From NCBI GenBank assembly GCA_009773645.1, contig WSYB01000003.1, positions 124,001 through 188,000 on the forward strand: a stretch of DNA of 64,000 bases, given 5' to 3'. The notes below the pieces were generated by a model. That model searched no databases, was not told the DNA's origin, and worked only from the letters and a program-made list of their open reading frames with translations. The stretch comes from Geobacteraceae bacterium. GTDB lineage: Bacteria; Desulfobacterota; Desulfuromonadia; Geobacterales; Geobacteraceae. The position numbers were made by a program, and so were the translations under genes. The stretch's first letter is position 1. Every line of letters starts with the position of its first letter. Of the stretch, positions 1 to 64,000 are shown in pieces.

Positions 1-1097
1 GTTCGCTGGTTTTAATCGGCGGGGACCCCGGCATCGGCAAGTCAACGTTGTTGTTGCAAGTGATGAACCATCTGGCAAAGTCCGTCGGGAACGTCCTCTA
101 CGTATCGGGTGAAGAATCGGCGCAACAGATCAGGTTGCGCGGTTCCAGAATGGGAGTAAACGAAAGGGAGCTCTATCTTCTTGCCGAAACCGCCCTCGAG
201 AAAATCATTACCCACGTTCACCGCCTGAAGCCACATGTGCTGGTGGTGGATTCCATCCAGACGATGTTTACTTCCGCGCTGGAGTCGGCGCCGGGGAGTG
301 TCAGTCAGGTGCGTGAATCGGCCGGCCGTCTGATGATGCTTGCCAAAGGGAGCGGCACCCCGGTCTTTCTGGTCGGCCACGTTACCAAGGATGGTGCCAT
401 CGCCGGGCCCAGGGTGCTGGAACATATGGTTGACACTGTCCTTTACTTTGAAGGGGACACCGGACATCCCTTCAGGATACTCAGGGCGGTGAAGAACCGT
501 TTCGGTTCCACCAATGAGATAGGGGTTTTCGAGATGAAGGAGGGGGGTCTGTGTGAGGTAAAAAATCCCTCGGAACTGTTCCTTTCGGAACGCCCTCTTG
601 GCGTCTCAGGCTCAGTGGTGGTGGCGACCATGGAGGGGAGCCGCCCTCTTCTGGTCGAACTCCAGGCCCTGGTTACCGGCTCTCCCTTTGGGGTCCCCAG
701 ACGCACCACCATAGGAGTTGACCATAATCGCCTTGCGCTGCTGGTTGCGGTACTGGAAAAAAAGGTCGGGCTCAATCTGGCGGGGCAGGATATTTTCCTG
801 AATGTTGCGGGTGGAGTGAAGCTGAACGAGCCGGCGGCGGATCTGGGAATGGTTGTTGCCGTGGCTTCCAGCCATCTTGACAAAACCGTTAATCCCCACT
901 GCATAATGTTGGGCGAGGTGGGGTTGGCCGGTGAGGTAAGGGGTATCACTCAGCCGGAAACGAGGGTTAAAGAGGCTGCCAAGCTTGGTTTTGACCGCTG
1001 CCTACTGCCGGCCGGAAACATCAAACAGGTCAAAGCGAAAGGAATCGAGCTCGTGGGGGTCAGATCGGTGGAAGAGGCCCTGGAAAGGCTGTTCTGA
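1..1097 (+). CDS. radA: DNA repair protein RadA, 3' portion (5' end outside window)
   Basis: RadA is a RecA-like ATPase that helps process recombination and replication intermediates. The frame is open from base 3 with no start codon inside the window, so the N-terminal zinc finger and start lie upstream. The visible 364 residues begin just before the Walker A motif GGDPGIGKST and contain a Walker B-like LVVDSIQT. The RadA-specific KNRFG motif sits near residue 164, followed by the Lon-protease-like C-terminal domain (GGVKLNEPAADL, LGEVGLAGEVR). The usual length is about 450 residues, so roughly 90 are missing. The identification is secure because KNRFG separates RadA from RecA and DnaB-like proteins. 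The next gene, dksA-like, follows after about 95 bp. Confidence 0.97.
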   Translation, partial: SLVLIGGDPGIGKSTLLLQVMNHLAKSVGNVLYVSGEESAQQIRLRGSRMGVNERELYLLAETALEKIITHVHRLKPHVLVVDSIQTMFTSALESAPGSVSQVRESAGRLMMLAKGSGTPVFLVGHVTKDGAIAGPRVLEHMVDTVLYFEGDTGHPFRILRAVKNRFGSTNEIGVFEMKEGGLCEVKNPSELFLSERPLGVSGSVVVATMEGSRPLLVELQALVTGSPFGVPRRTTIGVDHNRLALLVAVLEKKVGLNLAGQDIFLNVAGGVKLNEPAADLGMVVAVASSHLDKTVNPHCIMLGEVGLAGEVRGITQPETRVKEAAKLGFDRCLLPAGNIKQVKAKGIELVGVRSVEEALERLF

Positions 1098-1191
1098 TTT
1101 ACCCTGCGCCCAGGCACGTGAAATTTTACTTTACTTACGCAGAAAAATCCTTTTTAATATACTATTGATTTATACACGGATGGAGAGGCTT

Positions 1192-1548
1192 ATGGAACCA
1201 GAAAAGCTGGAATATTTCAGAGGTATTTTGCAGGAAGAGATGCGGTCGCTCCTGGAAGAGGCCGGGAAAACGGTCTCGGAAATGACGGCCGACAACACCA
1301 ACTTTCCCGATCCCAACGACAGGGCTACGCAGGAATCCGACCGCAACTTCGAACTTCGCATCAGGGACCGGGAACGCAAGCTTATCAACAAGATAAAGGA
1401 AGCGCTGGAAAGGATTGACGACGGCACTTTCGGTATCTGCGAAATATGCGGAGAGGATATAAGCGAGGGGAGACTAAAGGCCCGGGCCGTGACAACCCTC
1501 TGCATAGACTGCAAAATCGAAGAAGAAAAAAAAGAAAAGCTCCGCTGA
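1192..1548 (+). CDS. dksA: DksA/TraR-family zinc-finger transcription factor
   Basis: This 118-residue protein has the coiled-coil plus C-terminal zinc-finger layout of DksA/TraR proteins, which enter the RNA polymerase secondary channel and adjust transcription with ppGpp. The four zinc ligands are visible as CEIC and CIDC about 20 residues apart, after the typical stretch GTFGICEICGE. It is shorter than E. coli DksA (151 residues), as is common for the short delta-proteobacterial forms. The start at 1192 is chosen because GGAGAGG lies just upstream; an alternative ATG at 1180 would add four residues, and a much longer upstream frame overlaps radA and is implausible. The charged tail ends in EEEKKEKLR. 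Confidence 0.9.
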   Translation: MEPEKLEYFRGILQEEMRSLLEEAGKTVSEMTADNTNFPDPNDRATQESDRNFELRIRDRERKLINKIKEALERIDDGTFGICEICGEDISEGRLKARAVTTLCIDCKIEEEKKEKLR

Positions 1549-1609
1549 CCTGCTTGCCTGGATGAACTTTCCCTCTCCACCCAAACGAGAACCATCTTCC
1601 GGAGTTTTG

Positions 1610-3952
1610 ATGGCTGTTCAGGACAGATATAACCTGTTGCGCAACGTGGTCAGGATAGCCAACTCCGCCAGTCATTCATATGCTGCAAGATTAAAATCCC
1701 TGACAAACCTCCTCACGGCAACATTTCAGCTTGAATCCGCAACCATTTATATTCTCGATGAAGAAAGACGTCATCTTTCCCAGAAAATTTCAAGCATCGG
1801 CTCCGGTAAGGCCGTTAACTGCCTGATTCCGGTGGGAGAAGGGATCGCCGGCCGGTGCGCAGAAAAAAAAATCATCCTGCGCTCCGGAAGGGAAAGCCTC
1901 CATCGTGATGAGGCCGTGAAAGGGAATGAAGGGGAGGTCCTGGCAGTCCCCATCCCGGATAACGACCGGCTTTGCGGAGTGATCACGCTGGGGCTGAAAA
2001 CAGAGGGTTCTTTTGCGGATGAGCATTTGGAGGCGTTGCAGGATATCCTGGTCGAAGCAGCAGGGATAATCCAGAGGATAAAGATCGCCGCCGGATCGAA
2101 CAGGCGGATCATGAATCTTACCGTTTTCAGTGAGCTCGGCCAGTTACTGACCAGATCCACCCCTCCTCAATCGCTCGTTCCGCTTATTCTGCAAACCTGC
2201 CATGAATATTCCGGGTCCTGCTGCAGCATTTTGCGGCTCCTGCACGATACAGGGATCCCCGCGGGTCTGTTCAAAAAATGCCGTCCAAAAGTCCGCCCCC
2301 ACCTCGCCACGCTTCTCGACATTGAAAGCGATTCATCATCCAGGGTGATGAACAGTGGGATTCCGCTTCTGATCTGCGACCTGATCGACGATGTTGATCT
2401 CCCCCCTTCCTACATCTGTGTGCCGCTGCGATTCGAGTCAAAAATGCTTGGGACCCTGACCTTCTTTGGCAAAAGGGAGGAAGGGGGACGCTACCGGAAT
2501 TTTGATGAGGAAGATCGCGAACTCTTTGAGAGCATGTCCATGCTCATCTCCAATACCCTGGCTGGTGCCGCCAACTATCAGCGGATGGCGCGGCTCTCCA
2601 TGGAAAACGACAAAAAGTTGAAAGAAAGCACCCTCCTCTACCGGGTCAGCAACACCATGCTTTCCACCATCCGGCTCAACAAGTTGATCCATCTGATCCT
2701 GACTGCCCTCACCTCGGGCGCAAATCCATTTTTTGATCGCGCCATGCTGTTTCTGATTAACGAACGATCCGGCGTCATGCAGGGTATGCTGGGAGTTACC
2801 AGGGAAACCTCTGAAGGACTGATCAATCCGGTTGCGGAAATGGAGGATATCCAGGCCAGCCGCTGGGACATATCGGAAGAGGATATTGCCCGGCAGCGCG
2901 ATTCTGAATTCAGCTGCCATGTAAGGGCAAGCCGTCTGGAATTGAATAAATCCATGAATGTGGCTTCCAGGGCGGTTTTAGACAAGAAATTGATCTATGT
3001 TCCGGATGCGGTCAAGGAGAAGCGGGTAGACCGCGATTTTGTAAGGCGGTTCGGCATCGCATCCTTCGCCGCTGCCCCGCTTATGGCCAAGGAACAGGTT
3101 GTCGGGGTGGTAATTGTAGATAATTCGATTCAGGGGAGGCCCATAAGCCAGGATGACCTTCGTTTTTTACAGCTTTTCACCAATCAGGCCGGGATGGCCA
3201 TCGAGAATTCCATGCTCTACAACCGCATCGAGGATACCAACCGCAGTCTGCGCGAGGCTCAGGAACGGCTCATCCAGGGGGAAAGACTTGCGACCATTGG
3301 AGAGATGGCTGCCGGCATTGCCCATGAACTGAAAAACCCGCTGGTATCCATAGGAGGCTTTGCCCGACGTCTGGAAAAAAAGCTTCACCCCGGTTCCGCT
3401 GAATCGGGATATGCCGAGACGATTGTACGGGAAGTACAGAGACTGGAAAAAATGCTGACCGACATCCTTTCATTTTCCAAAAAGACCGCCATCTGCTATA
3501 ACCACTGCAACATAACCGAGATTTTAGAGGATTCCCTGGCTATCGTCGTCCCGGCCCTGGAGGAAAGCGGGGTCAAGGTCCACAGAAGGTATCCCCGCCA
3601 AATCATCTCCTTTCTGGGGGATTGCCAGCAGTTGAAGCAGGTTTTTATAAATCTGTTCTTCAATGCCCAGGAAGCCATGAAAAACGGGGGGGAGCTAAAC
3701 ATAACGGTCGCTTCCACCAAGCTTAACGGCAAAGAGGCCGCTTCCGTGAAGGTCGCCGATACCGGCGGTGGTATTCCTCTAGAGGCGCTGAATAACATCT
3801 TTAATCCGTTCTATACAACCAAGGAGACCGGGACCGGGCTGGGACTGCCGATCGCCAATAGGATAGTTACGAACCACGGGGGGAAGATCCAGGTAAATAA
3901 CCATCCGGGAATTGGGGTGGAGTTTAACGTGGTCCTGCCGTTTCAATCCTGA
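1610..3952 (+). CDS. Cytoplasmic sensor histidine kinase with three GAF domains
   Basis: A 780-residue two-component sensor kinase with no membrane helix or receiver. Three GAF-like segments occupy roughly residues 25-165, 175-325 and 350-535. A short coiled coil leads into a HisKA domain with the H-box GIAHELKNPLVSIGG and a HATPase domain with NLFFNAQEAMKNGG, VADTGGGIP and TGTGLGLPIANRI. GAF domains usually bind small molecules or redox cofactors, so an intracellular signal is likely, but nothing here shows the ligand. The start at 1610 has GGAG five bases upstream; the ATG at 1562 has no good ribosome site. No response regulator lies beside it, so the partner must be elsewhere. Confidence 0.9.
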   Translation: MAVQDRYNLLRNVVRIANSASHSYAARLKSLTNLLTATFQLESATIYILDEERRHLSQKISSIGSGKAVNCLIPVGEGIAGRCAEKKIILRSGRESLHRDEAVKGNEGEVLAVPIPDNDRLCGVITLGLKTEGSFADEHLEALQDILVEAAGIIQRIKIAAGSNRRIMNLTVFSELGQLLTRSTPPQSLVPLILQTCHEYSGSCCSILRLLHDTGIPAGLFKKCRPKVRPHLATLLDIESDSSSRVMNSGIPLLICDLIDDVDLPPSYICVPLRFESKMLGTLTFFGKREEGGRYRNFDEEDRELFESMSMLISNTLAGAANYQRMARLSMENDKKLKESTLLYRVSNTMLSTIRLNKLIHLILTALTSGANPFFDRAMLFLINERSGVMQGMLGVTRETSEGLINPVAEMEDIQASRWDISEEDIARQRDSEFSCHVRASRLELNKSMNVASRAVLDKKLIYVPDAVKEKRVDRDFVRRFGIASFAAAPLMAKEQVVGVVIVDNSIQGRPISQDDLRFLQLFTNQAGMAIENSMLYNRIEDTNRSLREAQERLIQGERLATIGEMAAGIAHELKNPLVSIGGFARRLEKKLHPGSAESGYAETIVREVQRLEKMLTDILSFSKKTAICYNHCNITEILEDSLAIVVPALEESGVKVHRRYPRQIISFLGDCQQLKQVFINLFFNAQEAMKNGGELNITVASTKLNGKEAASVKVADTGGGIPLEALNNIFNPFYTTKETGTGLGLPIANRIVTNHGGKIQVNNHPGIGVEFNVVLPFQS

Positions 3953-3961
3953 TTTTTCACT

Positions 3962-3989
3962 TTTCAAGCGGCGTGGTTTACGGTATATA
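3962..3989 (+). promoter_or_regulatory. Probable sigma70 promoter of the tRNA-Ala gene
   Basis: TTTCAA (3962-3967), a 16-bp spacer and TATATA (3984-3989) lie about 48 bp before the tRNA 5' end, which fits a short leader removed by RNase P. Position and match are the only support. Confidence 0.4.
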
Positions 3990-4036
3990 TAGGGTGCTGT
4001 CGCTTTGGTCAAGAAACCAGCGGCATGGGTAATAAT

Positions 4037-4112
4037 GGGGATGTAGCTCAGCTGGGAGAGCGATGCGTTCGCAACGCATAGGTCGACGGTTCGATCCCGT
4101 TCATCTCCACCA
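4037..4112 (+). tRNA. tRNA-Ala (anticodon CGC)
   Basis: A 76-nt cloverleaf folds without gaps. The acceptor GGGGATG pairs with CATCTCC and includes the G3:U70 wobble pair that is the alanine identity element. The D-stem is GCTC/GAGC. The anticodon stem ATGCG/CGCAT closes loop TTCGCAA, so the anticodon CGC is at 4070-4072. The T-loop is TTCGATC, and the 3' CCA is encoded. It reads GCG codons. The gene-poor stretch immediately downstream makes it a plausible past integration site. Confidence 0.97.
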
Positions 4113-4120
4113 ATAAAAAC

Positions 4121-4155
4121 AAGGGGTTAACCAATTAAGGTTGCCCCTTTTTTTA
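4121..4155 (+). terminator. Rho-independent terminator after tRNA-Ala
   Basis: An imperfect hairpin (AAGGGGTTAACC against GGTTGCCCCTT) is followed by a run of seven T. It sits nine bases after the tRNA 3' end. Confidence 0.85.
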
Positions 4156-4465
4156 TCGTTTCTGTCTGGCGTGGTCGCTTACGTGGTCTCTTGCAGTTTG
4201 CTACTAATTGTATTTTAGACCAGCACCTAGGCTGCCGGATTAAGAATAAGTCCATATCTCTGCCGTGTAACTAACTAGTAGTTCGAAAACTGTAACAGGT
4301 TGATATTTATATAGAATCCAGAATATTTCACTATAGTTTTGAGGCGCTTTGTGGTACAATTAGAGTCCGGCGCGGGATCAAAACTCCGTACCTTTATTCA
4401 TTATGGGAAAATGACAATTTCCGGCTCACCTGAAGCAGCCCCCCTGGCATGGCTATCTGCCCATA
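4156..4465. other. Non-coding, AT-richer stretch with no recognisable feature
   Basis: No convincing gene, RNA or repeat was seen in these roughly 310 bases. No second copy of the tRNA-Ala 3' end was found here, so a classic attR site is not visible. It forms the left part of a decayed accessory scar that continues to about 5310. Confidence 0.5.
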
Positions 4466-4823
4466 TCAGGCTGTCAGTCTCAATGTGGTTTCGATCTCGT
4501 TCCATGGAACGCATATCCGATTTTGTTCATTCTTCTCGATCAATCCTGCATTTTCGAGAACCTGGACATCATCATAGACGTTCCTGTAACTGCGATGAAG
4601 GAGCTTCGCCAGCCCATTAATGCTCATGGCCCCATGGCCGTGCAGCACGATGAGAAGGTCGAGCCGCTTGGGAGTTATGTATTTGAGCAGGGTCTTGAAG
4701 TCGTGAAAATATATCCGCTCAATGGGCTGTTCAGGAATTGCCCGCTATCAAGCCTTCTGGCGATCTCAAGGAGTCTTTTTCTGACTCTTCCCACGATTTC
4801 ACGCCTATCTTCAAATCTCTCAT
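4466..4823 (-). pseudogene. Frameshifted COG4190-type winged-helix regulator (antitoxin-like) remnant
   Basis: Reading the minus strand in three successive frames rebuilds one protein of the MarR-like COG4190 family. From the ATG at 4823, frame one gives MRDLKIGVKSWEE. Frame two then gives LLEIARRLDSG. Frame three gives IPEQPIERIYFHDFK and runs through the helix-turn-helix (SINGLAKLLHRSYRNVYDDV) to the stop at 4466. Two frameshifts and a TAG at the second junction mean the gene is broken, although the last frame alone is an open 60-codon stretch. An intact relative sits at 25796-26164, again directly after a DUF6516 gene. The order of segments matches the family; loss of function is inferred from the frameshifts. 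Confidence 0.75.
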
Positions 4824-4826
4824 TTT

Positions 4827-4977
4827 TCAAACCACCGTCTCTTTCAGGATGGCCCTGATGTCGGCAAAGAAGTCCTGGAACAGGGTTTCCAGGTCTCTGA
4901 AGATATATGGGCAGGTTGTCCCTTTGATGTGTTTGTGATCTCCCTTGCCGCGTTCATTGTCATACCGGATAAGGAAC
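4827..4977 (-). pseudogene. C-terminal remnant of a DUF6516 (toxin-like) gene
   Basis: The minus-strand frame ending with TGA at 4827-4829 reads LIRYDNERGKGDHKH, then PYIFRDLETLFQDFFADIRAIL. This closely parallels the intact DUF6516 protein at 25504-25806 (GYDNERGKGDHRHHGG, then a LLVEDFLKDVEEF-like tail). The N-terminal half is missing; upstream the frame runs into unrelated sequence and a hairpin at about 4998-5035. It directly precedes the broken COG4190 gene, so the pair keeps the ancestral toxin-then-regulator order. DUF6516 is associated with toxin-antitoxin operons; its biochemical activity is not visible from sequence. Confidence 0.7.
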
Positions 4978-4997
4978 GCAGAAAAGGATCGGAATTG

Positions 4998-5035
4998 AAA
5001 AAGGCGCGGGCATCGGCTCCGCGCCTTTCGTTTTT
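4998..5035. terminator. Bidirectional hairpin terminator
   Basis: A stem of AAAGGCGCGG against CCGCGCCTTT has T-runs on both sides: TTTCGTTTTT on the plus strand and CCTTTTTC on the minus strand. It separates the DUF6516 remnant from sequence to its right, consistent with rearrangement having joined unrelated pieces. Confidence 0.6.
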
Positions 5036-5157
5036 GTGGAGGCCAAAGTTTCCGGCCTCCTTTCCTCGCCGGCTTGCGAGGACCCCTTCCGTCTCCAGGG
5101 TCACGCCGTCAGCGGCAATCTTCCGCTTCTCCTTTACCGACAGCGCCGGTAGAGTCT

Positions 5158-5310
5158 TCATATACCGTCAATCGCTTCACCACTGACTCTCCCATTCAGC
5201 CACCAGGTAAAAACCGGATCAATCACATGCCAGACGCTATCAGGGTCTTTTTCAATGTAGTCGAGCAGTTCCAGCTGTTTGAGCGAATTCCGTACGGCGT
5301 TATTTAAATA
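5158..5310 (-). pseudogene. C-terminal winged-helix fragment of an AAA-family ATPase
   Basis: A minus-strand open stretch of about 45 codons with no start reads AVRNSLKQLELLDYIEKD and then WHVIDPVFTWWLNG before TGA at 5158-5160. The pattern 'xVRxSLkxLexLgyIekd ... vvDPvFxxWL' is typical of the C-terminal winged-helix part of the COG1672-like ATPases common in archaea and some bacteria. The ATPase core is absent upstream, so this is a fragment. An ATG overlapping its stop opens a 105-codon frame leftward with no recognisable family, which was not called. Confidence 0.5.
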
Positions 5311-5409
5311 TTGTCAACCCTTCTATTTCTGCACAGTTCCGCCGAAAGGCAAAAATGTCCCTGTTGCGGGAATACACCCCACGCTTTTCCTCTTGTATCC
5401 GCCACTCAT

Positions 5410-5437
5410 TTGAATTTTTCCAAGGATATAGTAATCT
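5410..5437 (+). promoter_or_regulatory. Candidate sigma70 promoter for the pterin operon
   Basis: TTGAAT (5410-5415), a 16-bp spacer and TAATCT (5432-5437) lie about 45 bp before the start of the flavoprotein gene at 5483. No riboswitch-like structure was recognised in the short leader. Confidence 0.4.
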
Positions 5438-5482
5438 TAACTGCAAAACCACATAAAGCTAAATTACGGCACGGGGAGAAAA

Positions 5483-6661
5483 ATGATGCACTACACCTAC
5501 CTGGTAATCGGAGGTGGAATGACCGCCGATGCGGCTGTTCACGGGATCCGGGAGATCGACCCGGACGGGCCCATCGGTGTGATCGGCCAGGAACCCCACC
5601 CCCCGTATAACCGTCCCCCCCTCTCCAAAAAGCTCTGGCAGGGAAAGCCTTTCGAAAGCATCTGGCGCGAGGCGGAAACACGGGGGGTGGAACTCCACCT
5701 GGGGCGGAAAGCCCAGAGTCTCGATCTTCAGAGCCGGCGCGTCACCGACGATTATGGGGACGAGTACACGTTCGACAGGCTCCTTCTCGCCACCGGCGGA
5801 GCGCCCCGTCGCCTCCCCTACAGTGACGACCGGCTCATCCATTTCCGCACCCTGGACGACTACCTCATGCTCCGTAAACTGACCGAAAAATTCATGCGCT
5901 TTGCCGTCATCGGTGGCGGGTTCATCGGCTCGGAGGTTGCGGCGGCTCTGGCCATGAACGGGAAAGACGTGGTGATGGTTTTCCCTGAAGGGGGGATCGG
6001 CGCCCGCCTCTTTCCTCGCGACCTGTCGCAGTTTCTCAATGAATTCTACCGGCAGAAGGGGGTGGAGGTCCTGACCGGCATGTCGGTTACCGACCTGGAC
6101 GAGCGCGGAGAGCGGCTCGTCGTAAAAGCCGGAAGTGGAAGGGAGATCATTGCGGACGGGATCGTGGCAGGGATCGGTATCGTACCGAACGTTGACCTCG
6201 CCCGGCAGTCGGGGCTTACGGTGGAAAACGGCATCGTGGTCGATGAGTTTCTCCGCGCGGGGCACCCGGACATTTACGCTGCGGGAGACGTAGCCGCTTT
6301 TTATAACCCCGCCCTGGGAAAACGCATCCGTGTGGAGCATGAAGACAACGCTAACACCATGGGAAAGCAGGCCGGGCGGAACATGGCGGGAGCAGCCGAA
6401 CCCTACCACCATCTCCCCTACTTTTACTCAGACCTGTTCGAGCTCGGGTACGAGGCGGTGGGTGATACGGATGCGCGGCTCGAAACGGTAGCCGACTGGA
6501 AAGAGCCGTACCGCGAGGGGGTCGTATACTACCTGGAAAATGGGAGGGTGCGCGGGGTGCTCCTCTGGAACATCTGGGAGCAGGTGGATGCGGCCCGCAG
6601 CCTTATCGCCGAACCGGGACCGTTCCGGCCCGAAGACCTCAAAGGGAGGCTCCCGGCGTGA
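5483..6661 (+). CDS. FAD/NAD(P)-dependent oxidoreductase (AIF / ferredoxin-reductase type)
   Basis: A 392-residue pyridine-nucleotide disulfide oxidoreductase-fold flavoprotein. The FAD-binding Rossmann motif is VIGGGMTADAAV at residues 8-19. The NAD(P)-binding motif is VIGGGFIGSEVAAAL near residue 148. The second FAD contact is IYAAGDVA near residue 265, and the C-terminal part resembles the AIF/ferredoxin-reductase dimerisation domain. No redox-active CxxC pair is present, so electrons must pass to a partner protein or small molecule. GGGGAG lies four bases before the ATG. Its stop overlaps the frame leading to folE, making it the first gene of a pterin-synthesis operon; a role in supplying electrons to pterin reduction is inference only. 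Confidence 0.85.
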   Translation: MMHYTYLVIGGGMTADAAVHGIREIDPDGPIGVIGQEPHPPYNRPPLSKKLWQGKPFESIWREAETRGVELHLGRKAQSLDLQSRRVTDDYGDEYTFDRLLLATGGAPRRLPYSDDRLIHFRTLDDYLMLRKLTEKFMRFAVIGGGFIGSEVAAALAMNGKDVVMVFPEGGIGARLFPRDLSQFLNEFYRQKGVEVLTGMSVTDLDERGERLVVKAGSGREIIADGIVAGIGIVPNVDLARQSGLTVENGIVVDEFLRAGHPDIYAAGDVAAFYNPALGKRIRVEHEDNANTMGKQAGRNMAGAAEPYHHLPYFYSDLFELGYEAVGDTDARLETVADWKEPYREGVVYYLENGRVRGVLLWNIWEQVDAARSLIAEPGPFRPEDLKGRLPA

Positions 6662-6690
6662 TGAGAGGCAATGACGAAATGGAGGAGATA

Positions 6691-7338
6691 ATGACCGGGA
6701 AAGACGATGCGAACTCCCGGGACCTTGATGCGGTGATGGCCCTTTACCGCCGCCAGCTCTCGGATGAGCAGATCCGGAAGTTCGAAGGATACGCGGCCGA
6801 GATATTTGCGGCCCTCGGGCTCGACCTGAACACCCCTGCCACCCGGGAAACACCCCATCGCTTTATCCGGGCCATGATCGACATTACGGAAGGGTACGAA
6901 GGTGATCCCAAACTGATCAAGGCCTTCGACACCGAATGCCGGGGCGGGCCGGACTGCCGCCTGAGCCAGGTGATCGAGGGGCCGATCGCCTTTTCTTCCC
7001 TCTGCGAACACCACGCCCTCCCTTTCTATGGGCATGCCTACGTGGGATACATCCCCCACGAGCACATTATCGGCATTTCCAAGCTCACCCGGCTCGTGCG
7101 CCTCTTTGCGATGCGCTTCGCCGTACAGGAACGGATCGGACGGCAGGTGGCAGATACTCTCGTTGCGATGCTCGAACCGCACGGCGTTGCGATCTACACC
7201 GAGGCGCGTCACCTCTGTGTCGAAATGCGCGGGGTGAGACAGGCAGCGCCCATGACCCGCACAACCATCTGGCGGGGGAACTACGCCGAAGACCCGGCGT
7301 TGCGCGCCGAGTTCTTTACGGCCTGCGGGTTGAAGTGA
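6691..7338 (+). CDS. folE: GTP cyclohydrolase I
   Basis: FolE converts GTP to 7,8-dihydroneopterin triphosphate, the first step to folate and tetrahydropterins. The zinc and catalytic residues are visible in SSLCEHHALPFYG (Cys, His) and RHLCVEMRGV (second Cys). The substrate loop HEHIIGISKLTRLV is also present. The start at 6691 (215 residues) is preferred because GGAGGAG is only a few bases upstream; starts at 6658, 6661 or 6679 would extend it by up to eleven residues. The gene ends by sharing bases TGATG with the next gene at 7338, a sign of translational coupling. Confidence 0.95.
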   Translation: MTGKDDANSRDLDAVMALYRRQLSDEQIRKFEGYAAEIFAALGLDLNTPATRETPHRFIRAMIDITEGYEGDPKLIKAFDTECRGGPDCRLSQVIEGPIAFSSLCEHHALPFYGHAYVGYIPHEHIIGISKLTRLVRLFAMRFAVQERIGRQVADTLVAMLEPHGVAIYTEARHLCVEMRGVRQAAPMTRTTIWRGNYAEDPALRAEFFTACGLK

Positions 7339-8198
7339 TGAGCGTGCTCGACCCCCTGGAAACCCTCTACGACCCGGTGCATGGCATTGAGCTTCCCCTG
7401 CCTCCGGAACTGACGGATCTCTATGGCCACCTCATGTTTAATCCGCAGCCGGGGCGCCCTTACATAATCAGCAACTTTGTCACTACCCTCGATGGGGTCG
7501 TGACGCTGGGGGACCCCGGCCACGCCGGGGCAGGCGACATCAGCGGGTTCAACCCCCATGACCGGATGGTGATGGGTCTTTTGCGGGCAATTGCCGATGT
7601 AGTCATCATCGGGGAGGGGGGACTTCGAACGGAGCCCGATCACCTCTGGACCGCTCCCCACATCTTCCCTGCGCTCACGGATGCCTACCGGAAGCTCCGC
7701 GACAACCTCGGAAAGACGGAGCAGCCGCTTACCGTGGTCGTCACGGCGTGCGGCGGGATAAATACCGGCGCGCGGATTTTCCGGAGCGGCGAGGTCCCGG
7801 TACTGGTCGCCACGACCGCCGAGGGTTGTCAGCAGCTCCGCGGCAGAGAACTCCCCCCTTCGGTCCCGGTCATGGTCATGAAAGAGCGCGGGCTCCTCAG
7901 CGCGGAGGAGATTATTGAGGCGGCCTGCCGGGCACGTGGATGCGAGACGGTTCTCGTCGAGGGGGGACCTCACCTCGTCAGCTCCTTTTTTGCCGGGAAG
8001 CGGCTCGACGAGCTCTTCCTCACCCTTGCCCCGCAGATTGCGGGCAGGGACGGCTCCGCCGAGCGGCTCGGGCTCATTGCCGGAATGACCTTTGCCCCGG
8101 CAAATCCGCTCTGGGGAAGGCTCGTCAGCGTGAAACGCGGCGGAAGCCATCTTTTTCTCCGCTACGCGTTTGCATCTGACATCGACTGGAAGAGGTGA
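7338..8198 (+). CDS. RibD C-terminal-domain (dihydrofolate-reductase-fold) reductase
   Basis: A 286-residue protein with a DHFR-like RibD_C fold. The motif NFVTTLDGVVTLG near residue 47, the VVIIGEGGLRTEPDH segment and the nucleotide-binding ETVLVEGGPHL near residue 203 are typical. There is no deaminase domain, so it is not a full RibD. Such stand-alone reductases use NADPH to reduce pyrimidine or pterin-like substrates. Placed between folE and a pteridine-reductase-like SDR, a pterin substrate is a reasonable inference, and it could serve as an alternative dihydrofolate or dihydropterin reductase. The start overlaps the folE stop by one base. A longer upstream frame (from 6936) lies inside folE and is not real. 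Confidence 0.85.
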   Translation: MSVLDPLETLYDPVHGIELPLPPELTDLYGHLMFNPQPGRPYIISNFVTTLDGVVTLGDPGHAGAGDISGFNPHDRMVMGLLRAIADVVIIGEGGLRTEPDHLWTAPHIFPALTDAYRKLRDNLGKTEQPLTVVVTACGGINTGARIFRSGEVPVLVATTAEGCQQLRGRELPPSVPVMVMKERGLLSAEEIIEAACRARGCETVLVEGGPHLVSSFFAGKRLDELFLTLAPQIAGRDGSAERLGLIAGMTFAPANPLWGRLVSVKRGGSHLFLRYAFASDIDWKR

Positions 8199-8205
8199 CA
8201 GCTCC

Positions 8206-8934
8206 ATGAAACTGGACGGCAAAGTTGCACTTGTTACCGGCGGCGCCGTGCGGCTTGGGAAAACTCTGGCGCTGGCGCTGGCCGGGGAAGGAGCCCGGGT
8301 AGCCGTTCACTACGGCCGGTCCCGGGAGGCTGCCGAAGAGACGGTCGCCGCGATCAAGGCTTTGGGGAGTGACGCGGTGGCGATTCAGGCCGACCTGAGC
8401 CTGTCCGGCAGTTCGTCTGACATCGTCGGGCGTGCGGCGGACCGTTTCGGCCGGCTAGATATACTGGTAAACAGCGCCGCCATCTTCAAGCCGGGCGACC
8501 TGGCCGACACGACCGAAGCGCTCTGGGACGAGCACTTCAGCATCAACCTCAGGGCCCCTTTTTTTCTCTGCCAGGCCTTTGCCGCCCGCTTAGGGGGCGA
8601 ACGCCCGGGGCACATCGTGAACATCGCGGACTGGCGGGGTGTGCGCCCCGGCCCCCACCATCTGGCCTACACCCTCACCAAGTCTGCGATCGTCACCATG
8701 ACCCGAAGCCTGGCCCTGGCCCTGGCGCCCCATATCCGGGTGAACGCCATCGCCCCGGGGGCGATTCTCCCCCCGCCGGGGGAGGGACGAGAATACCTGG
8801 AGCGGCTGGCGGAAAAAATTCCGCTGCGACGGCCGGGGGCGCCGGAGGATGTGGCCCGGACGCTCCTCTTTCTGCTGGACTCCGACTTCATAACCGGCGA
8901 GCTGATCTGTGTCACCGGTGGCGAGCAGCTGTAA
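8206..8934 (+). CDS. SDR-family pteridine reductase (PTR1/FolM-like)
   Basis: A 242-residue short-chain dehydrogenase. The cofactor motif is TGGAVRLGK, matching the TGxxxRxG form that marks pteridine reductases rather than the ordinary TGxxxGxG. The catalytic Ser of normal SDRs is replaced by Asp in NIADWRG, followed by YTLTK with Tyr and Lys; Asp-Tyr-Lys is the PTR1 triad, and FolM of E. coli also has Asp there. FolM reduces dihydromonapterin to tetrahydromonapterin. The gene lies seven bases after the RibD-like gene, with GAGGTGA upstream of ATG 8206. Folate-pathway neighbours support a pterin substrate; which one cannot be told from sequence. Confidence 0.88.
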   Translation: MKLDGKVALVTGGAVRLGKTLALALAGEGARVAVHYGRSREAAEETVAAIKALGSDAVAIQADLSLSGSSSDIVGRAADRFGRLDILVNSAAIFKPGDLADTTEALWDEHFSINLRAPFFLCQAFAARLGGERPGHIVNIADWRGVRPGPHHLAYTLTKSAIVTMTRSLALALAPHIRVNAIAPGAILPPPGEGREYLERLAEKIPLRRPGAPEDVARTLLFLLDSDFITGELICVTGGEQL

Positions 8935-8950
8935 TCCTAAAAACGGCAGT

Positions 8951-9082
8951 TATCCACGAAAAACACGAACCACACGAAAATAAATCAAGAAGATACGAAG
9001 CATACCCGATTCACCTCAAAGGTGATGTGTTTATTTGCTTAGCATTCTGATTTTGTTAGTGTTTTTAGTGTATTTCGTGGAC
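8951..9082. repeat. Inverted pair of CCACGAAAAACACGAA-type dispersed repeats
   Basis: A CCACGAAAAACACGAACCAC segment near 8954 and a rough reverse complement ending in TATTTCGTGGAC near 9082 face each other across a 190-bp gap between the SDR and folB/folX genes. This kind of motif is widespread in bacterial intergenic DNA and probably forms a long weak hairpin. Confidence 0.55.
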
Positions 9083-9162
9083 CGAATGCTTTTTCTAGGG
9101 CAATTAGTTTCCTGGCCTGGGCGACCATGGGATGCGAAAAGGGACTATGGGGAGTTATGGGA

Positions 9163-9528
9163 ATGACGTTAGACAGAATCGAGATCAAAGACCTCCTGCT
9201 CCGCACGATAATCGGCATCAACGATGGAGAGCGCCACGACAGGCAGGACGTATTGATAAACCTTGTCATTTACACCGACACGCGCGCAGCAGGACGCTCG
9301 GACGACCTCAAAGACACCCTTGACTATCGTGCCCTGACCAAGCGCGTCATCGGGGTGGTGGAGGAATCACGCTTCTGCCTGGTCGAGCGGCTCGCGGCTG
9401 AAATCGCCGCACTCTGTCTGGAGGAGCCGCGGGTGGAACGGGTGCGTGTCACGGTCGAAAAGCCCGGTGCGCTCCGCTTCGCCCGTTCGGTGGGAGTGAC
9501 CCTGGAGCGGGGACGGGACGATGTCTGA
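9163..9528 (+). CDS. folB: Dihydroneopterin aldolase / FolX-type epimerase family protein
   Basis: A 121-residue member of the FolB/FolX family, which either cleaves dihydroneopterin (FolB) or epimerises dihydroneopterin triphosphate at C2' (FolX). The N-terminal part, LLLRTIIGINDGE then RQDVLINLVI, looks like E. coli FolX, and so does LRFARSVGVTLERG near the end. EKPGA, however, keeps the Lys-Pro-Gly-Ala of FolB aldolases. The active-site Glu-containing FCLVERLAAEIA is present. The call at family level is firm; the choice of reaction is open, and the adjacent FolM-like gene favours a monapterin branch. The start at 9163 has GGGGAG eight bases upstream. It overlaps folK by eight bases. Confidence 0.85.
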   Translation: MTLDRIEIKDLLLRTIIGINDGERHDRQDVLINLVIYTDTRAAGRSDDLKDTLDYRALTKRVIGVVEESRFCLVERLAAEIAALCLEEPRVERVRVTVEKPGALRFARSVGVTLERGRDDV

Positions 9529-10060
9529 TGCGAAAGGAGGGCGGCCGCCCAACCTGGCGTACCTCTCGCTCGGCTCCAACATCGAGCCGGAGCGCAACCT
9601 GAGGGCCGCGGTGCAAAAGCTCGCCGGCTTCGGCAACGTCCGGGCGCTCTCCGCCGTCTGGGAGTCCCCTCCCGATGGGGTCGCCGATCAACCCGACTTC
9701 CTCAACGCTGCGGTTCTGCTCGAGACGGCGCTCTCGGCGAAAGCACTCAGGGAGACCGCCATCGCCTCCATCGAAGCGGAACTCGGACGGGTCCGGACGG
9801 AGAACAAAAATGCTCCCCGCACCATCGATATCGATATCATGCTCTTCAACCGGGATGTGCTCAAGGTCGGCCGGCGTTGCATTCCGGACCCCGAAATACG
9901 GGAGCGCCCTTTTGTAGCCATTCCGCTCGCCGAGATTGCCCCCGATTACGTCCACCCCGAAACCGGTGAGACATTGCGACAGATCGCGCAACGGTTTGAT
10001 CCGGTTGCGACCGGGATGCACAGGAGGAATGACGTAGTCCTGCCGATGCCGTCGGGATGA
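9521..10060 (+). CDS. folK: 2-amino-4-hydroxy-6-hydroxymethyldihydropteridine pyrophosphokinase
   Basis: HPPK transfers pyrophosphate from ATP to 6-hydroxymethyl-dihydropterin in folate synthesis. The 179-residue protein begins its fold with [14 protein letters not shown] and carries the family signature [12 protein letters not shown], whose two Asp residues bind magnesium. It ends with a slightly extended tail ([14 protein letters not shown]). The ATG at 9521 lies inside the end of the folB/folX gene, so the two are probably translationally coupled. Together with folE and folB it gives most of the dihydropterin part of folate synthesis in one operon; no folP or folC is present here. Confidence 0.95.
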
Positions 10061-10112
10061 AAGCAAGGGCGAGTGCCCGGGTGCCAAGCATCGCAGCAAA
10101 AGGAGAATCACC

Positions 10113-12194
10113 GTGAAGACAGAACTTTCCCTGTCCGAATTGGACAATCTCTGCATCAACACCATACGGTTCTTGTCCATAGATGCCGTCCAAAAAGCCA
10201 ACAGTGGTCATCCGGGCATGCCGATGGGGGCGGCACCCATGGCGTATCTCCTCTGGACTCGTTTCCTCATGCACAACCCGGCCAATCCCGCGTGGTTCAA
10301 TCGCGACCGCTTCGTCCTCTCCGCCGGGCACGGCTCCATGCTCCTCTACAGCCTCCTCCACCTCACCGGCTACGACCTCCCCCTGGAAGAGATCAAGCGG
10401 TTCCGGCAGTGGGGGAGCAGGACCCCCGGCCACCCCGAGCGGGGGATCACTCCCGGGGTCGAAACAACCACCGGTCCCCTCGGGCAGGGATTCGGCAACG
10501 GCGTGGGGATGGCAATCGCAGAAGCCCATCTTGCCGCCCGCTACAACCGTCCCGGCTTCGAGATCATCAATCACTTCACCTACGGGATCGTGAGCGACGG
10601 CGACCTGATGGAGGGGGTGGCGGCAGAAGCGGCATCCCTTGCCGGCCACCTGCGGCTCGGAAAGCTTATCTACTTCTACGACGACAACCGGATATCCCTT
10701 GCAGCCGCGACCGATCTCACCTTCACAGAGGACCGCGCCGGGAGATTCGGGGCGTACGGCTGGCACGTGCAGACCGTAGACGACGGCAACGACCTGGAGG
10801 CCATCGAAGGAGCTCTTGCCAACGCCCGGAGCGAAACGCAGCGGCCGTCCCTCATCATCGTTCGCACCCACATCGGTTTCGGTTCCCCCCACAGGCAGGA
10901 CACCTTCGAGGCGCACGGCTCACCGCTGGGGGAAGAAGAGGTGCGGCTCACCAAGGAGAACCTGGGATGGCCGGTGGCCCCCCCCTTCCATATCCCGGAG
11001 GAGGCGCTCCGCCATTTCCGCCAGGGAGTGGAAAAGGGGAAGAAAGTCGAAGCGGCGTGGGATGCCGGGCTATTCTCCTACGCGCGAGAATTCCCCGAAC
11101 TTGCCCGGGAACTCCGGCAGGTCATGGAAGGGGAGCTCCCACCCGGCTGGGACGCGGATATCCCCCGATTCCCCGCCGACTCCAAGGGGATGGCGACCCG
11201 CGTTGCCTCGGGAAAGGTGATGAACGCCATAGCGGCACGGCTCCCTTCGCTCATCGGCGGTTCCGGGGATTTAAATCCATCGACCTATACCCCCCTCCTG
11301 GGGCTGGGTGATTTCGAAAGCCCAGGGCTGACACCTGCCGACCGGCAGGGCGCGGTTGGCGGAAAGTGGGGGTATGCCGGCCGCAACCTTCACTTCGGCG
11401 TGCGCGAGCACGCCATGGGTGCGATTCTGAACGGCATGGCGGCCCACGGCGGGACCATTCCCTTCGGCGCCACCTTCCTGGTCTTCTCCGATTACCTCCG
11501 TCCCTCCCTGCGGCTGGCGGCACTAATGGGGCTCCACGTGATTCATGTCTTCACCCATGACAGCATCGGCCTGGGGGAGGACGGTCCCACCCATCAGTCG
11601 GTCGAGCAGCTCGCGGCTCTGCGGGCAATGCCGAACCTGGCGGTGATCCGCCCCGGCGACGCCAATGAGACCGCTGTTGCCTGGCGGGTTGCACTGGAAA
11701 CGCGCGGCCGCCCGGTGGCGCTAGTCCTCTCCCGCCAGCATCTCCCCATCCTGGATCGGACCATCTGCGCCCCGGCCGAAGGACTCCGGCGCGGGGGATA
11801 CGTCCTGGCCGATGCGCAAGGGGGGGAGCCTGAACTGCTCCTGATCGCCACCGGCTCCGAAGTCAGCCTGGCTGTGGCGGCGCAGCAGAAACTCTCCGAG
11901 CGGAATGTACGGGCCCGCGTCATTTCCATGCCGAGCTGGGAGATCTTCGACGAACAGCCGCAGGAGTACCGCGACGAGGTCCTCCCGTCCCGGCTCAGGA
12001 AGCGGCTGGCCATCGAGGCGGGCGTGCCGTTGGGATGGCACCGCTACGTGGGGGGTGAGGGGGATATCATGGGAGTGGAACGGTTCGGCGCCTCCGCCCC
12101 CGGAGAGGTCGTGTTTCGTGAATATGGCTTCACTGTGGAGAACGTCTGCCGGCGGGCCCTTGCCATGCTTGTGATCGGAGAGGATGAGAGTTGA
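10113..12194 (+). CDS. tkt: Transketolase
   Basis: A thiamine-diphosphate enzyme of the non-oxidative pentose phosphate pathway; 693 residues against about 660 in E. coli. The N-terminal active-site segment [15 protein letters not shown], the ThDP motif [18 protein letters not shown] ending in YDDN, the pyrimidine-domain [13 protein letters not shown] and [14 protein letters not shown] are all present. It starts with GTG at 10113 behind AGGAGA. It lies 52 bp after folK with no terminator between, so it may be co-transcribed with the pterin genes. It probably supplies or consumes erythrose 4-phosphate and pentose phosphates; a specific link to pterins is not evident. A strong terminator follows. 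Confidence 0.96.
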
Positions 12195-12195
12195 C

Positions 12196-12225
12196 GGAAA
12201 AGCCCGCATTTCGCGGGCTTTTCCG
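12196..12225. terminator. Hairpin terminator between convergent tkt and glmS
   Basis: A 12-bp stem GGAAAAGCCCGC against GCGGGCTTTTCC with a short loop serves both converging genes. T-runs are embedded in both arms. Confidence 0.85.
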
Positions 12226-12246
12226 TTGCTTCACCACTGCTGACGA

Positions 12247-14076
12247 TTATTCCACCGTGACCGACTTTGCCAGGTTCCGCGGCTGGTCCACGTCGGTCCC
12301 TTTAAGCACCGCCACATGATAGGCAAGAAGCTGGAGTGGCACCGACAGAAGGATCGGCGCGAGGTCATCGAAATCCCGAGGAACTTCCAGGGTGACCTCT
12401 GCCTTCCCTTTAATCTCCTCGTCCCCTTGGGAGCAGACCGCAATCACCCGACCGCTGCGGGCAACGACCTCCTCCATGTTGGAGACCACCTTTTCGTAGT
12501 TGCTGTTTTTCGGGGCAAGGATGACGACCGGCATGTTTTCGTCGATGAGGGCGATGGGGCCGTGCTTCATCTCCCCGGCCGGATAACCCTCGGCGTGGAT
12601 GTAGGATATCTCCTTCAGCTTGAGCGCCCCCTCCAGGGCGATGGGGTAATTGATGCCGCGCCCGAGATAGAGAAAATCCCTGGCGTTCATGTACCTGCGG
12701 GCAACCTTCTCCACCTGCGGTTCGAGCTTCAGGGTTTCCTCAAGAAGCGCCGGAATCCGCACCAGCGCGGAGATCATCGCCTGCCCCTTTGCCGTGTCGA
12801 TGGTCCCGATGGTCCGTCCCAGCTTGATGGCAAAGAGATAGAGGGCCGTAAGCTGGGTGACGAATGCCTTGGTGGAGGCGACTCCGATCTCCGGGCCGGC
12901 GTGGGTGTAAATTACTCCGTTTGCCTCCCTGGCAATGGAGGAATCAACCACATTGCAGACGGCGACGTTCTTCGCCCCCCGGGCCTTTCCTTCGCGCATG
13001 GCCGCCAGGGTGTCGGCGGTTTCTCCCGACTGGGAGATGAGTATCATCAAGGTTTTGTCATTTACCACCGGGTTCCGGTAACGGAACTCCGAGGCGATGT
13101 CCACTTCTACCGGGATGCGGCAGTGTTCCTCGATGAGGAATTTTCCCACCAGCGCCGCGTGCCATGAGGTGCCGCAGGCCACGATGTAAATCCGCTCGAT
13201 TGCGGCCAGTTCTGCGTCATCAAGCTTCAGGTCCTCGAGATAAACCGTTCCGTCTTCCTCGACCAGCCGGCCGGCAACCGTGTCCCGCACTGCCCGCGGC
13301 TGTTCGAAGATCTCCTTCAGCATGAAGTGCTTATACCCGCCCTTCTCTGCCATGAGCGGCGACCAGTCGATATGGCGCGGGCTTTTCACCAGCGGCTCGC
13401 CGGCGATGGTGGTGAAGGTCGCCTTGCCATCGCGGAACACCGACATCTCTCCGTCTTCCATGAAAACCATCGACCTCGTATGGGAGAGGATGGCGGGGAT
13501 ATCCGAGGCGACGAAATACTCGCCGTCGGCTAGCCCAACCACCATGGGAGAGCCTTGCTTGGCGGCAATCATGGTCCCCGGTTCCCTCTCGCAGAGGACG
13601 CAGACCGCATAGGCTCCCTTGAGCTCCTGCAGGGCAAGGCGCACCGCCTGCTCAAAGTTGCCGGTTTCGATAAGCCGCTCTTCGATCAGATGGGATATGA
13701 CCTCGGTATCGGTTTCGCTTTTGAAGCTGTGGCCGGCGCCCTTGAGCTGGTCCTTCAATGACAGGTAATTCTCGATGATGCCGTTATGCACCACAATCAC
13801 GGGGCCGGCCTGATGGGGATGGGCGTTGATCTCGGAAGGCCGGCCGTGGGTGGCCCAGCGGGTATGGCCGATACCGATCCGGCCGGTCAACGGCTGGGTC
13901 GTCACCAACCGCTCCAGATTGACCAGCTTCCCTTCACTCCTTCTGATCTCGGCCACCCCTTCGGTCAAGGTGCAGATGCCGGCGGAGTCATACCCCCGGT
14001 ATTCCAGTTTTTTCAGACCTTCGAGGATGATCGGGGTCGCTTCCCGGTCACCTATGTAGCCCACTATTCCGCACAT
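12247..14076 (-). CDS. glmS: Glutamine-fructose-6-phosphate aminotransferase (isomerizing)
   Basis: GlmS makes glucosamine 6-phosphate from fructose 6-phosphate and glutamine, the entry to cell-wall and LPS amino sugars. The 609-residue protein starts MCGIVGYIG with the nucleophilic Cys exposed after Met removal, followed by GHTRWATHG and HNGIIENY of the glutaminase domain. Two SIS sugar-isomerase domains follow ([36 protein letters not shown]), and it ends in NLAKSVTVE, the usual C-terminal form. It is 80 bp downstream of glmU on the same strand, so the two UDP-GlcNAc synthesis genes form an operon. No glmS ribozyme was seen in the 80-bp gap, which is filled by a repeat. Confidence 0.98.
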
Positions 14077-14087
14077 GTATCCTCCGG

Positions 14088-14160
14088 GTGAGGAGTGAGG
14101 GGTGAGGAGTGAGGAGAATAAATCTTTTTACCCCCTCACGCCTCACCCCTCACGCCTCAC
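14088..14160. repeat. GTGAGGAGTGAGGGG-type inverted dispersed repeat
   Basis: Tandem-like GTGAGGAGTGAGGGGTGAGG on the left faces its complement (CCTCACGCCTCACCCCTCAC) on the right across an AT-rich centre, giving a palindromic block. The TGA stop of glmU is the first triplet of the repeat. A related half-element lies at 38778-38812. Confidence 0.75.
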
Positions 14161-15533
14161 TTCTTCTTAAGTTTCCACCCGTCCTTGTTCACCTGCGGCG
14201 CCCTGGCGATGGCCAGTGAATCGGGGGGAACATCCTTGGTCACCGTGGTCCCTGCAGCGATAAGGGAGTTGCGGCCGATGGTGACCGGGGCGATAAACTG
14301 CACGTCGCTCCCGACAAAGACGTCATCCTCAATCACTGTGCGATGCTTCCTTACGCCGTCATAGTTGCAGGTAATGGTGCCGCAGCCGATGTTCACATCC
14401 TTACCTATCGTGGCGTCCCCCAGATAGGTCAGGTGCGACGCCTTGGACCCTTCCCCCATCTCGATCTTCTTGGTTTCCACAAAATTGCCGATCTTCACAT
14501 GGGACTTGAGCTCGGTCTCCGGCCGAAGGTGGGCCATGGGCCCGATGGCCACATCATCATGGACGACGGCATCGGTCATTACCGATCCCGCCTTGACGGT
14601 AACCCTGTCGCCGATCCTGCACCCCCTGATCATTACGGAAGGTTCCAGCAGGCACCCGCAACCGATCTCGGTTCCGCCCGAAATGTGGACGTTGGGATAA
14701 ATGATGGTGTCCCTCCCCACCTTGACGCCCTTTTCGATATACGCGGTTGCCGGATCGATGATGGTTACGCCGGCAAGCATCAACGCCTCGTTTATCCTTC
14801 TTCTTACGACCGCGGCCGCAGCAGCCAGCTGTACCCTGTCATTCACCCCCATTACCTCCTCCTCGGCCGCCACAGTGAAGGACACACAGAGCTCGCCCCG
14901 CTCCGCCGCCGCTTTCACGATATCGGTGAGGTAGTATTCCCGCTGGATATTGTCATTTTTCAGGTTTGAAACCGCATCAAAAAGGAATTCCGCCTCGACG
15001 CAATAAATGCCCGAGTTGATTTCGTTAATCTCCCTTTCTTCCACTGTGGCGTCCTTCTCCTCCACAATCCGGACGATTCTCCCCCCCTCGCGCTTCACAA
15101 TCCTCCCGTATCCAAACGGGTTTTCGAGGTGTGTCGTCAGCACCGTCACCGCCGCCTGCCTGGCTTCGTGGTGGGCCAGCATGGCCCTGAGGGTCTCAGC
15201 CTTGATGAGCGGCACATCCCCGCAGAGGATAAGAACGTGGCCGGAAAACCCGCTCAGGGACTCTCTGGCGCAGGCCACGGCGTGACCGGTGCCGAGCTGT
15301 TCATCCTGCACGGCAAAGGCGACATTCGCCTCGCCGGCAAAGTATTCCCGCACCTTTTCCGACTGATGGCCGATCACCAGCACGATTCTGGAGGCGCCGG
15401 CCTCTAGTGCCGCCTCAACCGGCCAGGAAACCATGGGGTATCCCCCCACGGCATGCATAACCTTTACCAGGTCGGACTTCATCCTCGTTCCCAGCCCGGC
15501 CGCCAAGACAAGTGCAGCTAAATCACCCATCAC
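14157..15533 (-). CDS. glmU: Bifunctional GlcNAc-1-P uridylyltransferase / GlcN-1-P acetyltransferase
   Basis: GlmU acetylates glucosamine 1-phosphate and then makes UDP-GlcNAc. The 458-residue protein has the nucleotidyltransferase motif LAAGLGTRMKSDLVKVMH at residues 10-27 and the uridyl-binding QLGTGHAV near 82. The long C-terminal left-handed beta-helix has hexapeptide repeats and the acetyl-CoA site region (KIGNFVETKK, YLGDATIGKDVNIGCGT). MM at the start allows either Met. The C-terminus KLKKK is followed at once by a stop supplied by a dispersed repeat. It is the upstream gene of the glmU-glmS pair. Confidence 0.97.
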   Translation of the reverse strand: MMGDLAALVLAAGLGTRMKSDLVKVMHAVGGYPMVSWPVEAALEAGASRIVLVIGHQSEKVREYFAGEANVAFAVQDEQLGTGHAVACARESLSGFSGHVLILCGDVPLIKAETLRAMLAHHEARQAAVTVLTTHLENPFGYGRIVKREGGRIVRIVEEKDATVEEREINEINSGIYCVEAEFLFDAVSNLKNDNIQREYYLTDIVKAAAERGELCVSFTVAAEEEVMGVNDRVQLAAAAAVVRRRINEALMLAGVTIIDPATAYIEKGVKVGRDTIIYPNVHISGGTEIGCGCLLEPSVMIRGCRIGDRVTVKAGSVMTDAVVHDDVAIGPMAHLRPETELKSHVKIGNFVETKKIEMGEGSKASHLTYLGDATIGKDVNIGCGTITCNYDGVRKHRTVIEDDVFVGSDVQFIAPVTIGRNSLIAAGTTVTKDVPPDSLAIARAPQVNKDGWKLKKK

Positions 15534-15614
15534 ACGCCCTCCTCTAACAGATGCCTCAACCCCCGCAAGCCCGCTTACTTTAAACGAAAAATCATCGGTG
15601 CGTCAAGGGATTTG

Positions 15615-15712
15615 CTGAAAATCCGGGATCGGGGAACGGGAAACGGGAAGCGGGAAGCGGGGATTAGTTTTTGCTGATCCCAGATCCCTGGTCCCCGGTC
15701 CCCGGTTTTCAG
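15615..15712. repeat. Palindromic dispersed repeat with CTGAAAA ends and GGGAAGCGGGAAGC core
   Basis: CTGAAAATCCGGG at the left and its near complement (CCCCGGTTTTCAG) at the right bound a roughly 98-bp block of GGGAA(A/G)C-type units and CCCCGGTCCCCGG. It lies upstream of glmU and of the gene at 15766. Relatives occur at 16313-16390, 33672-33740, 51623-51699 and 51779-51800. Confidence 0.7.
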
Positions 15713-15765
15713 CTTTCTCCTTTACCATGGTCCGGTGTTTTGGTATGATGAGGCAGGAGATCAAC

Positions 15766-16314
15766 ATGGGTATCCCTGAAGATATCGCGCTTTTTGAACA
15801 GCACCTGAACGACCTGGTCATCAAATACGAGCAGTATTTCCTTGGGCTGGAAAAACGTGAGCCCCTGAAGCTCCTGGATGAAGTGGAAAAATCAGCCCGG
15901 AAATATACAAACGTCAACATAGTTAACACTATGCTGAAATTTAAATATAACTCCGTTGTGGCGCGCTTCAACAGTTACAAACAATACTGGACCAGGATTA
16001 ACCGCCTGATCGAGGACGGGAAGTACTCACGAGAACGGTTCAAGATGGACATGCACCGGATGAAAGGGCATGCCAAACCGCCCGAGCGTGAAAGCCCCGT
16101 CAACCCTGATATTGAAAAGATATATCAGCAATACATGGAAGCACGTAAAGCCTGCCGTCTGCCGGTTGACAACATAACTCCTGAAATGATCGCAACAACC
16201 CTGGAACGGCAGAAACCTGCCATAGTCAACAAGTACCGCTGTGACAAGATAGAGTTTAAAGTGGTCATCGAAGAAGGAATCCCGAAGATAAAAGCCCGGC
16301 CTAAAAATCAGTGA
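15766..16314 (+). CDS. Conserved hypothetical protein (MXAN_5187_C-like)
   Basis: A 182-residue basic, mostly helical protein with no signal peptide or membrane segment. The stretch RFNSYKQYWTRINRLIEDGKY resembles the C-terminal region shared by several delta-proteobacterial proteins named after Myxococcus MXAN_5187; this is from memory and tentative. The second half, with a Pro-rich linker (KPPERESPVNP) followed by IEKIYQQYMEARKAC and a final beta-rich segment (YRCDKIEFKVVIEEG), looks like a small separate domain. The function is unknown. The start at 15766 follows AGGAGA; a longer frame from 15727 lacks a ribosome site. The stop codon runs into a dispersed repeat. Confidence 0.8.
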   Translation: MGIPEDIALFEQHLNDLVIKYEQYFLGLEKREPLKLLDEVEKSARKYTNVNIVNTMLKFKYNSVVARFNSYKQYWTRINRLIEDGKYSRERFKMDMHRMKGHAKPPERESPVNPDIEKIYQQYMEARKACRLPVDNITPEMIATTLERQKPAIVNKYRCDKIEFKVVIEEGIPKIKARPKNQ

Positions 16315-16390
16315 TCCGGGACCGGGGACCGGTTAAAGCCTTTGCCCTGCCGGGTTTTCCGATTCCCGCTTCCCGGATCCCGTTTCCCTC
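16313..16390. repeat. Dispersed repeat of the GGGACCGGGGACC / CCCGCTTCCCGG family
   Basis: GATCCGGGACCGGGGACCGG faces TTCCCGCTTCCCGGATCCCG across a short centre. It directly abuts the TGA of the preceding gene and lies before the radical SAM gene. Confidence 0.65.
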
Positions 16391-16402
16391 GCGGAGTAAA
16401 CC

Positions 16403-18328
16403 GTGCATGTAGTCCTCGCCGCCATTCATTCATATCCCTCCCCCCAGGCCGTCCCGTTGGCCAATGCCTTTTTAAAGGCATACCTGGCGACAGACGAAGG
16501 GCTGTCCGACAAGGTTTCGGTCGCACTGTGCGACTTGTTTGTCAGCCAGCCGACCAAAGAATGTGTCTCCGCCATTCTTGCCGAAAAACCCGACGCAGTC
16601 GGTTTTTCCATGTACCTCTGGAACAGAGGAAAATGCCTGGAAATTGCCGCTGCATTGCGCCGGGAGAAGCCGGAACTAACCGTCTTTGCCGGCGGCCCTG
16701 AACCTACCGCCGATCCGGAGGGAGTTCTCGACGGCTCTGCGCTGGATTTCATCATTACAGGTGAAGGGGAAATACCCTTTGTAGAATCGGTGGGCCGGCT
16801 TTGCGCCGGCAAAACGGCGGCAGGCATAAAAGGGGTCTCCCTTTTCGAGGCAGGAAGGTTTGTCGGCTCTCCGCCCATCCCCGTCCAACTGCTCGACACC
16901 CTGCCATCGCCCTATCTCTCCGGGTCACTGGATCCAGGCCGATACAGCGGCGTTCTCTGGCAACTTTCACGGGGATGTGACTTCGGCTGTGATTTCTGCT
17001 TCGACAATAAAGGTGGGAAAGGGGTACGCCGTTTTTCCCTGGAACGGATCGGGGAGGAACTGCGGTACCTTGCCAAAAGAGGAGTTACGCAGGTTTTCGT
17101 CCTTGACTCCACCTTTAATCAGGACGTAAAAAGGGCCAAGGAAATTCTCAGGCTCATTAAAAGGATCGCTCCTCATATTCACTTCCATTTTGAGGTGAGA
17201 AGCGAATTTATTGATATGGAAATGGCGCGCCTGTTTGCTCAGGTAAACTGTTCCCTCCAGATAGGCCTGCAAAGCGCCGACCCGCAGATACAGAAAGGGG
17301 TGGGAAGAATTTTCAACCCTGCCGAATTTTCCAATAAAGTCGCACTGCTGAATGAAACCGGAGCCGTTTTCGGGTTTGATCTTATCTACGGCCTCCCCGG
17401 CGACACGCCGGGGAGGTTTGCGGAGAGCCTCGACTATGCTGTCGGACTCTACCCCAACCATCTGGACATCTTTCCGCTGGCCGTTCTCCCCGGCACCAGG
17501 CTTGCCGACAGAGCCGGCTTTTTCGGCCTTCGCCACCGGCAGAAGCCCCCTTATACATTGCAGAGCTCGCCAACATTTCCAGCCAGGGAGATGGAAAGCG
17601 CTGCCGAGCTTGCCGCTGCCTGCGACATCTTTTACAGCCGCGGCAAAGCAGTCGCCTGGTTCAATGCAGTCATCGCTCCTCTCAAGCTTTCACCGTCGGC
17701 ATTTTTTCATGAGTTCCGGCTCTGGCTGAAGGCCGGCCTGGGCAAAGCGGTTACCGAGGCAGACCTTTCGGATCACGAAGTCTGGCAGGCGCAACATGAC
17801 TTCACCCGTCATATATTTGCAGCAAAAAGGCTCAAAAAACTCCTCCCTGCGGCGCTGGACCTGATCGACTACCACTTTTATTACGCGGCGGCCCTGCTGG
17901 CAACGCCACCTGAGCTTCCCGCCGACAGCATTCTGGAACGTACGGACCTGCTTGCGCAACCTTTCCTCCTCGCCCGATCCGCCAGGCTGGCAAGGTTCAA
18001 CTACGAGATATTCGACATCCTGGAAGCCGGGGACCTCAACCTGCGGGAATTCGCCGAATGTTTTACCCCCACCGGCTCTTTTGCGGTCATCTATCCGCGG
18101 TCCGGCGAGGTCTTCACCGAATCACTCATCGAGACCTATTTCACTCTCCTTGAGCGATTGGACGGTAAAACCACGGCAAATCATGTTATCGCCGCGCTCA
18201 GGATTCCCCCCGAAGAAGCCCGATCTTTCATGGAATTTGCGGCTGCCGAAGGCATCGTCACTCTTCCCGGCATTCAACGGGGGAACGATGTAACTTCGCA
18301 TCCTTCCTCACCGCGGTCCCTTCCTTAA
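16403..18328 (+). CDS. B12-binding-domain radical SAM protein
   Basis: A 641-residue protein with an N-terminal cobalamin-binding-like Rossmann domain (PDAVGFSMYLWNR, VFAGGPEPTADPEGVL, FIITGEGEIPF). The radical SAM core has the cluster motif SRGCDFGCDFCFDNKGG near residues 189-205. Downstream features (VFVLDSTFN, IGLQSADPQIQKGVGR, GFDLIYGLPGDTP) are typical of the BchE-like/Elp3-like fold. The C-terminal 200 residues form a helical extension with no known motif. Members carry out methylations, cyclisations or other radical reactions; the substrate is not deducible. It starts with GTG at 16403 behind GGAG. It stands alone between the glm and cbcL regions. Confidence 0.88.
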   Translation: MHVVLAAIHSYPSPQAVPLANAFLKAYLATDEGLSDKVSVALCDLFVSQPTKECVSAILAEKPDAVGFSMYLWNRGKCLEIAAALRREKPELTVFAGGPEPTADPEGVLDGSALDFIITGEGEIPFVESVGRLCAGKTAAGIKGVSLFEAGRFVGSPPIPVQLLDTLPSPYLSGSLDPGRYSGVLWQLSRGCDFGCDFCFDNKGGKGVRRFSLERIGEELRYLAKRGVTQVFVLDSTFNQDVKRAKEILRLIKRIAPHIHFHFEVRSEFIDMEMARLFAQVNCSLQIGLQSADPQIQKGVGRIFNPAEFSNKVALLNETGAVFGFDLIYGLPGDTPGRFAESLDYAVGLYPNHLDIFPLAVLPGTRLADRAGFFGLRHRQKPPYTLQSSPTFPAREMESAAELAAACDIFYSRGKAVAWFNAVIAPLKLSPSAFFHEFRLWLKAGLGKAVTEADLSDHEVWQAQHDFTRHIFAAKRLKKLLPAALDLIDYHFYYAAALLATPPELPADSILERTDLLAQPFLLARSARLARFNYEIFDILEAGDLNLREFAECFTPTGSFAVIYPRSGEVFTESLIETYFTLLERLDGKTTANHVIAALRIPPEEARSFMEFAAAEGIVTLPGIQRGNDVTSHPSSPRSLP

Positions 18329-18636
18329 CCCCTTGCCCTTTGTTTCAACCGTCCCTGTATAAAAAAATATACATTTTTATTGCTTTTTCTTTTTCAAGGT
18401 ATTAACATGGCGCGAATTTGTGTGTAAAAGGTTGATTAGCATTTTCTAAAATATTGTTTTACAATTCCCTGCACCTGTTAACCTTATTAACTACCCTGAT
18501 TATCTGCTAATTTATTGCAAATTTCACGTATCTGGCACTCGATGAACTGTTTTTGCAGCGGCAACTTTTGCCGATTTTAACACCACGTTTTTAATAAATC
18601 AGATAAGCCGTATTATTTTTCACCAGGAGGAGTTGC
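18329..18636. other. AT-rich intergenic region upstream of cbcL
   Basis: A weak hairpin (TGTATA, A6 loop, TATACA, then T5) at 18356-18378 may end the radical SAM transcript. The rest is unusually AT-rich for this window and probably holds the cbcL promoter, but no confident -10/-35 or sigma54 site was found. AGGAGG precedes the cbcL start. Confidence 0.45.
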
Positions 18637-20493
18637 ATGTTTCAGACTATTTTCCGCCTCATTCCCGTTCTTTTACTGCTTGTAGCCACCGCACGACCAG
18701 CGACGGCTGAACAGGGCCTGGCCATTGATCCGGCCACCTGCCTCGGCTGCCACAGCAACAAGATTTCCGTCGCTGCGTTTGCCGCATCGGTCCACGGCAA
18801 GAACGCCTGCACCAGCTGCCACGTGGAGATTACCGACCTGACAAAGCATATGAAGGGCGAAGTGAAGGTCGGCAAGGTACACTGCGAACGCTGCCACAAA
18901 AAGGAGACCGCCGAGCATTACAACAGCGTCCATGCACAGAAGGATGTCATGTGTGCCGACTGCCACACCGATATTCATACCCATAAGTACTGGAAAAACG
19001 ATAAGCGTATCGCCATTGCCAAATGTATCCAATGCCACGACAAGGAGTCGGTCTACCGCAACTCCGTCCACGGCAAGTCGGTGGCGGGTGGCAACATGGA
19101 CTCTGCGGCGTGCTCCGACTGTCACAACCTGCACGATATCAAGCCGCTCGGCGATCCTAAGTCCAGGGAAAACCGCGAGTTTCACACCAAAGTATGCCTG
19201 AAGTGCCACGCCGATGGGAAAATGATGGAGCGCAACAACGTGACGAATGTCGCGGTCAAGTCGTACATGGACAGCTACCACGGCAAAAACTACCGCCTCG
19301 GCTTCCCGGAAAAGGTCGCAGGATGCGCCGATTGTCATACCGCTCACTCCGTTCTCGCGGCTAAGGACCCCAATTCGAGCGTGAACCCGAAAAACCTGAC
19401 TGCCACCTGTGCCAAGTGCCATACAAAGGCGACTTCCCTCTTCACCAAGTTCTACTCCCATGGGGAACATAACGACAGAGAAAAATACCCGCTCCTCTAC
19501 TACACCTTTATGGCCATGACCGGGCTTCTGGTCAGCACCTTCGCCGTCTTCTGGCTGCATACCCTCCTCTGGATGTTCCGCGGTTTCGTGGAAAACCGCG
19601 AGAAGCAGGCCGCTCTTGAAGAGGGGCACGTGGAGCATGTAATCCCGGACGGGCATAAGCAGTATCGCCGCTTTAAACGGCGTCACGTGTTTCTCCACCT
19701 GCTGGTTATCATCAGCTTCCTCGGGCTGTCCCTGACCGGTCTCCCACTCAAGTTCAGCGACCAGCCATGGGCTAAGGTGCTGATGTCCTTGTATGGCGGC
19801 TCGGCCAACGCCGGCCTGATACACCGGTACTGTGCCGGGATTACTTTCGTCTACTTCGCCGGGGCCATCCTCCTTACCATCCACTTCCTCTTTATCCGGA
19901 AGGACCTCAAGGGGAATGTCCTCCAAAGGCTCTTTGGACCGGATTCCCTCATGCCCAACCTGCGGGACGTCCAGGACGTCGCCGGCATGGTGCGCTGGTT
20001 CCTCTTCAGAGGGCCGAAACCCACCTTTGAGCGGTGGACCTACTGGGAGAAATTCGACTTCATCGCGGTCTTCTGGGGTATGTTCGCCATCGGCGGCTCC
20101 GGCCTGATGCTGTGGTTCCCCGAATTTTTCGGCACGTTTCTCCCCGGCTGGATGTTCAACGTGGCGACCATTGTCCACTCCGATGAGGCACTGTTAGCCA
20201 CCGGCTTTATCTTCTCGGTCCACTTCTTCAACACCCACGGCCGCCCCGAAAAGTTCCCCATGGACTTCGTCATTTTCAACGGCCAGATGTCCAAGCATGA
20301 GTTCATCGAAGAGCGTGGCGATCAATGGAAACGCTACGAGGAGGAAGGGATAACCGAGCAGTTCAAGGCCCTCAAAACCAGCGGTGTTGTTTACGATTTC
20401 CTCTTAAAGGGATTCGGATTCACAGCACTCGCCATCGGCATAGGCCTCCTGATCCTGATGGTCATGGCATTCGTCGGAGGCGGAGGACATTAA
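18637..20493 (+). CDS. cbcL: Inner-membrane multiheme c / b-type cytochrome fusion (CbcL)
   Basis: CbcL-type proteins oxidise menaquinol in the inner membrane and pass electrons to periplasmic cytochromes; in Geobacter sulfurreducens CbcL is needed for respiration to low-potential acceptors. This 618-residue protein has a signal peptide (about residues 1-24). A periplasmic domain follows with nine CxxCH motifs (CLGCH, CTSCH, CERCH, CADCH, CIQCH, CSDCH, CLKCH, CADCH, CAKCH). The C-terminal part is a HydB/NarI-like dihaem b domain with several membrane helices starting near residue 285. Conserved histidines occur in HVFLHLLV, GLIHRYCAG and VHSDEALLATGFIFSVHFFNTH. Its position near glmS-glmU agrees with Geobacter gene order as I remember it. 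A terminator follows. Confidence 0.92.
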   Translation: MFQTIFRLIPVLLLLVATARPATAEQGLAIDPATCLGCHSNKISVAAFAASVHGKNACTSCHVEITDLTKHMKGEVKVGKVHCERCHKKETAEHYNSVHAQKDVMCADCHTDIHTHKYWKNDKRIAIAKCIQCHDKESVYRNSVHGKSVAGGNMDSAACSDCHNLHDIKPLGDPKSRENREFHTKVCLKCHADGKMMERNNVTNVAVKSYMDSYHGKNYRLGFPEKVAGCADCHTAHSVLAAKDPNSSVNPKNLTATCAKCHTKATSLFTKFYSHGEHNDREKYPLLYYTFMAMTGLLVSTFAVFWLHTLLWMFRGFVENREKQAALEEGHVEHVIPDGHKQYRRFKRRHVFLHLLVIISFLGLSLTGLPLKFSDQPWAKVLMSLYGGSANAGLIHRYCAGITFVYFAGAILLTIHFLFIRKDLKGNVLQRLFGPDSLMPNLRDVQDVAGMVRWFLFRGPKPTFERWTYWEKFDFIAVFWGMFAIGGSGLMLWFPEFFGTFLPGWMFNVATIVHSDEALLATGFIFSVHFFNTHGRPEKFPMDFVIFNGQMSKHEFIEERGDQWKRYEEEGITEQFKALKTSGVVYDFLLKGFGFTALAIGIGLLILMVMAFVGGGGH

Positions 20494-20510
20494 GCGCCGA
20501 CCTGCATGAC

Positions 20511-20549
20511 AAAAAAAAGGGGTTGCCGTAGCGGCAGCCCCTTTTTTTA
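20511..20549 (+). terminator. Rho-independent terminator after cbcL
   Basis: The stem AAAGGGGTTGCCG against CGGCAGCCCCTTT has a TAG loop and is followed by T7. An A-run on the left makes it potentially bidirectional. Confidence 0.93.
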
Positions 20550-20671
20550 TTCGTTTTGTCAGTGGGGTCCCCTCGCGGTTGCCTTTAATCAACCCCTTTG
20601 AATTGACGATACCTCTATCGCTGCTACAATGGTGGGAAAACTGACATGAGATGACAGGAAGGAGTGCACCC

Positions 20672-20944
20672 ATGCTTACCATGCAGGAGGTCAAGAACCA
20701 CTACTTTTTCACCGAGGAGAACGCTGAGACCCTGAAGTCGCTACTTCCTCTCGCCGAGGCAAACGGGGATCTGTTCATGGAGGAATTCTACGACGGGGAC
20801 CCCGGCCTTCCCACCCCGGAAGAGATAAAAAGCGTGGAAATGTACGAACTATTTGGCGCTATAATGGTTGGGATTTCGCCGTTTGTCCTTTTCTGGATAC
20901 TGAACAAGATATTTCCCGTTTTCTCGTACAGGGATACCCGTTGA
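20672..20944 (+). CDS. Small membrane protein with protoglobin-like N-terminus
   Basis: A 90-residue protein. Its first 40 residues (HYFFTEENAETLKSLLPLAE, then a FMEEFYDG segment) resemble the first helices of protoglobin or globin-coupled-sensor domains. The haem-binding core is absent; instead there is one predicted membrane helix (GAIMVGISPFVLFWILNKIF) close to the C-terminus. The start at 20672 has AAGGAG seven bases upstream. It follows the cbcL terminator by about 120 bp and precedes ppc. The globin resemblance could be chance in a short helical protein. No function is assigned. Confidence 0.7.
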   Translation: MLTMQEVKNHYFFTEENAETLKSLLPLAEANGDLFMEEFYDGDPGLPTPEEIKSVEMYELFGAIMVGISPFVLFWILNKIFPVFSYRDTR

Positions 20945-20989
20945 CCTTTCATCGGTGGGAATGCAGCTTTACACGAAAGGAATGAATGT

Positions 20990-23788
20990 ATGGCGGAGAG
21001 TGAACTGTTCTGGAAGGTCGGCGATCAAGCCGTACGGCTGAACGAACTCATGACCTTCGACCCCGCGCTGAAGGACGTCCCGCTTCGGCGTGATGTCCGC
21101 TCTCTTGGTCGTCTGCTGGGAGAAGTGATAAAGGAGCAGGAGGGAGAGGCGGTATACGAAGCCGAGGAGGAGCTCCGCCGGCTGGCGATCAGCCACCGGG
21201 CGCTCACCGACCAGATGGAGGAAGTGAACATCGATCTTCCCGCCGAACATGAGCTTCAGGAGCAGGCAAACCGGATCGTACGGGCGATGACCGTGGCCGA
21301 AGCCTACCGGATTGTCAAGGCGTTCGGGACATTCTTCGAGCTTACCAATCTGGCGGAAACCAATCATCGCATGCGGAGGCGCAGGGCGGCACAGCTTTCC
21401 CCGGACGCTCCCGTGAAGCCCGGTTCAATGTTCGGCACCCTGAAGCGGATGCGCGATGCGGGGATCACCGCCGAAAAAGCCCTTGAGTGGCTTCGTCAGG
21501 TGGAAGTGATGCCGGTGTTCACTGCCCACCCGACCGAGGTTGCGCGGCGCGTCGTCCTCTTCAAGCGACGCCGTATCGCCCGGGGAATGGACGGTCTCGA
21601 CCGGCTCCCCCTGACCGATGACGGGGCCGCCAGGGGGCAGGAAGCCATTTTGGCGGAAATCACGGCCCTCTGGCAGACGGACGAGGTACGTCACCGCAAG
21701 TTGAGCGTCGACGACGAGATCAGAATGGGGCTTGACCATTACCCTGACTCCCTGATCGCCCCCCTTTCGGTTTTTTACGAAGAACTGGCGGCGGAGTTCC
21801 GTCAGGTTTACGGTGTGGAATGTACCGCCTCCGATTTTCCGACGGTGATCCGCTTTGGTTCCTGGATCGGCGGAGACCGGGACGGTAATCCCAACGTGAC
21901 GGCCGACTCCACCATGACCGCCCTGGAAGCTGCCAGGGAAACGATCCTTGCCCATTACCTCGATGCCGTTGAAGAGCTGAAAGAACTCCTTACGCCATCA
22001 ACGAATCGGGTGGCTGTGTCAGCGGAGAATCGGGACGCGCTGAACCGTTACGCTGTTACCCTGACCGCGGCCGTTCCGGAAACCGAGATCTACCCGGTAT
22101 GCGAGCCGTACCGGAAGTTCCTCGGCTTCGTTCATTATCGCCTGAAGAGTACCCGTATCGGGCCGGACCATAAGGATGCCTATCCCGATGCCGGTTCATT
22201 TGCCGCAGACCTCCTCCTTGTGCGGAAGAGCCTTGCCGAGGGGGGGGGAGAACGGCTGGCCCGCCGTTATGTCGACCCGCTCCTGAGGCAGGTGGACACC
22301 TTCGGCTTTCATCTCCACAGCCTCGATATCAGGCAGCATGCCCGCCTTCATGCAAAGGCGGTGGCCGAATTGGCCGCAGGCGCCGCTACGTGCGGAAACA
22401 GCCCGTGCGTCCTTCCCCCTCCTCCCTCCGTAGAGACCACTGACCTTCTCGACACGCTCCGCGCCATAGCGGAACTGAAGCGGCGCTACCCCCCCGAGGC
22501 GATCAGAACCTACGTAATCAGCGGCGCCAGTTCGGTACAGGATACTCTTTCCCTGCTCCGGCTCATGGAACTCTGCGGAATCCGCGTTGCCGCATCGCCG
22601 GACGGAAAAGACCCGGGAGTGATGCCGGTTCCGCTCTTCGAATCGATCGAAGACCTGCGCAATGCCCCGCAAATCTGCCGTGCCCTCTGGTGCTCGCCTG
22701 AGTACGCACCATTCATCGATTCGTGGGGGCGCCGGCAGGAGGTCATGCTCGGCTATTCGGATTCCAACAAGGATGGAGGGATGTTCACCGGCACGTGGGA
22801 GATATACAAGGCCCATCGCGCCCTGCATCGGGTCGCTGACGAGTGCGGGGTACGCCTGCGCCTCTTCCACGGGCGCGGCGGCACGGTAGGGAGGGGTGGC
22901 GGGCCCACCCATCGGGCGATTATCGCCCAGCCGGCCGCCGCATTCTCCGGTTCGATCAAGATCACCGAGCAGGGGGAGGTCATCAACTGGAAATACTCCC
23001 ACCCGATGCTCGCGAAACGGAACCTTGAGCTGATGGTTGCAGCTTCCCTGGAGGCGCTGGCGCATACCGGTCTCGTGGAGACAAAAGCCGACGCGGCGTG
23101 GGAGGAGGCGCTGAAGGAGATGTCGGGGAGCGCTTTCTCCTTCTATCGGGAGAGGATAATCGACAACCCCGATATTATACCCTATTTTGAGCAGGCCACA
23201 CCGGTCCTGGAGTTCGAACTTGCCAAGATCGGCTCCCGCCCGGCACGCCGTGCGCAGAGCCATGATCTCTCGGAACTTCGGGCCATCCCGTGGGGATTCG
23301 GCTGGATGCAGAGCCGGCATGTGATCCCTGGCTGGTTCGGGGTCGGCTTTGCTCTCGAACGCTTCGCCGCCCAGGGAAAAGAGAACGGGGAACTCCTCAC
23401 GACCATGATGCGCCGCTTTCCCTTCTTTTTCGACCTGATCAGGAACGTGGAACTCGCCCTTACCAAGGTTGACCTTCCCCTGGCCCGGCTTTACGCCTCT
23501 CTTGTGACCGACAGCCTCCTCCGGGAGAGGGTCTTTACCATGATCGTCGAGGAATACCAGCGCACCAGAAGAATGGTCCTGACGGTAACCGGTCAGTCGC
23601 GGCTTCTGGAAAAGAACCCGACACTGGCCCGTTCCATTCGCTTGAGGAACCCCTACGTCGACCCCCTGAGCATGATCCAGATCGAACTCCTGCGGCGCAA
23701 GCGCAGGGGGGAAGAGGGTGAGGAGCTGAACTACGTCCTGGCGGCGACTATCAACGGAATTGCCGCAGGGCTCAGGAACACTGGGTGA
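20990..23788 (+). CDS. ppc: Phosphoenolpyruvate carboxylase
   Basis: PEPC adds bicarbonate to phosphoenolpyruvate to form oxaloacetate, refilling the TCA cycle. The 932-residue protein has both family signatures: VFTAHPTEVARR with the catalytic His near residue 180, and VMLGYSDSNKDGG with the catalytic Lys near residue 590. The glycine-rich loop FHGRGGTVGRGGGPTHRA is also present. It ends in a TINGIAAGLRNTG tail as bacterial enzymes do. Length and motifs match a full enzyme. A hairpin terminator lies just after the stop. Confidence 0.97.
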   Translation: MAESELFWKVGDQAVRLNELMTFDPALKDVPLRRDVRSLGRLLGEVIKEQEGEAVYEAEEELRRLAISHRALTDQMEEVNIDLPAEHELQEQANRIVRAMTVAEAYRIVKAFGTFFELTNLAETNHRMRRRRAAQLSPDAPVKPGSMFGTLKRMRDAGITAEKALEWLRQVEVMPVFTAHPTEVARRVVLFKRRRIARGMDGLDRLPLTDDGAARGQEAILAEITALWQTDEVRHRKLSVDDEIRMGLDHYPDSLIAPLSVFYEELAAEFRQVYGVECTASDFPTVIRFGSWIGGDRDGNPNVTADSTMTALEAARETILAHYLDAVEELKELLTPSTNRVAVSAENRDALNRYAVTLTAAVPETEIYPVCEPYRKFLGFVHYRLKSTRIGPDHKDAYPDAGSFAADLLLVRKSLAEGGGERLARRYVDPLLRQVDTFGFHLHSLDIRQHARLHAKAVAELAAGAATCGNSPCVLPPPPSVETTDLLDTLRAIAELKRRYPPEAIRTYVISGASSVQDTLSLLRLMELCGIRVAASPDGKDPGVMPVPLFESIEDLRNAPQICRALWCSPEYAPFIDSWGRRQEVMLGYSDSNKDGGMFTGTWEIYKAHRALHRVADECGVRLRLFHGRGGTVGRGGGPTHRAIIAQPAAAFSGSIKITEQGEVINWKYSHPMLAKRNLELMVAASLEALAHTGLVETKADAAWEEALKEMSGSAFSFYRERIIDNPDIIPYFEQATPVLEFELAKIGSRPARRAQSHDLSELRAIPWGFGWMQSRHVIPGWFGVGFALERFAAQGKENGELLTTMMRRFPFFFDLIRNVELALTKVDLPLARLYASLVTDSLLRERVFTMIVEEYQRTRRMVLTVTGQSRLLEKNPTLARSIRLRNPYVDPLSMIQIELLRRKRRGEEGEELNYVLAATINGIAAGLRNTG

Positions 23789-23801
23789 GGGGAAGATGGC
23801 T

Positions 23802-23836
23802 GGCCGCTTCCCATGGCTGAAGCGGCCTTTTCGTTT
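23802..23836 (+). terminator. Rho-independent terminator after ppc
   Basis: The stem GGCCGCTTC against GAAGCGGCC has an 8-nt loop and is followed by TTTTCGTTTT. Confidence 0.9.
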
Positions 23837-23925
23837 TGTGCGCCCGTGCAGCGGCCGGTTTACGGCCCGTCGCGCGGGGCATGGTGCCGACATAGCTCCC
23901 CTCGCTGTCGCGGATCGGGTAAGGC

Positions 23926-23975
23926 ATGTGTATGAAAGGGTAACGTCCAGAGGAAATTACCCTTTTCATGTACAT
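23926..23975. repeat. Long imperfect inverted repeat (possible hairpin)
   Basis: ATGTGTATGAAAGGGTAA on the left pairs with TTACCCTTTTCATGTACAT on the right around a 10-13-nt loop. It lies in the 310-bp gap between ppc and the toxin-antitoxin cluster and marks the left edge of the accessory region. No T-run follows, so it is not an obvious terminator. Confidence 0.55.
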
Positions 23976-24008
23976 CTTTAAGGGGGGGGGTGTCACCGGA
24001 ATTCGCAG

Positions 24009-24036
24009 TTGACTGCTGACGAGTTTTACGTATAAT
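24009..24036 (+). promoter_or_regulatory. Sigma70 promoter of the VapC-type operon
   Basis: TTGACT (24009-24014), a 16-bp spacer and a perfect TATAAT (24031-24036) lie about 60 bp before the PIN-domain gene. The remainder of the 23837-24098 gap shows nothing else recognisable apart from the inverted repeat. Confidence 0.65.
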
Positions 24037-24098
24037 GATAGCATAATGCAGTCAAATTGTGATTGCACATCCGGCATGCAGGATGGCAAAGGGGCCGC

Positions 24099-24494
24099 AT
24101 GAAGCGCATAATTGTGGACACGAACTTTTACGCAGCGTTCAAGAGGAACGACACTGCTGCCGTTAATATCCTGCGGCGGGCCGACTTTGTTGGTGTCAAC
24201 GCGGTCATTCTGGGAGAGCTGCTTGCCGGTTTTCGCTGCGGCAGCCGGGAGGAGCAGAACCGTCAAGAGCTGGACCAGTTTCTTGATTCACCACGGGTCG
24301 ATGTACTCTTAATAGACGATGAAACCGCCGAGTTTTATGCACTGGTTTTCCAGGAGTTGAAACAGAAGGGGCGGCCTATACCGTCGAACGACCTCTGGCT
24401 GGCGGCCTCTGCCCTGCAGCACGGCTTGGCGCTGGCGACCTATGATGACCATTTCAGCCATATCAGCGGCCTGCTGCTGGCGCACAGGGTATAA
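24099..24494 (+). CDS. vapC: PIN-domain ribonuclease toxin (VapC-like)
   Basis: A 131-residue PIN-domain protein. The acidic metal-binding residues appear in IIVDTNFYAAF (first Asp), NAVILGELLAGF (Glu), PSNDLWLAASALQHG (Asp) and ATYDDHF (Asp). VapC toxins cut specific tRNAs or rRNA and are held inactive by a partner antitoxin. The start at 24099 is preferred to a TTG frame from 24063 because MKRIIVDTN is the usual N-terminus and AGGGG lies upstream. The likely antitoxin follows 15 bp downstream, the reverse of the commonest vapBC order. Confidence 0.88.
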   Translation: MKRIIVDTNFYAAFKRNDTAAVNILRRADFVGVNAVILGELLAGFRCGSREEQNRQELDQFLDSPRVDVLLIDDETAEFYALVFQELKQKGRPIPSNDLWLAASALQHGLALATYDDHFSHISGLLLAHRV

Positions 24495-24509
24495 ATGTAA
24501 GGAGCACCT

Positions 24510-24767
24510 ATGGCAACCATGACTTTGCGTGGGATAGACGAAAGAATCGCTGCAGCTCTCAAAGAAAAGGCCCGGAAGGAAGGGACCAGCGTCAATGCCC
24601 TTATGTTACGGGTTCTCAAGGAGTCGCTGGGGATCGAGAAGAAGAAGCGGAGCGTAGTCTACGACGACCTTGACCAGTTGGCCGGCACCTGGAGCAAAAA
24701 GGACGCGGCCGAATTCGAGCAGGCCACCGCCGTGTTCGAGAAGGTGGACGAGGAAATGTGGAAATAG
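24510..24767 (+). CDS. vapB: Ribbon-helix-helix antitoxin (VapB/FitA-like)
   Basis: An 85-residue protein. The first 45 residues are a ribbon-helix-helix DNA-binding domain (MATMTLRGIDERIAAALKEK, then EGTSVNALMLRVLKESLG). The C-terminal half (YDDLDQLAGTWSKKDAAEF, ending DEEMWK) is the acidic-aromatic toxin-binding tail seen in FitA-type antitoxins. It should bind and block the upstream PIN toxin and repress the shared promoter. AAGGAG precedes its ATG. The pair is complete and appears functional. Confidence 0.85.
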   Translation: MATMTLRGIDERIAAALKEKARKEGTSVNALMLRVLKESLGIEKKKRSVVYDDLDQLAGTWSKKDAAEFEQATAVFEKVDEEMWK

Positions 24768-24785
24768 TGGAGGGCAAGAATTGTT

Positions 24786-25091
24786 TTACGCCGCTCTTTT
24801 CAATGGCTTTATTTCTTTTTCCAACTTGTCTGCAATGGCATCACGTGCCACTTCAAGGTCGTATCTGGCTTGCAGGTTGATCCAAAGCTGTGCGGTCGTC
24901 CCGAAATAACGGCCGAGACGAAGAGCTGTATCAGCAGAAATGCCGCGCTTTTCCAGTACGATCTCGTTAATTCGCCGCGCCGGAACATGGATTTCCTTGG
25001 CAAGTCGGTATTGGCTTATGCCCAGAGGAATCAGAAACTCCTCGCGCAAGATTTCACCGGGATGAATGGGGGGAAAATCTCTCTTGCTCAT
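24786..25091 (-). CDS. higA: HigA-family antitoxin (XRE helix-turn-helix)
   Basis: A 101-residue antitoxin of the HigA/COG3093 type. It opens with FPPIHPGEILREEFLIPLGI, the family hallmark, and continues through a helix-turn-helix (SQYRLAKEIHVPARRINEIV) to TALRLGRYFGTTAQLWINLQ. It neutralises HigB and represses the operon. It lies 11 bp downstream of higB on the minus strand and converges with the VapB-like gene, only 18 bp away, so two toxin-antitoxin systems meet tail to tail. Confidence 0.93.
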   Translation of the reverse strand: MSKRDFPPIHPGEILREEFLIPLGISQYRLAKEIHVPARRINEIVLEKRGISADTALRLGRYFGTTAQLWINLQARYDLEVARDAIADKLEKEIKPLKRAA

Positions 25092-25102
25092 AATAAAACT
25101 CC

Positions 25103-25384
25103 TTAGTGGTAGTCCACGATTTCGACATCGTATGCATTATTGTCGCGCCACACAAAACATATCCGCCACTGGTCGTTGATGCGAATGCTATGCTGCCCGG
25201 CATGATCATCCCTTAAAGCCTCCAGACGGTTCCCGGGCGGAGAGCGCAAGTCTTCAAGCTCTCCAGCACTGTCCAAATAGTCCAGTTTTCGTGCGGCAAT
25301 TCGCTGTATCGACTGTGGTAAACCGGAAGAAAACTTGCCGTTGAATATTTTTTCAGTTTCTTTGCATTTAAATGAATTGATCAC
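25103..25384 (-). CDS. higB: HigB/RelE-superfamily mRNA interferase toxin
   Basis: A 93-residue toxin when started from GTG at 25384, giving the normal HigB N-terminus INSFKCKETEKIFNGKFS. Downstream, PPGNRLEALRDDHAGQHSIR and NDQWRICFVWRDNNAYDVEI match the RelE-like fold that cleaves ribosome-bound mRNA. The longer frames from 25411 or 25420 would run through a strong promoter (TTGACG-N17-TAATAT), which argues against them. With that promoter the transcript would begin essentially at the GTG, so the mRNA may be leaderless. The toxin-first order is normal for higBA. Confidence 0.9.
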   Translation of the reverse strand: MINSFKCKETEKIFNGKFSSGLPQSIQRIAARKLDYLDSAGELEDLRSPPGNRLEALRDDHAGQHSIRINDQWRICFVWRDNNAYDVEIVDYH

Positions 25385-25391
25385 TGGTAAA

Positions 25392-25426
25392 ATATTAACG
25401 CGAGCCGCCATTAACGTCAAGCGTTA
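25392..25426 (-). promoter_or_regulatory. higBA promoter with overlapping palindromic operator
   Basis: On the minus strand TTGACG (25415-25420), a 17-bp spacer and TAATAT (25392-25397) form a near-consensus sigma70 promoter. A palindrome TAACG-TCAAG-CGTTA (25412-25426) covers the -35 box, the expected place for HigA binding. The predicted +1 falls at or beside the GTG start of higB. Confidence 0.65.
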
Positions 25427-25474
25427 TTATGAGGATTAATTTGCCGAACGACCTTGCATTTTACGCCGAGCAAC

Positions 25475-25492
25475 TATAGACAATTCTATAAT
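25475..25492 (+). promoter_or_regulatory. Palindromic operator overlapping the -10 of the DUF6516 operon
   Basis: A perfect inverted repeat TATAG-ACAATT-CTATA (25475-25490) overlaps a consensus TATAAT (25487-25492), only 11 bp before the ATG at 25504. No clear -35 was found at the right distance. Autoregulation by the COG4190 protein is the obvious inference. Confidence 0.5.
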
Positions 25493-25503
25493 TTTGGTGT
25501 ATT

Positions 25504-25806
25504 ATGCCAAATATGAAAGCCACACTCCTCAAGCACGACAAATTCACCGACGAGTACGGCAACCTTGTGGAGATGAAGATTTGGAAGACGCCGGCGAATG
25601 AACAAACGCCCTATGGAGTTAAATATTCTCTGGTTTATGTGGTTAACGGGCAACGGGTCATAGGGTACGACAACGAGCGCGGAAAGGGGGACCACCGGCA
25701 TCACGGAGGAGACGAAATACCATATCGTTTTATCGACGCTGATCTGCTGGTGGAAGACTTCCTGAAGGATGTGGAAGAATTCATTCGGAGGTATCATGAA
25801 GGCTAA
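25504..25806 (+). CDS. DUF6516 family protein, probable toxin of a two-gene module
   Basis: A 100-residue protein matching the DUF6516 pattern: a short N-terminal beta region (MKATLLKHDKFTDEYGNLVE), then VIGYDNERGKGDHRHHGGDE with its invariant Asp-Asn-Glu-Arg and His cluster, then a helical end (LLVEDFLKDVEEFIRR). The family is linked to toxin-antitoxin operons with COG4190 regulators; a nucleic-acid-cleaving role is suspected from the charged His-rich motif but is not shown here. Its stop overlaps the next gene by 11 bp. A decayed copy of the same pair is at 4466-4977 on the other strand. Confidence 0.82.
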   Translation: MPNMKATLLKHDKFTDEYGNLVEMKIWKTPANEQTPYGVKYSLVYVVNGQRVIGYDNERGKGDHRHHGGDEIPYRFIDADLLVEDFLKDVEEFIRRYHEG

Positions 25807-26164
25807 GAACGTACAAATGGGAATAAAGCCCCTCCGGCAGGGGTTGCAGGAATTTGCGGAGACCTTCAAGACCGTCCAGCGCGGAGAAAAAGTTAAGTCC
25901 CAGCCCGAAGGAATTTATTTCACCAATTTCGAGGCGTTCAGAAAGGCGATGACCCCTCAACGTTTCGCCCTTCTGAAGATAATCAGGGAAAAACAGCCGG
26001 GATCGATCAGCGAGCTGGCGGAAATGGCCGGGAGGGACATAAAAAACGTGTCTGAAGACGTAAAGGTGCTGGTCGGGCTTGGACTGGTGGAACTGGCCAT
26101 AACGGGCCGCAACAAGGCGCCGCGGGTGCGGTTTGAAAAGATAACGCTGGAGATAGCGGTATAG
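25796..26164 (+). CDS. COG4190-type winged-helix regulator, probable antitoxin
   Basis: A 122-residue protein. The N-terminal QMGIKPLRQGLQEFAETFK and GIYFTNFEAFRKAMTPQRFA are followed by a MarR-like winged helix (SISELAEMAGRDIKNVSEDV, then a LVELAITGRNKAPRVRFE wing). This is the usual layout of COG4190 predicted regulators encoded after DUF6516 genes. The ATG at 25796 lies inside the end of the DUF6516 gene with GGAGGT just before it, so translation is coupled. It probably represses the palindromic promoter at 25475 and neutralises the upstream protein; both are inferences from gene order. Confidence 0.82.
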   Translation: MKAKNVQMGIKPLRQGLQEFAETFKTVQRGEKVKSQPEGIYFTNFEAFRKAMTPQRFALLKIIREKQPGSISELAEMAGRDIKNVSEDVKVLVGLGLVELAITGRNKAPRVRFEKITLEIAV

Positions 26165-26264
26165 AGTTCTGCCAATGGCCGGCTTGAGAACCCTTAGGTG
26201 GGTGCTGCTGAAAAGTTTAAATTATCAATAAGTTATCAACATCTTAGTCAAATCAAAGGTCACC

Positions 26265-26552
26265 TATTTCCTACCCGCCCGTCCGCTTATTTCGGCCTTG
26301 GTCACCATCGCCCTGCGCGGGGTGGAAGTTTTCCTGGTCCTCTCCGCCCTCAATAACCTCCCCGTTGTGCACCGGGTGACCAGGTCTTACCTCTTGGAGC
26401 TGCTGCAGCAGGGGATCAGGGTCTACTATCAACCCCCTCCCTTTGTCAATACCAAGCTCTTCCTGGTGGACGGCATCTGGAGCATGGTCGGTCCCGCAAA
26501 CCTCGATCCCCGGAGCCTGCGGCTCAACTTCGAGGGCATGTGCCAACCTTGA
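26265..26552 (+). pseudogene. cls: Truncated cardiolipin synthase (PLD family) remnant
   Basis: An open stretch without a proper start reads TYFLPARPLISALVTIALRG, then NNLPVVHRVTRSYLLELL, and the second phospholipase-D motif as NTKLFLVDGIWSMVGPANLD with PRSLRLNFEG. The canonical HxK has Asn in place of the catalytic His. About 95 codons survive out of roughly 480; the N-terminal half, first HKD motif and C-terminal tail are gone. A start at 26298 is open but sits mid-domain. The homology to bacterial cardiolipin synthases is clear; the gene is not functional as such. Confidence 0.8.
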
Positions 26553-26608
26553 TATTGTCCGAAGTTGAGACACGCCCCTTTCATTTCCTCGCACAGCAAC
26601 AGAAGAAT

Positions 26609-27808
26609 TCAGCCCTGCACTTCTGGTGCTTCTCCCGTATTGTCTCGTTTCCGCTTGAAATTGTCATCATTCTGGCAATATGCTAGAGCATCGAATACGA
26701 TATCGGATAAGCGCATAATGCTTTCCGGTTTGTCGAGTATGATGCTACCGCTTGGGCCAAACTCAAGCCCTCGTCTTTTAATCCCTGCCTTGTGCTGCTC
26801 TGTAAGTTCAATGGGAAAATATGCTAACGTTTTCTTCCTGTCACCATAGTAGCTAACGATCCAGCGGTTTGTCTTGCCTTGATAGAGTACGTTGTAATAG
26901 CTTTCGGTATCCTTGCCGATAATTTCATCCGCGTTTACGACACCGCTTACCATTTCCTTGACGATCGCCAGTATTTTTTGTTCGGCTGACGTCGTTACAA
27001 TTTTTGGGTTGGCGGAATCAACAATATTGCTTGTTTCAAGAATTTCTTCTGAAGTGACTTGCTGACTTATCGCGGGTGATGGGGCTGAGATCGGAACTGG
27101 TGTCGATAATCCGCTGATAACCATTCCACTGATAGCATCTTTCAATGATTGGTTAACCAGCGGAGTCATGGTTTCAAGAAATTTGGGAGTGAGCTTTGGG
27201 GTAAGATTTGCCCTTGTAGCGATGAATCTAACAAAGTCCTGATCGACCTCTCGCAAACAGGTTCCGATGGTGTTGGTGAAAAGATCTATATAATTGCGTT
27301 CTTCCGCAAAGGACTTAAGCTTGTCAGGATTGAACATATCATAACGAAATTTGGCGAGTTGCTCTATATCCGTGTCTTCCAGTTTTTCAAAATTAACTGT
27401 TAAGAATGGTGAATTATCCATTACATTGGGTAGTTTGAGATCAGTGAAAAATCGCCATTCAATGCCGTTGGTTATGGCTGCGATGGTGACACTGGGTGTA
27501 GAGTTAAAGTAGCGGGACAGTTGTCCATCATGGTTAGGGAGTTTATTGTTGTAGGGTTTGGCTTCGATGAACATAACGGGAGAGCCACCTGAAAAGAGGG
27601 CATAGTCTACCCGCTCGCTGGCTTTCGCTCCTGGGAAATTGGCGCTGAATTCAGCTTTGACTTTTTGGGGATCGAAGGGGCTGAAGTCGAGAATGTTGAG
27701 TAATGGCAGTATCAATGCCTGCTTTGTGGTCTCTTCTGTTGTACAGTGGCTACCGACTGTCTTGATGTGTTCGACATGTGCCAACACCCTTTTCTTGAAT
27801 TCATCCAT
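26609..27808 (-). CDS. Type I restriction R-subunit N-terminal-like nuclease protein
   Basis: A 399-residue protein. The first 160 residues look like the HSDR_N/PD-(D/E)xK nuclease domain of type I restriction enzymes: TKQALILPLLNILDFSPFDP, then the active-site pattern ERVDYALFSGGSPVMFIEAK (Asp ... Glu-x-Lys). There is no helicase part and no hsdM or hsdS nearby, so it is not a classic type I system. The C-terminal part (YYNVLYQGKTNRWIVSYYGD and beyond) resembles a small domain seen in phage- and defence-associated proteins; its role is unknown. Setting beside toxin-antitoxin genes and a second nuclease suggests a mobile or defence context. Confidence 0.75.
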   Translation of the reverse strand: MDEFKKRVLAHVEHIKTVGSHCTTEETTKQALILPLLNILDFSPFDPQKVKAEFSANFPGAKASERVDYALFSGGSPVMFIEAKPYNNKLPNHDGQLSRYFNSTPSVTIAAITNGIEWRFFTDLKLPNVMDNSPFLTVNFEKLEDTDIEQLAKFRYDMFNPDKLKSFAEERNYIDLFTNTIGTCLREVDQDFVRFIATRANLTPKLTPKFLETMTPLVNQSLKDAISGMVISGLSTPVPISAPSPAISQQVTSEEILETSNIVDSANPKIVTTSAEQKILAIVKEMVSGVVNADEIIGKDTESYYNVLYQGKTNRWIVSYYGDRKKTLAYFPIELTEQHKAGIKRRGLEFGPSGSIILDKPESIMRLSDIVFDALAYCQNDDNFKRKRDNTGEAPEVQG

Positions 27809-27935
27809 GTTCCCCTCCGTAAGTAGTTATTGAGTCCTTATAATGCCAGTTCTTTTCTCGGCCTTGATTTTTTCGGTTCTTTGGATGTCGGTTCATGGCG
27901 ATAGCGGTTTCGCTGTCGCCGGTGGTTCGGCAGTT

Positions 27936-28988
27936 CTATTCCTTTAGGCCATGCTCTCTGACGGCTTCTGTAACTGCTTCACACCAGTCTAAGAAAGAAG
28001 AGATTTCTTCCTCTGACAACTTTCGATTGATCAGGCACTTCAATTCCCGCCCTGCCGGAACGAAAAGACCGGTTGCTTCTGCTTTGCTCCAAAGTGATGA
28101 AAAGACATCCTCGGGAACCGCGGTCTTACTCGCCATACCGCCACGTCCTCGCAAGGCGGTGTAAATGGATTGTTTGTAAACGGACTCGGCAGGGTAGCCG
28201 AAACAGATAGCGACGTGTCTTCCACCGAGATCAACATTCAGTGAGAAGCCCTTGGTTCCCCAGTGAATCGGCATTGACTTCTCTTTGGCGAGTTGAAGAA
28301 TACGAGAGAAAACGGCTTTACCGTTATCGTCGAGCGAGCCCAAAAATTCGTTTGCAGTCACGATTGGCAGGGAGCCGGAAGCTACCTGTCTCGGTTTTCC
28401 AGATTCCTTGCCGACCACGATCTCTTGGGACAAAAGGCGTGTTCCGCCATTGGCTTGAAAGAATGTGAATTCAACGCAGGTCACTCTAAATCCCTTGGAA
28501 CGAAGGAATGATGCTGTCTGTCGGATCTCCTGCGTGACCCGCTGTCCGACGATAACTATGCGTTGGTCCTTGTTGAAAGCCACCGCTTCGTCAGAGCCAA
28601 GTTCGAAGTATTCTCGATGATGTTCCGCAAGGCTCAGGGACTCGTCATTCAGATATGAGCGCAAAATGGACTCAAGTTGCCCAGTGTCCAGACGCTCGGC
28701 AAACGATGCATATTCGAGTGCTTGGGCTAAAGTGTCGCGCGGCGTCCGATCTCGCTTGAGTTCGACAACGACCACATCTCCTTCGCGGTCCACGCCGAGG
28801 AGATCGATGAATCCTCCCAAATCGGTTGCAACCTGCCGACCGATGACAAGGATTTTTCCGTCTTCTACGATGCCGTCTGGATTCGATTCCAGCCAGTCTT
28901 CTAAAATGGCCTCTTCGTGATGAATTTGGAAGGGTGTCTGCATATACTCGTGAAACTTGCCGTCAGATTGTATGCTGAAAACTCTCAT
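27936..28988 (-). CDS. DUF91 / NucS-like endonuclease-domain protein
   Basis: A 350-residue protein. The N-terminal 180 residues carry a NucS/DUF91-type PD-(D/E)xK nuclease motif: GFIDLLGVDREGDVVVVELK gives Asp and Glu-x-Lys, followed by DTLAQALEYASFAERL. The remainder (from about residue 200) is a distinct domain without a recognised family. NucS proteins cut mismatched or branched DNA; in stand-alone bacterial relatives the substrate is unknown. It is upstream of the HSDR_N-like gene on the same strand with a 127-bp gap containing a GGCGATAGCG/CGCTGTCGCC hairpin. A pair of nuclease-fold genes without methylase is notable. Confidence 0.78.
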   Translation of the reverse strand: MRVFSIQSDGKFHEYMQTPFQIHHEEAILEDWLESNPDGIVEDGKILVIGRQVATDLGGFIDLLGVDREGDVVVVELKRDRTPRDTLAQALEYASFAERLDTGQLESILRSYLNDESLSLAEHHREYFELGSDEAVAFNKDQRIVIVGQRVTQEIRQTASFLRSKGFRVTCVEFTFFQANGGTRLLSQEIVVGKESGKPRQVASGSLPIVTANEFLGSLDDNGKAVFSRILQLAKEKSMPIHWGTKGFSLNVDLGGRHVAICFGYPAESVYKQSIYTALRGRGGMASKTAVPEDVFSSLWSKAEATGLFVPAGRELKCLINRKLSEEEISSFLDWCEAVTEAVREHGLKE

Positions 28989-29001
28989 GGGTTTTCCTTA
29001 C

Positions 29002-29520
29002 TCACCACTCCTCCCCCCAGCTCTTCAGGATCTCCTGCGCGTTCCCGTGCCCCTGTTTTGCGGCCTTGCGAAACCAATTTACCGCCTCGCCCCTGTCCTT
29101 GTCGACACCTTCGCCGTTGTTGTACATGAGGCCCAGATTGAACTGGGCCTTGGCCTCTCCCTGATCGGCAGCCTTGCGCAGCCATTTGGCAGCTTCTTCC
29201 CTGTCCCGTTCGACCCCGACCCCTTTATAGTACATGACCCCCACGCTGAACCGGGCAGGGGCGTACCCCTGTTCGGCTGCCTTGCAAAACCAGGTGAACG
29301 CCTCTTTCTTGTCCTCCCTGACCCCTTCGCCCTTGTAATACATTAGGCCGAGATTATAGTGGGACCTGGCGCTGTTATCCGCCTTGAACTCCTGCAGGGC
29401 CGTTGCATAAGCGCCGCCCTTGTAAGCCTTCACCCCCGGAGTAACGGTAGTACACGCTGTCACGAGTGTTGCCGAACAGACGCAGGCCCACAGGAAAAAA
29501 CCGGCTTTACGGCGTCTCAT
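29002..29520 (-). CDS. Sel1-repeat lipoprotein
   Basis: A 172-residue exported lipoprotein. The signal peptide MRRRKAGFFLWACVCSATLV is followed by a lipobox ending at Cys in VTACTTV. Three 36-residue Sel1-like (TPR-type) repeats follow, each with the core 'A(R/Q)FNLGLMYYxGxGVxxDxxEAxxWxxKAAxQG', running to near the C-terminus. Sel1 proteins act as scaffolds in the cell envelope or in signalling; no partner is evident. The start at 29520 fits the signal peptide; a longer frame from 29574 would overlap the next gene. It follows the TIM-barrel gene closely and may be co-transcribed. Confidence 0.88.
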   Translation of the reverse strand: MRRRKAGFFLWACVCSATLVTACTTVTPGVKAYKGGAYATALQEFKADNSARSHYNLGLMYYKGEGVREDKKEAFTWFCKAAEQGYAPARFSVGVMYYKGVGVERDREEAAKWLRKAADQGEAKAQFNLGLMYNNGEGVDKDRGEAVNWFRKAAKQGHGNAQEILKSWGEEW

Positions 29521-29549
29521 ACGGCCCGCTCCGGATAAGGCTGTATCGG

Positions 29550-30320
29550 TTATTTCAGGTAGTCGTCGAGGCATTGCAGGGCCTTTTCCACCTTTTCCCG
29601 GCTGTGGGCCTCGATGGTGCAGACCGCATCGGGGGCGTAACGCTTCAAGAGGCTGAAGAAGAGGTTGAAATCTATCTCCCCTTCGCCTATGGGGAGGTGG
29701 TCATCCCTCAGGCCAAAGTTGTCGTGGATGTGGGTTTCGGCAATGTAACTTCCCACGGAAGCGAACCATTCCTCCATCCCGACCTTTTTGAACAGGTTCC
29801 AGTGCCCCACGTCGAAGCAGTGGCGAAAGTCGGGGGAGTCCACCGCCTCAAAAAGGGCCCGTAACGTGGAGGGCTCTTCCTCGAAGATATTTTCCACCGC
29901 CACCACGCACCCGATCTTTGCTGCCCGCTCAAGTACCACGCGCCAGGTGTCGATGCTGTGCTTGAGCCATTTGTCCTGGCTTTCGCCGTAACGCCACCGG
30001 TCGTAGCCCGGATGAAAAACCATGACCACGGGTTTCAGGATCTCGGCGGCGTCCAGCGCCTGGTTGAAACGGCGCAGAGTCGCCTCGCGGATGAGGTGTT
30101 CGACCGAACCGGGGTTCAGGTCCATGAACGGGGTGTGGATCGTCGTTCTGATGCCATTGGCCGTCAGGGTCCCGGCAATTGCCGCCAACTCCTCGGGAAT
30201 GAGGGAGTCCAGGGCGTCGCCGGAGAAAAAGACCTCGGGGTTTATCCGTCGGGCAAGGACATACTCCAGGTTCTGTTCGAGCAGGTGGTAAGGGACATGG
30301 GCGAATACCGGGTTATTCAT
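29550..30320 (-). CDS. Sugar phosphate isomerase/epimerase family protein (AP2Ec TIM barrel)
   Basis: A 256-residue TIM-barrel protein of the AP-endonuclease-2/xylose-isomerase-like family. Metal-binding positions are recognisable in RTTIHTPFMDLNPG, VVMVFHPGYDRW, VVAVENIFEEEP, FRHCFDVGHWNLF, ETHIHDNFGLRDDHLPIGEG and VCTIEAHS. Family members isomerise sugars or sugar phosphates, or cut DNA at abasic sites; the short GEG-type end and lack of DNA-binding loops favour a metabolic enzyme. Its ATG overlaps the end of the K+ channel gene by eight bases, so the three minus-strand genes 29002-31368 look like an operon. Confidence 0.85.
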   Translation of the reverse strand: MNNPVFAHVPYHLLEQNLEYVLARRINPEVFFSGDALDSLIPEELAAIAGTLTANGIRTTIHTPFMDLNPGSVEHLIREATLRRFNQALDAAEILKPVVMVFHPGYDRWRYGESQDKWLKHSIDTWRVVLERAAKIGCVVAVENIFEEEPSTLRALFEAVDSPDFRHCFDVGHWNLFKKVGMEEWFASVGSYIAETHIHDNFGLRDDHLPIGEGEIDFNLFFSLLKRYAPDAVCTIEAHSREKVEKALQCLDDYLK

Positions 30321-31368
30321 GGTGGCTGTGTTCTCTCCTCTGCTTGCTTAAGACGTCTTCGGCGCATTTGCCGCAACTGATCAGCTCTTCCAGTTTCTGG
30401 ATGGCGGTCGGCTCGCCCAAGACGATCAGGGTGTCGTGTACCTCGATCTTTGCGTGGGAATGGGGGTTGAAGACCATCTTGCCGGTGGCTTTTTTGATGC
30501 CGATGATGATGACGCCGGTTTCCTTCCGGAAACCGGAACTGACGAGGTTTTCTCCCGCAAAACTGGAATGCTCGGGGATCAGTATCTCTTCCATTTGCAG
30601 TTCCAGGTGTTCGCGGCCGGTGGCGATCTCGATGAAATCGACTACGTTGGGGCGGAGGATGGCCTGGGCCATGCGGCTCCCGCCGATCAGGTACGGCGAG
30701 ACGACCTTGTTGGCGCCGGCCCGTTTCAGTTTGATTTCCGAACCTTCTTCACCTGAGCGGGCCAGGATGTAGAGGTCGGGGTTCAGACCCCGAGCAGTCA
30801 GGGTTATGTAAACGTTTTCCGTGTCCGACGTGACCACCGAAATAAGCCCCTTTGCCCTCTTTATCCCCGCCTTGAGCAGGGTTTCATCGTCGGTGGCGTC
30901 CCCGTAAAGGAACAGGTAACCTTCGTCCTTAAGTTTTTCGATAATCTCGGTATTCTTCTCCACGATCACGAAGGGGATCGGTTTGGCGGCGAACTCCCTG
31001 CAGATGAGCGACCCCATCCTCCCGAAACCGCAGATTATATAGTGGTCCTTCAGGGCTTCGACCTTTTTTTCCACTTTTTTCCTCCCGATGATGCGCTGGA
31101 ATTGCCCTTCAAACATGATCTGGGCAAGACTCCCCACGATATAGCCGATGACGCTGACGCCGAAGATGATGAGAAAGACGGTGAATATTTTGCCTGCATC
31201 GCTTAAGGGGTAGACTTCCCTGAAACCGACCGTGCCGAGGGTTATGATCGTCATGTAGAGGGCATCGAGGAATCTCCACCCCTCTATCCCCATATAGCCG
31301 GCCGTACCCAGTGAAACGAGGAGAGCCAGTACCAAAAAGGAAATTTTCAGATGTCTAACCGGGTCCAT
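30313..31368 (-). CDS. Two-helix potassium channel with RCK (TrkA-N/TrkA-C) domain
   Basis: A 351-residue ion channel. Two membrane helices (near residues 8-28 and 62-84) flank a pore loop TIITLGTVGFREV. The filter reads TVGF followed by Arg rather than the common TVGYGD. A cytoplasmic RCK domain starts at HYIICGFGRMGSLICREF with an NAD-type GxGxxG motif, followed by a TrkA-C domain to residue 335. Such channels let K+ pass under control of nucleotides or ions binding to the RCK ring. It is the first gene of a probable three-gene minus-strand operon, facing away from the GntR gene. Confidence 0.88.
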   Translation of the reverse strand: MDPVRHLKISFLVLALLVSLGTAGYMGIEGWRFLDALYMTIITLGTVGFREVYPLSDAGKIFTVFLIIFGVSVIGYIVGSLAQIMFEGQFQRIIGRKKVEKKVEALKDHYIICGFGRMGSLICREFAAKPIPFVIVEKNTEIIEKLKDEGYLFLYGDATDDETLLKAGIKRAKGLISVVTSDTENVYITLTARGLNPDLYILARSGEEGSEIKLKRAGANKVVSPYLIGGSRMAQAILRPNVVDFIEIATGREHLELQMEEILIPEHSSFAGENLVSSGFRKETGVIIIGIKKATGKMVFNPHSHAKIEVHDTLIVLGEPTAIQKLEELISCGKCAEDVLSKQRREHSHHE

Positions 31369-31480
31369 CCGCTGCTCCTTTAGCCGCTTAGATTACTATC
31401 TGAATCGGCAAATTTCAAGACAATTGCACTTGAATTGCATTTATGAACCTGATATTTGCGAAGTTGGGTGAGGGAAATTC

Positions 31481-31508
31481 TTGACAAAAAATGTATACTG
31501 TATACAAT
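31481..31508 (+). promoter_or_regulatory. Promoter with GntR-type operator in the spacer
   Basis: A consensus TTGACA (31481-31486), a 16-bp spacer and TACAAT (31503-31508) precede the GntR gene. The perfect palindrome TGTATAC-T-GTATACA (31492-31506) lies between the two boxes. It resembles GntR/FadR-family operators and is ideally placed for autorepression. Confidence 0.75.
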
Positions 31509-31534
31509 TTCACAAAACGCATGGAGAAATTCTT

Positions 31535-32242
31535 ATGAAAAAATTCATCGAAAAGCACCTGACCCTCAGGGAAAAAATACTGGAAACCATTCGTGACGCC
31601 ATCATGTCCGGCGCCCTCAAGCCTGGTGAAAAGGTGTCCGAACCGGAGCTTGCCGAACGATTCGGCATCAGCAGGACCCCTATCAGAGAGGCCTTTCGTC
31701 AGTTGGAGTCGGAGGGGTATCTTACCGTCATCCCCAGGAAAGGGGCGGTTGTGGTTTCCTTCTCCCAGAAGGACGTGGAGGAATTTTATGCCATAAAGAG
31801 CATCCTTGAAGGTTATGCTGCGCGCAGGGCGTGCGATAACCTGACCTCCAAGGAGATTGAAAAGCTCCAGGCAGTCAACGAAAAGTTGCGTCTTCTTTCG
31901 CACAACGGCGACGTCAAGAACTTCTTCAAGGTGCACAACGATTTCCATGAGTTGTTCATAAAGGCGGCTGATAATGAAAAACTCCACGAGCTGATTACCC
32001 ATCTGGTTCGTAAATTCCAGCGTCTGCGCCTGGCTTCACTGAGCCTCCCCGGCAGAATGCTGGTGTCGGTGGAGGAACATGAAAAGATCATCGAGGCATT
32101 CAGAAAAAGAGACCCCGCCCTTTCTGAACGGCTGGTGCGAAGAAATGCCGAGTACGGCGGCAAGGTCCTGATGCATGTCGGCAGAGGGACTCCTTCTCTA
32201 AAGCCTGAAGAGCTCTCCGCCGCCAGGCATCTGGACCTTTAG
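31535..32242 (+). CDS. GntR-family (FCD domain) transcriptional regulator
   Basis: A 235-residue regulator. The N-terminal winged helix reads REKILETIRDAIMSGALKPG, SEPELAERFGISRTPIREAF and RQLESEGYLTVIPRKGAVV, the classic GntR pattern. The C-terminal all-helical FCD domain (about residues 80-215) carries the Asp/His metal- or ligand-binding residues in VHNDFHELFIKAAD and EEHEKIIEAFRKRD. The effector is probably a small organic acid, as for many FCD members, but is unknown. The ATG at 31535 follows GGAG; the longer frame from 31481 starts inside the promoter. It lies 44 bp before selA on the same strand. Confidence 0.92.
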   Translation: MKKFIEKHLTLREKILETIRDAIMSGALKPGEKVSEPELAERFGISRTPIREAFRQLESEGYLTVIPRKGAVVVSFSQKDVEEFYAIKSILEGYAARRACDNLTSKEIEKLQAVNEKLRLLSHNGDVKNFFKVHNDFHELFIKAADNEKLHELITHLVRKFQRLRLASLSLPGRMLVSVEEHEKIIEAFRKRDPALSERLVRRNAEYGGKVLMHVGRGTPSLKPEELSAARHLDL

Positions 32243-32286
32243 CAGCCTGTCAGTACGGATTTTACACTATTGCCGAGAGGTGCTGT

Positions 32287-33705
32287 TTGACCCTCCTGAA
32301 AAACATTCCCAAGGTTGACAAGGTACTGCAGCTGGCCGATGTAAGGGCGCTCCTTGCCGTTCACCCAAGGCCGGTTGTCCTGAAGGCGGTTCGCGCCGCC
32401 CTGGCGGCTTTGCGCGAGGAAGCGCTGCGGGGGGAACTCGGCCCCGGGTCCTTGACCTCCCCGGCCGTTTCCGAACGCGTGCTGGCCGCATTTTCGGCGG
32501 AAAGTGCGCACAGCCTGAAACGGGTGGTGAACGGCACCGGGGTGGTGATTCATACAAATCTCGGACGTTCTCCCCTGCCGGACATGGTTCGGCAGCTTTT
32601 GAGCGATATCGCTTTCGGCTATTCAAACCTGGAGTATGATCTGGAAAAAGGTGAGAGGGGGAGCCGCTATTCCCATGTGGAACGGCTTTTGTGCGAACTT
32701 ACCGGCGCTGAAGCGGCGCTGGTGGTGAACAACAACGCGGCTGCCGTGCTTCTGGCTTTGGCCTCGCTGGCCTGCGGAAAAGAAGCAGTGGTTTCACGGG
32801 GAGAACTGGTGGAGATCGGCGGTTCGTTCCGCATCCCCGACGTGATGCGGCAAAGCGGCGCGCTATTGAGGGAAGTGGGTACCACCAACCGGACCCATCT
32901 CCAGGATTACCGTGCGGCGGTGACCCCGGATACCGGCCTTTTCCTGAAGGTCCATACCAGCAATTTTGCGGTGGTCGGTTTTACGGCGGAGGTCGCGGCC
33001 GCTGAACTGGCAGAGGTCGGTCGGGAATTGGCGATACCGGTCATGGCCGACGCGGGAAGCGGTAATCTCGTCAATCTCTCCGCATTATCGGGGTGCGCTG
33101 AACCGACGGTGCAGGAGTACGTTCGGGCAGGGGTCGATGTGGTCACTTTTAGCGGCGACAAGCTCCTGGGTGGCCCCCAGGCCGGCATCATCGTAGGGAA
33201 CAAGGCGCGACTGGAGGCGATGAAAAAGCATCCCCTTCTCCGTGCGCTGCGCATCGACAAACTGACCCTTGCCGCGCTGGAAGGGACCTTGCGGCTTTAT
33301 CGCGACGAGCGGCAGGCTCTGGCGGAAATTCCGACACTGCGGATGCTGACGGCATCTCCTTCCGGGCTCTCTCTCCGAGGGAAAAGTCTGCTGCGGAAAC
33401 TGCGCCGGGAGATCCCGGCCGAAATGAAACTACGCCTCATGGATGGCTTTTCACAGGTTGGAGGTGGCGCCCTCCCCCTTGCGGAACTCCCCACCGTTCT
33501 GATAGCGGTGGAGATGGAAAATACCTCTCCCCAGGAACTGGAGGAGAGGTTAAGAAAGGGCGATGTGCCGGTAATAGGCAGGATATTTAAAGGCAACTTC
33601 CTTCTGGATCTCCGCACCATCCTTGATAGCGACGTTCCCTTGCTCATCGCTGCGCTCAAGTCGGTTGCAGGCCGGGAAGCGGGATTCGGTAAGCGGGAAG
33701 AGTAA
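32287..33705 (+). CDS. selA: L-seryl-tRNA(Sec) selenium transferase
   Basis: SelA is a PLP enzyme that converts Ser-tRNA(Sec) to Sec-tRNA(Sec) with selenophosphate, so the organism makes selenoproteins. The 472-residue protein has the usual N-terminal region, VVNGTGVVIHTNLGRSPLP, VVNNNAAAVLLAL, GTTNRTHLQDY and the PLP-lysine motif TFSGDKLLGGPQAG. It starts with TTG at 32287 after GAGGT. The last ten residues (GREAGFGKREE) are encoded by a GGGAAGCGGG-type dispersed repeat and look like an acquired tail. selB and selC are not in the window. The preceding GntR gene may be co-transcribed. Confidence 0.96.
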   Translation: MTLLKNIPKVDKVLQLADVRALLAVHPRPVVLKAVRAALAALREEALRGELGPGSLTSPAVSERVLAAFSAESAHSLKRVVNGTGVVIHTNLGRSPLPDMVRQLLSDIAFGYSNLEYDLEKGERGSRYSHVERLLCELTGAEAALVVNNNAAAVLLALASLACGKEAVVSRGELVEIGGSFRIPDVMRQSGALLREVGTTNRTHLQDYRAAVTPDTGLFLKVHTSNFAVVGFTAEVAAAELAEVGRELAIPVMADAGSGNLVNLSALSGCAEPTVQEYVRAGVDVVTFSGDKLLGGPQAGIIVGNKARLEAMKKHPLLRALRIDKLTLAALEGTLRLYRDERQALAEIPTLRMLTASPSGLSLRGKSLLRKLRREIPAEMKLRLMDGFSQVGGGALPLAELPTVLIAVEMENTSPQELEERLRKGDVPVIGRIFKGNFLLDLRTILDSDVPLLIAALKSVAGREAGFGKREE

Positions 33706-33740
33706 AGGCATTTCCGGTTCCCGAGTCCCGGTTGCGGGAA
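33672..33740. repeat. Dispersed GGGAAGCGGG / CCCGAGTCCCGG repeat invading the selA 3' end
   Basis: GCCGGGAAGCGGGATTCGG and AAGCGGGAAG inside the last selA codons face TTCCGGTTCCCGAGTCCCGG downstream, an inverted arrangement like the copies at 15615 and 16313. Confidence 0.6.
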
Positions 33741-33757
33741 AAATCAGCATAGCTGCG

Positions 33758-33799
33758 AAAGGTCAGGCAATAACTTACTAATTTGTCTGGCCTTTTTAT
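33758..33799 (+). terminator. Probable terminator after selA
   Basis: AAAGGTCAGGCAA pairs, with two G:U wobbles, with TTGTCTGGCCTTT around a 12-nt loop, followed by TTTTTATA. The remaining bases to 33946 show no clear feature. Confidence 0.65.
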
Positions 33800-33946
33800 A
33801 TTCCTCCTGTATAATCAAACAGCTTTTATTTCGACAATGATTTTTTCATTGACCCGGAAAGGAATGGGCCATTATATTTGTAAGGATAAGTTCTGTTTCA
33901 GCAGGACGGCACCATTTCCACACTCCACGGTGAAGAGAACCGGCTC

Positions 33947-34627
33947 ATGAAAGTTATCGCACTGATCCCGGCGGCGGGAATGGGCAAACGGATGGGAGCG
34001 GATATCAACAAACAGTATCTCCTTCTGGCCGGGATGCCGATTGTTGCCCGAACCATCTCGGTTTTTGAACAGGCGGATTTCGTGGACGAAATCTATCTGG
34101 TGACTCCCTCCCAGGAGATTCCCTACTGCCGGGAACAGGTGGTGGAAAGATACGGCTTTACCAAGGTGCGTCGGATAGTCCCGGGCGGCGCGGAACGGCA
34201 GAACTCGGTCCTGAACGGCCTGCGGGCCATGGCGGATGTCTCGGACGACGATGTGGTGCTGATACATGACGGTGTGCGCCCCTTCATCCCGGCCGGTGTG
34301 CTGGAGCACGCCGTGGAAACGGCAAGGCTCCATGACGGTGCCCTGGTGGCGGTGCCGGCAAAGGACACCATCAAGGTGGTGACGGACGGGATAGTCAGGG
34401 AGACCCCGCCCCGGGAGAACCTGTGGCTGGCCCAGACGCCGCAGGCCTTCAGGTACGCCATAATCCGGGCGGCCCATGAAATAGCGGAGGCGGAGAGGTA
34501 TCTGGGGACCGACGACGCCTCGCTGGTGGAGCGGATGGGGAAAGACGTCCGCATCGTCATGGGCGATTACCGGAACATCAAGATTACCACGCCGGAGGAC
34601 CTTATACTCGCTGAGGCGTTCCTTTAA
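33947..34627 (+). CDS. ispD: 2-C-methyl-D-erythritol 4-phosphate cytidylyltransferase
   Basis: IspD couples MEP to CTP in the non-mevalonate isoprenoid pathway. The 226-residue protein starts with the nucleotide-binding motif [20 protein letters not shown], then shows [31 protein letters not shown] and [10 protein letters not shown]. The C-terminal [10 protein letters not shown] and [14 protein letters not shown] are also typical. It is followed 37 bp later by ispF, the usual partner, giving steps two and four of the six-enzyme route from MEP; ispE is elsewhere. Confidence 0.97.
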
Positions 34628-34664
34628 AATCAAAAGTAAACAGTGAAAGGGGTGAAAAGCGAAT

Positions 34665-35147
34665 ATGCGCATGGGTCACGGCTACGACGTGCACAGACTG
34701 GTCACCGACAGGAGGCTGATCCTGGGGGGGGTGGACATCCCCTATGAAAAGGGGCTTCTGGGGCATTCCGACGCGGACGTGCTGCTGCACGCCATCTCCG
34801 ACGCCATCCTCGGGGCCATCGGAGAAGGAGACATCGGCAAGCACTTCCCCGACACCGACCCCCGCTACAAGGGGGCCGACAGCCTGAAGCTTCTTCGGCA
34901 CGTAATGGAGCTGGCGGAGGGGAAGGGGTATCGGGTCGGCAACGTGGACGCGACGGTGGTCGCCCAGCGGCCGAAGCTGGCGCCGTTTATCCCGCTGATG
35001 CGGACCAACATCGCTGCGGTGCTGGGTTGCGAAACGGAGCGGGTCAATGTCAAGGCGACCACCACCGAAGAGCTGGGTTTTGCCGGGCGGGGCGAGGGGA
35101 TTGCTTCTTATGCCGTCGCCTTGCTGGAAGAACGGGAAGACGCCTGA
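34665..35147 (+). CDS. ispF: 2-C-methyl-D-erythritol 2,4-cyclodiphosphate synthase
   Basis: IspF cyclises CDP-ME 2-phosphate to MEcPP. The 160-residue protein has the zinc ligands in GHGYDVHRL (Asp, His) and [20 protein letters not shown] (His). [17 protein letters not shown], and [16 protein letters not shown] near the end, are also family features. Two possible starts (34665, 34671) differ by two residues. It forms a pair with ispD and precedes glnS by about 87 bp. Confidence 0.97.
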
Positions 35148-35233
35148 AGCAAACAGGTTCATGAGCTTTCAAAAAGCGCTGACTGCTAAAGAACTGAATT
35201 AATGCGCTGGGAAAATTCTTAAAGAGGGTCTTA

Positions 35234-36928
<1,695 letters not shown>

Positions 36929-36929
36929 T

Positions 36930-38777
36930 ATGTCGCTGCGTATTCTCATCATAAGCGCCGATAAGGCGTTCTGCGATTCCCTGTCGGGCTTGCTTGCGGC
37001 GGACGGTCATACGGTGTCTTGCATACTGGGAACCATCGAGGAGTTGAAGACCGTCAGGGCATTCATGCCGGAGCTCATAGTCCTTGAAGTGTCATCGACG
37101 GGGATCGGCTCCATAGAAGTCATGCCGCGGCTGCAAAGGACGAGGGAGGCCCGGCACGTGCCCGTTATCGTCATTTCCGCCTATCCGGAGCTGGAATACG
37201 AGTTTCTGAATGTCTTTGATTTTATCCCCAAACCGGTGAATATGGCGAGGCTCCGCGAGGGGATCGAAATCCTTGCCAAAGGGGAGGACACCCGCGTTGC
37301 GCCCGCAAAAGCGATGCCGCTGCGAAACAGCGATTACCGGCTGTTTTATGAATATCTGGTGGCTCACAGCGGACTTCACTTCGAGCGGCGCAATATGAAG
37401 ATCCTGGAGCGGGGGATAGCGAGCCGAATGGGGGCGCTCCGAATCGGTTCTCACCGGGAATATTTCGATCACCTGACCCGGTATCAGGAGAGCCGTCAGG
37501 AACTGCAGAAATTACTCCAGCACCTCACTGTCGGCGAAACCTATTTTTTTCGCTACCGCGCCCACTTCGAAGCTTTGAAGACGCTTATTGCCACTGAGCT
37601 GACAGCCCGGAATGGGAAAAGTCTCCGATTTTGGTCTGCGGGATGCTCCACCGGCGAGGAGCCCTATTCAATGGCGATGACCATCATGGAAACCGTTCCT
37701 GACTGGCGGAAGCGGGACATCAGGATTCTGGCCACGGACATCAATAACCGGGCGCTGAAAAAAGCCAGGGAGGGGGTATACCGCTCCTGGGCCATGAGGG
37801 TCACGGAAAAACGCTACCTGGACCGATATTTTGACTGGGTTGGGGATAAATTCAGGGTAAAGGAAGAGGTGAAAAGTCTGATCGAATTTTCCCCCCTGAA
37901 TCTGCAAACTGCTGGATTTCCCACAGAGGACGGCGATTCCCGGAAGTTTGACGCCATCTTCTGCCGCAACGTCATGATCTATTTTACCCTCGACACCACC
38001 AGAAGAATCGTCGAAAGGTTCGCCGAGTGCCTGGTCCCTGGCGGTTACCTGTTTTTGGGGCATGCGGAGGCCCTTTCACAGATTTCGTCCCAGTTTGAGA
38101 GACACACTCGGGACGGCAGTTTTTATTACAGTAAAAAAAGCGGCGCACACGCGTTCCCACTGCGGCGGGAACAACGGCCTGCCAAAGAGAAGAAGTCAGC
38201 AAAGGGTGGTGCGAAGCCGGCTCCAGTAAAGCTCCTTCCGCAAACTGAAGCCATCTATGAAAAGAAGAGCGAACCGGAGCTGAAAGAATGTTATGAGAGA
38301 GCCAGGGCCCTGTTTGACGAGGAAAATTTCCCGGAGGCCGCGAAGCTCCTGGCGGAGGTAATCCGGCGAAAGCCCGATCATGTGGCGGCCCTCGTGACTC
38401 AGGGGTTTATTCTGGCCAATGACGGTCTTTTTGAGGACGCCCTGGCGATATGCAGCAAAGCCCTGACCATCGACGACCTGTTGCCGGAGGCGTATTTTCT
38501 GAAAGGACTGGTCCTCGATATGATCAATGAACCGGCAGCGGCTGCCGAGGAGTATCGCAAGGCCATCCTCCTGAACATGGATTTTGTCATGCCCCACTAC
38601 CATCTGGGCCGGCTCTTTGTCCGCCTGGGAAAGGAAAAGGAGGGGTTGCGGGAGCTCAGAAACAGCCTGAGGATTTTGGAGCGAGGAGAAGAGGATGGGG
38701 TAGTTCCTCACTCCGGCGGCCTTTCACGGGTAGTTTTTCTGGAGCACCTGCGCAGCGAACTGGTGAGAGCGGTGTAA
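36930..38777 (+). CDS. cheR: Chemotaxis methyltransferase CheR with N-terminal pseudo-receiver and C-terminal TPRs
   Basis: A 615-residue three-part protein. Residues 1-115 have a receiver fold, but the phospho-acceptor Asp is Glu in LIVLEVSS and one of the acidic-pocket residues is missing (IISADKAF), so it probably is not phosphorylated. The CheR core follows: HLTVGETYFFRYRAHF, the SAM-binding RFWSAGCSTGEEPYSMAM and FDAIFCRNVMIYF. After a Lys/Pro-rich linker, three TPR-like repeats run from about residue 450 to 585. CheR methylates receptor glutamates using SAM. The TPR tail is like FrzF and WspC of alternative chemosensory systems. It is the first gene of the operon. Confidence 0.92.
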   Translation: MSLRILIISADKAFCDSLSGLLAADGHTVSCILGTIEELKTVRAFMPELIVLEVSSTGIGSIEVMPRLQRTREARHVPVIVISAYPELEYEFLNVFDFIPKPVNMARLREGIEILAKGEDTRVAPAKAMPLRNSDYRLFYEYLVAHSGLHFERRNMKILERGIASRMGALRIGSHREYFDHLTRYQESRQELQKLLQHLTVGETYFFRYRAHFEALKTLIATELTARNGKSLRFWSAGCSTGEEPYSMAMTIMETVPDWRKRDIRILATDINNRALKKAREGVYRSWAMRVTEKRYLDRYFDWVGDKFRVKEEVKSLIEFSPLNLQTAGFPTEDGDSRKFDAIFCRNVMIYFTLDTTRRIVERFAECLVPGGYLFLGHAEALSQISSQFERHTRDGSFYYSKKSGAHAFPLRREQRPAKEKKSAKGGAKPAPVKLLPQTEAIYEKKSEPELKECYERARALFDEENFPEAAKLLAEVIRRKPDHVAALVTQGFILANDGLFEDALAICSKALTIDDLLPEAYFLKGLVLDMINEPAAAAEEYRKAILLNMDFVMPHYHLGRLFVRLGKEKEGLRELRNSLRILERGEEDGVVPHSGGLSRVVFLEHLRSELVRAV

Positions 38778-38812
38778 GTGAGGAGTAAGGAGTGAGGGGT
38801 GAGGCGTTAAAA
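38778..38812. repeat. GTGAGGAGTAAGGAGTGAGGGG dispersed repeat
   Basis: It starts immediately after the cheR TAA stop and is related to the palindromic block at 14088-14160. Only one arm is present here. Confidence 0.6.
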
Positions 38813-38848
38813 CCTTAACCATGACCCTATGAAAAAGGTATCCGTAAA

Positions 38849-39406
38849 ATGACAGAGGAAAAGACAGAGGGGAAAAAAGCGGGATACGACATAAGCTCCA
38901 TCCTTCATGAGATGAGGGAGGAGTACTGGCAGGGGCTGACGGAGGTTGAAGAGGGGCAGGAAGAGCGACTGGAGTGCGTCACCTTCGTTCTCGGCGGAGA
39001 GACGTATGCCTTTGAAACCGTCTATGCCTCCGAGGTGATAAGGGTTCCGAAGCTGGTCAGGGTCCCCAAGGTGCAGGAAATCATCGTCGGGGTCTTCAAC
39101 CTCAGGGGGGAGATAACCGCGGCACTGGATATCAGGCCGTTTCTGGGGCTCCCTCAGCCGCCCTTGACCGCGACAGGGAGAATTATCGTGGTGAAGTCCG
39201 ACACATTTGCCACCGGTCTGCTGACCGAGAAGGTCGAAGGGGTCTCGGCGCTTTCCTTGAACAGCTTTGAGCCGGTCGTGAAATCCCTGGCAGGGGCTCA
39301 GCGCGAATATATCCGCGGGCAGCTCAACGTGGACGGCAATCTGATCATGCTGCTTGATATCAAGAAACTCATGGCTGCGCCGGAAATTGTGGTGGAGCAT
39401 AAGTGA
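38849..39406 (+). CDS. cheW: CheW chemotaxis coupling protein
   Basis: A 185-residue CheW protein that bridges receptor and kinase. An N-terminal 40-residue charged extension precedes the CheW core: CVTFVLGGETYAFETVYASE, then VRVPKVQEIIVGVFNLRGEI and AALDIRPFLGLP. The core continues to GQLNVDGNLIMLLDIKKLM. The two beta-barrel subdomains are complete. It is separated from the following receptor gene by a GTAGGGGC-type palindromic repeat. Confidence 0.95.
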   Translation: MTEEKTEGKKAGYDISSILHEMREEYWQGLTEVEEGQEERLECVTFVLGGETYAFETVYASEVIRVPKLVRVPKVQEIIVGVFNLRGEITAALDIRPFLGLPQPPLTATGRIIVVKSDTFATGLLTEKVEGVSALSLNSFEPVVKSLAGAQREYIRGQLNVDGNLIMLLDIKKLMAAPEIVVEHK

Positions 39407-39413
39407 TGTTAAT

Positions 39414-39470
39414 GTAGGGGCAGGTCTTGTGCCTGCCCGGCTTAAGGGCACCCACAAGGGGCGCCCCTAC
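39414..39470. repeat. GTAGGGGC...GCCCCTAC palindromic dispersed element
   Basis: Terminal GTAGGGG and CCCCTAC enclose two internal inverted pairs (GGGCAGG-TCTTGTG-CCTGCCC and GGGCACCCACAAGGGGCGCCC-like). This type of short palindromic repeat recurs in many bacterial genomes and folds into a hairpin; here it interrupts an operon between cheW and the receptor. Confidence 0.75.
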
Positions 39471-39495
39471 TTATTTCCATAGGCAAGGAGTGGCT

Positions 39496-41232
39496 ATGTT
39501 CAACAAACTCTCGGTGAAGATTGCGGCAATTCTCATTCTCGTGATGATCGTCATCATGTCGTTTTTCACGGTCTATTTCGTCAGGTCGAGAAGCGCCGTC
39601 ATGGAAGAGGAGCTGCTGTCAAAGGGAAGAATCGAGGCGCTGGCCGGGGCCAAAATGATGGAGCGGATACTGGAAGACGCGGTGGCGAACGGCAAATTCA
39701 CCACGTCAGAGATATTCGACGAGAATTACCTCCCCATTCCTTCTACCGATCCACAGAAATACCATACCAAGTACGACAAGTTCCTCGACCAGGCTATTCA
39801 GGAAATGGAAGACGAGTATCTGAAGGACGACCAGGTGGTGTTCGCCGTACTGGTGGACAGGAACGGCTATCTTCCGACCCACAACACCGGATATTCGCAA
39901 CCGCTGACCGGGGATAAGGAAAAGGACAAGGTCAACAACCGGACCAAACGGATGTTCAACGACGAGGTGGGACTCAAAGCGGCTAAAAACCAGCAGGAGC
40001 TTCTGAAACAGGTATATTACCGTGACACGGGGGAGAGGATGTGGGACATCTCCGCGCCGGTATACGTCAACGGCAAGCACTGGGGAGGGTTCAGAATCGG
40101 CTTTTCCATGGAGAAAACCGACAAGAAGATAGCCGCGCTCCGGACTCAGATCATTTTTTCCATGCTTCTCATGCTCGTGGTTTCCAGCTTTACCATTTTC
40201 TATGTGGTGCGTTATTCGGTGCGGCCGCTTCTGAAACTGACCGATGCGGCGCGCAGCATTACCGAAGGCAACCTGGATGTGAAAATTCCCATTGAAACCC
40301 ACGACGAGATCGGGACGCTGGCCGAGGCGTTTCACAAGATGACCAATGTCATTGTGAAAAACCTCAAGGGAGAGATCGAGAAAAGCGGCCGCATAATCGC
40401 TTCCATAAAGGAGGCGATCATCCAGCTTTCCAGCTCCGCCAACGAGATGATGGCCATCAGCGCGCAGCAGTCTTCCGGGGCCACCCAGCAGGCGTCCGCC
40501 GTGCAGGAGGTGACAACCACGTCGGAAGAGATCGCCATAACCGCCAAGCAGATTACGGACAACGCAAAATCCGTTGAATCCATGGCCGATGAGACCAATC
40601 AGAGCTGCATTGCCGGCACCAGTGACGTCAGCAACGCCATCGAAGGAATGAAGCGGCTCAAGACCCAGGTCCAGAGCGTAGCTGAAAGCATGCTGCAGTT
40701 GGGGGACAACAGCCAGAAGATCGGCGGGATTGTGGAAATAATCGATGAAATAAGCGATCAGACCAATTTGCTCGCCCTGAACGCCGCCATTGAGGCCGCC
40801 GGCGCCGGAGAAGCGGGCAAAAGGTTCGCCATTGTCGCCCAGGAGGTAAAGCGACTGGCGGAGCGGACCGTGGATGCCACCAAACAGATCAAGGGGCTCA
40901 TCGAACAGATTCAGAAGGCGACCAACTCCACCATCATAGTAACGGAAGAGGGGACCAAGGCGGTAGACTCTGCCTCCAGCCTGGTGGACCAGGTCCAGCA
41001 GTCTTTCGGAAAGATTATCGGCATGGTGGAGGAGACCGCCCGGGCTGCCAAGGAGATCACCCTTTCGACTCAGCAGCAGACGTCGGCCTGTGAACAGATG
41101 GCGGAAACCATGGCTGAAGTACGGGATGTGGCGCAGCAGGTGGCGGGAAGCGCCAGGGAGACCGAAAGGGCCGTATCCGAGATCATGGAACAGACTGAAA
41201 AACTGAAAGACCTGAGTGACGAAGAGGCCTAG
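39496..41232 (+). CDS. Methyl-accepting chemotaxis protein
   Basis: A 578-residue membrane receptor. Membrane helix one is near residues 8-30. A periplasmic sensing domain of about 190 residues (including [17 protein letters not shown] and [18 protein letters not shown], a Cache-like pattern) precedes helix two near 218-240. A HAMP domain follows ([18 protein letters not shown]), then the cytoplasmic coiled coil with the invariant hairpin [20 protein letters not shown]. No CxxCH haem motif is present in the sensor. The stop is contiguous with the cheA start. The ligand is unknown. Confidence 0.95.
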
Positions 41233-43290
41233 ATGCCGGATAAAAGCAAATATCTCGACATCTTCCTCAAGGAGGCGGAGGAGCATTTGGCGGCACTGCA
41301 AAAGGGTCTCCTGATTCTGGAGAGGAATCCGGAGACCCCTGCGCTGATCCATGACCTCTTGCGCAGCGCCCACACTCTCAAAGGTTCTGCCAGAATGCTG
41401 GGATTTGACGGAATAAGCGCCATCGCCCACAAGATGGAGGACCTGTTGCTGGGGATGGAGGAGGGGCGAAAGGCTCCCGATACCGGCAACATAGACCTGC
41501 TCCTCCAGGGAAGCGACACCATCGCTCGTATAACCGGTGCGCTGGCCAGGGGGGAGGAGTCGCCAGTGGACCTGGAGAAGTTCCTGACCGCCTTTGAACG
41601 CGGAGAGTGCCAGGTTTACGCGGTGAAAGAGCTCCCGAAGCCGGAGGAGGCGCTGGGTGACACCATCAGGGCGAAGGTAAAAACCCTCGACAGTGTGGTG
41701 AACCTGATCGGCGAAATGATCATCAGCAGAAAAAGATTCGAGGAGAAAGTGTCTTACCTGAAGGGACTTTGCCAGTCGGCAGATACCCCATTGCCGGTTG
41801 ATAGTCTCCAGGAATTCCAGCGCGGCCTGGAAGCAGATGTCCTGTACCTCGATTATCTGATCCAGGAACTCCACGGTGAAGCCATAGCGCTACGGATGCT
41901 CCCGCTTTCCACCATCACCGAAGGATTCACCCGGATGGTCCGCGACCAGGCCAAGGCGCAGGGGAAAGAGGTAAAGCTTGAGGTTGTCGGCGGGACTATC
42001 GAGGTGGACCGGGTACTGCTCGAAATCCTCAAACCGATGCTTCTCCATATCCTCACCAATGCCGTAGACCACGGTATCGAACCGCCCGATGAACGGCTTT
42101 CCCGCGGGAAGCCGTCGCAGGGAACGGTGCGAATAACTGCACGGCATGAGGGGAGCAGTGTCAGGATCGACATCCGGGACGACGGCCGCGGCATGGACCC
42201 GGAAAGAATCAAACAGGCGGCGCTTCGCAAGGGGGTAATCGAAAAGGAGGAAGCGGAACTTTTACGCGGCAATGAAGCCCTCTATCTGGTCTTGAGGCCC
42301 GGTTTTTCCACCAGCGAGATAGTCACCGATCTCTCCGGGCGTGGGGTCGGCATGGAGGTGGTAGAGAAAAACCTCGAAAAGGTGAAGGGGAACCTCCTGT
42401 TGAAAAGCGAGGTGGGAAGTTTTTCCGAGATCACCCTCCATTTGCCGCTCACCCTGTCGGTCATTGAGGCCCTGATGATTTCCTGCTGCGGAGAATGTTA
42501 CGCCTTACCCCTTACCTATGTTCAGGAGACCATAAAGATCCGGGATGAAGACATCACAACGGTTGGAGGGAAGGAGGTTATTTCCCTCCGCGGCGCAACG
42601 ATACCGCTGGTTTCGTTGTCGACCCTTCTGGGGCTTCCGGAGAAGAAAACCCTGCTGGAGTCGGGAAAAATTGCGGCGGCCGTTCTCAAATTACGCGACC
42701 AATCCCTTGCCTGTGCCATCGATACGAACCATGGAAGCTCTGAAATTGTGGTAAAAGGACTTGGAGGCCAGTTAAAGAGTGTCGAGTACGTTTCCGGCGC
42801 CACCATCCTTGGAGACGGGGCTCCCGCCCTCATACTGAACGTGCCGGATATCTTTGCCAATGCTGAAGGGGTGGGAACGGTCGGCTTCCGCAAGGCTTTC
42901 GCGGAAAGCGAGGCGGCCCGCCTGAAGGGGAACATCCTGGTGGTTGACGATTCAATCACCACCCGCACCATGGAACGAAGCATCCTGATCGCCCACGGTT
43001 ACCAGGTGGAGGTTGCCATTTCCGGTGAGGATGCCTTGGGCAAGGTAGCGGTCGCGAGGTTCGACCTGGTGGTTTCCGACATCGAAATGCCGGGCATGGA
43101 CGGTTTTGAGCTGACAAAAAAGCTCCGCGCCATGGATGAATACCGGGAGGTGCCCGTTGTAATAGTTTCTTCCCGGAGCAGGGATGAAGACAAGAGAAGG
43201 GCAATAGAGGCCGGGGCGCAGGCCTACATCGTAAAGGGGTCCTTTGATCAGGGGGCGTTACTGGATACGGTCGAGGCGCTTATAGGGTGA
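41233..43290 (+). CDS. cheA: Hybrid chemotaxis histidine kinase CheA with C-terminal receiver
   Basis: A 685-residue CheA-REC fusion. The HPt domain has the phospho-His in SAHTLKGSARMLGF near residue 46. The dimerisation and ATPase domains carry HILTNAVDHGIEPP, IRDDGRGMD and DLSGRGVGMEVV. A CheW-like regulatory domain follows (SVIEALMISCCGECYALPLT), and a complete receiver closes the protein (NILVVDDSITTRTMERS, phospho-Asp in LVVSDIEMPGMDG, Lys in AYIVKG). Fusion to a receiver is typical of non-flagellar chemosensory systems such as Frz and Wsp. The ATG directly follows the receptor stop. Confidence 0.96.
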   Translation: MPDKSKYLDIFLKEAEEHLAALQKGLLILERNPETPALIHDLLRSAHTLKGSARMLGFDGISAIAHKMEDLLLGMEEGRKAPDTGNIDLLLQGSDTIARITGALARGEESPVDLEKFLTAFERGECQVYAVKELPKPEEALGDTIRAKVKTLDSVVNLIGEMIISRKRFEEKVSYLKGLCQSADTPLPVDSLQEFQRGLEADVLYLDYLIQELHGEAIALRMLPLSTITEGFTRMVRDQAKAQGKEVKLEVVGGTIEVDRVLLEILKPMLLHILTNAVDHGIEPPDERLSRGKPSQGTVRITARHEGSSVRIDIRDDGRGMDPERIKQAALRKGVIEKEEAELLRGNEALYLVLRPGFSTSEIVTDLSGRGVGMEVVEKNLEKVKGNLLLKSEVGSFSEITLHLPLTLSVIEALMISCCGECYALPLTYVQETIKIRDEDITTVGGKEVISLRGATIPLVSLSTLLGLPEKKTLLESGKIAAAVLKLRDQSLACAIDTNHGSSEIVVKGLGGQLKSVEYVSGATILGDGAPALILNVPDIFANAEGVGTVGFRKAFAESEAARLKGNILVVDDSITTRTMERSILIAHGYQVEVAISGEDALGKVAVARFDLVVSDIEMPGMDGFELTKKLRAMDEYREVPVVIVSSRSRDEDKRRAIEAGAQAYIVKGSFDQGALLDTVEALIG

Positions 43291-43324
43291 GGGGTACTTA
43301 CACCAGAAACAAAGGTAATGATAT

Positions 43325-44347
43325 ATGATAAGCGTTCTGCTGGTAGACGATTCTTCCCTCACCAGGGCGGTTTTAAGGGATATTTTCCTTGCCACCGACG
43401 ATATTGTGGTGGCAGGCGAAGCAAAGAACGGTGAAGAGGCAGTTGCCATGATCCGTATGCTTGCACCCGACCTGGTGATCATGGATCTCATGATGCCGGT
43501 CATGGACGGCCTGGCTGCCATAGAAGAGATCATGGCGCATTTCCCGACCCCTATTCTTGTCCTTTCCGCCACACTGGACGACAGGGAAGTAAACCGTGCC
43601 TTTATCGCCATCAAAAAAGGCGCTCTCGATGTCATGGAGAAACCGGACGGCGCCGACCTCAAGCTTGCGGAAAGCTTTGAAGTAAGGATTATCGAGAAGG
43701 TAAGGCTGTTGGCCGGGATCAAGGTTATCCGCCGCCCCGTTAAAAGACACATGGCGGCGCCGAAAATCACCAGCCCGGTCGGCGGCGACCGGAATATCCT
43801 GGCCATCGGCGCTTCCACGGGGGGGCCAAAAGCCGTGATGACCATCGTGAAGAGATTACCGGCGGAATTAAGGGCAACGGTATTTATCGTACAGCACATA
43901 GCGAGCGGTTTTGCCCGGGGATTTGCCAAGTGGCTGGACAGCGAAAGCCGGATGAGGGTGCGGCTGGCGGTTGACGGCGATGATTTCAAAATCGGGGAGG
44001 CGCTGGTGGCGCCCAACGACTGTCATATGGTCTCTGAGCGGGGGAAAATAAGGCTTGTGCAGGATGCTCCCGTCAACTGTTGTCGCCCCTCCATAGATGT
44101 TTTTTTTAATTCGCTGGCCGCTGACCAGGGGGCGCGAGTGGTGGGTGTTCTTCTGACCGGCATGGGGAAGGACGGCGCGCTGGGATTGCGCCGGATCAAG
44201 GAGCAGGGAGGCGTGACCATTGCTCAGGATAAAGAGAGCTGTGCTGTTTTCGGGATGCCCAAAGCGGCGTTGGAACTGAATGCGGTGGACGAAGTGCTGC
44301 CGCTCTCCGAAATTCCGGGGGCCGTCGTCAGAATATTCGGCAAATAG
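43325..44347 (+). CDS. cheB: Chemotaxis protein-glutamate methylesterase CheB
   Basis: A 340-residue receiver-methylesterase that removes methyl groups from the receptor. The receiver has LVIMDLMMPVMDGLA with the phospho-Asp. The esterase catalytic triad is recognisable in AIGASTGGPKAV (Ser), IVQHIASGFARGF (His) and LLTGMGKDGALGL (Asp). With CheR it gives the operon a full adaptation pair. Start and length are normal for the family. Confidence 0.96.
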   Translation: MISVLLVDDSSLTRAVLRDIFLATDDIVVAGEAKNGEEAVAMIRMLAPDLVIMDLMMPVMDGLAAIEEIMAHFPTPILVLSATLDDREVNRAFIAIKKGALDVMEKPDGADLKLAESFEVRIIEKVRLLAGIKVIRRPVKRHMAAPKITSPVGGDRNILAIGASTGGPKAVMTIVKRLPAELRATVFIVQHIASGFARGFAKWLDSESRMRVRLAVDGDDFKIGEALVAPNDCHMVSERGKIRLVQDAPVNCCRPSIDVFFNSLAADQGARVVGVLLTGMGKDGALGLRRIKEQGGVTIAQDKESCAVFGMPKAALELNAVDEVLPLSEIPGAVVRIFGK

Positions 44348-44390
44348 AGGGAGCAGAGACGCAGCTAGGTTTAATAACGGAGGAATAACC

Positions 44391-44771
44391 ATGTCGAAAC
44401 AAAAAATACTGCTGGTTGACGACAGCGAGCTGGTTCTGGCAATGGCACGGGACGCCCTTGAAGGAGCGGGCTACGAGGTGCTTACCGCGACCAACGGCAT
44501 CGAGGCCAACAGCGTCATCTTTTCGAAAGACAAACCGGACCTGATCATTCTGGATGTCATGCTGCCGATGCTTGACGGGAACAAAAAGGCAAAATTGCTG
44601 AGGGAGAAGGAATTCAGCAAGCAGATTCCTATCTTGCTCCTCTCCTCGAAAAGTGAGGATGAACTGAAACGCCTGACTGCCGAGGCCGGCGTCGATGGCT
44701 TCATTCGCAAACCTTTTACCAACGAGGTAATCGTCTCCAGGGTCAGGGAGTTCCTGGCCAAATCCCCTTGA
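44391..44771 (+). CDS. Stand-alone CheY-like response regulator
   Basis: A 126-residue single receiver domain with all key residues: LLVDDSELV (acidic pair), LIILDVMLPMLDGNKK (phospho-Asp), ILLLSSKSEDE (Ser) and GFIRKPF (Lys). It has no output domain, so it must act by protein contact, as CheY does, or as a phosphate sink. GGAGG precedes ATG 44391. It is the last gene of the chemosensory operon, and there is no GGDEF gene, which distinguishes the cluster from Wsp. Confidence 0.92.
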   Translation: MSKQKILLVDDSELVLAMARDALEGAGYEVLTATNGIEANSVIFSKDKPDLIILDVMLPMLDGNKKAKLLREKEFSKQIPILLLSSKSEDELKRLTAEAGVDGFIRKPFTNEVIVSRVREFLAKSP

Positions 44772-44860
44772 GAGCCAGTTTGCCGTAACTTATCCTTCAC
44801 AACCAGCGTGCATTGTGGTAAATTTGCCCCTTTCAAAAATAATCAATTCCGAGGATATGC

Positions 44861-46345
44861 ATGGCCTTACGAGTCTATAATACCCTTTCCGCCCGGAAAG
44901 AGGAATTTGTCCCGCTGGAGCCGGGCAAGGTAAAGATGTACGTCTGTGGCGTAACGGTTTACGACCACTGTCACATCGGCCATGCCAGGGCAAATGTGGT
45001 GTTTGACGTGATCTACCGTTATTTGCGCTATCGCGGCATGGACGTTACCTATGTGCGCAATTATACCGACATAGACGACAAGATCATCAACCGGGCCAAC
45101 AGGGAAGGGGTCCCGTTTCATGAAATATCGGAACGGTTTATCAGGGAGTTTGATCGTGACATGGAGCAGCTCGGGCTTCTGCTCCCCAACGTTCAGCCGA
45201 AGGCCACGGAACATGTCGGCGAGATCATCAGCCTCGTACAGGAACTCATCGATAAGGGATTTGCCTACCAGGCCGGAGGAGACGTCTACTTTTGCGTGGA
45301 GCGGTTCGACCCTTATCTGAAGCTCTCCAAGAGAAGTCTGGAAGAGATGCAGGCAGGCGCTCGCATCGATGTGGATGAGAGGAAACGCCACCCCATGGAT
45401 TTTGCCCTTTGGAAGGAGGCAAAGCCCGGTGAGCCTTTCTGGGAATCCCCGTGGGGAAGGGGACGTCCCGGCTGGCATATCGAGTGCTCGGCCATGAGCA
45501 TGAAATATCTTGGGGAAACCTTTGATATTCACGGCGGCGGTAAGGACCTGATCTTTCCCCATCATGAAAACGAGATAGCCCAGTCGGAAGCCGCCACCGG
45601 CCGTCGCTTTGTGAAATACTGGCTCCATAACGGCTTTGTTAACATCAATTCGGAAAAGATGAGCAAATCGTTGGGGAATTTCTTTACCATCAAGGAGGTG
45701 TTGGATAAGTACGACAGCGAGGTGCTTCGGTTTTTTCTTCTCTCCGCACACTACCGCTCACCATTGGATTTCTCCGATCAGAACCTGGACGAGGCAGAAG
45801 CCGGCCTGGCGAGGATTTATAAGGCGCTGGCAGGGATTGAAGAGGTGCTGGCTGGTGAGACACCCGACTCTGTTGAGAAGATAACCCCTGTTTCCATGAA
45901 GGAGGCGGAGCGGGAACTCCACGAGAAGTCCGGCTCCATCCGGGAGCGCTTTAAAGAAGCAATGGACGACGACTTTAACACAGCCCAAGCGTTTGGGAAT
46001 GTCTTTGATCTTGTGAGGAGCATAAACCGGGTGCTTGTTGAAAGCACCGAAAAGTCAGGTTTTATCAAGGCATTGTTAGCCGACTCCAGGGATAAAATCA
46101 GGGGAATCGGAGGGGTGCTCGGGATATTAACCTCTGAGCCCGTAGCCTACCTGGAACGCATCAGGGGGAGGAAAGTGGCGGACCTTCCGATTTCCGTGGA
46201 CGAGATCGAGAGGCTCATTGCGGAGCGGACGGCTGCCAGGAAGTCGAAGGATTTCAAGCGGAGCGACGAGATAAGGGATGCGCTTCTTGCCAGGAATATC
46301 GTCGTGCTGGATGGACCGCAGGGGACGACCTGGAAGGTTAAATGA
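44861..46345 (+). CDS. cysS: Cysteinyl-tRNA synthetase
   Basis: A class I synthetase of 494 residues. The zinc-binding Cys and HIGH region read [20 protein letters not shown], and the KMSKS loop is [14 protein letters not shown]. The second zinc site lies in [18 protein letters not shown] with [20 protein letters not shown]. Length and motifs are normal. GAGGA lies upstream of ATG 44861. It follows the chemosensory operon and ends at a strong palindromic terminator shared with the convergent ribbon-helix-helix gene. Confidence 0.97.
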
Positions 46346-46374
46346 CGAATCCTTAAATTGAATAGACAACAACG

Positions 46375-46428
46375 GTGTCAAAATTCTGACACAAATAAGG
46401 GGCGCACGGCGCCCCTTATTTGTGTCAG
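46375..46428. terminator. Perfect 20-bp inverted-repeat bidirectional terminator with overlapping smaller hairpin
   Basis: Arms 46386-46405 and 46409-46428 are exact reverse complements (CTGACACAAATAAGGGGCGC and its mate) around a 3-nt loop. A GTGTCA at 46375-46380 can instead pair with TGACAC at 46387-46392, so two hairpins compete. The main stem serves converging cysS and the gene at 46433-46615. Confidence 0.85.
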
Positions 46429-46432
46429 GAGA

Positions 46433-46615
46433 TCAGGCGGCCCTTTTGTCCAGTTCGGGAGTGAGCCGATGTTTTAAAAGCTCCATGGCTTCCCTCATGA
46501 TATCAGATACACTCTTGTGGGTTACATTCATGATGAGCTCAAGCGTTTCCTTTTCCTCGTCGCTGATCCTCATGGATACTACATTGTACCTTGGATTTTC
46601 CCTCATTCTTCCCAT
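46433..46615 (-). CDS. Ribbon-helix-helix (CopG/Arc-like) small DNA-binding protein
   Basis: A 60-residue protein. VVSMRISDEEKETLELIM is the beta-strand and first helix, and THKSVSDIMREAMELLKHRL is the turn and second helix of a ribbon-helix-helix domain. It ends soon after in PELDKRAA. GGAGGTG is five bases before ATG 46615. No toxin gene lies next to it, so it may be a lone repressor. A 9-bp inverted repeat just upstream (46632-46669) is a good operator candidate. Confidence 0.85.
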   Translation of the reverse strand: MGRMRENPRYNVVSMRISDEEKETLELIMNVTHKSVSDIMREAMELLKHRLTPELDKRAA

Positions 46616-46631
46616 TCTTCACCTCCGCTAT

Positions 46632-46669
46632 TTGTAGTGTTTTGTTTGTTTTCGTTGAATACACTACAA
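46632..46669. promoter_or_regulatory. Inverted TTGTAGTGT...ACACTACAA pair upstream of the RHH gene
   Basis: Two perfect 9-bp half-sites (46632-46640 and 46661-46669) are separated by 20 bp, roughly two helical turns, immediately upstream of the ribosome site of the 46433-46615 gene. The symmetry suits a dimeric RHH repressor. Confidence 0.55.
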
Positions 46670-46936
46670 TATGCCAGAAGCATGCCAGTCTCGCCATAAG
46701 TCGGTGTGGCATTGTAACATACCGATAATGTTATGTTTATTTATGGTTAGTGCGGGTTAATGGTTGGACGGCGCTTGGGTTTTGTGCCGCAGATGGCACA
46801 CCGTGTCAAAAATGCTCATTTGCGCACGATTGTGCCGGCAAAGCCAGGGAGAAATCGATGTATTACCATAGAAGTCGGTTATACAGTTATGGGAAACGAT
46901 TGCGCCTGTGTGAGTGGCAGGCGCGTTAGCTGGCTG
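46670..46936. other. Intergenic stretch between the RHH gene and the sigma54 activator
   Basis: The only clear structure is a perfect 7-bp hairpin GCGCCTG-TGTGAGTGG-CAGGCGC at 46902-46924, just past the stop of the minus-strand activator gene; it has no T-run and may be a weak terminator. No gene was recognised. Confidence 0.45.
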
Positions 46937-49225
46937 TTAGCGGTCTCCGGCCCTGCCGCCGGTCCTGAACCTCTGCCCCTTAAGCCCGTGCTTGTCCAGG
47001 AGCCGGTAAAAGGTTCTGCGGGGGATGTTGGCGAGCTGTGCCGCTCTTGACACATTTCCCCCCGCATCGGTAAGGTAGCGCTGGATGAGTTTTTTCTCCA
47101 CCCGCATGACATGGGGCTCCCGCTCATTCTTGAAAGAGACGAGATCGGGGAGGTCCGAGGCCCCTTCGGCGTAGTTTTCGGCGAAGATCAACGGCAAATT
47201 CCCCAGTTTGATAATCTTGTCGAGGGTGAGGACCGCGGCACGCTCGATGACGTTTTGCATCTCCCTGATGTTGCCTGGCCAGGAATACTGTGACATGGCC
47301 TTTATGGCCCGTTCCTCAAGGCCGATGATGTTTTTGTTCAGCTTATTGCGAGCCTTTTCCAGAAAATAGTGGGCAAGGAGCGGGACCGATTCGATCCTGC
47401 TGCGCAGAGGCGGCATGGTTATGGTGAAGACATTGAGACGGTAATAGAGGTCTTCCCGAAACCATCCATCCTTGACTCCCTCCTCCAGATTCCTGTTGGT
47501 AGCGGCAATAAGGCGGACATCCACCTTTTTGGTCACGGTTCCACCGACCGGTCTCACCTCCCCCCTGTCAAGAACGCGCAGGAGTTCAGCCTGGAGCTTG
47601 GGGGTGATGTCCCCGATTTCATCGAGAAAGATGGTTCCGCCGTCGGCCGCCTCAAAAAGCCCTTTTTTTTCAGCGACCGCGCCGGTGAACGCACCTCTCT
47701 TGTGTCCGAACAGCTCACTTTCCAGGAGCGAATCGGTAATGGTGGTGCAATTGACCGTTACCAGGGGTTTGTCGTTTCTTTTGCTGAATCGGTGGATGGC
47801 GCGGGCTGTCAGTTCCTTGCCGGTCCCCGATTCCCCTCGGATGAGGACTGTGGTGGGAGTGGGCCCCACCTGTTTGATCAGGTCGAGCACCTCCAGGGTT
47901 TTTCTGTCTGTCCCGACAATGAATTCATCGCCATATTCGCGATCAAGTTCCCTTTTGGCCAGTTCGTATTTCTGGATAAGTCTCCCCCGGTCCTCTTCAA
48001 GCTGCTGCAAATTATTCGGGAGGCACATCTCCAGATCGGCGAGGCCCTGGAAGACGGCAACTGCATAGTCGCGGCAGGTACGATAGCCGCAAGCCCGGCA
48101 GTTCAACTCGTCCTTCTGAGTGAACTTGTTGGTGCTCTGCAGGATTTTTTTCACATCGCTACCCTTTGGGATTGCCAGCTTCACATGCTTGCTTGAAAAA
48201 TCTCTGTCAAAGGAGCACGGTTTTATTTGTTCCGGGTAGTGGTGAGCGGTGTTGTACGGGACATCCCGTTTAAAGTGGGAGATGACCAGATTGCGCTTGT
48301 AAAATCCTGTCAGTTCTCTGTTCCTTTCCGGTCCGCCGATGCAGCCGTCATAACAGAAACGGATGTCGGCAATGCGGGGATTGATGCGACCTGATGCAAG
48401 ATCCTTGATGATTCCCATCACATTCACTTCTCCTTCGGCGGTCACGATTTCGCAGTCAAGTGGGTCGGTGGCAATGGAAAACGCTTTGAAGGTTCCTTCG
48501 GAAATGGGGAAAAGCCTGCCTAAGTGGGGCCGGATGCCATCGAACGGTTCTTCCTTGAGTGCGGGTACACTGATTGAACGGCTTTTGAATATCCCTTCCA
48601 GTTCCCTGTAAGTCAGAACGATGTCGATGACGCCGCCGGTTTCTTCTGCCTGGGCCTCAAACTTGGCGGCGATGCATGAGCTTAGGTAAACTACCTTGGT
48701 CTCGGCTCCCAGAATCGTTTTCAGGAAACGTCCCATTGCCACCATGGGGGAAACGACCGTTGCAAGATTGTTGATCAGTCGAGGATAGTGGCGTTCTATG
48801 AGGTCAACCACCGCAGGACAGTGTGATGAGATTAGAGGAGAAGGTGATCGTTCCATGGCTTCCGCATAGCCTGACGCCATCAGTTCGGCGCCGTAAGATC
48901 CTTCATGGACCTCGGCAAACCCCAGCTTTTTAAGTCCTGCCACAAGCTGACCAGGCGAAACGTAGTGGAAAAAAGCCGGGAAGGAGCATCCAAGTACGGC
49001 AATAACCGATTGGCCGGAAGCGAGCAGCTTTTCTGTCACTCCTACCTTGTCGCAAACAATCTTTGCTTTCTGCGGGCAGTTGCTGAGGCAGTTGCCGCAG
49101 CCGATGCAGCGGTCAAACATGATGTCGGTAAAATTCTTGTCCACCTTGATGGCCTTGACGGGGCAGCTCCTCACGCAGGAATAACATTTACGGCATTTTT
49201 CTCTTAAGGTAACGATCGGCTCCAT
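46937..49225 (-). CDS. Sigma54-dependent activator fused to ferredoxin and [FeFe]-hydrogenase-like sensor domains
   Basis: A 762-residue fusion. Residues 1-60 carry two 4Fe-4S ferredoxin motifs (CRKCYSCVRSCP, CIGCGNCLSNCP). Residues 70-360 match the catalytic domain of iron hydrogenases, with the four H-cluster cysteine positions kept in altered motifs (SSHCPAV, YLSSCIAAKFEA, RFCYDGCIGGPE). A 4-Cys FeS motif follows (CRACGYRTC...EMC). Next comes a sigma54 AAA+ domain with GESGTGKE, the sigma54-contacting GAFTGA and IFLDEIGD, and a Fis-type helix-turn-helix at the end (NVSRAAQLANIPRRTFYRLL). It should activate sigma54 promoters in response to H2 or redox state. The start ATG at 49225 directly gives the first FeS motif. 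Confidence 0.92.
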   Translation of the reverse strand: MEPIVTLREKCRKCYSCVRSCPVKAIKVDKNFTDIMFDRCIGCGNCLSNCPQKAKIVCDKVGVTEKLLASGQSVIAVLGCSFPAFFHYVSPGQLVAGLKKLGFAEVHEGSYGAELMASGYAEAMERSPSPLISSHCPAVVDLIERHYPRLINNLATVVSPMVAMGRFLKTILGAETKVVYLSSCIAAKFEAQAEETGGVIDIVLTYRELEGIFKSRSISVPALKEEPFDGIRPHLGRLFPISEGTFKAFSIATDPLDCEIVTAEGEVNVMGIIKDLASGRINPRIADIRFCYDGCIGGPERNRELTGFYKRNLVISHFKRDVPYNTAHHYPEQIKPCSFDRDFSSKHVKLAIPKGSDVKKILQSTNKFTQKDELNCRACGYRTCRDYAVAVFQGLADLEMCLPNNLQQLEEDRGRLIQKYELAKRELDREYGDEFIVGTDRKTLEVLDLIKQVGPTPTTVLIRGESGTGKELTARAIHRFSKRNDKPLVTVNCTTITDSLLESELFGHKRGAFTGAVAEKKGLFEAADGGTIFLDEIGDITPKLQAELLRVLDRGEVRPVGGTVTKKVDVRLIAATNRNLEEGVKDGWFREDLYYRLNVFTITMPPLRSRIESVPLLAHYFLEKARNKLNKNIIGLEERAIKAMSQYSWPGNIREMQNVIERAAVLTLDKIIKLGNLPLIFAENYAEGASDLPDLVSFKNEREPHVMRVEKKLIQRYLTDAGGNVSRAAQLANIPRRTFYRLLDKHGLKGQRFRTGGRAGDR

Positions 49226-49239
49226 ATTTCCTCACAATA

Positions 49240-49310
49240 TGATTCAATTTCTCTGTTTTTGGGTTTCATTGCGACTTGGCGTCTTTGCGTTAAGGCTTTT
49301 GGCTTTTGCG
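49240..49310. repeat. CTCTG...GCGTCTTTGCGTTAAGG dispersed repeat
   Basis: The stretch with TTTCATTGCGACTTGGCGTC and TTTGCGTTAAGGC matches a kind of low-complexity intergenic repeat seen in many bacterial genomes. It occupies most of the leader just upstream of the activator start. Confidence 0.45.
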
Positions 49311-49348
49311 ATTGCAGTTGACTTGCAGGATACACAAAATATACATAA

Positions 49349-49397
49349 TGTGCAAGTATTGACACACTGTGCATGGAGATGTGCAAAAAATGGCACA
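49349..49397. promoter_or_regulatory. Cluster of TGTGCA motifs and a TGTGC...GCACA dyad
   Basis: TGTGCA occurs at 49349, 49368 and 49380, and TGTGC (49380-49384) faces GCACA (49393-49397). The cluster lies in the leader between the structured RNA and the activator gene, consistent with a protein-binding region. Confidence 0.4.
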
Positions 49398-49407
49398 CTT
49401 TTTTGGC

Positions 49408-49486
49408 AAAAAAACACCCTAGCGACTAGGAGGGCAGTCAGCTAGGGCATAATGAGAGCCTTTCGGCCCTCGCAACTCCCTTTTCT
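49408..49486 (-). ncRNA. Structured leader RNA or small RNA ending in an intrinsic terminator
   Basis: On the minus strand a hairpin GAGGGCC-GAAA-GGCTCTC (49454-49471) with a GNRA tetraloop is followed by a long terminator stem CCCTAGC.GACT...AGTC.GCTAGGG (49417-49446) and seven T (49408-49414). The first arm's GAGGGC is also complementary to GCCCTC in the terminator loop, allowing a pseudoknot or an antiterminator. A promoter fits just upstream. It could be an attenuator or riboswitch for the 46937-49225 gene, or a separate sRNA of about 80 nt. It does not match a riboswitch class that I recognise. Confidence 0.5.
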
Positions 49487-49492
49487 ATTATT

Positions 49493-49520
49493 ATTATACT
49501 CCTGCCGGATATTTCCGCAA
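49493..49520 (-). promoter_or_regulatory. Promoter for the structured RNA / activator transcript
   Basis: On the minus strand TTGCGG (49515-49520), a 16-bp spacer and TATAAT (49493-49498) place the start near 49486, just before GGGAGTTGCGAGGG. Confidence 0.5.
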
Positions 49521-49694
49521 GCAAAAAAAATGAGCTAAATCCGGATAGAATGGGTGCTGGTCTTGGTGCACCGAGAATTCATTTCTGACGAAATCCGGTT
49601 GCCGGGGAATTCTGCCGCAGGGTTTCCAATATTGCTACCACGGCTGGATTATGGTATAACGTGCGGAAACCCGTCATAAAGGAGACCGGATTGT

Positions 49695-49910
49695 ATGGAC
49701 TTGAAACTGGATGAGCAGAAGCTCGTGGCCGATTTTCGCCTTCTTCCCGAGGAAGGGCAGAAGGAACTACTGGACCTTGCCTCCTCTCTGAGAAAAAAGT
49801 ACCAGGAATGCGCTACAGAGGAGCCGATAAGAACTGAGAACCAATGCAGCCTCGACAAGGGGCCGGAAAAGAGGCCTGAGGCCGCCAAGGAGCCGATTTT
49901 TACCGAATAA
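49695..49910 (+). CDS. Small hypothetical protein
   Basis: A 71-residue acidic protein, MDLKLDEQKLVADFRLLPEE followed by GQKELLDLASSLRKKYQE and a charged, probably disordered tail ending AAKEPIFTE. The first 40 residues should form two amphipathic helices similar to the short 'LPEExxxELLDFA' domains found in DUF2281-like or antitoxin-like proteins, but the match is too short to name. GGAG lies upstream of ATG 49695 with long spacing. No partner gene is adjacent. Coding potential is supported by start, ribosome site and composition only. Confidence 0.6.
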   Translation: MDLKLDEQKLVADFRLLPEEGQKELLDLASSLRKKYQECATEEPIRTENQCSLDKGPEKRPEAAKEPIFTE

Positions 49911-50092
49911 AACAGCGTGCAGGGCGGAAAAAGACCGTTTCCGGATGGAAACGAATTAGCCTAATAACGGCACTTCTGACACAGACACGGAGGAAATCAC
50001 AGAGAAAATCTTATTAAAGGCGATCACCGAACAGGTGAAATGCAAAAATGTCTATGAAACTTATAACATTTTGCATTTATTGAATAATATGT

Positions 50093-50124
50093 CTCTGTGC
50101 CTCTGTGCCTCTGTGCCTCTGTGG
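50093..50124. repeat. Four tandem CTCTGTGC units
   Basis: Units at 50093, 50101, 50109 and 50117 (the last CTCTGTGG) follow an AT-rich stretch; a partly complementary CACGGAGGAAATCACAGAG lies at about 49987, so the two may form a long hairpin. The rest of 49911-50156 shows nothing else. Confidence 0.65.
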
Positions 50125-50156
50125 CAAAAGCTATTTTCAGGATTAGGATCCGAATC

Positions 50157-51605
50157 ATGTATGTAACCCGTATCATCGCTTTCCTCGGCTTTACCCTGTT
50201 TTCTTTCATCACGACTCCCCAATCGTTTGCCAGGACCATCCCCCCCCTTGCAAAGCCTCCTATTGGTGAGCGCTGGTTTAGCATCAGCATGAATGACGAG
50301 AGGGTGGGGTTTGGCCATGTAAAAATCACCCCAACTTCAGACGGGTATGAGATCTCGGGCGAGGGAAGTGTCAAAATGCTGGTATTGGGCTTTTCCAGAG
50401 AGGCTTCTGCCCGGGAAAGCTACATCGTCAAAAAAGATTTGTCACTTAAATCCTTTGCAGCGGAGCAGATTATCGACGGCAGCCCCTTGCGCCTTTCAGG
50501 ACGGGTAACGGCCAAAGGGGTGAGAGTGACAGTGGAGTCGACGGGGAGCAAAACGGAAAAGACCCTTAAGGTCAAGGGGGCGGTCTATCCGTCGGCGGTT
50601 CTTAATCTCTATCCGCTCATGCAGGGAGTGGCGCCGGGAAAGGTCTACCGCCTGCAGATGCTGGACATTGAAGCGGTCAAGATCAAGGAGGTAAATATTT
50701 CGGCCGAAGGGTTTGAAACGCTTCCCGGCGATGTGGAGACAGTCCATCTCCGGAATGATCTCTATACGTTTGTGGATAACGATGTCTGGGTAGACCTGCA
50801 GGGAAATACCGTCAAGGAATCGGTGCGCGACGGTTTGATCGTTACCCGGCCGGAGGATGAGGGGGCAGCCAGGAGATTTATCCTCGAAGCAGCCGTGGCC
50901 AAGAAGGACCTGATACTCGATTTCAGCCTCATCAGGGTTGACAGGCCGATTGAAAGGCCACTGGAGTTGAAAGGAATGGCGGTGGAACTGTCCGGATTCC
51001 CCGGCAACATACCCTTGCTGCAGGGACCGGGGCAGAAGGCCATGAGGGTGGACGGGGGGAGGGCACTCTTTACCCTCGCAAGCTCCCTGCCGCATGCGGT
51101 TGTAGCCGACAACGGCGTGGACAACTCTGAGTATGTAAGACCGACCGAACGGATACTGTCGGACAACCCGGCGGTCATTGCGATAAAAACGGAGGTCCTG
51201 GGAGCAGATAAGGAGCCATCGAAGATCGTGGAAAAGCTGGTCCGCTGGGTAGCCGACTATGTGGAGGATACGGTGACCGATAGCCAGTCGCCGCTGGAAA
51301 CCCTCAAAACCAGGAAAGGAAACTGCCAGTCCCATGCCCGGCTTTACGCATCCCTTGCCAGGGCCGCCGGAATTCCGACCAGATTCGTTTCCGGGCTGGT
51401 TTATGCGACGGGGAAGGGGTTTCTCTACCATAGTTGGGCCGAGAGTTATGTCGGCGTCTGGGTAGCGGTGGATCCCACCTTTGGCCAGATACCGGCGGAT
51501 GCCACCCATGTCAAGCTGGTGGAAGGGGATTCACCGGAAGAAATGGCCCCGCTCGCCGGGATTATCGGACGGGTAAAGGCAAAGGTTATCGAGCAGAAAT
51601 ACTGA
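50157..51605 (+). CDS. Exported transglutaminase-like domain protein
   Basis: A 482-residue protein with a signal peptide (MYVTRIIAFLGFTLFSFITT, cleavage near residue 26). A large beta-rich N-terminal region of about 320 residues precedes a transglutaminase-like domain with the Cys-His-Asp triad visible in KTRKGNCQSHARLYASLARA, YHSWAESYVGVW and VAVDPTFGQIPADATH. Such periplasmic proteins act as peptidases or in envelope maintenance; the substrate is unknown. The start at 50157 is chosen because it gives the signal peptide; the frame upstream passes through a tandem repeat. It is monocistronic, followed by an 11-unit heptamer repeat. Confidence 0.88.
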   Translation: MYVTRIIAFLGFTLFSFITTPQSFARTIPPLAKPPIGERWFSISMNDERVGFGHVKITPTSDGYEISGEGSVKMLVLGFSREASARESYIVKKDLSLKSFAAEQIIDGSPLRLSGRVTAKGVRVTVESTGSKTEKTLKVKGAVYPSAVLNLYPLMQGVAPGKVYRLQMLDIEAVKIKEVNISAEGFETLPGDVETVHLRNDLYTFVDNDVWVDLQGNTVKESVRDGLIVTRPEDEGAARRFILEAAVAKKDLILDFSLIRVDRPIERPLELKGMAVELSGFPGNIPLLQGPGQKAMRVDGGRALFTLASSLPHAVVADNGVDNSEYVRPTERILSDNPAVIAIKTEVLGADKEPSKIVEKLVRWVADYVEDTVTDSQSPLETLKTRKGNCQSHARLYASLARAAGIPTRFVSGLVYATGKGFLYHSWAESYVGVWVAVDPTFGQIPADATHVKLVEGDSPEEMAPLAGIIGRVKAKVIEQKY

Positions 51606-51622
51606 AGCGTAGGGACAGGACC

Positions 51623-51699
51623 GGGAAGCGGGAAGCGGGAAGCGGGAAGCGGGAAGCGGGAAGCGGGAAGCGGGAAACGGGAAGCGGGAAACGGGAAGC
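51623..51699. repeat. Eleven-unit GGGAAGC tandem heptamer repeat
   Basis: Perfect 7-bp units run from 51623 to 51699; units 8 and 10 are GGGAAAC, all others GGGAAGC. The same unit appears singly or in pairs in the dispersed repeats at 15615, 33672 and elsewhere, so this looks like an expanded copy. It lies 18 bp after the transglutaminase gene stop and may vary in length between strains. Confidence 0.9.
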
Positions 51700-51777
51700 A
51701 GTCTGTCCGATGAGTCGCCATTCCCTCGCCTACTGCACATTGCTCGGAACGGAAGCTTGCGGTTTTTCAGCCAGTCC

Positions 51778-53106
51778 CTACTCCCCGGTCCCCGGTCCCT
51801 GATTCTTTGTCCCCAATTCCCACTCTTTTCCATACTGTTTGAGAATCGCCTGAATATCCCACTTGGTTGCTACTCCCCAAGGACCGACCGCCACCAGATT
51901 CAGATTGTGGGGTGCAAACAGTGACCGTGCCGTTGATCTTACGGTTTCCGCATCAACGGCGGCCACCTCGGCGTGATCTTCTTCGATATGCCTGACCAGC
52001 CCCATCAACTCGCCCCAGCCGTAACGCACCTGCATCTCAAAGGTGGAATCCCTGCTGTACTCCAGATCGAAAAAGTAACCCTGCTTGATCCGTTGCAACT
52101 CGTCAGCGGGGATGGGCTCTACGGCAATCCGCATGGTTTCCCTGAGAACTTCCCCGACAGCCTGGGCAAGGTTTTCCGGTGCAGTGGAGAGCTCAATGGC
52201 AAAGGCGCCGGTCTCTTCGTAGGCGGAGATGCTGGCGTCAACGGAGTACACTATCCCCAGCCGCTCCCGAAGGGAGAGGTGAAGGCGGGAGCTGCCGCCA
52301 CCGCAGAGGATTCTTCTGATCAGCCGGGTCGTTGCGATCCTTTGGTCCGGGCGGGCAAAACCGCGAAAGGCGATTTGCAGATGCACCTGACTGTCCGAAT
52401 CTTCAATAAAAACCGTCTGTGGTGCACTCTGCCCACTGGGAGGAGGGCACAGAACACAGCCCAGAGCTCCGCTCCAGGAACTGAACGCGCTTTCACTTGC
52501 TGCAAAAGCGACGTCGGCATTGACATCACCGGCAATGACCACGACGGCGTTAGCCGGGACGTAATAGCGCGCCAGATGCCCACGCAAATCGTCCGTGGTA
52601 AAGTTGTTGATGGTTTCCAGATAACCGATGGTCGGGGCACCTAGCGGATGGCCCGGCCACAAGAGCTGGCTCGCCAGGTTATGGGTGTTGATCTCTTCAC
52701 CACGCTCGTTGATATCCTCAAGGGCTTCTTCGGTAATGATCCGTTTTTCAACTTCAATTCCCGACAGAGCGGGGCGCAGCAGCATCGAAGAGAAGAGGTT
52801 AATCCCTTCCGCCACGCGGGTTGGGTGGACTCTGGAAAAGTAGCAGGTGCTTTCTTCATCGGTGGAGGCGTTGACGCTGCCGCCGATAACCTCGAAGGCG
52901 GTTTCCAGTTCCTGGGTGGTGGGATATTCTGCCGTGCCGCGGAACAGCATATGTTCAAGGAAGTGGGAAAGCCCCTCTTTTTCTGCCGGATCATTGCGCC
53001 CGCCGACTTTCAGATAAATTGCAATCTCGGCGCAGTGCAGGTGCGGCATCTCCACTACCACCAGCCGAAGACCGTTGGGGAGTGCTTTTTTATGGCAGGT
53101 GATCAT
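51778..53106 (-). CDS. M16-family zinc metallopeptidase (processing-protease type)
   Basis: A 442-residue pitrilysin-family peptidase. The inverted zinc motif is GLSHFLEHMLFRG (HxxEH) near residue 50, with the third ligand in ITEEALEDINERGEE, followed by the inactive second half (SSRLHLSLRERLGIVYSVDA). Relatives include mitochondrial processing peptidase beta subunits and bacterial YmxG. The start at 53106 has GGAGAAAAA just before it; a frame to 53214 overlaps the next gene. The last residues (NQGPGTGE) are encoded by a GGGACCGGGGACC dispersed repeat at 51779-51800, suggesting a repeat-derived C-terminus. Confidence 0.92.
   Translation of the reverse strand: MITCHKKALPNGLRLVVVEMPHLHCAEIAIYLKVGGRNDPAEKEGLSHFLEHMLFRGTAEYPTTQELETAFEVIGGSVNASTDEESTCYFSRVHPTRVAEGINLFSSMLLRPALSGIEVEKRIITEEALEDINERGEEINTHNLASQLLWPGHPLGAPTIGYLETINNFTTDDLRGHLARYYVPANAVVVIAGDVNADVAFAASESAFSSWSGALGCVLCPPPSGQSAPQTVFIEDSDSQVHLQIAFRGFARPDQRIATTRLIRRILCGGGSSRLHLSLRERLGIVYSVDASISAYEETGAFAIELSTAPENLAQAVGEVLRETMRIAVEPIPADELQRIKQGYFFDLEYSRDSTFEMQVRYGWGELMGLVRHIEEDHAEVAAVDAETVRSTARSLFAPHNLNLVAVGPWGVATKWDIQAILKQYGKEWELGTKNQGPGTGE
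51779..51800. repeat. CCCCGGTCCCCGGTCCCT dispersed repeat at the M16 gene 3' end
   Basis: It is the same motif as in the 15615-15712 element and contributes the final codons and the stop region of the peptidase gene. With the heptamer array 80 bp away it may form a split inverted element. Confidence 0.6.
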
Positions 53107-53119
53107 TTTTTCTCCATAT

Positions 53120-53575
53120 TTATAACAGGTTTTGTGCTCCTTGCCGAACAAGCCAGGCGACGGTCGCATAGCGGGCCAATTTACCGGAAAAGACCAGCAG
53201 GGAAAAACGGGCAAAGTGTATCTTCAGGACCCCCCCCACCAGGCAGAGCGGGTCTCCGATAACCGGCAACCAGGAAAAGAGAAGGGACCAGGAGCCATAT
53301 TTTCCATAGAACCTTTCCGCCCGTCCCCTTTCCCTGTCGCCGATGCGCAAAACCTTGCGAACCAGGAATGGGCCGCCGTAAACGCCTATCCAATAGGTGG
53401 TGCAGGCTCCCAGGTAGTTGCCGACCGATGCCACGGCCACCGACACGACCGGATCGTGTTTTTTCAGAAGCATGGTCACCAGCAGCCACTCGGAACCGAG
53501 CGGGATGAGGGTTGAGGCCAGAAAACTTAACGCAAAGAGGGCCGGATAGCCGTGATTGGCGAGGAGGTCGTGCAT
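53120..53575 (-). CDS. DedA/YqaA-family membrane protein
   Basis: A 151-residue small member of the DedA/SNARE-associated (VTT) family. Hydrophobic helices lie near residues 8-35, 45-68, 95-115 and 120-140. The YqaA-type core is recognisable in SFLASTLIPLGSEWLLV, VASVGNYLGACTTYWIG, and SWLPVIGDPLCLVGGVLKI with the conserved Pro-Gly-Asp-Pro. VTT proteins are lipid scramblases or flippases supporting undecaprenyl-phosphate recycling; this short branch is less studied. It is 13 bp upstream of the M16 gene on the same strand. Confidence 0.87.
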   Translation of the reverse strand: MHDLLANHGYPALFALSFLASTLIPLGSEWLLVTMLLKKHDPVVSVAVASVGNYLGACTTYWIGVYGGPFLVRKVLRIGDRERGRAERFYGKYGSWSLLFSWLPVIGDPLCLVGGVLKIHFARFSLLVFSGKLARYATVAWLVRQGAQNLL

Positions 53576-53641
53576 TAATTCAAGTTAGCGGAAAGATAAC
53601 GGTTTGTCAAAGGGTTTGGCAGCGGTGACAGAACCGACGCG

Positions 53642-53673
53642 AAAGGCCGCTTATCAGATGAAAAGCGGCCTTT
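53642..53673. repeat. Perfect 11-bp hairpin in the DedA-aroF divergent gap
   Basis: AAAGGCCGCTT pairs exactly with AAGCGGCCTTT around a 10-nt loop. It lies upstream of the aroF leader promoter and is followed by CCCGATTCGGG. It may insulate the two divergent units; no long T-run follows. Confidence 0.55.
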
Positions 53674-53694
53674 CCCGATTCGGGAAATTTCTGC

Positions 53695-53724
53695 TTGACA
53701 TCCGGCTGTAAAATCGGCGAATAT
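53695..53724 (+). promoter_or_regulatory. Candidate promoter of the aroF leader
   Basis: TTGACA (53695-53700) is followed at 18 bp by GAATAT (53719-53724), or at 21 bp by TATGAT. Either places the start within a few bases of the leader peptide ATG at 53732, which has no ribosome-binding site before it (GATCCCC). Confidence 0.5.
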
Positions 53725-53731
53725 GATCCCC

Positions 53732-53818
53732 ATGGTTAACAACGGCTACTTTACCTATTTTAACTTTTACTTTTGGTACGGCTTTTATTTTATGCCGTCT
53801 GCCCCGGTAGAGGTTTAA
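53732..53818 (+). CDS. Aromatic-amino-acid leader peptide upstream of aroF
   Basis: A 28-codon reading frame whose residues 6-20 read YFTYFNFYFWYGFYF: twelve of fifteen are Phe, Tyr or Trp. It ends MPSAPVEV then TAA and is followed by two hairpin terminators before aroF. This is the layout of transcription attenuation: ribosomes stall on Phe/Tyr codons when charged tRNA is scarce and let polymerase pass the terminators. No Shine-Dalgarno is visible and the putative promoter abuts the ATG, so it may be translated from a leaderless start. It is far too short to be found by ordinary gene calling. The role is inferred from composition and position. Confidence 0.82.
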   Translation: MVNNGYFTYFNFYFWYGFYFMPSAPVEV

Positions 53819-53853
53819 TTTAGGAATAGCTGGAACTAAATTCAAAAACCGAG

Positions 53854-53891
53854 AGCCGAGGGTGGACAGGAGAGCACACCCCCGGCTTTTT
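53854..53891 (+). terminator. Attenuator terminator 1
   Basis: AGCCG(A)GGGTG pairs with CACCC(C)CGGCT with one mismatch, followed by TTTTT. It lies 35 bp after the leader peptide stop. Confidence 0.85.
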
Positions 53892-53918
53892 AGTTTCTAG
53901 AAGAGCAGTTACAATATC

Positions 53919-53947
53919 AAGGCCGGGGGGCGAACCTCCGGCCTTTT
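53919..53947 (+). terminator. Attenuator terminator 2
   Basis: AAGGCCGG pairs exactly with CCGGCCTT, extended by GG/CC inside, followed by TTTT. It lies 32 bp before aroF. Two tandem terminators in one leader are unusual. Confidence 0.8.
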
Positions 53948-53979
53948 GCGTTTCGGTAACACGGCAAAGGAGAGAAAGG

Positions 53980-54999
<1,020 letters not shown>

Positions 55000-55002
55000 A
55001 AA

Positions 55003-55075
55003 GAGGTGCGAGGCTCCAGGTTCGAGGATCGAGCTTCAATAAAACGTAGAAGATTGAACGGAGAACCTCGAACAG
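55003..55075. repeat. GAGGTTCGAGGATCGAG-type dispersed inverted repeat
   Basis: GAGGCTCCAGGTTCGAGGAT on the left partly pairs with GGAGAACCTCGAACAG on the right. Related fragments are at 55630-55661 and 62164-62195. It occupies the gap after aroF. Confidence 0.55.
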
Positions 55076-55141
55076 CATTTTTGCTTGCGCTCATCTTCCC
55101 TTTTTTCTAGTATTGGGGAAATTTCATTCAGAGGAGGTTGT

Positions 55142-55606
55142 ATGAGGAAGCTGGCTCTTTTGTTGGCCCTGATCGTTTCGTTCTGTGCTGTCTACCCTGC
55201 CCAGGGGAAAAGCCCGTACATGCCGGAAGATGAGCTGAAGGCCGAAGCAAGGCAGGGGCTTGAGGAGATTCTTGACCTCTGGAGAGAGGGGAAATATGCC
55301 GATCTCTACGAAAGGACCTCGGGCGGCAAACAGACGAAGGAGAGCTTTGTCGCAAAGCTTTCCGATGCCGTCTGCAAGCCTGCCTGCTGCTGGGAGAAGA
55401 TGCAGGATGTCAAGGTCGGTATAAAGGGGGACAGCAGCGCGGAAATCAGGGCGAAACTCGGGTTTGAGGGGGGAAAGGGGACCGAATTCAAGACCAGGTC
55501 GTTCAGGCTGGTTAAAGAGGACGGGGTGTGGCGGATCGGCCAGTCGGACATCCTTTCCCTGGCCGGCTCCGCAAAAAAGAAGGGGGGGAGTAAAAAGAAG
55601 AAATAG
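55142..55606 (+). CDS. Exported hypothetical protein
   Basis: A 154-residue protein with a signal peptide (MRKLALLLALIVSFCAVYPA, cleavage after AQG). The mature part has an alpha/beta pattern (EARQGLEEILDLWREGKYAD, VKVGIKGDSSAEIRAKLGFE, RSFRLVKEDGVWRIGQSDIL) resembling small NTF2- or DUF4878-like exported domains, with a Lys-rich tail (KKKGGSKKKK). Two vicinal Cys pairs (CKPACC) could bind metal or form disulfides. The function is unknown. The start has GAGGAGG upstream. It begins a run of three plus-strand genes of envelope type. Confidence 0.75.
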   Translation: MRKLALLLALIVSFCAVYPAQGKSPYMPEDELKAEARQGLEEILDLWREGKYADLYERTSGGKQTKESFVAKLSDAVCKPACCWEKMQDVKVGIKGDSSAEIRAKLGFEGGKGTEFKTRSFRLVKEDGVWRIGQSDILSLAGSAKKKGGSKKKK

Positions 55607-55629
55607 AAGGGGTATACTGAATAAAACAA

Positions 55630-55661
55630 GTTCCGGGTTTCGAGTTTAGAGTTTCGAGTTG
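55630..55661. repeat. GTTTCGAGTTTAGAGTTTCGAG dispersed repeat fragment
   Basis: A short low-complexity stretch between two genes, related to the GAGGTTCGAGG family at 55003 and 62164. Confidence 0.45.
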
Positions 55662-55689
55662 ACCCCAACACCTTAACAACGGAAGAGAT

Positions 55690-56649
55690 ATGAAAGGGCC
55701 TGCTACCCTCCTCGTGCTCGTGCTTTTCCTGTTTCCTGTTTTTTCTGCCCCGGGAAACCTCCTCCATGCGGCGCAGGAGAAAAGCAGGGCCGAGGTTTAT
55801 TACAACCAGGGGCTTGCTTACAAGGATGCGGGGGAATTCGACAAAGCGATTGCCGGCTTCACCCGCGCGGTTGAGACCGATCCTTCCCATGCCGGGGCGT
55901 TTACCGAACGCGGGTTGCTCTATTTCCTCAAAAGGGAGTTTGAGAAGGCCGTAGCCGACTATGGACGGGCCCTGGCGATAGACCCGTTTTTTCTCCCCGC
56001 CCTCTATAGCCGGGGGGCGCTCTTCATGCGGACAGGGCGATACGACGCCGCCATCGCAGACTTCAGCCATATCATCAGGATCAATCCCCTGGAGTTTGCC
56101 GCCTATGGCAATCGCGGGGTTGTCCGGGTGGTGAAAGGGGAGTCCGGGAAGGCGATCGAAGATCTCACTCGTGCCCTTGAGCTCAATCCCAACTATGTAG
56201 AGGCGCTCTACACGCGCGGTATCGCCTTTCGCAACACCGGCCGATATGACGAGGCAATCGAGGACCTCTCCCGGTTTATCGAGCTGAACCCTGCCCGCGG
56301 TGAGGCGTACTACGAACGCGGGCATGCCTACCTTGAGGCGTGCAGACTGAGAGAGGCACTGGCCGACTTCAACTGGGACATCCGGATAAATCCGGGGCAT
56401 GGCGATGGATATTTCTTCAGGGCGCTCACCCTCGACCGGATGGGTAATGCGGTGGAAGCGGCGGCAGCGTACGAAGAGTTTCTCCGCAAGGATATACCGG
56501 CGTCCGGCGATTCCCATCGGGAAGAGGCGGAGAAACGGAGCAAGGCTTTAAGGTCGAAGGGAGAAGGGAGCCTTCTTCTTGCCCCCTGTCCCATGCCTGT
56601 GTCGCCTCCTCCGGACAAGCTTGAAGGCGAATGGGACCAAGAGGGGTAA
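55690..56649 (+). CDS. Exported tetratricopeptide-repeat protein
   Basis: A 319-residue protein with a signal peptide (residues 1-27, ending NLLHAAQ) followed by about seven consecutive TPRs from residue 33 to 270. Each has the pattern 'A-Y--RG----------A--D---A---nP', for example AYYNQGLAYKD-like, GAFTERGLLYFLKREFEKAV and EALYTRGIAFRNTGRYDEAI. TPR arrays bind other proteins; the target is unknown. The C-terminal 40 residues are Pro-rich and low complexity. It ends three bases before the ChaN-like gene, so the two are co-transcribed. Confidence 0.88.
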   Translation: MKGPATLLVLVLFLFPVFSAPGNLLHAAQEKSRAEVYYNQGLAYKDAGEFDKAIAGFTRAVETDPSHAGAFTERGLLYFLKREFEKAVADYGRALAIDPFFLPALYSRGALFMRTGRYDAAIADFSHIIRINPLEFAAYGNRGVVRVVKGESGKAIEDLTRALELNPNYVEALYTRGIAFRNTGRYDEAIEDLSRFIELNPARGEAYYERGHAYLEACRLREALADFNWDIRINPGHGDGYFFRALTLDRMGNAVEAAAAYEEFLRKDIPASGDSHREEAEKRSKALRSKGEGSLLLAPCPMPVSPPPDKLEGEWDQEG

Positions 56650-56652
56650 ACG

Positions 56653-57501
56653 ATGGATAAGGCCTTCAGAACCATTGCTCTCCTCCTGGTTTGTGCGACG
56701 GTGGTCCTCCTTACCGGAAGGTGCTTCAGCACGGAGCGTGCGGTCAGGGTCAGCGACGGGAGCGTAATCGGCTTTGACCGGATGATAAGGGAGGTGAAGG
56801 GGGCGAAGCTGGTTTTTGTCGGGGAAGTTCATGACCAGAAGGCGCACCATGAGGCGCAGCTCCGTACCATAAAGGCGCTTCACAAGGCGGGCACGCCCAT
56901 TGCCATCGGGTTGGAGATGTTTACCGCCGATAGTCAGCATGACCTCGACCGGTGGGTGGCGGGAAGGATGGAAAAGGAGAGGTTTATCAGGCTTTACTAT
57001 GATAACTGGCAGATGCCGTGGCCGTTGTACGGTGATATTCTCCACTATGCCCGCCAGAACAGAATCCCCTTGATCGGCCTCAACGTGCCGCGGGATGTTG
57101 CCCAGAAGGTTTCAAGCAAAGGGTTTGCCGCGCTGACCCGCGACGAGAAGAAAAAACTCCCCTCCGGCATCACCTGCGATGTGGACGCCGCCTATACGGA
57201 GTTCATTAAAAAAGCGTATGCGCAGCATGCCAGAAACGACAAATCCTTCATTCATTTCTGCGAGGCCCAGATGCTCTGGAACAAGACGATGGCCTGGCAC
57301 CTTGCCCGTTTCCTGGAAAAACACCCGAAATATACAGTTGTTGTGCTTGTGGGGGCGGGTCATGCCCTGAAGAGGGGGATACCTGCAGAGGTTGAAGCGA
57401 TCTCCGGTTTCAACTGCAAGGTCATTCTGCCGGAGATGTCCGATATGCCGGCAAGGGCGGTGACCGGCGGGGACGCCGACTATGTTCTGTTATTGAAGTG
57501 A
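56653..57501 (+). CDS. ChaN/Tiki-superfamily lipoprotein-like protein (haem-binding family)
   Basis: A 282-residue protein with an N-terminal hydrophobic segment (RTIALLLVCATVVLLTGRCF) that may be a signal peptide or lipobox. The core matches the ChaN/DUF399 family of the Tiki/TraB-like fold. The catalytic or haem-binding motif VFVGEVHDQKAHHEAQ contains Gly-Glu and His, followed by AIGLEMFTADSQHDLDRW, MPWPLYGDILHYAR and VVVLVGAGHALKRGIP with the second GxxH. ChaN of Campylobacter binds haem; the role here is unproven. It overlaps closely with the TPR gene and converges with the kinase gene at 57512. Confidence 0.85.
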   Translation: MDKAFRTIALLLVCATVVLLTGRCFSTERAVRVSDGSVIGFDRMIREVKGAKLVFVGEVHDQKAHHEAQLRTIKALHKAGTPIAIGLEMFTADSQHDLDRWVAGRMEKERFIRLYYDNWQMPWPLYGDILHYARQNRIPLIGLNVPRDVAQKVSSKGFAALTRDEKKKLPSGITCDVDAAYTEFIKKAYAQHARNDKSFIHFCEAQMLWNKTMAWHLARFLEKHPKYTVVVLVGAGHALKRGIPAEVEAISGFNCKVILPEMSDMPARAVTGGDADYVLLLK

Positions 57502-57511
57502 AATTACGGGG

Positions 57512-58987
57512 CTAACCTTCCTGTTCTTCCCCTTGCGTTTCGTTAAAAGCCGGCAGCGATACGTAAAAGGTGCTACCCGTTCCCTCTGCGCTTTCCACCC
57601 AGACCCGTCCGTTGTGGGCGGTGACGATCTCCCGCACCAGCGCAAGCCCGAGGCCGGTCCCGCCGATCATGCGGCGGTCGGTATTGTCCAGACGGTAAAA
57701 CTTTTCGAAGATCCTGTCCCGCACCTCCTGCGGTATTCCCGGCCCTTCATCTTTTACCCACAGGATTACGCTTTCCCCTTTGCGGTGAGACCCTATGGAT
57801 ATCAGGCTCCCGCTTGGCGAGTATTTGGCAGCATTGGAAATGATATTGGTCAATACCTGGTGCAGCCTGGCGGCGTCTCCGCGGACCGGGGGAAGGTCGG
57901 GGGGACAGTCGATAGCGATCCGATGCTGGTTATCGTCCAGGGCGATAAGATCGACAGCGTCCTGAATGAGAGGTTGAACCGGCACCGCCTTAAATCGGTA
58001 TGTCGCCCGGCGCGCCTTTATCTGTTGCATGTCGAGAAAATTGCCGATCAGTTCGTTGAGCCGCACGGTTTCCTTATGGATCGTGTTGAGATAGTTTCTC
58101 TGCTGCGCCGGATCCACTTCATGTCCCAGCAGGAACTCGCTGAAGCCCAACATGGCCGTTAACGGCGTGCGCATTTCATGGCTCACTGCGGAAATCATCT
58201 CGTCCTTCAACTGCTCCATTTCTTTCCGCTCGCTGATATCAATGGCTATTTCGAGCCTCACCAGCCGGCCGTCGGTCCAGTATATCGCCCGGTCGATACA
58301 CTGGTACGATCTGCCGGTGATGCTGTTCCGGTACTCCCAGACGTGGGGGGGAAGCGGTTTGCCGTCTTGAGCTATATTGCCGTTGGTGCAGAAGGAACAT
58401 GGGCCGATCTGGTCCGTATGGAACATGTGGAAACACTTTTCTCCATCCCAATCGGAGCCGAAGATGGAAGCGCCGTATTTATTCAGGTAGATAAGCTGGT
58501 GCGTGTCCATGTCGGCCACGTAGACCAGGGCATTGATTGAATCGAAAATTGTGTTCATTTGCTCGAACTGGTTGCGCAGGGCTTCTTCGGCCTGTCGTCT
58601 CCTGTTGCGCTCTGCCGCCTCGCGCAGTTCACGCTGGATGGCGGGAACCAGCCGCTGGAGGTTGTTCTTCATCAGGTAATCGTGGGCGCCGGCCTTCATT
58701 GCGGCAACTGCGAGGTCTTCGCCGATCTTGCCCGATACTATTATGAAGGGAAGGTCCAGGCCGGATGACTGCAGTATATTCAGCGCGGTCATGGCGTTGA
58801 ATTGCGGCAGGTTGTAATCGGCGATGACCAAATCCCACTCCTGCCCGGCAAGTGCGGCTCTCATGGTCTCCGCCGTATCTACGCGCCTGCAAAAGGGGTC
58901 GTAGCCTCCCCGTGCCAATTCCCGTAGCAGCAGAACGACATCTTCTTCCGAATCTTCGATTACCAATAACCGTATCTGTGTGGTCAC
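57512..58987 (-). CDS. Receiver-PAS-histidine kinase (hybrid two-component sensor)
   Basis: A 491-residue signalling protein. The N-terminal receiver has the acidic pair IEDSEED, phospho-Asp in LVIADYNLPQFN and Lys in HDYLMKNN. A PAS domain follows (residues 150-260), with CSFC and CFHMFH that might hold a ligand. HisKA has ISAVSHEMRTPLTAMLGF and HATPase has NIISNAAKYSPSG, VKDEGPGIP and GGTGLGLALVREI. The receiver at the N-terminus means it is probably itself driven by an upstream kinase. No partner is adjacent. It has no membrane segment. Confidence 0.92.
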   Translation of the reverse strand: MTTQIRLLVIEDSEEDVVLLLRELARGGYDPFCRRVDTAETMRAALAGQEWDLVIADYNLPQFNAMTALNILQSSGLDLPFIIVSGKIGEDLAVAAMKAGAHDYLMKNNLQRLVPAIQRELREAAERNRRRQAEEALRNQFEQMNTIFDSINALVYVADMDTHQLIYLNKYGASIFGSDWDGEKCFHMFHTDQIGPCSFCTNGNIAQDGKPLPPHVWEYRNSITGRSYQCIDRAIYWTDGRLVRLEIAIDISERKEMEQLKDEMISAVSHEMRTPLTAMLGFSEFLLGHEVDPAQQRNYLNTIHKETVRLNELIGNFLDMQQIKARRATYRFKAVPVQPLIQDAVDLIALDDNQHRIAIDCPPDLPPVRGDAARLHQVLTNIISNAAKYSPSGSLISIGSHRKGESVILWVKDEGPGIPQEVRDRIFEKFYRLDNTDRRMIGGTGLGLALVREIVTAHNGRVWVESAEGTGSTFYVSLPAFNETQGEEQEG

Positions 58988-59157
58988 GTGAATGATATCC
59001 TTTGCGTCGTTATCGGCACACCACGCCTGCTTTTCGGCTTTAGTGAGATTCTACCCGTTTCATGTTTCGCTTACAAGAATCTCTTCAAAGCAATTATCCC
59101 ATAGATGTTATCAAAAAAACGCCGCTTTCACAGGGATTCTTTTCGCCATAATGGTGC

Positions 59158-59186
59158 TTGACGCATTTTTTTGCTTCAGGTAGTCT
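59158..59186 (+). promoter_or_regulatory. Promoter abutting the U32 peptidase start
   Basis: TTGACG (59158-59163), a 17-bp spacer and TAGTCT (59181-59186) lie only six bases before the ATG at 59193, and no Shine-Dalgarno is visible, suggesting a leaderless mRNA. The rest of the 58988-59157 gap has no recognised feature. Confidence 0.5.
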
Positions 59187-59192
59187 GAACCG

Positions 59193-61580
59193 ATGCACCC
59201 AAAGACGTTAACGACAAAAAAACCGGAGCTGCTCGCTCCTGCGGGGTCGCTGGAGGCATTTTTCGCGGCCATGGAAAAGGGAGCGGATGCCGTTTATGCA
59301 GGCCTTAAGGAGTTCTCCGCCCGCGCCAAGGCAAAGAACTTAACCCTCTCCCAGATGGAACGGATGATCGCCTATTCTCATCGCCTTTCGCGCAGAGTCT
59401 ACGTCACCATCAACACCCTCATCAAGGAAAATGAGCTCCCCCGTCTGGTGGAGGTTCTCTCCGCCCTGGAAGGGATGGGGGTGGACGGGGTCATCCTCCA
59501 GGACCTGGCGGTGGCCCGCCTCTGCCGCGAGTTTTTCCCCGGTATCCCACTCCACGCCTCGACCCAGATGACCGTCCACAATTCCCTGGGGGTCCGGCAG
59601 TTGGAGGAACTGGGCTTCGAGCGGGTGGTGCTGGCCCGCGAGCTGCACATCGACGAGATAAAGGCAATAGCCGGGGGAAGCCGGGCGGAGATCGAGTGTT
59701 TCATCCACGGTGCCCTCTGCTTTTCCATTTCCGGCCAGTGCTACTTCTCCTCCTTTCTCGGCGGCCATAGCGGCAACCGGGGGCGCTGCGCCCAGCCGTG
59801 CCGGAGACAGTACACCTACCGGGGGAAGGAGGGGTACTATTTCTCCACCAACGATTTTTCCAGTATCGACATGCTGCCGGAGCTGATCGATGCCGGGGTC
59901 GCCTCCCTGAAGATCGAAGGGCGGATGAAGTCCGCCGAATATGTGGCGAGCGTGGTGGGTGCCTATCGCCTGGCGCTGGACGCCCCTGAGCGCAATCGTG
60001 CCGAGGCGGTGGCCGAGGCCAAGGAGCTCCTGAAGCTTTCCTTCGGCCGGGTGCCGACCAAGGGCTTTCTTGCTTCCCACACCCCGACCGATATAGCCAC
60101 ACCGTCACTTAAGGGGGCGACCGGCCGCTTTCTCGGGGTGATAAAGTCTCTGCACGGCAACCGGATTACCTTTGAGACCAAAGACCGGCTACACGTGGGG
60201 GACCGGATAAGGGTGCAGCCGAAGAGCGACATGGCCGGCCGTGCCTTTACCGTAAAGGAGTTGTTCGTGGGGGGACAACAGGTCAAGGCGGCGAAGGAAA
60301 AATCGCTCGTCACCACCGCCTCGCCGTTTCCGTTCAGGGTGGGGGACACGGTGTTCAAGGTCTCATCGGAAACCGCCTTCACCATGAGTGAAAGCGCCTG
60401 CGCTAAAAGGCTGGAAGGGGTGAAGGGGAGCAGGCTCGGCTGTGACATAAGCGTGGCCATGGCAGGCGATACCATGGAGGTGACCGCAAAGGTTTCAGGT
60501 AGCGGGTTTACCTTCCGGTTCCCCCTGGGGAGCCTGGAGCCGGCCCGCACCGCCGACATGGAAGGGGTGCTGGCCGCCCAGTTTGCCCGAAGCGGCGACA
60601 CCCCCTTTGCGCTTTCCTCCTTCTCCGCACCCGGCTTCCCGGCGCTCGCCATCCCTCCGGCCCGCCTGAAAGAAATCAGGCGCGAGTTGTACCGGGCACT
60701 TGAGGAGAAGATACTTCCCGAGCTTTTGAAGCGGCGGCTGGCGTCGAAAAAACGGGCGCTGGCAGCCCTGGGGGTGCAGAGGCGAACCGGTGGGAGCCAG
60801 CGGGGAGAGCTGGTGGCGCGGCTGGAAAGCCTCAGGGATTACTCCCTCCTGCACGAGGCGGGGGTGGACGCCGTTTCCTTACCGGTATCGCGGGCCAACA
60901 TGCACCAGCTTCCACTCTTCACAAGAAAACTCAAGGGGCGGGAGAAGCAGGTGCTCTGGCGGCTGCCGTTCATCATCTTCGAGGCGGACATTCCCTTTTA
61001 CCGGGAGGCAGTGGCGTTCATTGTGGGGCACGGGTTCCGGCGCTTCGAGGCTGCCAACCTTTCCCATTTCCCGCTACTCAAGGAAGTCCAGGAGGATATG
61101 ACGAAGCTTGAAATCGCAACGGATTACCGGCTCTTTTCCCTGAATACCCAGGCTTTGCTTTCCTGGCAGGAGCTGGGGGCAACGGCCGCCACCCTTTACA
61201 TCGAGGACGACGCCGACAACATGGCGGAGCTCCTCACTGCGGACCTTCCGATCAAAAGAAGGGTGCTGGTTTACGGCGGGGTGCCGGCCATCACCTCGAA
61301 GATCGCCATCAAAGGAGTGCGTAGCGACGCGCCGGTGGTTTCGGACCGGGGGGACGGATACGAGGTAACCGTGAAGGACGGGCTGACCGTGGTGACACCG
61401 AGCCGCCGTTTCTCTCTGACCGCCTTCAAAGGGAAGTTGCAGGAGATGGGCTGCGCTTCCTTCGTCATCGACCTCTCCCAGACTCCGCGGGAAGAGTGGC
61501 GGCGGGTGCTGGAGGCCTTCAGCCGGGGGGGTGAAATTCCGGGGACGTCGGAGTTCAACTTCGTGATGGGACTTGTTTAA
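59193..61580 (+). CDS. U32-family peptidase / rRNA hydroxylation-type protein
   Basis: A 795-residue U32 protein with the DUF3656-type long C-terminal extension. The N-terminal barrel starts PELLAPAGSLEAFFAAMEKG and DAVYAGLKEFSARAKAKN. The Cys signature is GALCFSISGQCYFSSFLGG with RGRCAQPCRRQY, which in relatives binds an iron-sulfur cluster. SLKIEGRMKSAEYVA follows. The well-studied relative RlhA hydroxylates C2501 of 23S rRNA in E. coli; others are called collagenase-like proteases. The substrate here is unknown, but rRNA or tRNA modification is plausible. It begins a plus-strand run with an unknown gene and hslO. Confidence 0.93.
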   Translation: MHPKTLTTKKPELLAPAGSLEAFFAAMEKGADAVYAGLKEFSARAKAKNLTLSQMERMIAYSHRLSRRVYVTINTLIKENELPRLVEVLSALEGMGVDGVILQDLAVARLCREFFPGIPLHASTQMTVHNSLGVRQLEELGFERVVLARELHIDEIKAIAGGSRAEIECFIHGALCFSISGQCYFSSFLGGHSGNRGRCAQPCRRQYTYRGKEGYYFSTNDFSSIDMLPELIDAGVASLKIEGRMKSAEYVASVVGAYRLALDAPERNRAEAVAEAKELLKLSFGRVPTKGFLASHTPTDIATPSLKGATGRFLGVIKSLHGNRITFETKDRLHVGDRIRVQPKSDMAGRAFTVKELFVGGQQVKAAKEKSLVTTASPFPFRVGDTVFKVSSETAFTMSESACAKRLEGVKGSRLGCDISVAMAGDTMEVTAKVSGSGFTFRFPLGSLEPARTADMEGVLAAQFARSGDTPFALSSFSAPGFPALAIPPARLKEIRRELYRALEEKILPELLKRRLASKKRALAALGVQRRTGGSQRGELVARLESLRDYSLLHEAGVDAVSLPVSRANMHQLPLFTRKLKGREKQVLWRLPFIIFEADIPFYREAVAFIVGHGFRRFEAANLSHFPLLKEVQEDMTKLEIATDYRLFSLNTQALLSWQELGATAATLYIEDDADNMAELLTADLPIKRRVLVYGGVPAITSKIAIKGVRSDAPVVSDRGDGYEVTVKDGLTVVTPSRRFSLTAFKGKLQEMGCASFVIDLSQTPREEWRRVLEAFSRGGEIPGTSEFNFVMGLV

Positions 61581-61606
61581 TATCGTGAACTTTTACCGGA
61601 GGATCG

Positions 61607-62158
61607 ATGGGCATTTTTGATAAGCTGAAAAATCTCGACAGGCTTAAAAACCCCGCCCTGATCGAACTGATCAAGGACCAGAGGCTCAAGGAAGTCGTGA
61701 CCCGGCGGGAATTCCGGGTTACCGAGGAGTATTTCCACCGGGAGTTTATAGCCAAGGCGCTGGATGAAGAGATGCAGGAACTCTCCCTGCGATTTTTCGA
61801 CGGCTACGGGGAGATCACAGGGAAGGTGAAAAAACGGCCGATTCCTTTCACCATCCCGTTTTCGGTCCGATTTGCCGTAGAGGCGGTGGATTTCACCCCC
61901 AAGGGAAAGGTGCTCCACCTGAAGGTGGAGGAGGTGAAGCCTCTCGACCTCGACTGGGTGACCGGCAAGGTGGTGGAGCGGATACCCTTTCTTTCCTACC
62001 GGGAAGGGGTCATCACCTGCGACCTGACAAAGGTGCCGCGCCTTGCCGATCTTTTCGCATATCAGATCAAAGGGGTGCGGCTCTGCGATTTCCTGACGGT
62101 CAAGGAACTCCTCCTGAAGGAGGGGGAGGTGATCGGCCGGCTGGGATTCATCCTGTAA
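61607..62158 (+). CDS. Conserved hypothetical protein
   Basis: A 183-residue soluble protein without signal or membrane segments. It opens MGIFDKLKNLDRLKNPALIE and has a beta-rich middle (GYGEITGKVKKRPIPFTIPF and SVRFAVEAVDFTPKGKVLHL) and a helical end (LCDFLTVKELLLKEGEVIGR). The alternating pattern recalls lipid-binding DUF2993/LmeA-like folds, but no diagnostic motif is present, so no function is assigned. GGAGG precedes ATG 61607. It lies 26 bp after the U32 gene, which suggests co-transcription. Confidence 0.75.
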   Translation: MGIFDKLKNLDRLKNPALIELIKDQRLKEVVTRREFRVTEEYFHREFIAKALDEEMQELSLRFFDGYGEITGKVKKRPIPFTIPFSVRFAVEAVDFTPKGKVLHLKVEEVKPLDLDWVTGKVVERIPFLSYREGVITCDLTKVPRLADLFAYQIKGVRLCDFLTVKELLLKEGEVIGRLGFIL

Positions 62159-62163
62159 AACAG

Positions 62164-62195
62164 GTTTGAGGAACGAGGAGCGAGGTTCGAGGAAT
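62164..62195. repeat. GAGGAACGAGGAGCGAGGTTCGAGGA dispersed repeat upstream of hslO
   Basis: A relative of the repeat at 55003. Its terminal GAGGA sits about ten bases before the hslO ATG and may be the ribosome-binding site. Confidence 0.5.
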
Positions 62196-62203
62196 TTTCT
62201 GCT

Positions 62204-63079
62204 ATGACGGATTATCTCGTGCGGATCATCACCAAATCCGGCACCGTCCGGGCGCTGGCCTGTGTGACCACGGGGCTGGTCAGTGAGGCGTGCCGGCGTC
62301 ACGGCACCTGGCCGACAGCTTCCGCCGCCCTCGGAAGGGCCCTGACCGGCGGTGCGCTCATGGGGGCCATGCTGAAAACCGGCCAGCGGGTGGCGCTCAA
62401 GTTCGAAGGGAACGGGCCACTCAAAAAGATAATCGTGGAGGCAGAGTCGAGCGGCGCGGTGTGCGGCTGTGTGGGGGTACCGGAGGTCCATCTCCCGGTG
62501 AAAGAGGGGAAGCTCGATGTGGGCGGGGCTCTGGGGCGGGCCGGCTTTCTCTCGGTCACCAAGGACCTGGGGTTAAAGGAGCCGTACAAGGGGATGGTGC
62601 AGCTCTACACGGGCGAGATCGCCGAGGACCTGGCGTTATACCTCGCTGAATCCGAGCAGATTCCCTCCGCTGTGGGGCTGGGGGTCTTTGTGGAGCCCGA
62701 TAACAGCATCGCCGCCGCCGGCGGGTTCCTGATCCAATCCCTCCCCCCCCAGGACGAAGAGGCGGTGGAGAGGCTGATGGAGCATATCGGGAAAATGCCG
62801 CCGATCACGGAACTCCTGCGCCGGGGGAATACCCCCGAACAGCTCCTGGAGCTCCTCTTTGCCGGCATCCCTTACGACATCCTGGAGAAGCGGGCGCTCG
62901 CCTTCCACTGCTCCTGCAGCCGGGAAAAAATCGAGAGGGTCCTCATCTCGCTGGGGAAAGCCGACTTGGCCGGTATGATCGAAAAAGAGGGGAGCGCCGC
63001 AGTGACCTGCGAATTCTGCCGGGAGGTCTATCACTTCAGCCGGTCGGAGCTGGAACGGCTCCTGGGTGAGATCAATTGA
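62204..63079 (+). CDS. hslO: Redox-regulated chaperone Hsp33
   Basis: Hsp33 becomes an active holdase when oxidants release zinc and form disulfides in its C-terminal domain. The 291-residue protein has the zinc site [13 protein letters not shown] ... [12 protein letters not shown] (CxC then CxxC). The N-terminal core has typical motifs ([33 protein letters not shown]-like). Length is normal. It protects proteins under oxidative stress, which fits the flavodiiron protein encoded next. Confidence 0.95.
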
Positions 63080-63100
63080 ATAGATTCAATAAATCATTGT

Positions 63101-63138
63101 ATACATGTATTGTCTAAATCGGACTGATTTGGTATTAT
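63101..63138 (+). promoter_or_regulatory. Promoter of the flavodiiron gene with palindrome at the -35
   Basis: TTGTCT (63110-63115), a 17-bp spacer and TATTAT (63133-63138) precede the gene by about 40 bp. A self-complementary ATACATGTAT (63101-63110) abuts the -35 and could bind a regulator. Confidence 0.55.
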
Positions 63139-63178
63139 TTGCCTGTGCAGTTAATTGTGTTGTAAAGGAGCTGAAATC

Positions 63179-64000
63179 ATGAAGGACATAATAGAGATAA
63201 AACCCGGCCTCTACTGGATAGGGGCAGAAGACCCGGATCTGCGCACCTTTGACGACCTCTTCCCGACCGAGCAGGGGACCACCTATAACTCCTACCTGAT
63301 CAAGGGGGAGTCGAAGGTCGCCATCATCGATACGGTCAAGGGGAATCGGGCCGAGGAATTCCTGGCCAAGGTAAAGCAACTGGTCGACCCTGCGGATGTG
63401 GATTACTACATCATAAACCACACGGAACCGGACCATTCCGGCTCCCTTGCCTTCATGCTGGAGCATTCGCCCAAAGCGACGGTCGTTTCCACCCAGGCGG
63501 CCAGGACCTTTCTGGGGAACCTGATCCATACCCCCTTCAACTCCCATGTCGTAAAAGACGGCGAACTCCTTGATCTGGGGGAGAAGCATCTACGCTTCAT
63601 CGTGGCACCCTTCCTTCACTGGCCCGATACCATGTTCACGCTCCTGGAGGAGGACGGGGCGCTCTTCACCTGCGACGCCTTCGGCGCCCACTACTGCGGC
63701 CCCTCCCTGTTCGCCGACGAGCTCCCCGACTATCTCGACGACATGGAGTTCTACTTCGACTGCATCATGCGCCCCTTCAAGGACAAGGCCCTGGCGGCCA
63801 TCGAGAAGATAAAGAACGATCGGATCGAGATCGTCTGTCCCTCCCACGGGCCGGTGATCCGCAAGGATCCGTGGCACCACATCGGTTACTACGAGGAGTG
63901 GTGCAAGCCCAAAGGGGACGGGAAAAAGGTGGTGATCTTCTACCTCTCCCCCCACGGCAACACCGAGCGGATGGCGGTCGCTGTGGCCCGGGGGGCGGCC
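63179..64000 (+). CDS. Flavodiiron protein (rubredoxin:oxygen/NO oxidoreductase), 5' portion
   Basis: Flavodiiron proteins reduce O2 to water or NO to N2O in anaerobes. The 274 residues visible are open to the window end. They hold the beta-lactamase-like diiron domain with metal ligands in YIINHTEPDHSGSL (HxExD), VAPFLHWPDTMFT (His), ALFTCDAFGAHYCG (Asp) and VCPSHGPVIRKDP (His). The FMN-binding flavodoxin domain begins at VVIFYLSPHGNTERMAVAV, and its end is outside the window. AAAGGAG precedes ATG 63179. Confidence 0.94.
   Translation, partial: MKDIIEIKPGLYWIGAEDPDLRTFDDLFPTEQGTTYNSYLIKGESKVAIIDTVKGNRAEEFLAKVKQLVDPADVDYYIINHTEPDHSGSLAFMLEHSPKATVVSTQAARTFLGNLIHTPFNSHVVKDGELLDLGEKHLRFIVAPFLHWPDTMFTLLEEDGALFTCDAFGAHYCGPSLFADELPDYLDDMEFYFDCIMRPFKDKALAAIEKIKNDRIEIVCPSHGPVIRKDPWHHIGYYEEWCKPKGDGKKVVIFYLSPHGNTERMAVAVARGAA

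Follow-up and report, generated by a model that had tools for sequence, protein, structure and literature searches.

The atoC RNA (RF01733) of Geobacter-type bacteria: a probable autonomous small RNA with an anti-Shine-Dalgarno terminator loop

The analysed DNA (the window, 64,000 nucleotides from a Geobacteraceae bacterium) carries on its minus strand a copy of the atoC RNA (RF01733), which is probably an autonomous trans-acting small RNA (sRNA) with an anti-Shine-Dalgarno (anti-SD) terminator loop and not a switch in a 5' UTR. A first-pass annotation of this DNA had described an unclassified structured RNA of no recognised class; its sequence observation was confirmed and its interpretation was partly supported. 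Instead of an unclassified RNA, a cmscan search returned RF01733 with 84.9 bits (E = 2.9e-14), above the gathering score of 50. The elements of the locus are listed below, in window coordinates.

49515 to 49520, minus strand: -35 box TTGCGG, from the sequence; a TTG-type -35 is conserved over 92 dereplicated loci
49493 to 49498, minus strand: -10 box TATAAT, from the sequence; corresponds to RF01733 model positions 3-8
49408 to 49486, minus strand: predicted sRNA of about 79 nt (atoC RNA, RF01733, 84.9 bits), its start placed from the -10 box
49454 to 49471, minus strand: hairpin P1, GAGGGCC-GAAA-GGCTCTC, stem kept by compensatory change, loop variable
49416 to 49448, minus strand: terminator hairpin P2, from fold and covariation
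49428 to 49434, minus strand: CCCTCCT, invariant P2 loop and anti-SD-like seed (103/104 loci; columns 120-126 of alignment A2)
49408 to 49414, minus strand: U-tract of seven T, intrinsic terminator, from the sequence
46937 to 49225, minus strand: downstream activator gene, apparently not an obligatory part of the RNA unit

The window copy spans model positions 1-93 of 93, and it shows the architecture of the family, with two consecutive hairpins, the second of which has a CCCUCC loop and a U-tail. The opening positions of the model, GgUAuAcU, are the -10 box of the promoter, indicating that the model itself starts in the promoter and not in transcribed RNA. RF01733 is annotated as Cis-reg, that is, as the 5' UTR of a regulated gene. 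This did not hold family-wide, where the downstream gene is variable, absent or convergent, which weakens the annotation and not the membership of the sequence family. In the main texts searched, RF01733 was mentioned in the 2010 paper of Weinberg et al. and in one algorithm paper only; no later functional study of atoC RNA was found, and searches for RNA-seq, Northern or target reports found none.

The -35/-10 promoter, the two hairpins with the long terminator stem, and the seven-U tract were all present at 49520-49408 of the minus strand, as had been reported for about 110 bp. The two promoter boxes are separated by 16 nt in the window copy and by 16-17 nt in 92 of 104 loci, and the promoter score was at least 9.5 in 86.5% of the 104 loci, compared with 13.8% of dinucleotide shuffles. 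Over the 92 dereplicated loci, conservation was at background upstream of the -35 box, rose at TTG and TATAAT, and dropped to background directly past the U-tract, which is 6-9 T long in 102/104 loci. The own promoter and intrinsic terminator expected of a trans-acting sRNA were thus found by sequence and conservation alone, and atoC RNA is predicted to be a self-contained unit from the -35 box through the U-tract. A small ORF inside the RNA was ruled out, its sole ATG running into CCC TAG.

The fold of the window RNA reaches -33.2 kcal/mol (z = -2.85), with 4/200 shuffles as good. When 101 sequences were aligned with a covariance model built in the present analysis, 94.3% of the cells in the P1 and P2 helices were standard pairs, and two-sided changes occurred at 14 of the 18 stem pairs (270 such cells). 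The stem covariation score was 0.497; shuffles gave 0.243 and slid controls 0.037-0.149. Fitting the alignment to the structure biases it towards stem support, but the gap to the controls is so large that the fitting is unlikely to account for it fully. When RNAalifold was run on a sequence-only alignment, P2 was recovered with covariation and P1 was not predicted, probably because P1 loop lengths differ. The compensatory change among relatives that had been proposed as a check was strong in both stems, and together with the promoter conservation it agrees with the earlier view that the RNA is real and structured, has both a promoter of its own and an intrinsic terminator, and is predicted to give a product of about 80 nt.

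These features also bear on a reading in which the element is a strong intrinsic terminator only, kept for termination and without a separate RNA function. In favour of this reading, nearly all relatives have a good terminator here, which in several families separates convergent or co-directional genes. It is nevertheless scarcely credible, since terminators need no conserved, well-spaced promoter, covarying second hairpin or invariant seven-base loop.

The GNRA-capped hairpin described by the first-pass annotation holds for the window copy, where GAAA caps P1, but GNRA loops were found in just 29/104 loci, and P1 loops differ within the window's order (GAAA, GCAA, UUCG, UAAC and others). A (U/C)GGACGC(A/G) P1 loop recurs at loci of other Desulfuromonadia families (L086, L090-L094, L096, L098 and L100) and in one Candidatus Moranbacteria-group copy (L273, see below), and is perhaps a second functional motif or protein site. 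The GGA in this loop outside the window's family (e.g. L086, L090-L094, L096, L098) would suit an autonomous sRNA that binds a protein, CsrA or another RNA-binding protein, and not mRNAs; CsrA has been a subject of study in Geobacter sulfurreducens (PMC11934962). Such a protein-binding sRNA is unlikely, however, as in the window's order it is the C-rich terminator loop, without GGA, that is invariant, while the P1 loop varies.

The main alternative to an autonomous sRNA is a cis-acting riboswitch or attenuator of the activator, with the terminator as expression platform, switched by P1 or by a contact between GAGGGC (49471-49466) and GCCCTC (49435-49430). The entry for atoC in Weinberg et al. 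2010 (PMC2864571) favours it, giving RNA 'y', cis-reg 'y' and switch '?' in delta-Proteobacteria, although a passage of the same paper states that cis-regulation is usually assumed when a motif is commonly upstream of coding regions. In the window copy the two segments are exactly complementary on the minus strand, and this part of the earlier description stood; the hallmark of a switch or pseudoknot that had been seen in it did not. Across 101 sequences, 74.5% of the cells of the contact were paired, compared with 76.3% in shuffles, 496/500 shuffles paired as well as the real alignment, and all six pairs were possible in merely 11/101 sequences. The compensatory changes looked for in this contact were absent over the 101 relatives, and the complementarity follows from the P1 arm being G-rich and the terminator loop C-rich. 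A riboswitch or attenuator calls for two mutually exclusive, evolutionarily supported pairings, and the sole alternative proposed here was this contact, which showed no covariation; a switch or pseudoknot through it was ruled out by the pair counts, which were no better than shuffles.

The gene context leads in the same direction. In the window, the terminator lies upstream of a co-directional regulator, with 183 nt between the end of the U-tract and the activator ATG at 49225, close to the 180 bp first given, and the encoded protein has Fer4, [FeFe]-hydrogenase-like, FeS, sigma54-AAA and Fis-HTH domains. A close activator match was found downstream of the RNA at 34/104 loci, which would fit control in cis, but at the other 70/104 there was none within the flanking stretch compared, and the functional tie to the activator implied by the first-pass annotation was not borne out. 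At most g14 and g2 loci the same place is recognisable by a divergent upstream protein and by CysS beyond, with the activator missing and the RNA intact; the upstream protein was read as transglutaminase-like, its sole Pfam match being DUF6134, below cut-off. In family f4 it is commonly folK that follows the RNA, while in other families of the class the nearest conserved gene downstream encodes an Rrf2 regulator and runs on the other strand, convergent to the RNA, at 16/16 loci; CysS is convergent at 11 loci. CysS (cluster C12) and GluQRS (C10) were named from sequence reading, with Pfam giving tRNA-synt_1c for C10.

In a whole-genome search, 13 genomes had a close activator orthologue (54-68% identity) at a distance from the RNA, as in G117, with the RNA at 3.129 Mb and the activator at 2.890 Mb. 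About a dozen further RNA-bearing genomes (e.g. G041, G048 and G062) had only paralogues of about 30% identity or short activator matches. The RNA thus persists with the activator absent or far off, and nothing is conserved past the U-tract, suggesting that the activator is not an obligatory part of the atoC RNA unit. Cis-control of the activator was ruled out family-wide by this synteny; a riboswitch or attenuator is already contradicted as a family-wide function and is very unlikely overall. Additional read-through control of the activator may exist in the window's family and in f3, where this gene often follows the RNA in the same orientation.

Two similar palindromes of the form TGT-N12-ACA, TGTGCCATTTTTTGCACA and TGTGTCAATACTTGCACA, were observed on the minus strand at 49380-49397 and 49349-49366, between the terminator and the activator. 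They may be upstream sites at which the sigma54 activator itself binds.

The autonomous sRNA reading centres on the terminator loop. CCCTCCT was found in this loop in 103/104 loci, while the surrounding stem changes by compensation, providing the conserved unpaired anti-SD seed expected of a trans-acting sRNA. CCCUCCU contains the CCUCCU core of the anti-Shine-Dalgarno end of 16S rRNA. By gene presence Hfq is also available in the host, with one gene in each of the 18/18 genomes tested, the window's genome included. In the mechanism that we propose, a sigma70-type promoter (TTGCGG-16-TATAAT) would start an RNA of about 79 nt, which would fold into the 5' hairpin P1 and the 3' intrinsic terminator P2, with the P2 loop presenting the invariant CCCUCCU. 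Hfq would probably sit on the U-tail, and the loop could block translation of other mRNAs by pairing with their AGGAGGG-type ribosome-binding sites. Translational repression is proposed because the loop is invariant and contains the anti-SD core, and because Hfq is encoded. Family, promoter, stems, loop invariance, boundaries and gene independence were computed, while we infer expression, Hfq binding, target pairing and outcome.

A pattern scan for targets in the RNA's own genome gave 30 AGGAGGGC-N-ATG sites, compared with 16 for the reversed pattern, few of them at plausible gene starts; the latter include ORFs read as GlmU-like (in L243) and as oxoacid:ferredoxin oxidoreductase gamma-like (in L254). 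Simple duplex energies for target sites, which ignore internal structure, were uninformative.

atoC RNA is close to universal in the window's order, mostly in a single copy, and is widespread across the class. Matches over the Rfam cut-off were found in 46/48 genomes of the window's family and in 124/141 of the order, nearly always as one copy, and matches at E <= 1e-3 in 185/277 genomes of the class. Of the 106 contigs returned by a pattern scan of the genome collection, nearly all bear names such as Geobacter, Geobacteraceae or Desulfuromonadales. Sampled genomes of the phylum outside the class gave no match at E <= 1e-4 (10 candidates per genome scored), and viral contigs gave no atoC RNA match.

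A second copy, which has diverged (L108; G000:C32:41203-41299, minus strand, 52 bits), is present in the window's genome; it adjoins two tRNA-Met genes, lies upstream of an amidohydrolase-like ORF and has its loop altered to TTTTCCTTTCTTCC. In a contig filed as Chloroflexi (L220, JADFVC010000286.1), the RNA has Rrf2, GluQRS and ammonium transporter genes as neighbours; the contig was rejected as a Chloroflexi occurrence and is probably mis-binned, since these neighbours are those of Desulfuromonadia.

Look-alikes were found in the Candidatus Moranbacteria group. A pattern hit in Candidatus Moranbacteria GW2011_GWC2_37_8 (L197:6114-6200, plus strand) scored 54.1 bits with model R1, and two more of the 18 genomes in its family gave 41.7 and 40.9 bits. 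The further copies are listed below.

L272:633-723, minus strand: R1 match of 42 bits, Candidatus Moranbacteria-group
L273:1501-1610, minus strand: R1 match of 41 bits, Candidatus Moranbacteria-group

All three copies lie antisense in the gap between grpE and dnaK (named from ORF reading), with promoter-like sequence, two hairpins, a CCCTCC loop and a T-tract. In an Rfam comparison, two of the three matched atoC at E = 9e-6 and 0.003 but stayed under the gathering score, and the third match is weak; these copies may reflect shared descent, transfer or convergence. It is conceivable, at slightly less than even chances, that RF01733 has been mis-filed as cis-regulatory and is a core, mostly single-copy anti-SD sRNA of Desulfuromonadia that also occurs in the Candidatus Moranbacteria group of the candidate phyla radiation. 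If so, atoC RNA has been shared horizontally, or else it is much older and more widely distributed than the records show.

With the sRNA reading, a family that has lacked a function since its description in 2010 gains a testable one, as a near-universal sRNA of Geobacter-type bacteria, a group whose post-transcriptional control has been little studied. Work would be redirected from a ligand search to a search for mRNA targets, and the results suggest revising both the Cis-reg label of RF01733 and its promoter-containing model start.

Among known systems, the sub-threshold structural resemblances to Rfam RF02837 anti-hemB (one Moranbacteria copy, 25.4 bits) and RF02399 NsiR1 (window copy, 16.4 bits) are far below gathering scores and were treated as chance or general sRNA architecture. 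A C-rich precedent is RoxS/FsrA of Bacillus (PMC8216469), where C-rich regions are used to reach mRNA targets; the organism and architecture differ. Precedents for anti-SD loops are SmelA075 (PMC3927594) and NfeR1/alpha-r14 of rhizobia (PMC10746234). The latter, with CCUCCUCCC anti-SD loops, shares with atoC RNA an ultraconserved anti-Shine-Dalgarno motif in hairpin loops with variable stems, in a different clade and with no sign of common descent. NfeR1 has three hairpins, each with CCUCCUCCC, and targets shown experimentally, whereas atoC RNA has one such loop, CCCUCCU in the terminator. The closest counterpart is RF01733 itself, which the window copy matches in full length, both hairpins, CCCUCCU loop, U-tail and bacterial group; the family is recorded as cis-regulatory, whereas the present data point to a free-standing sRNA.
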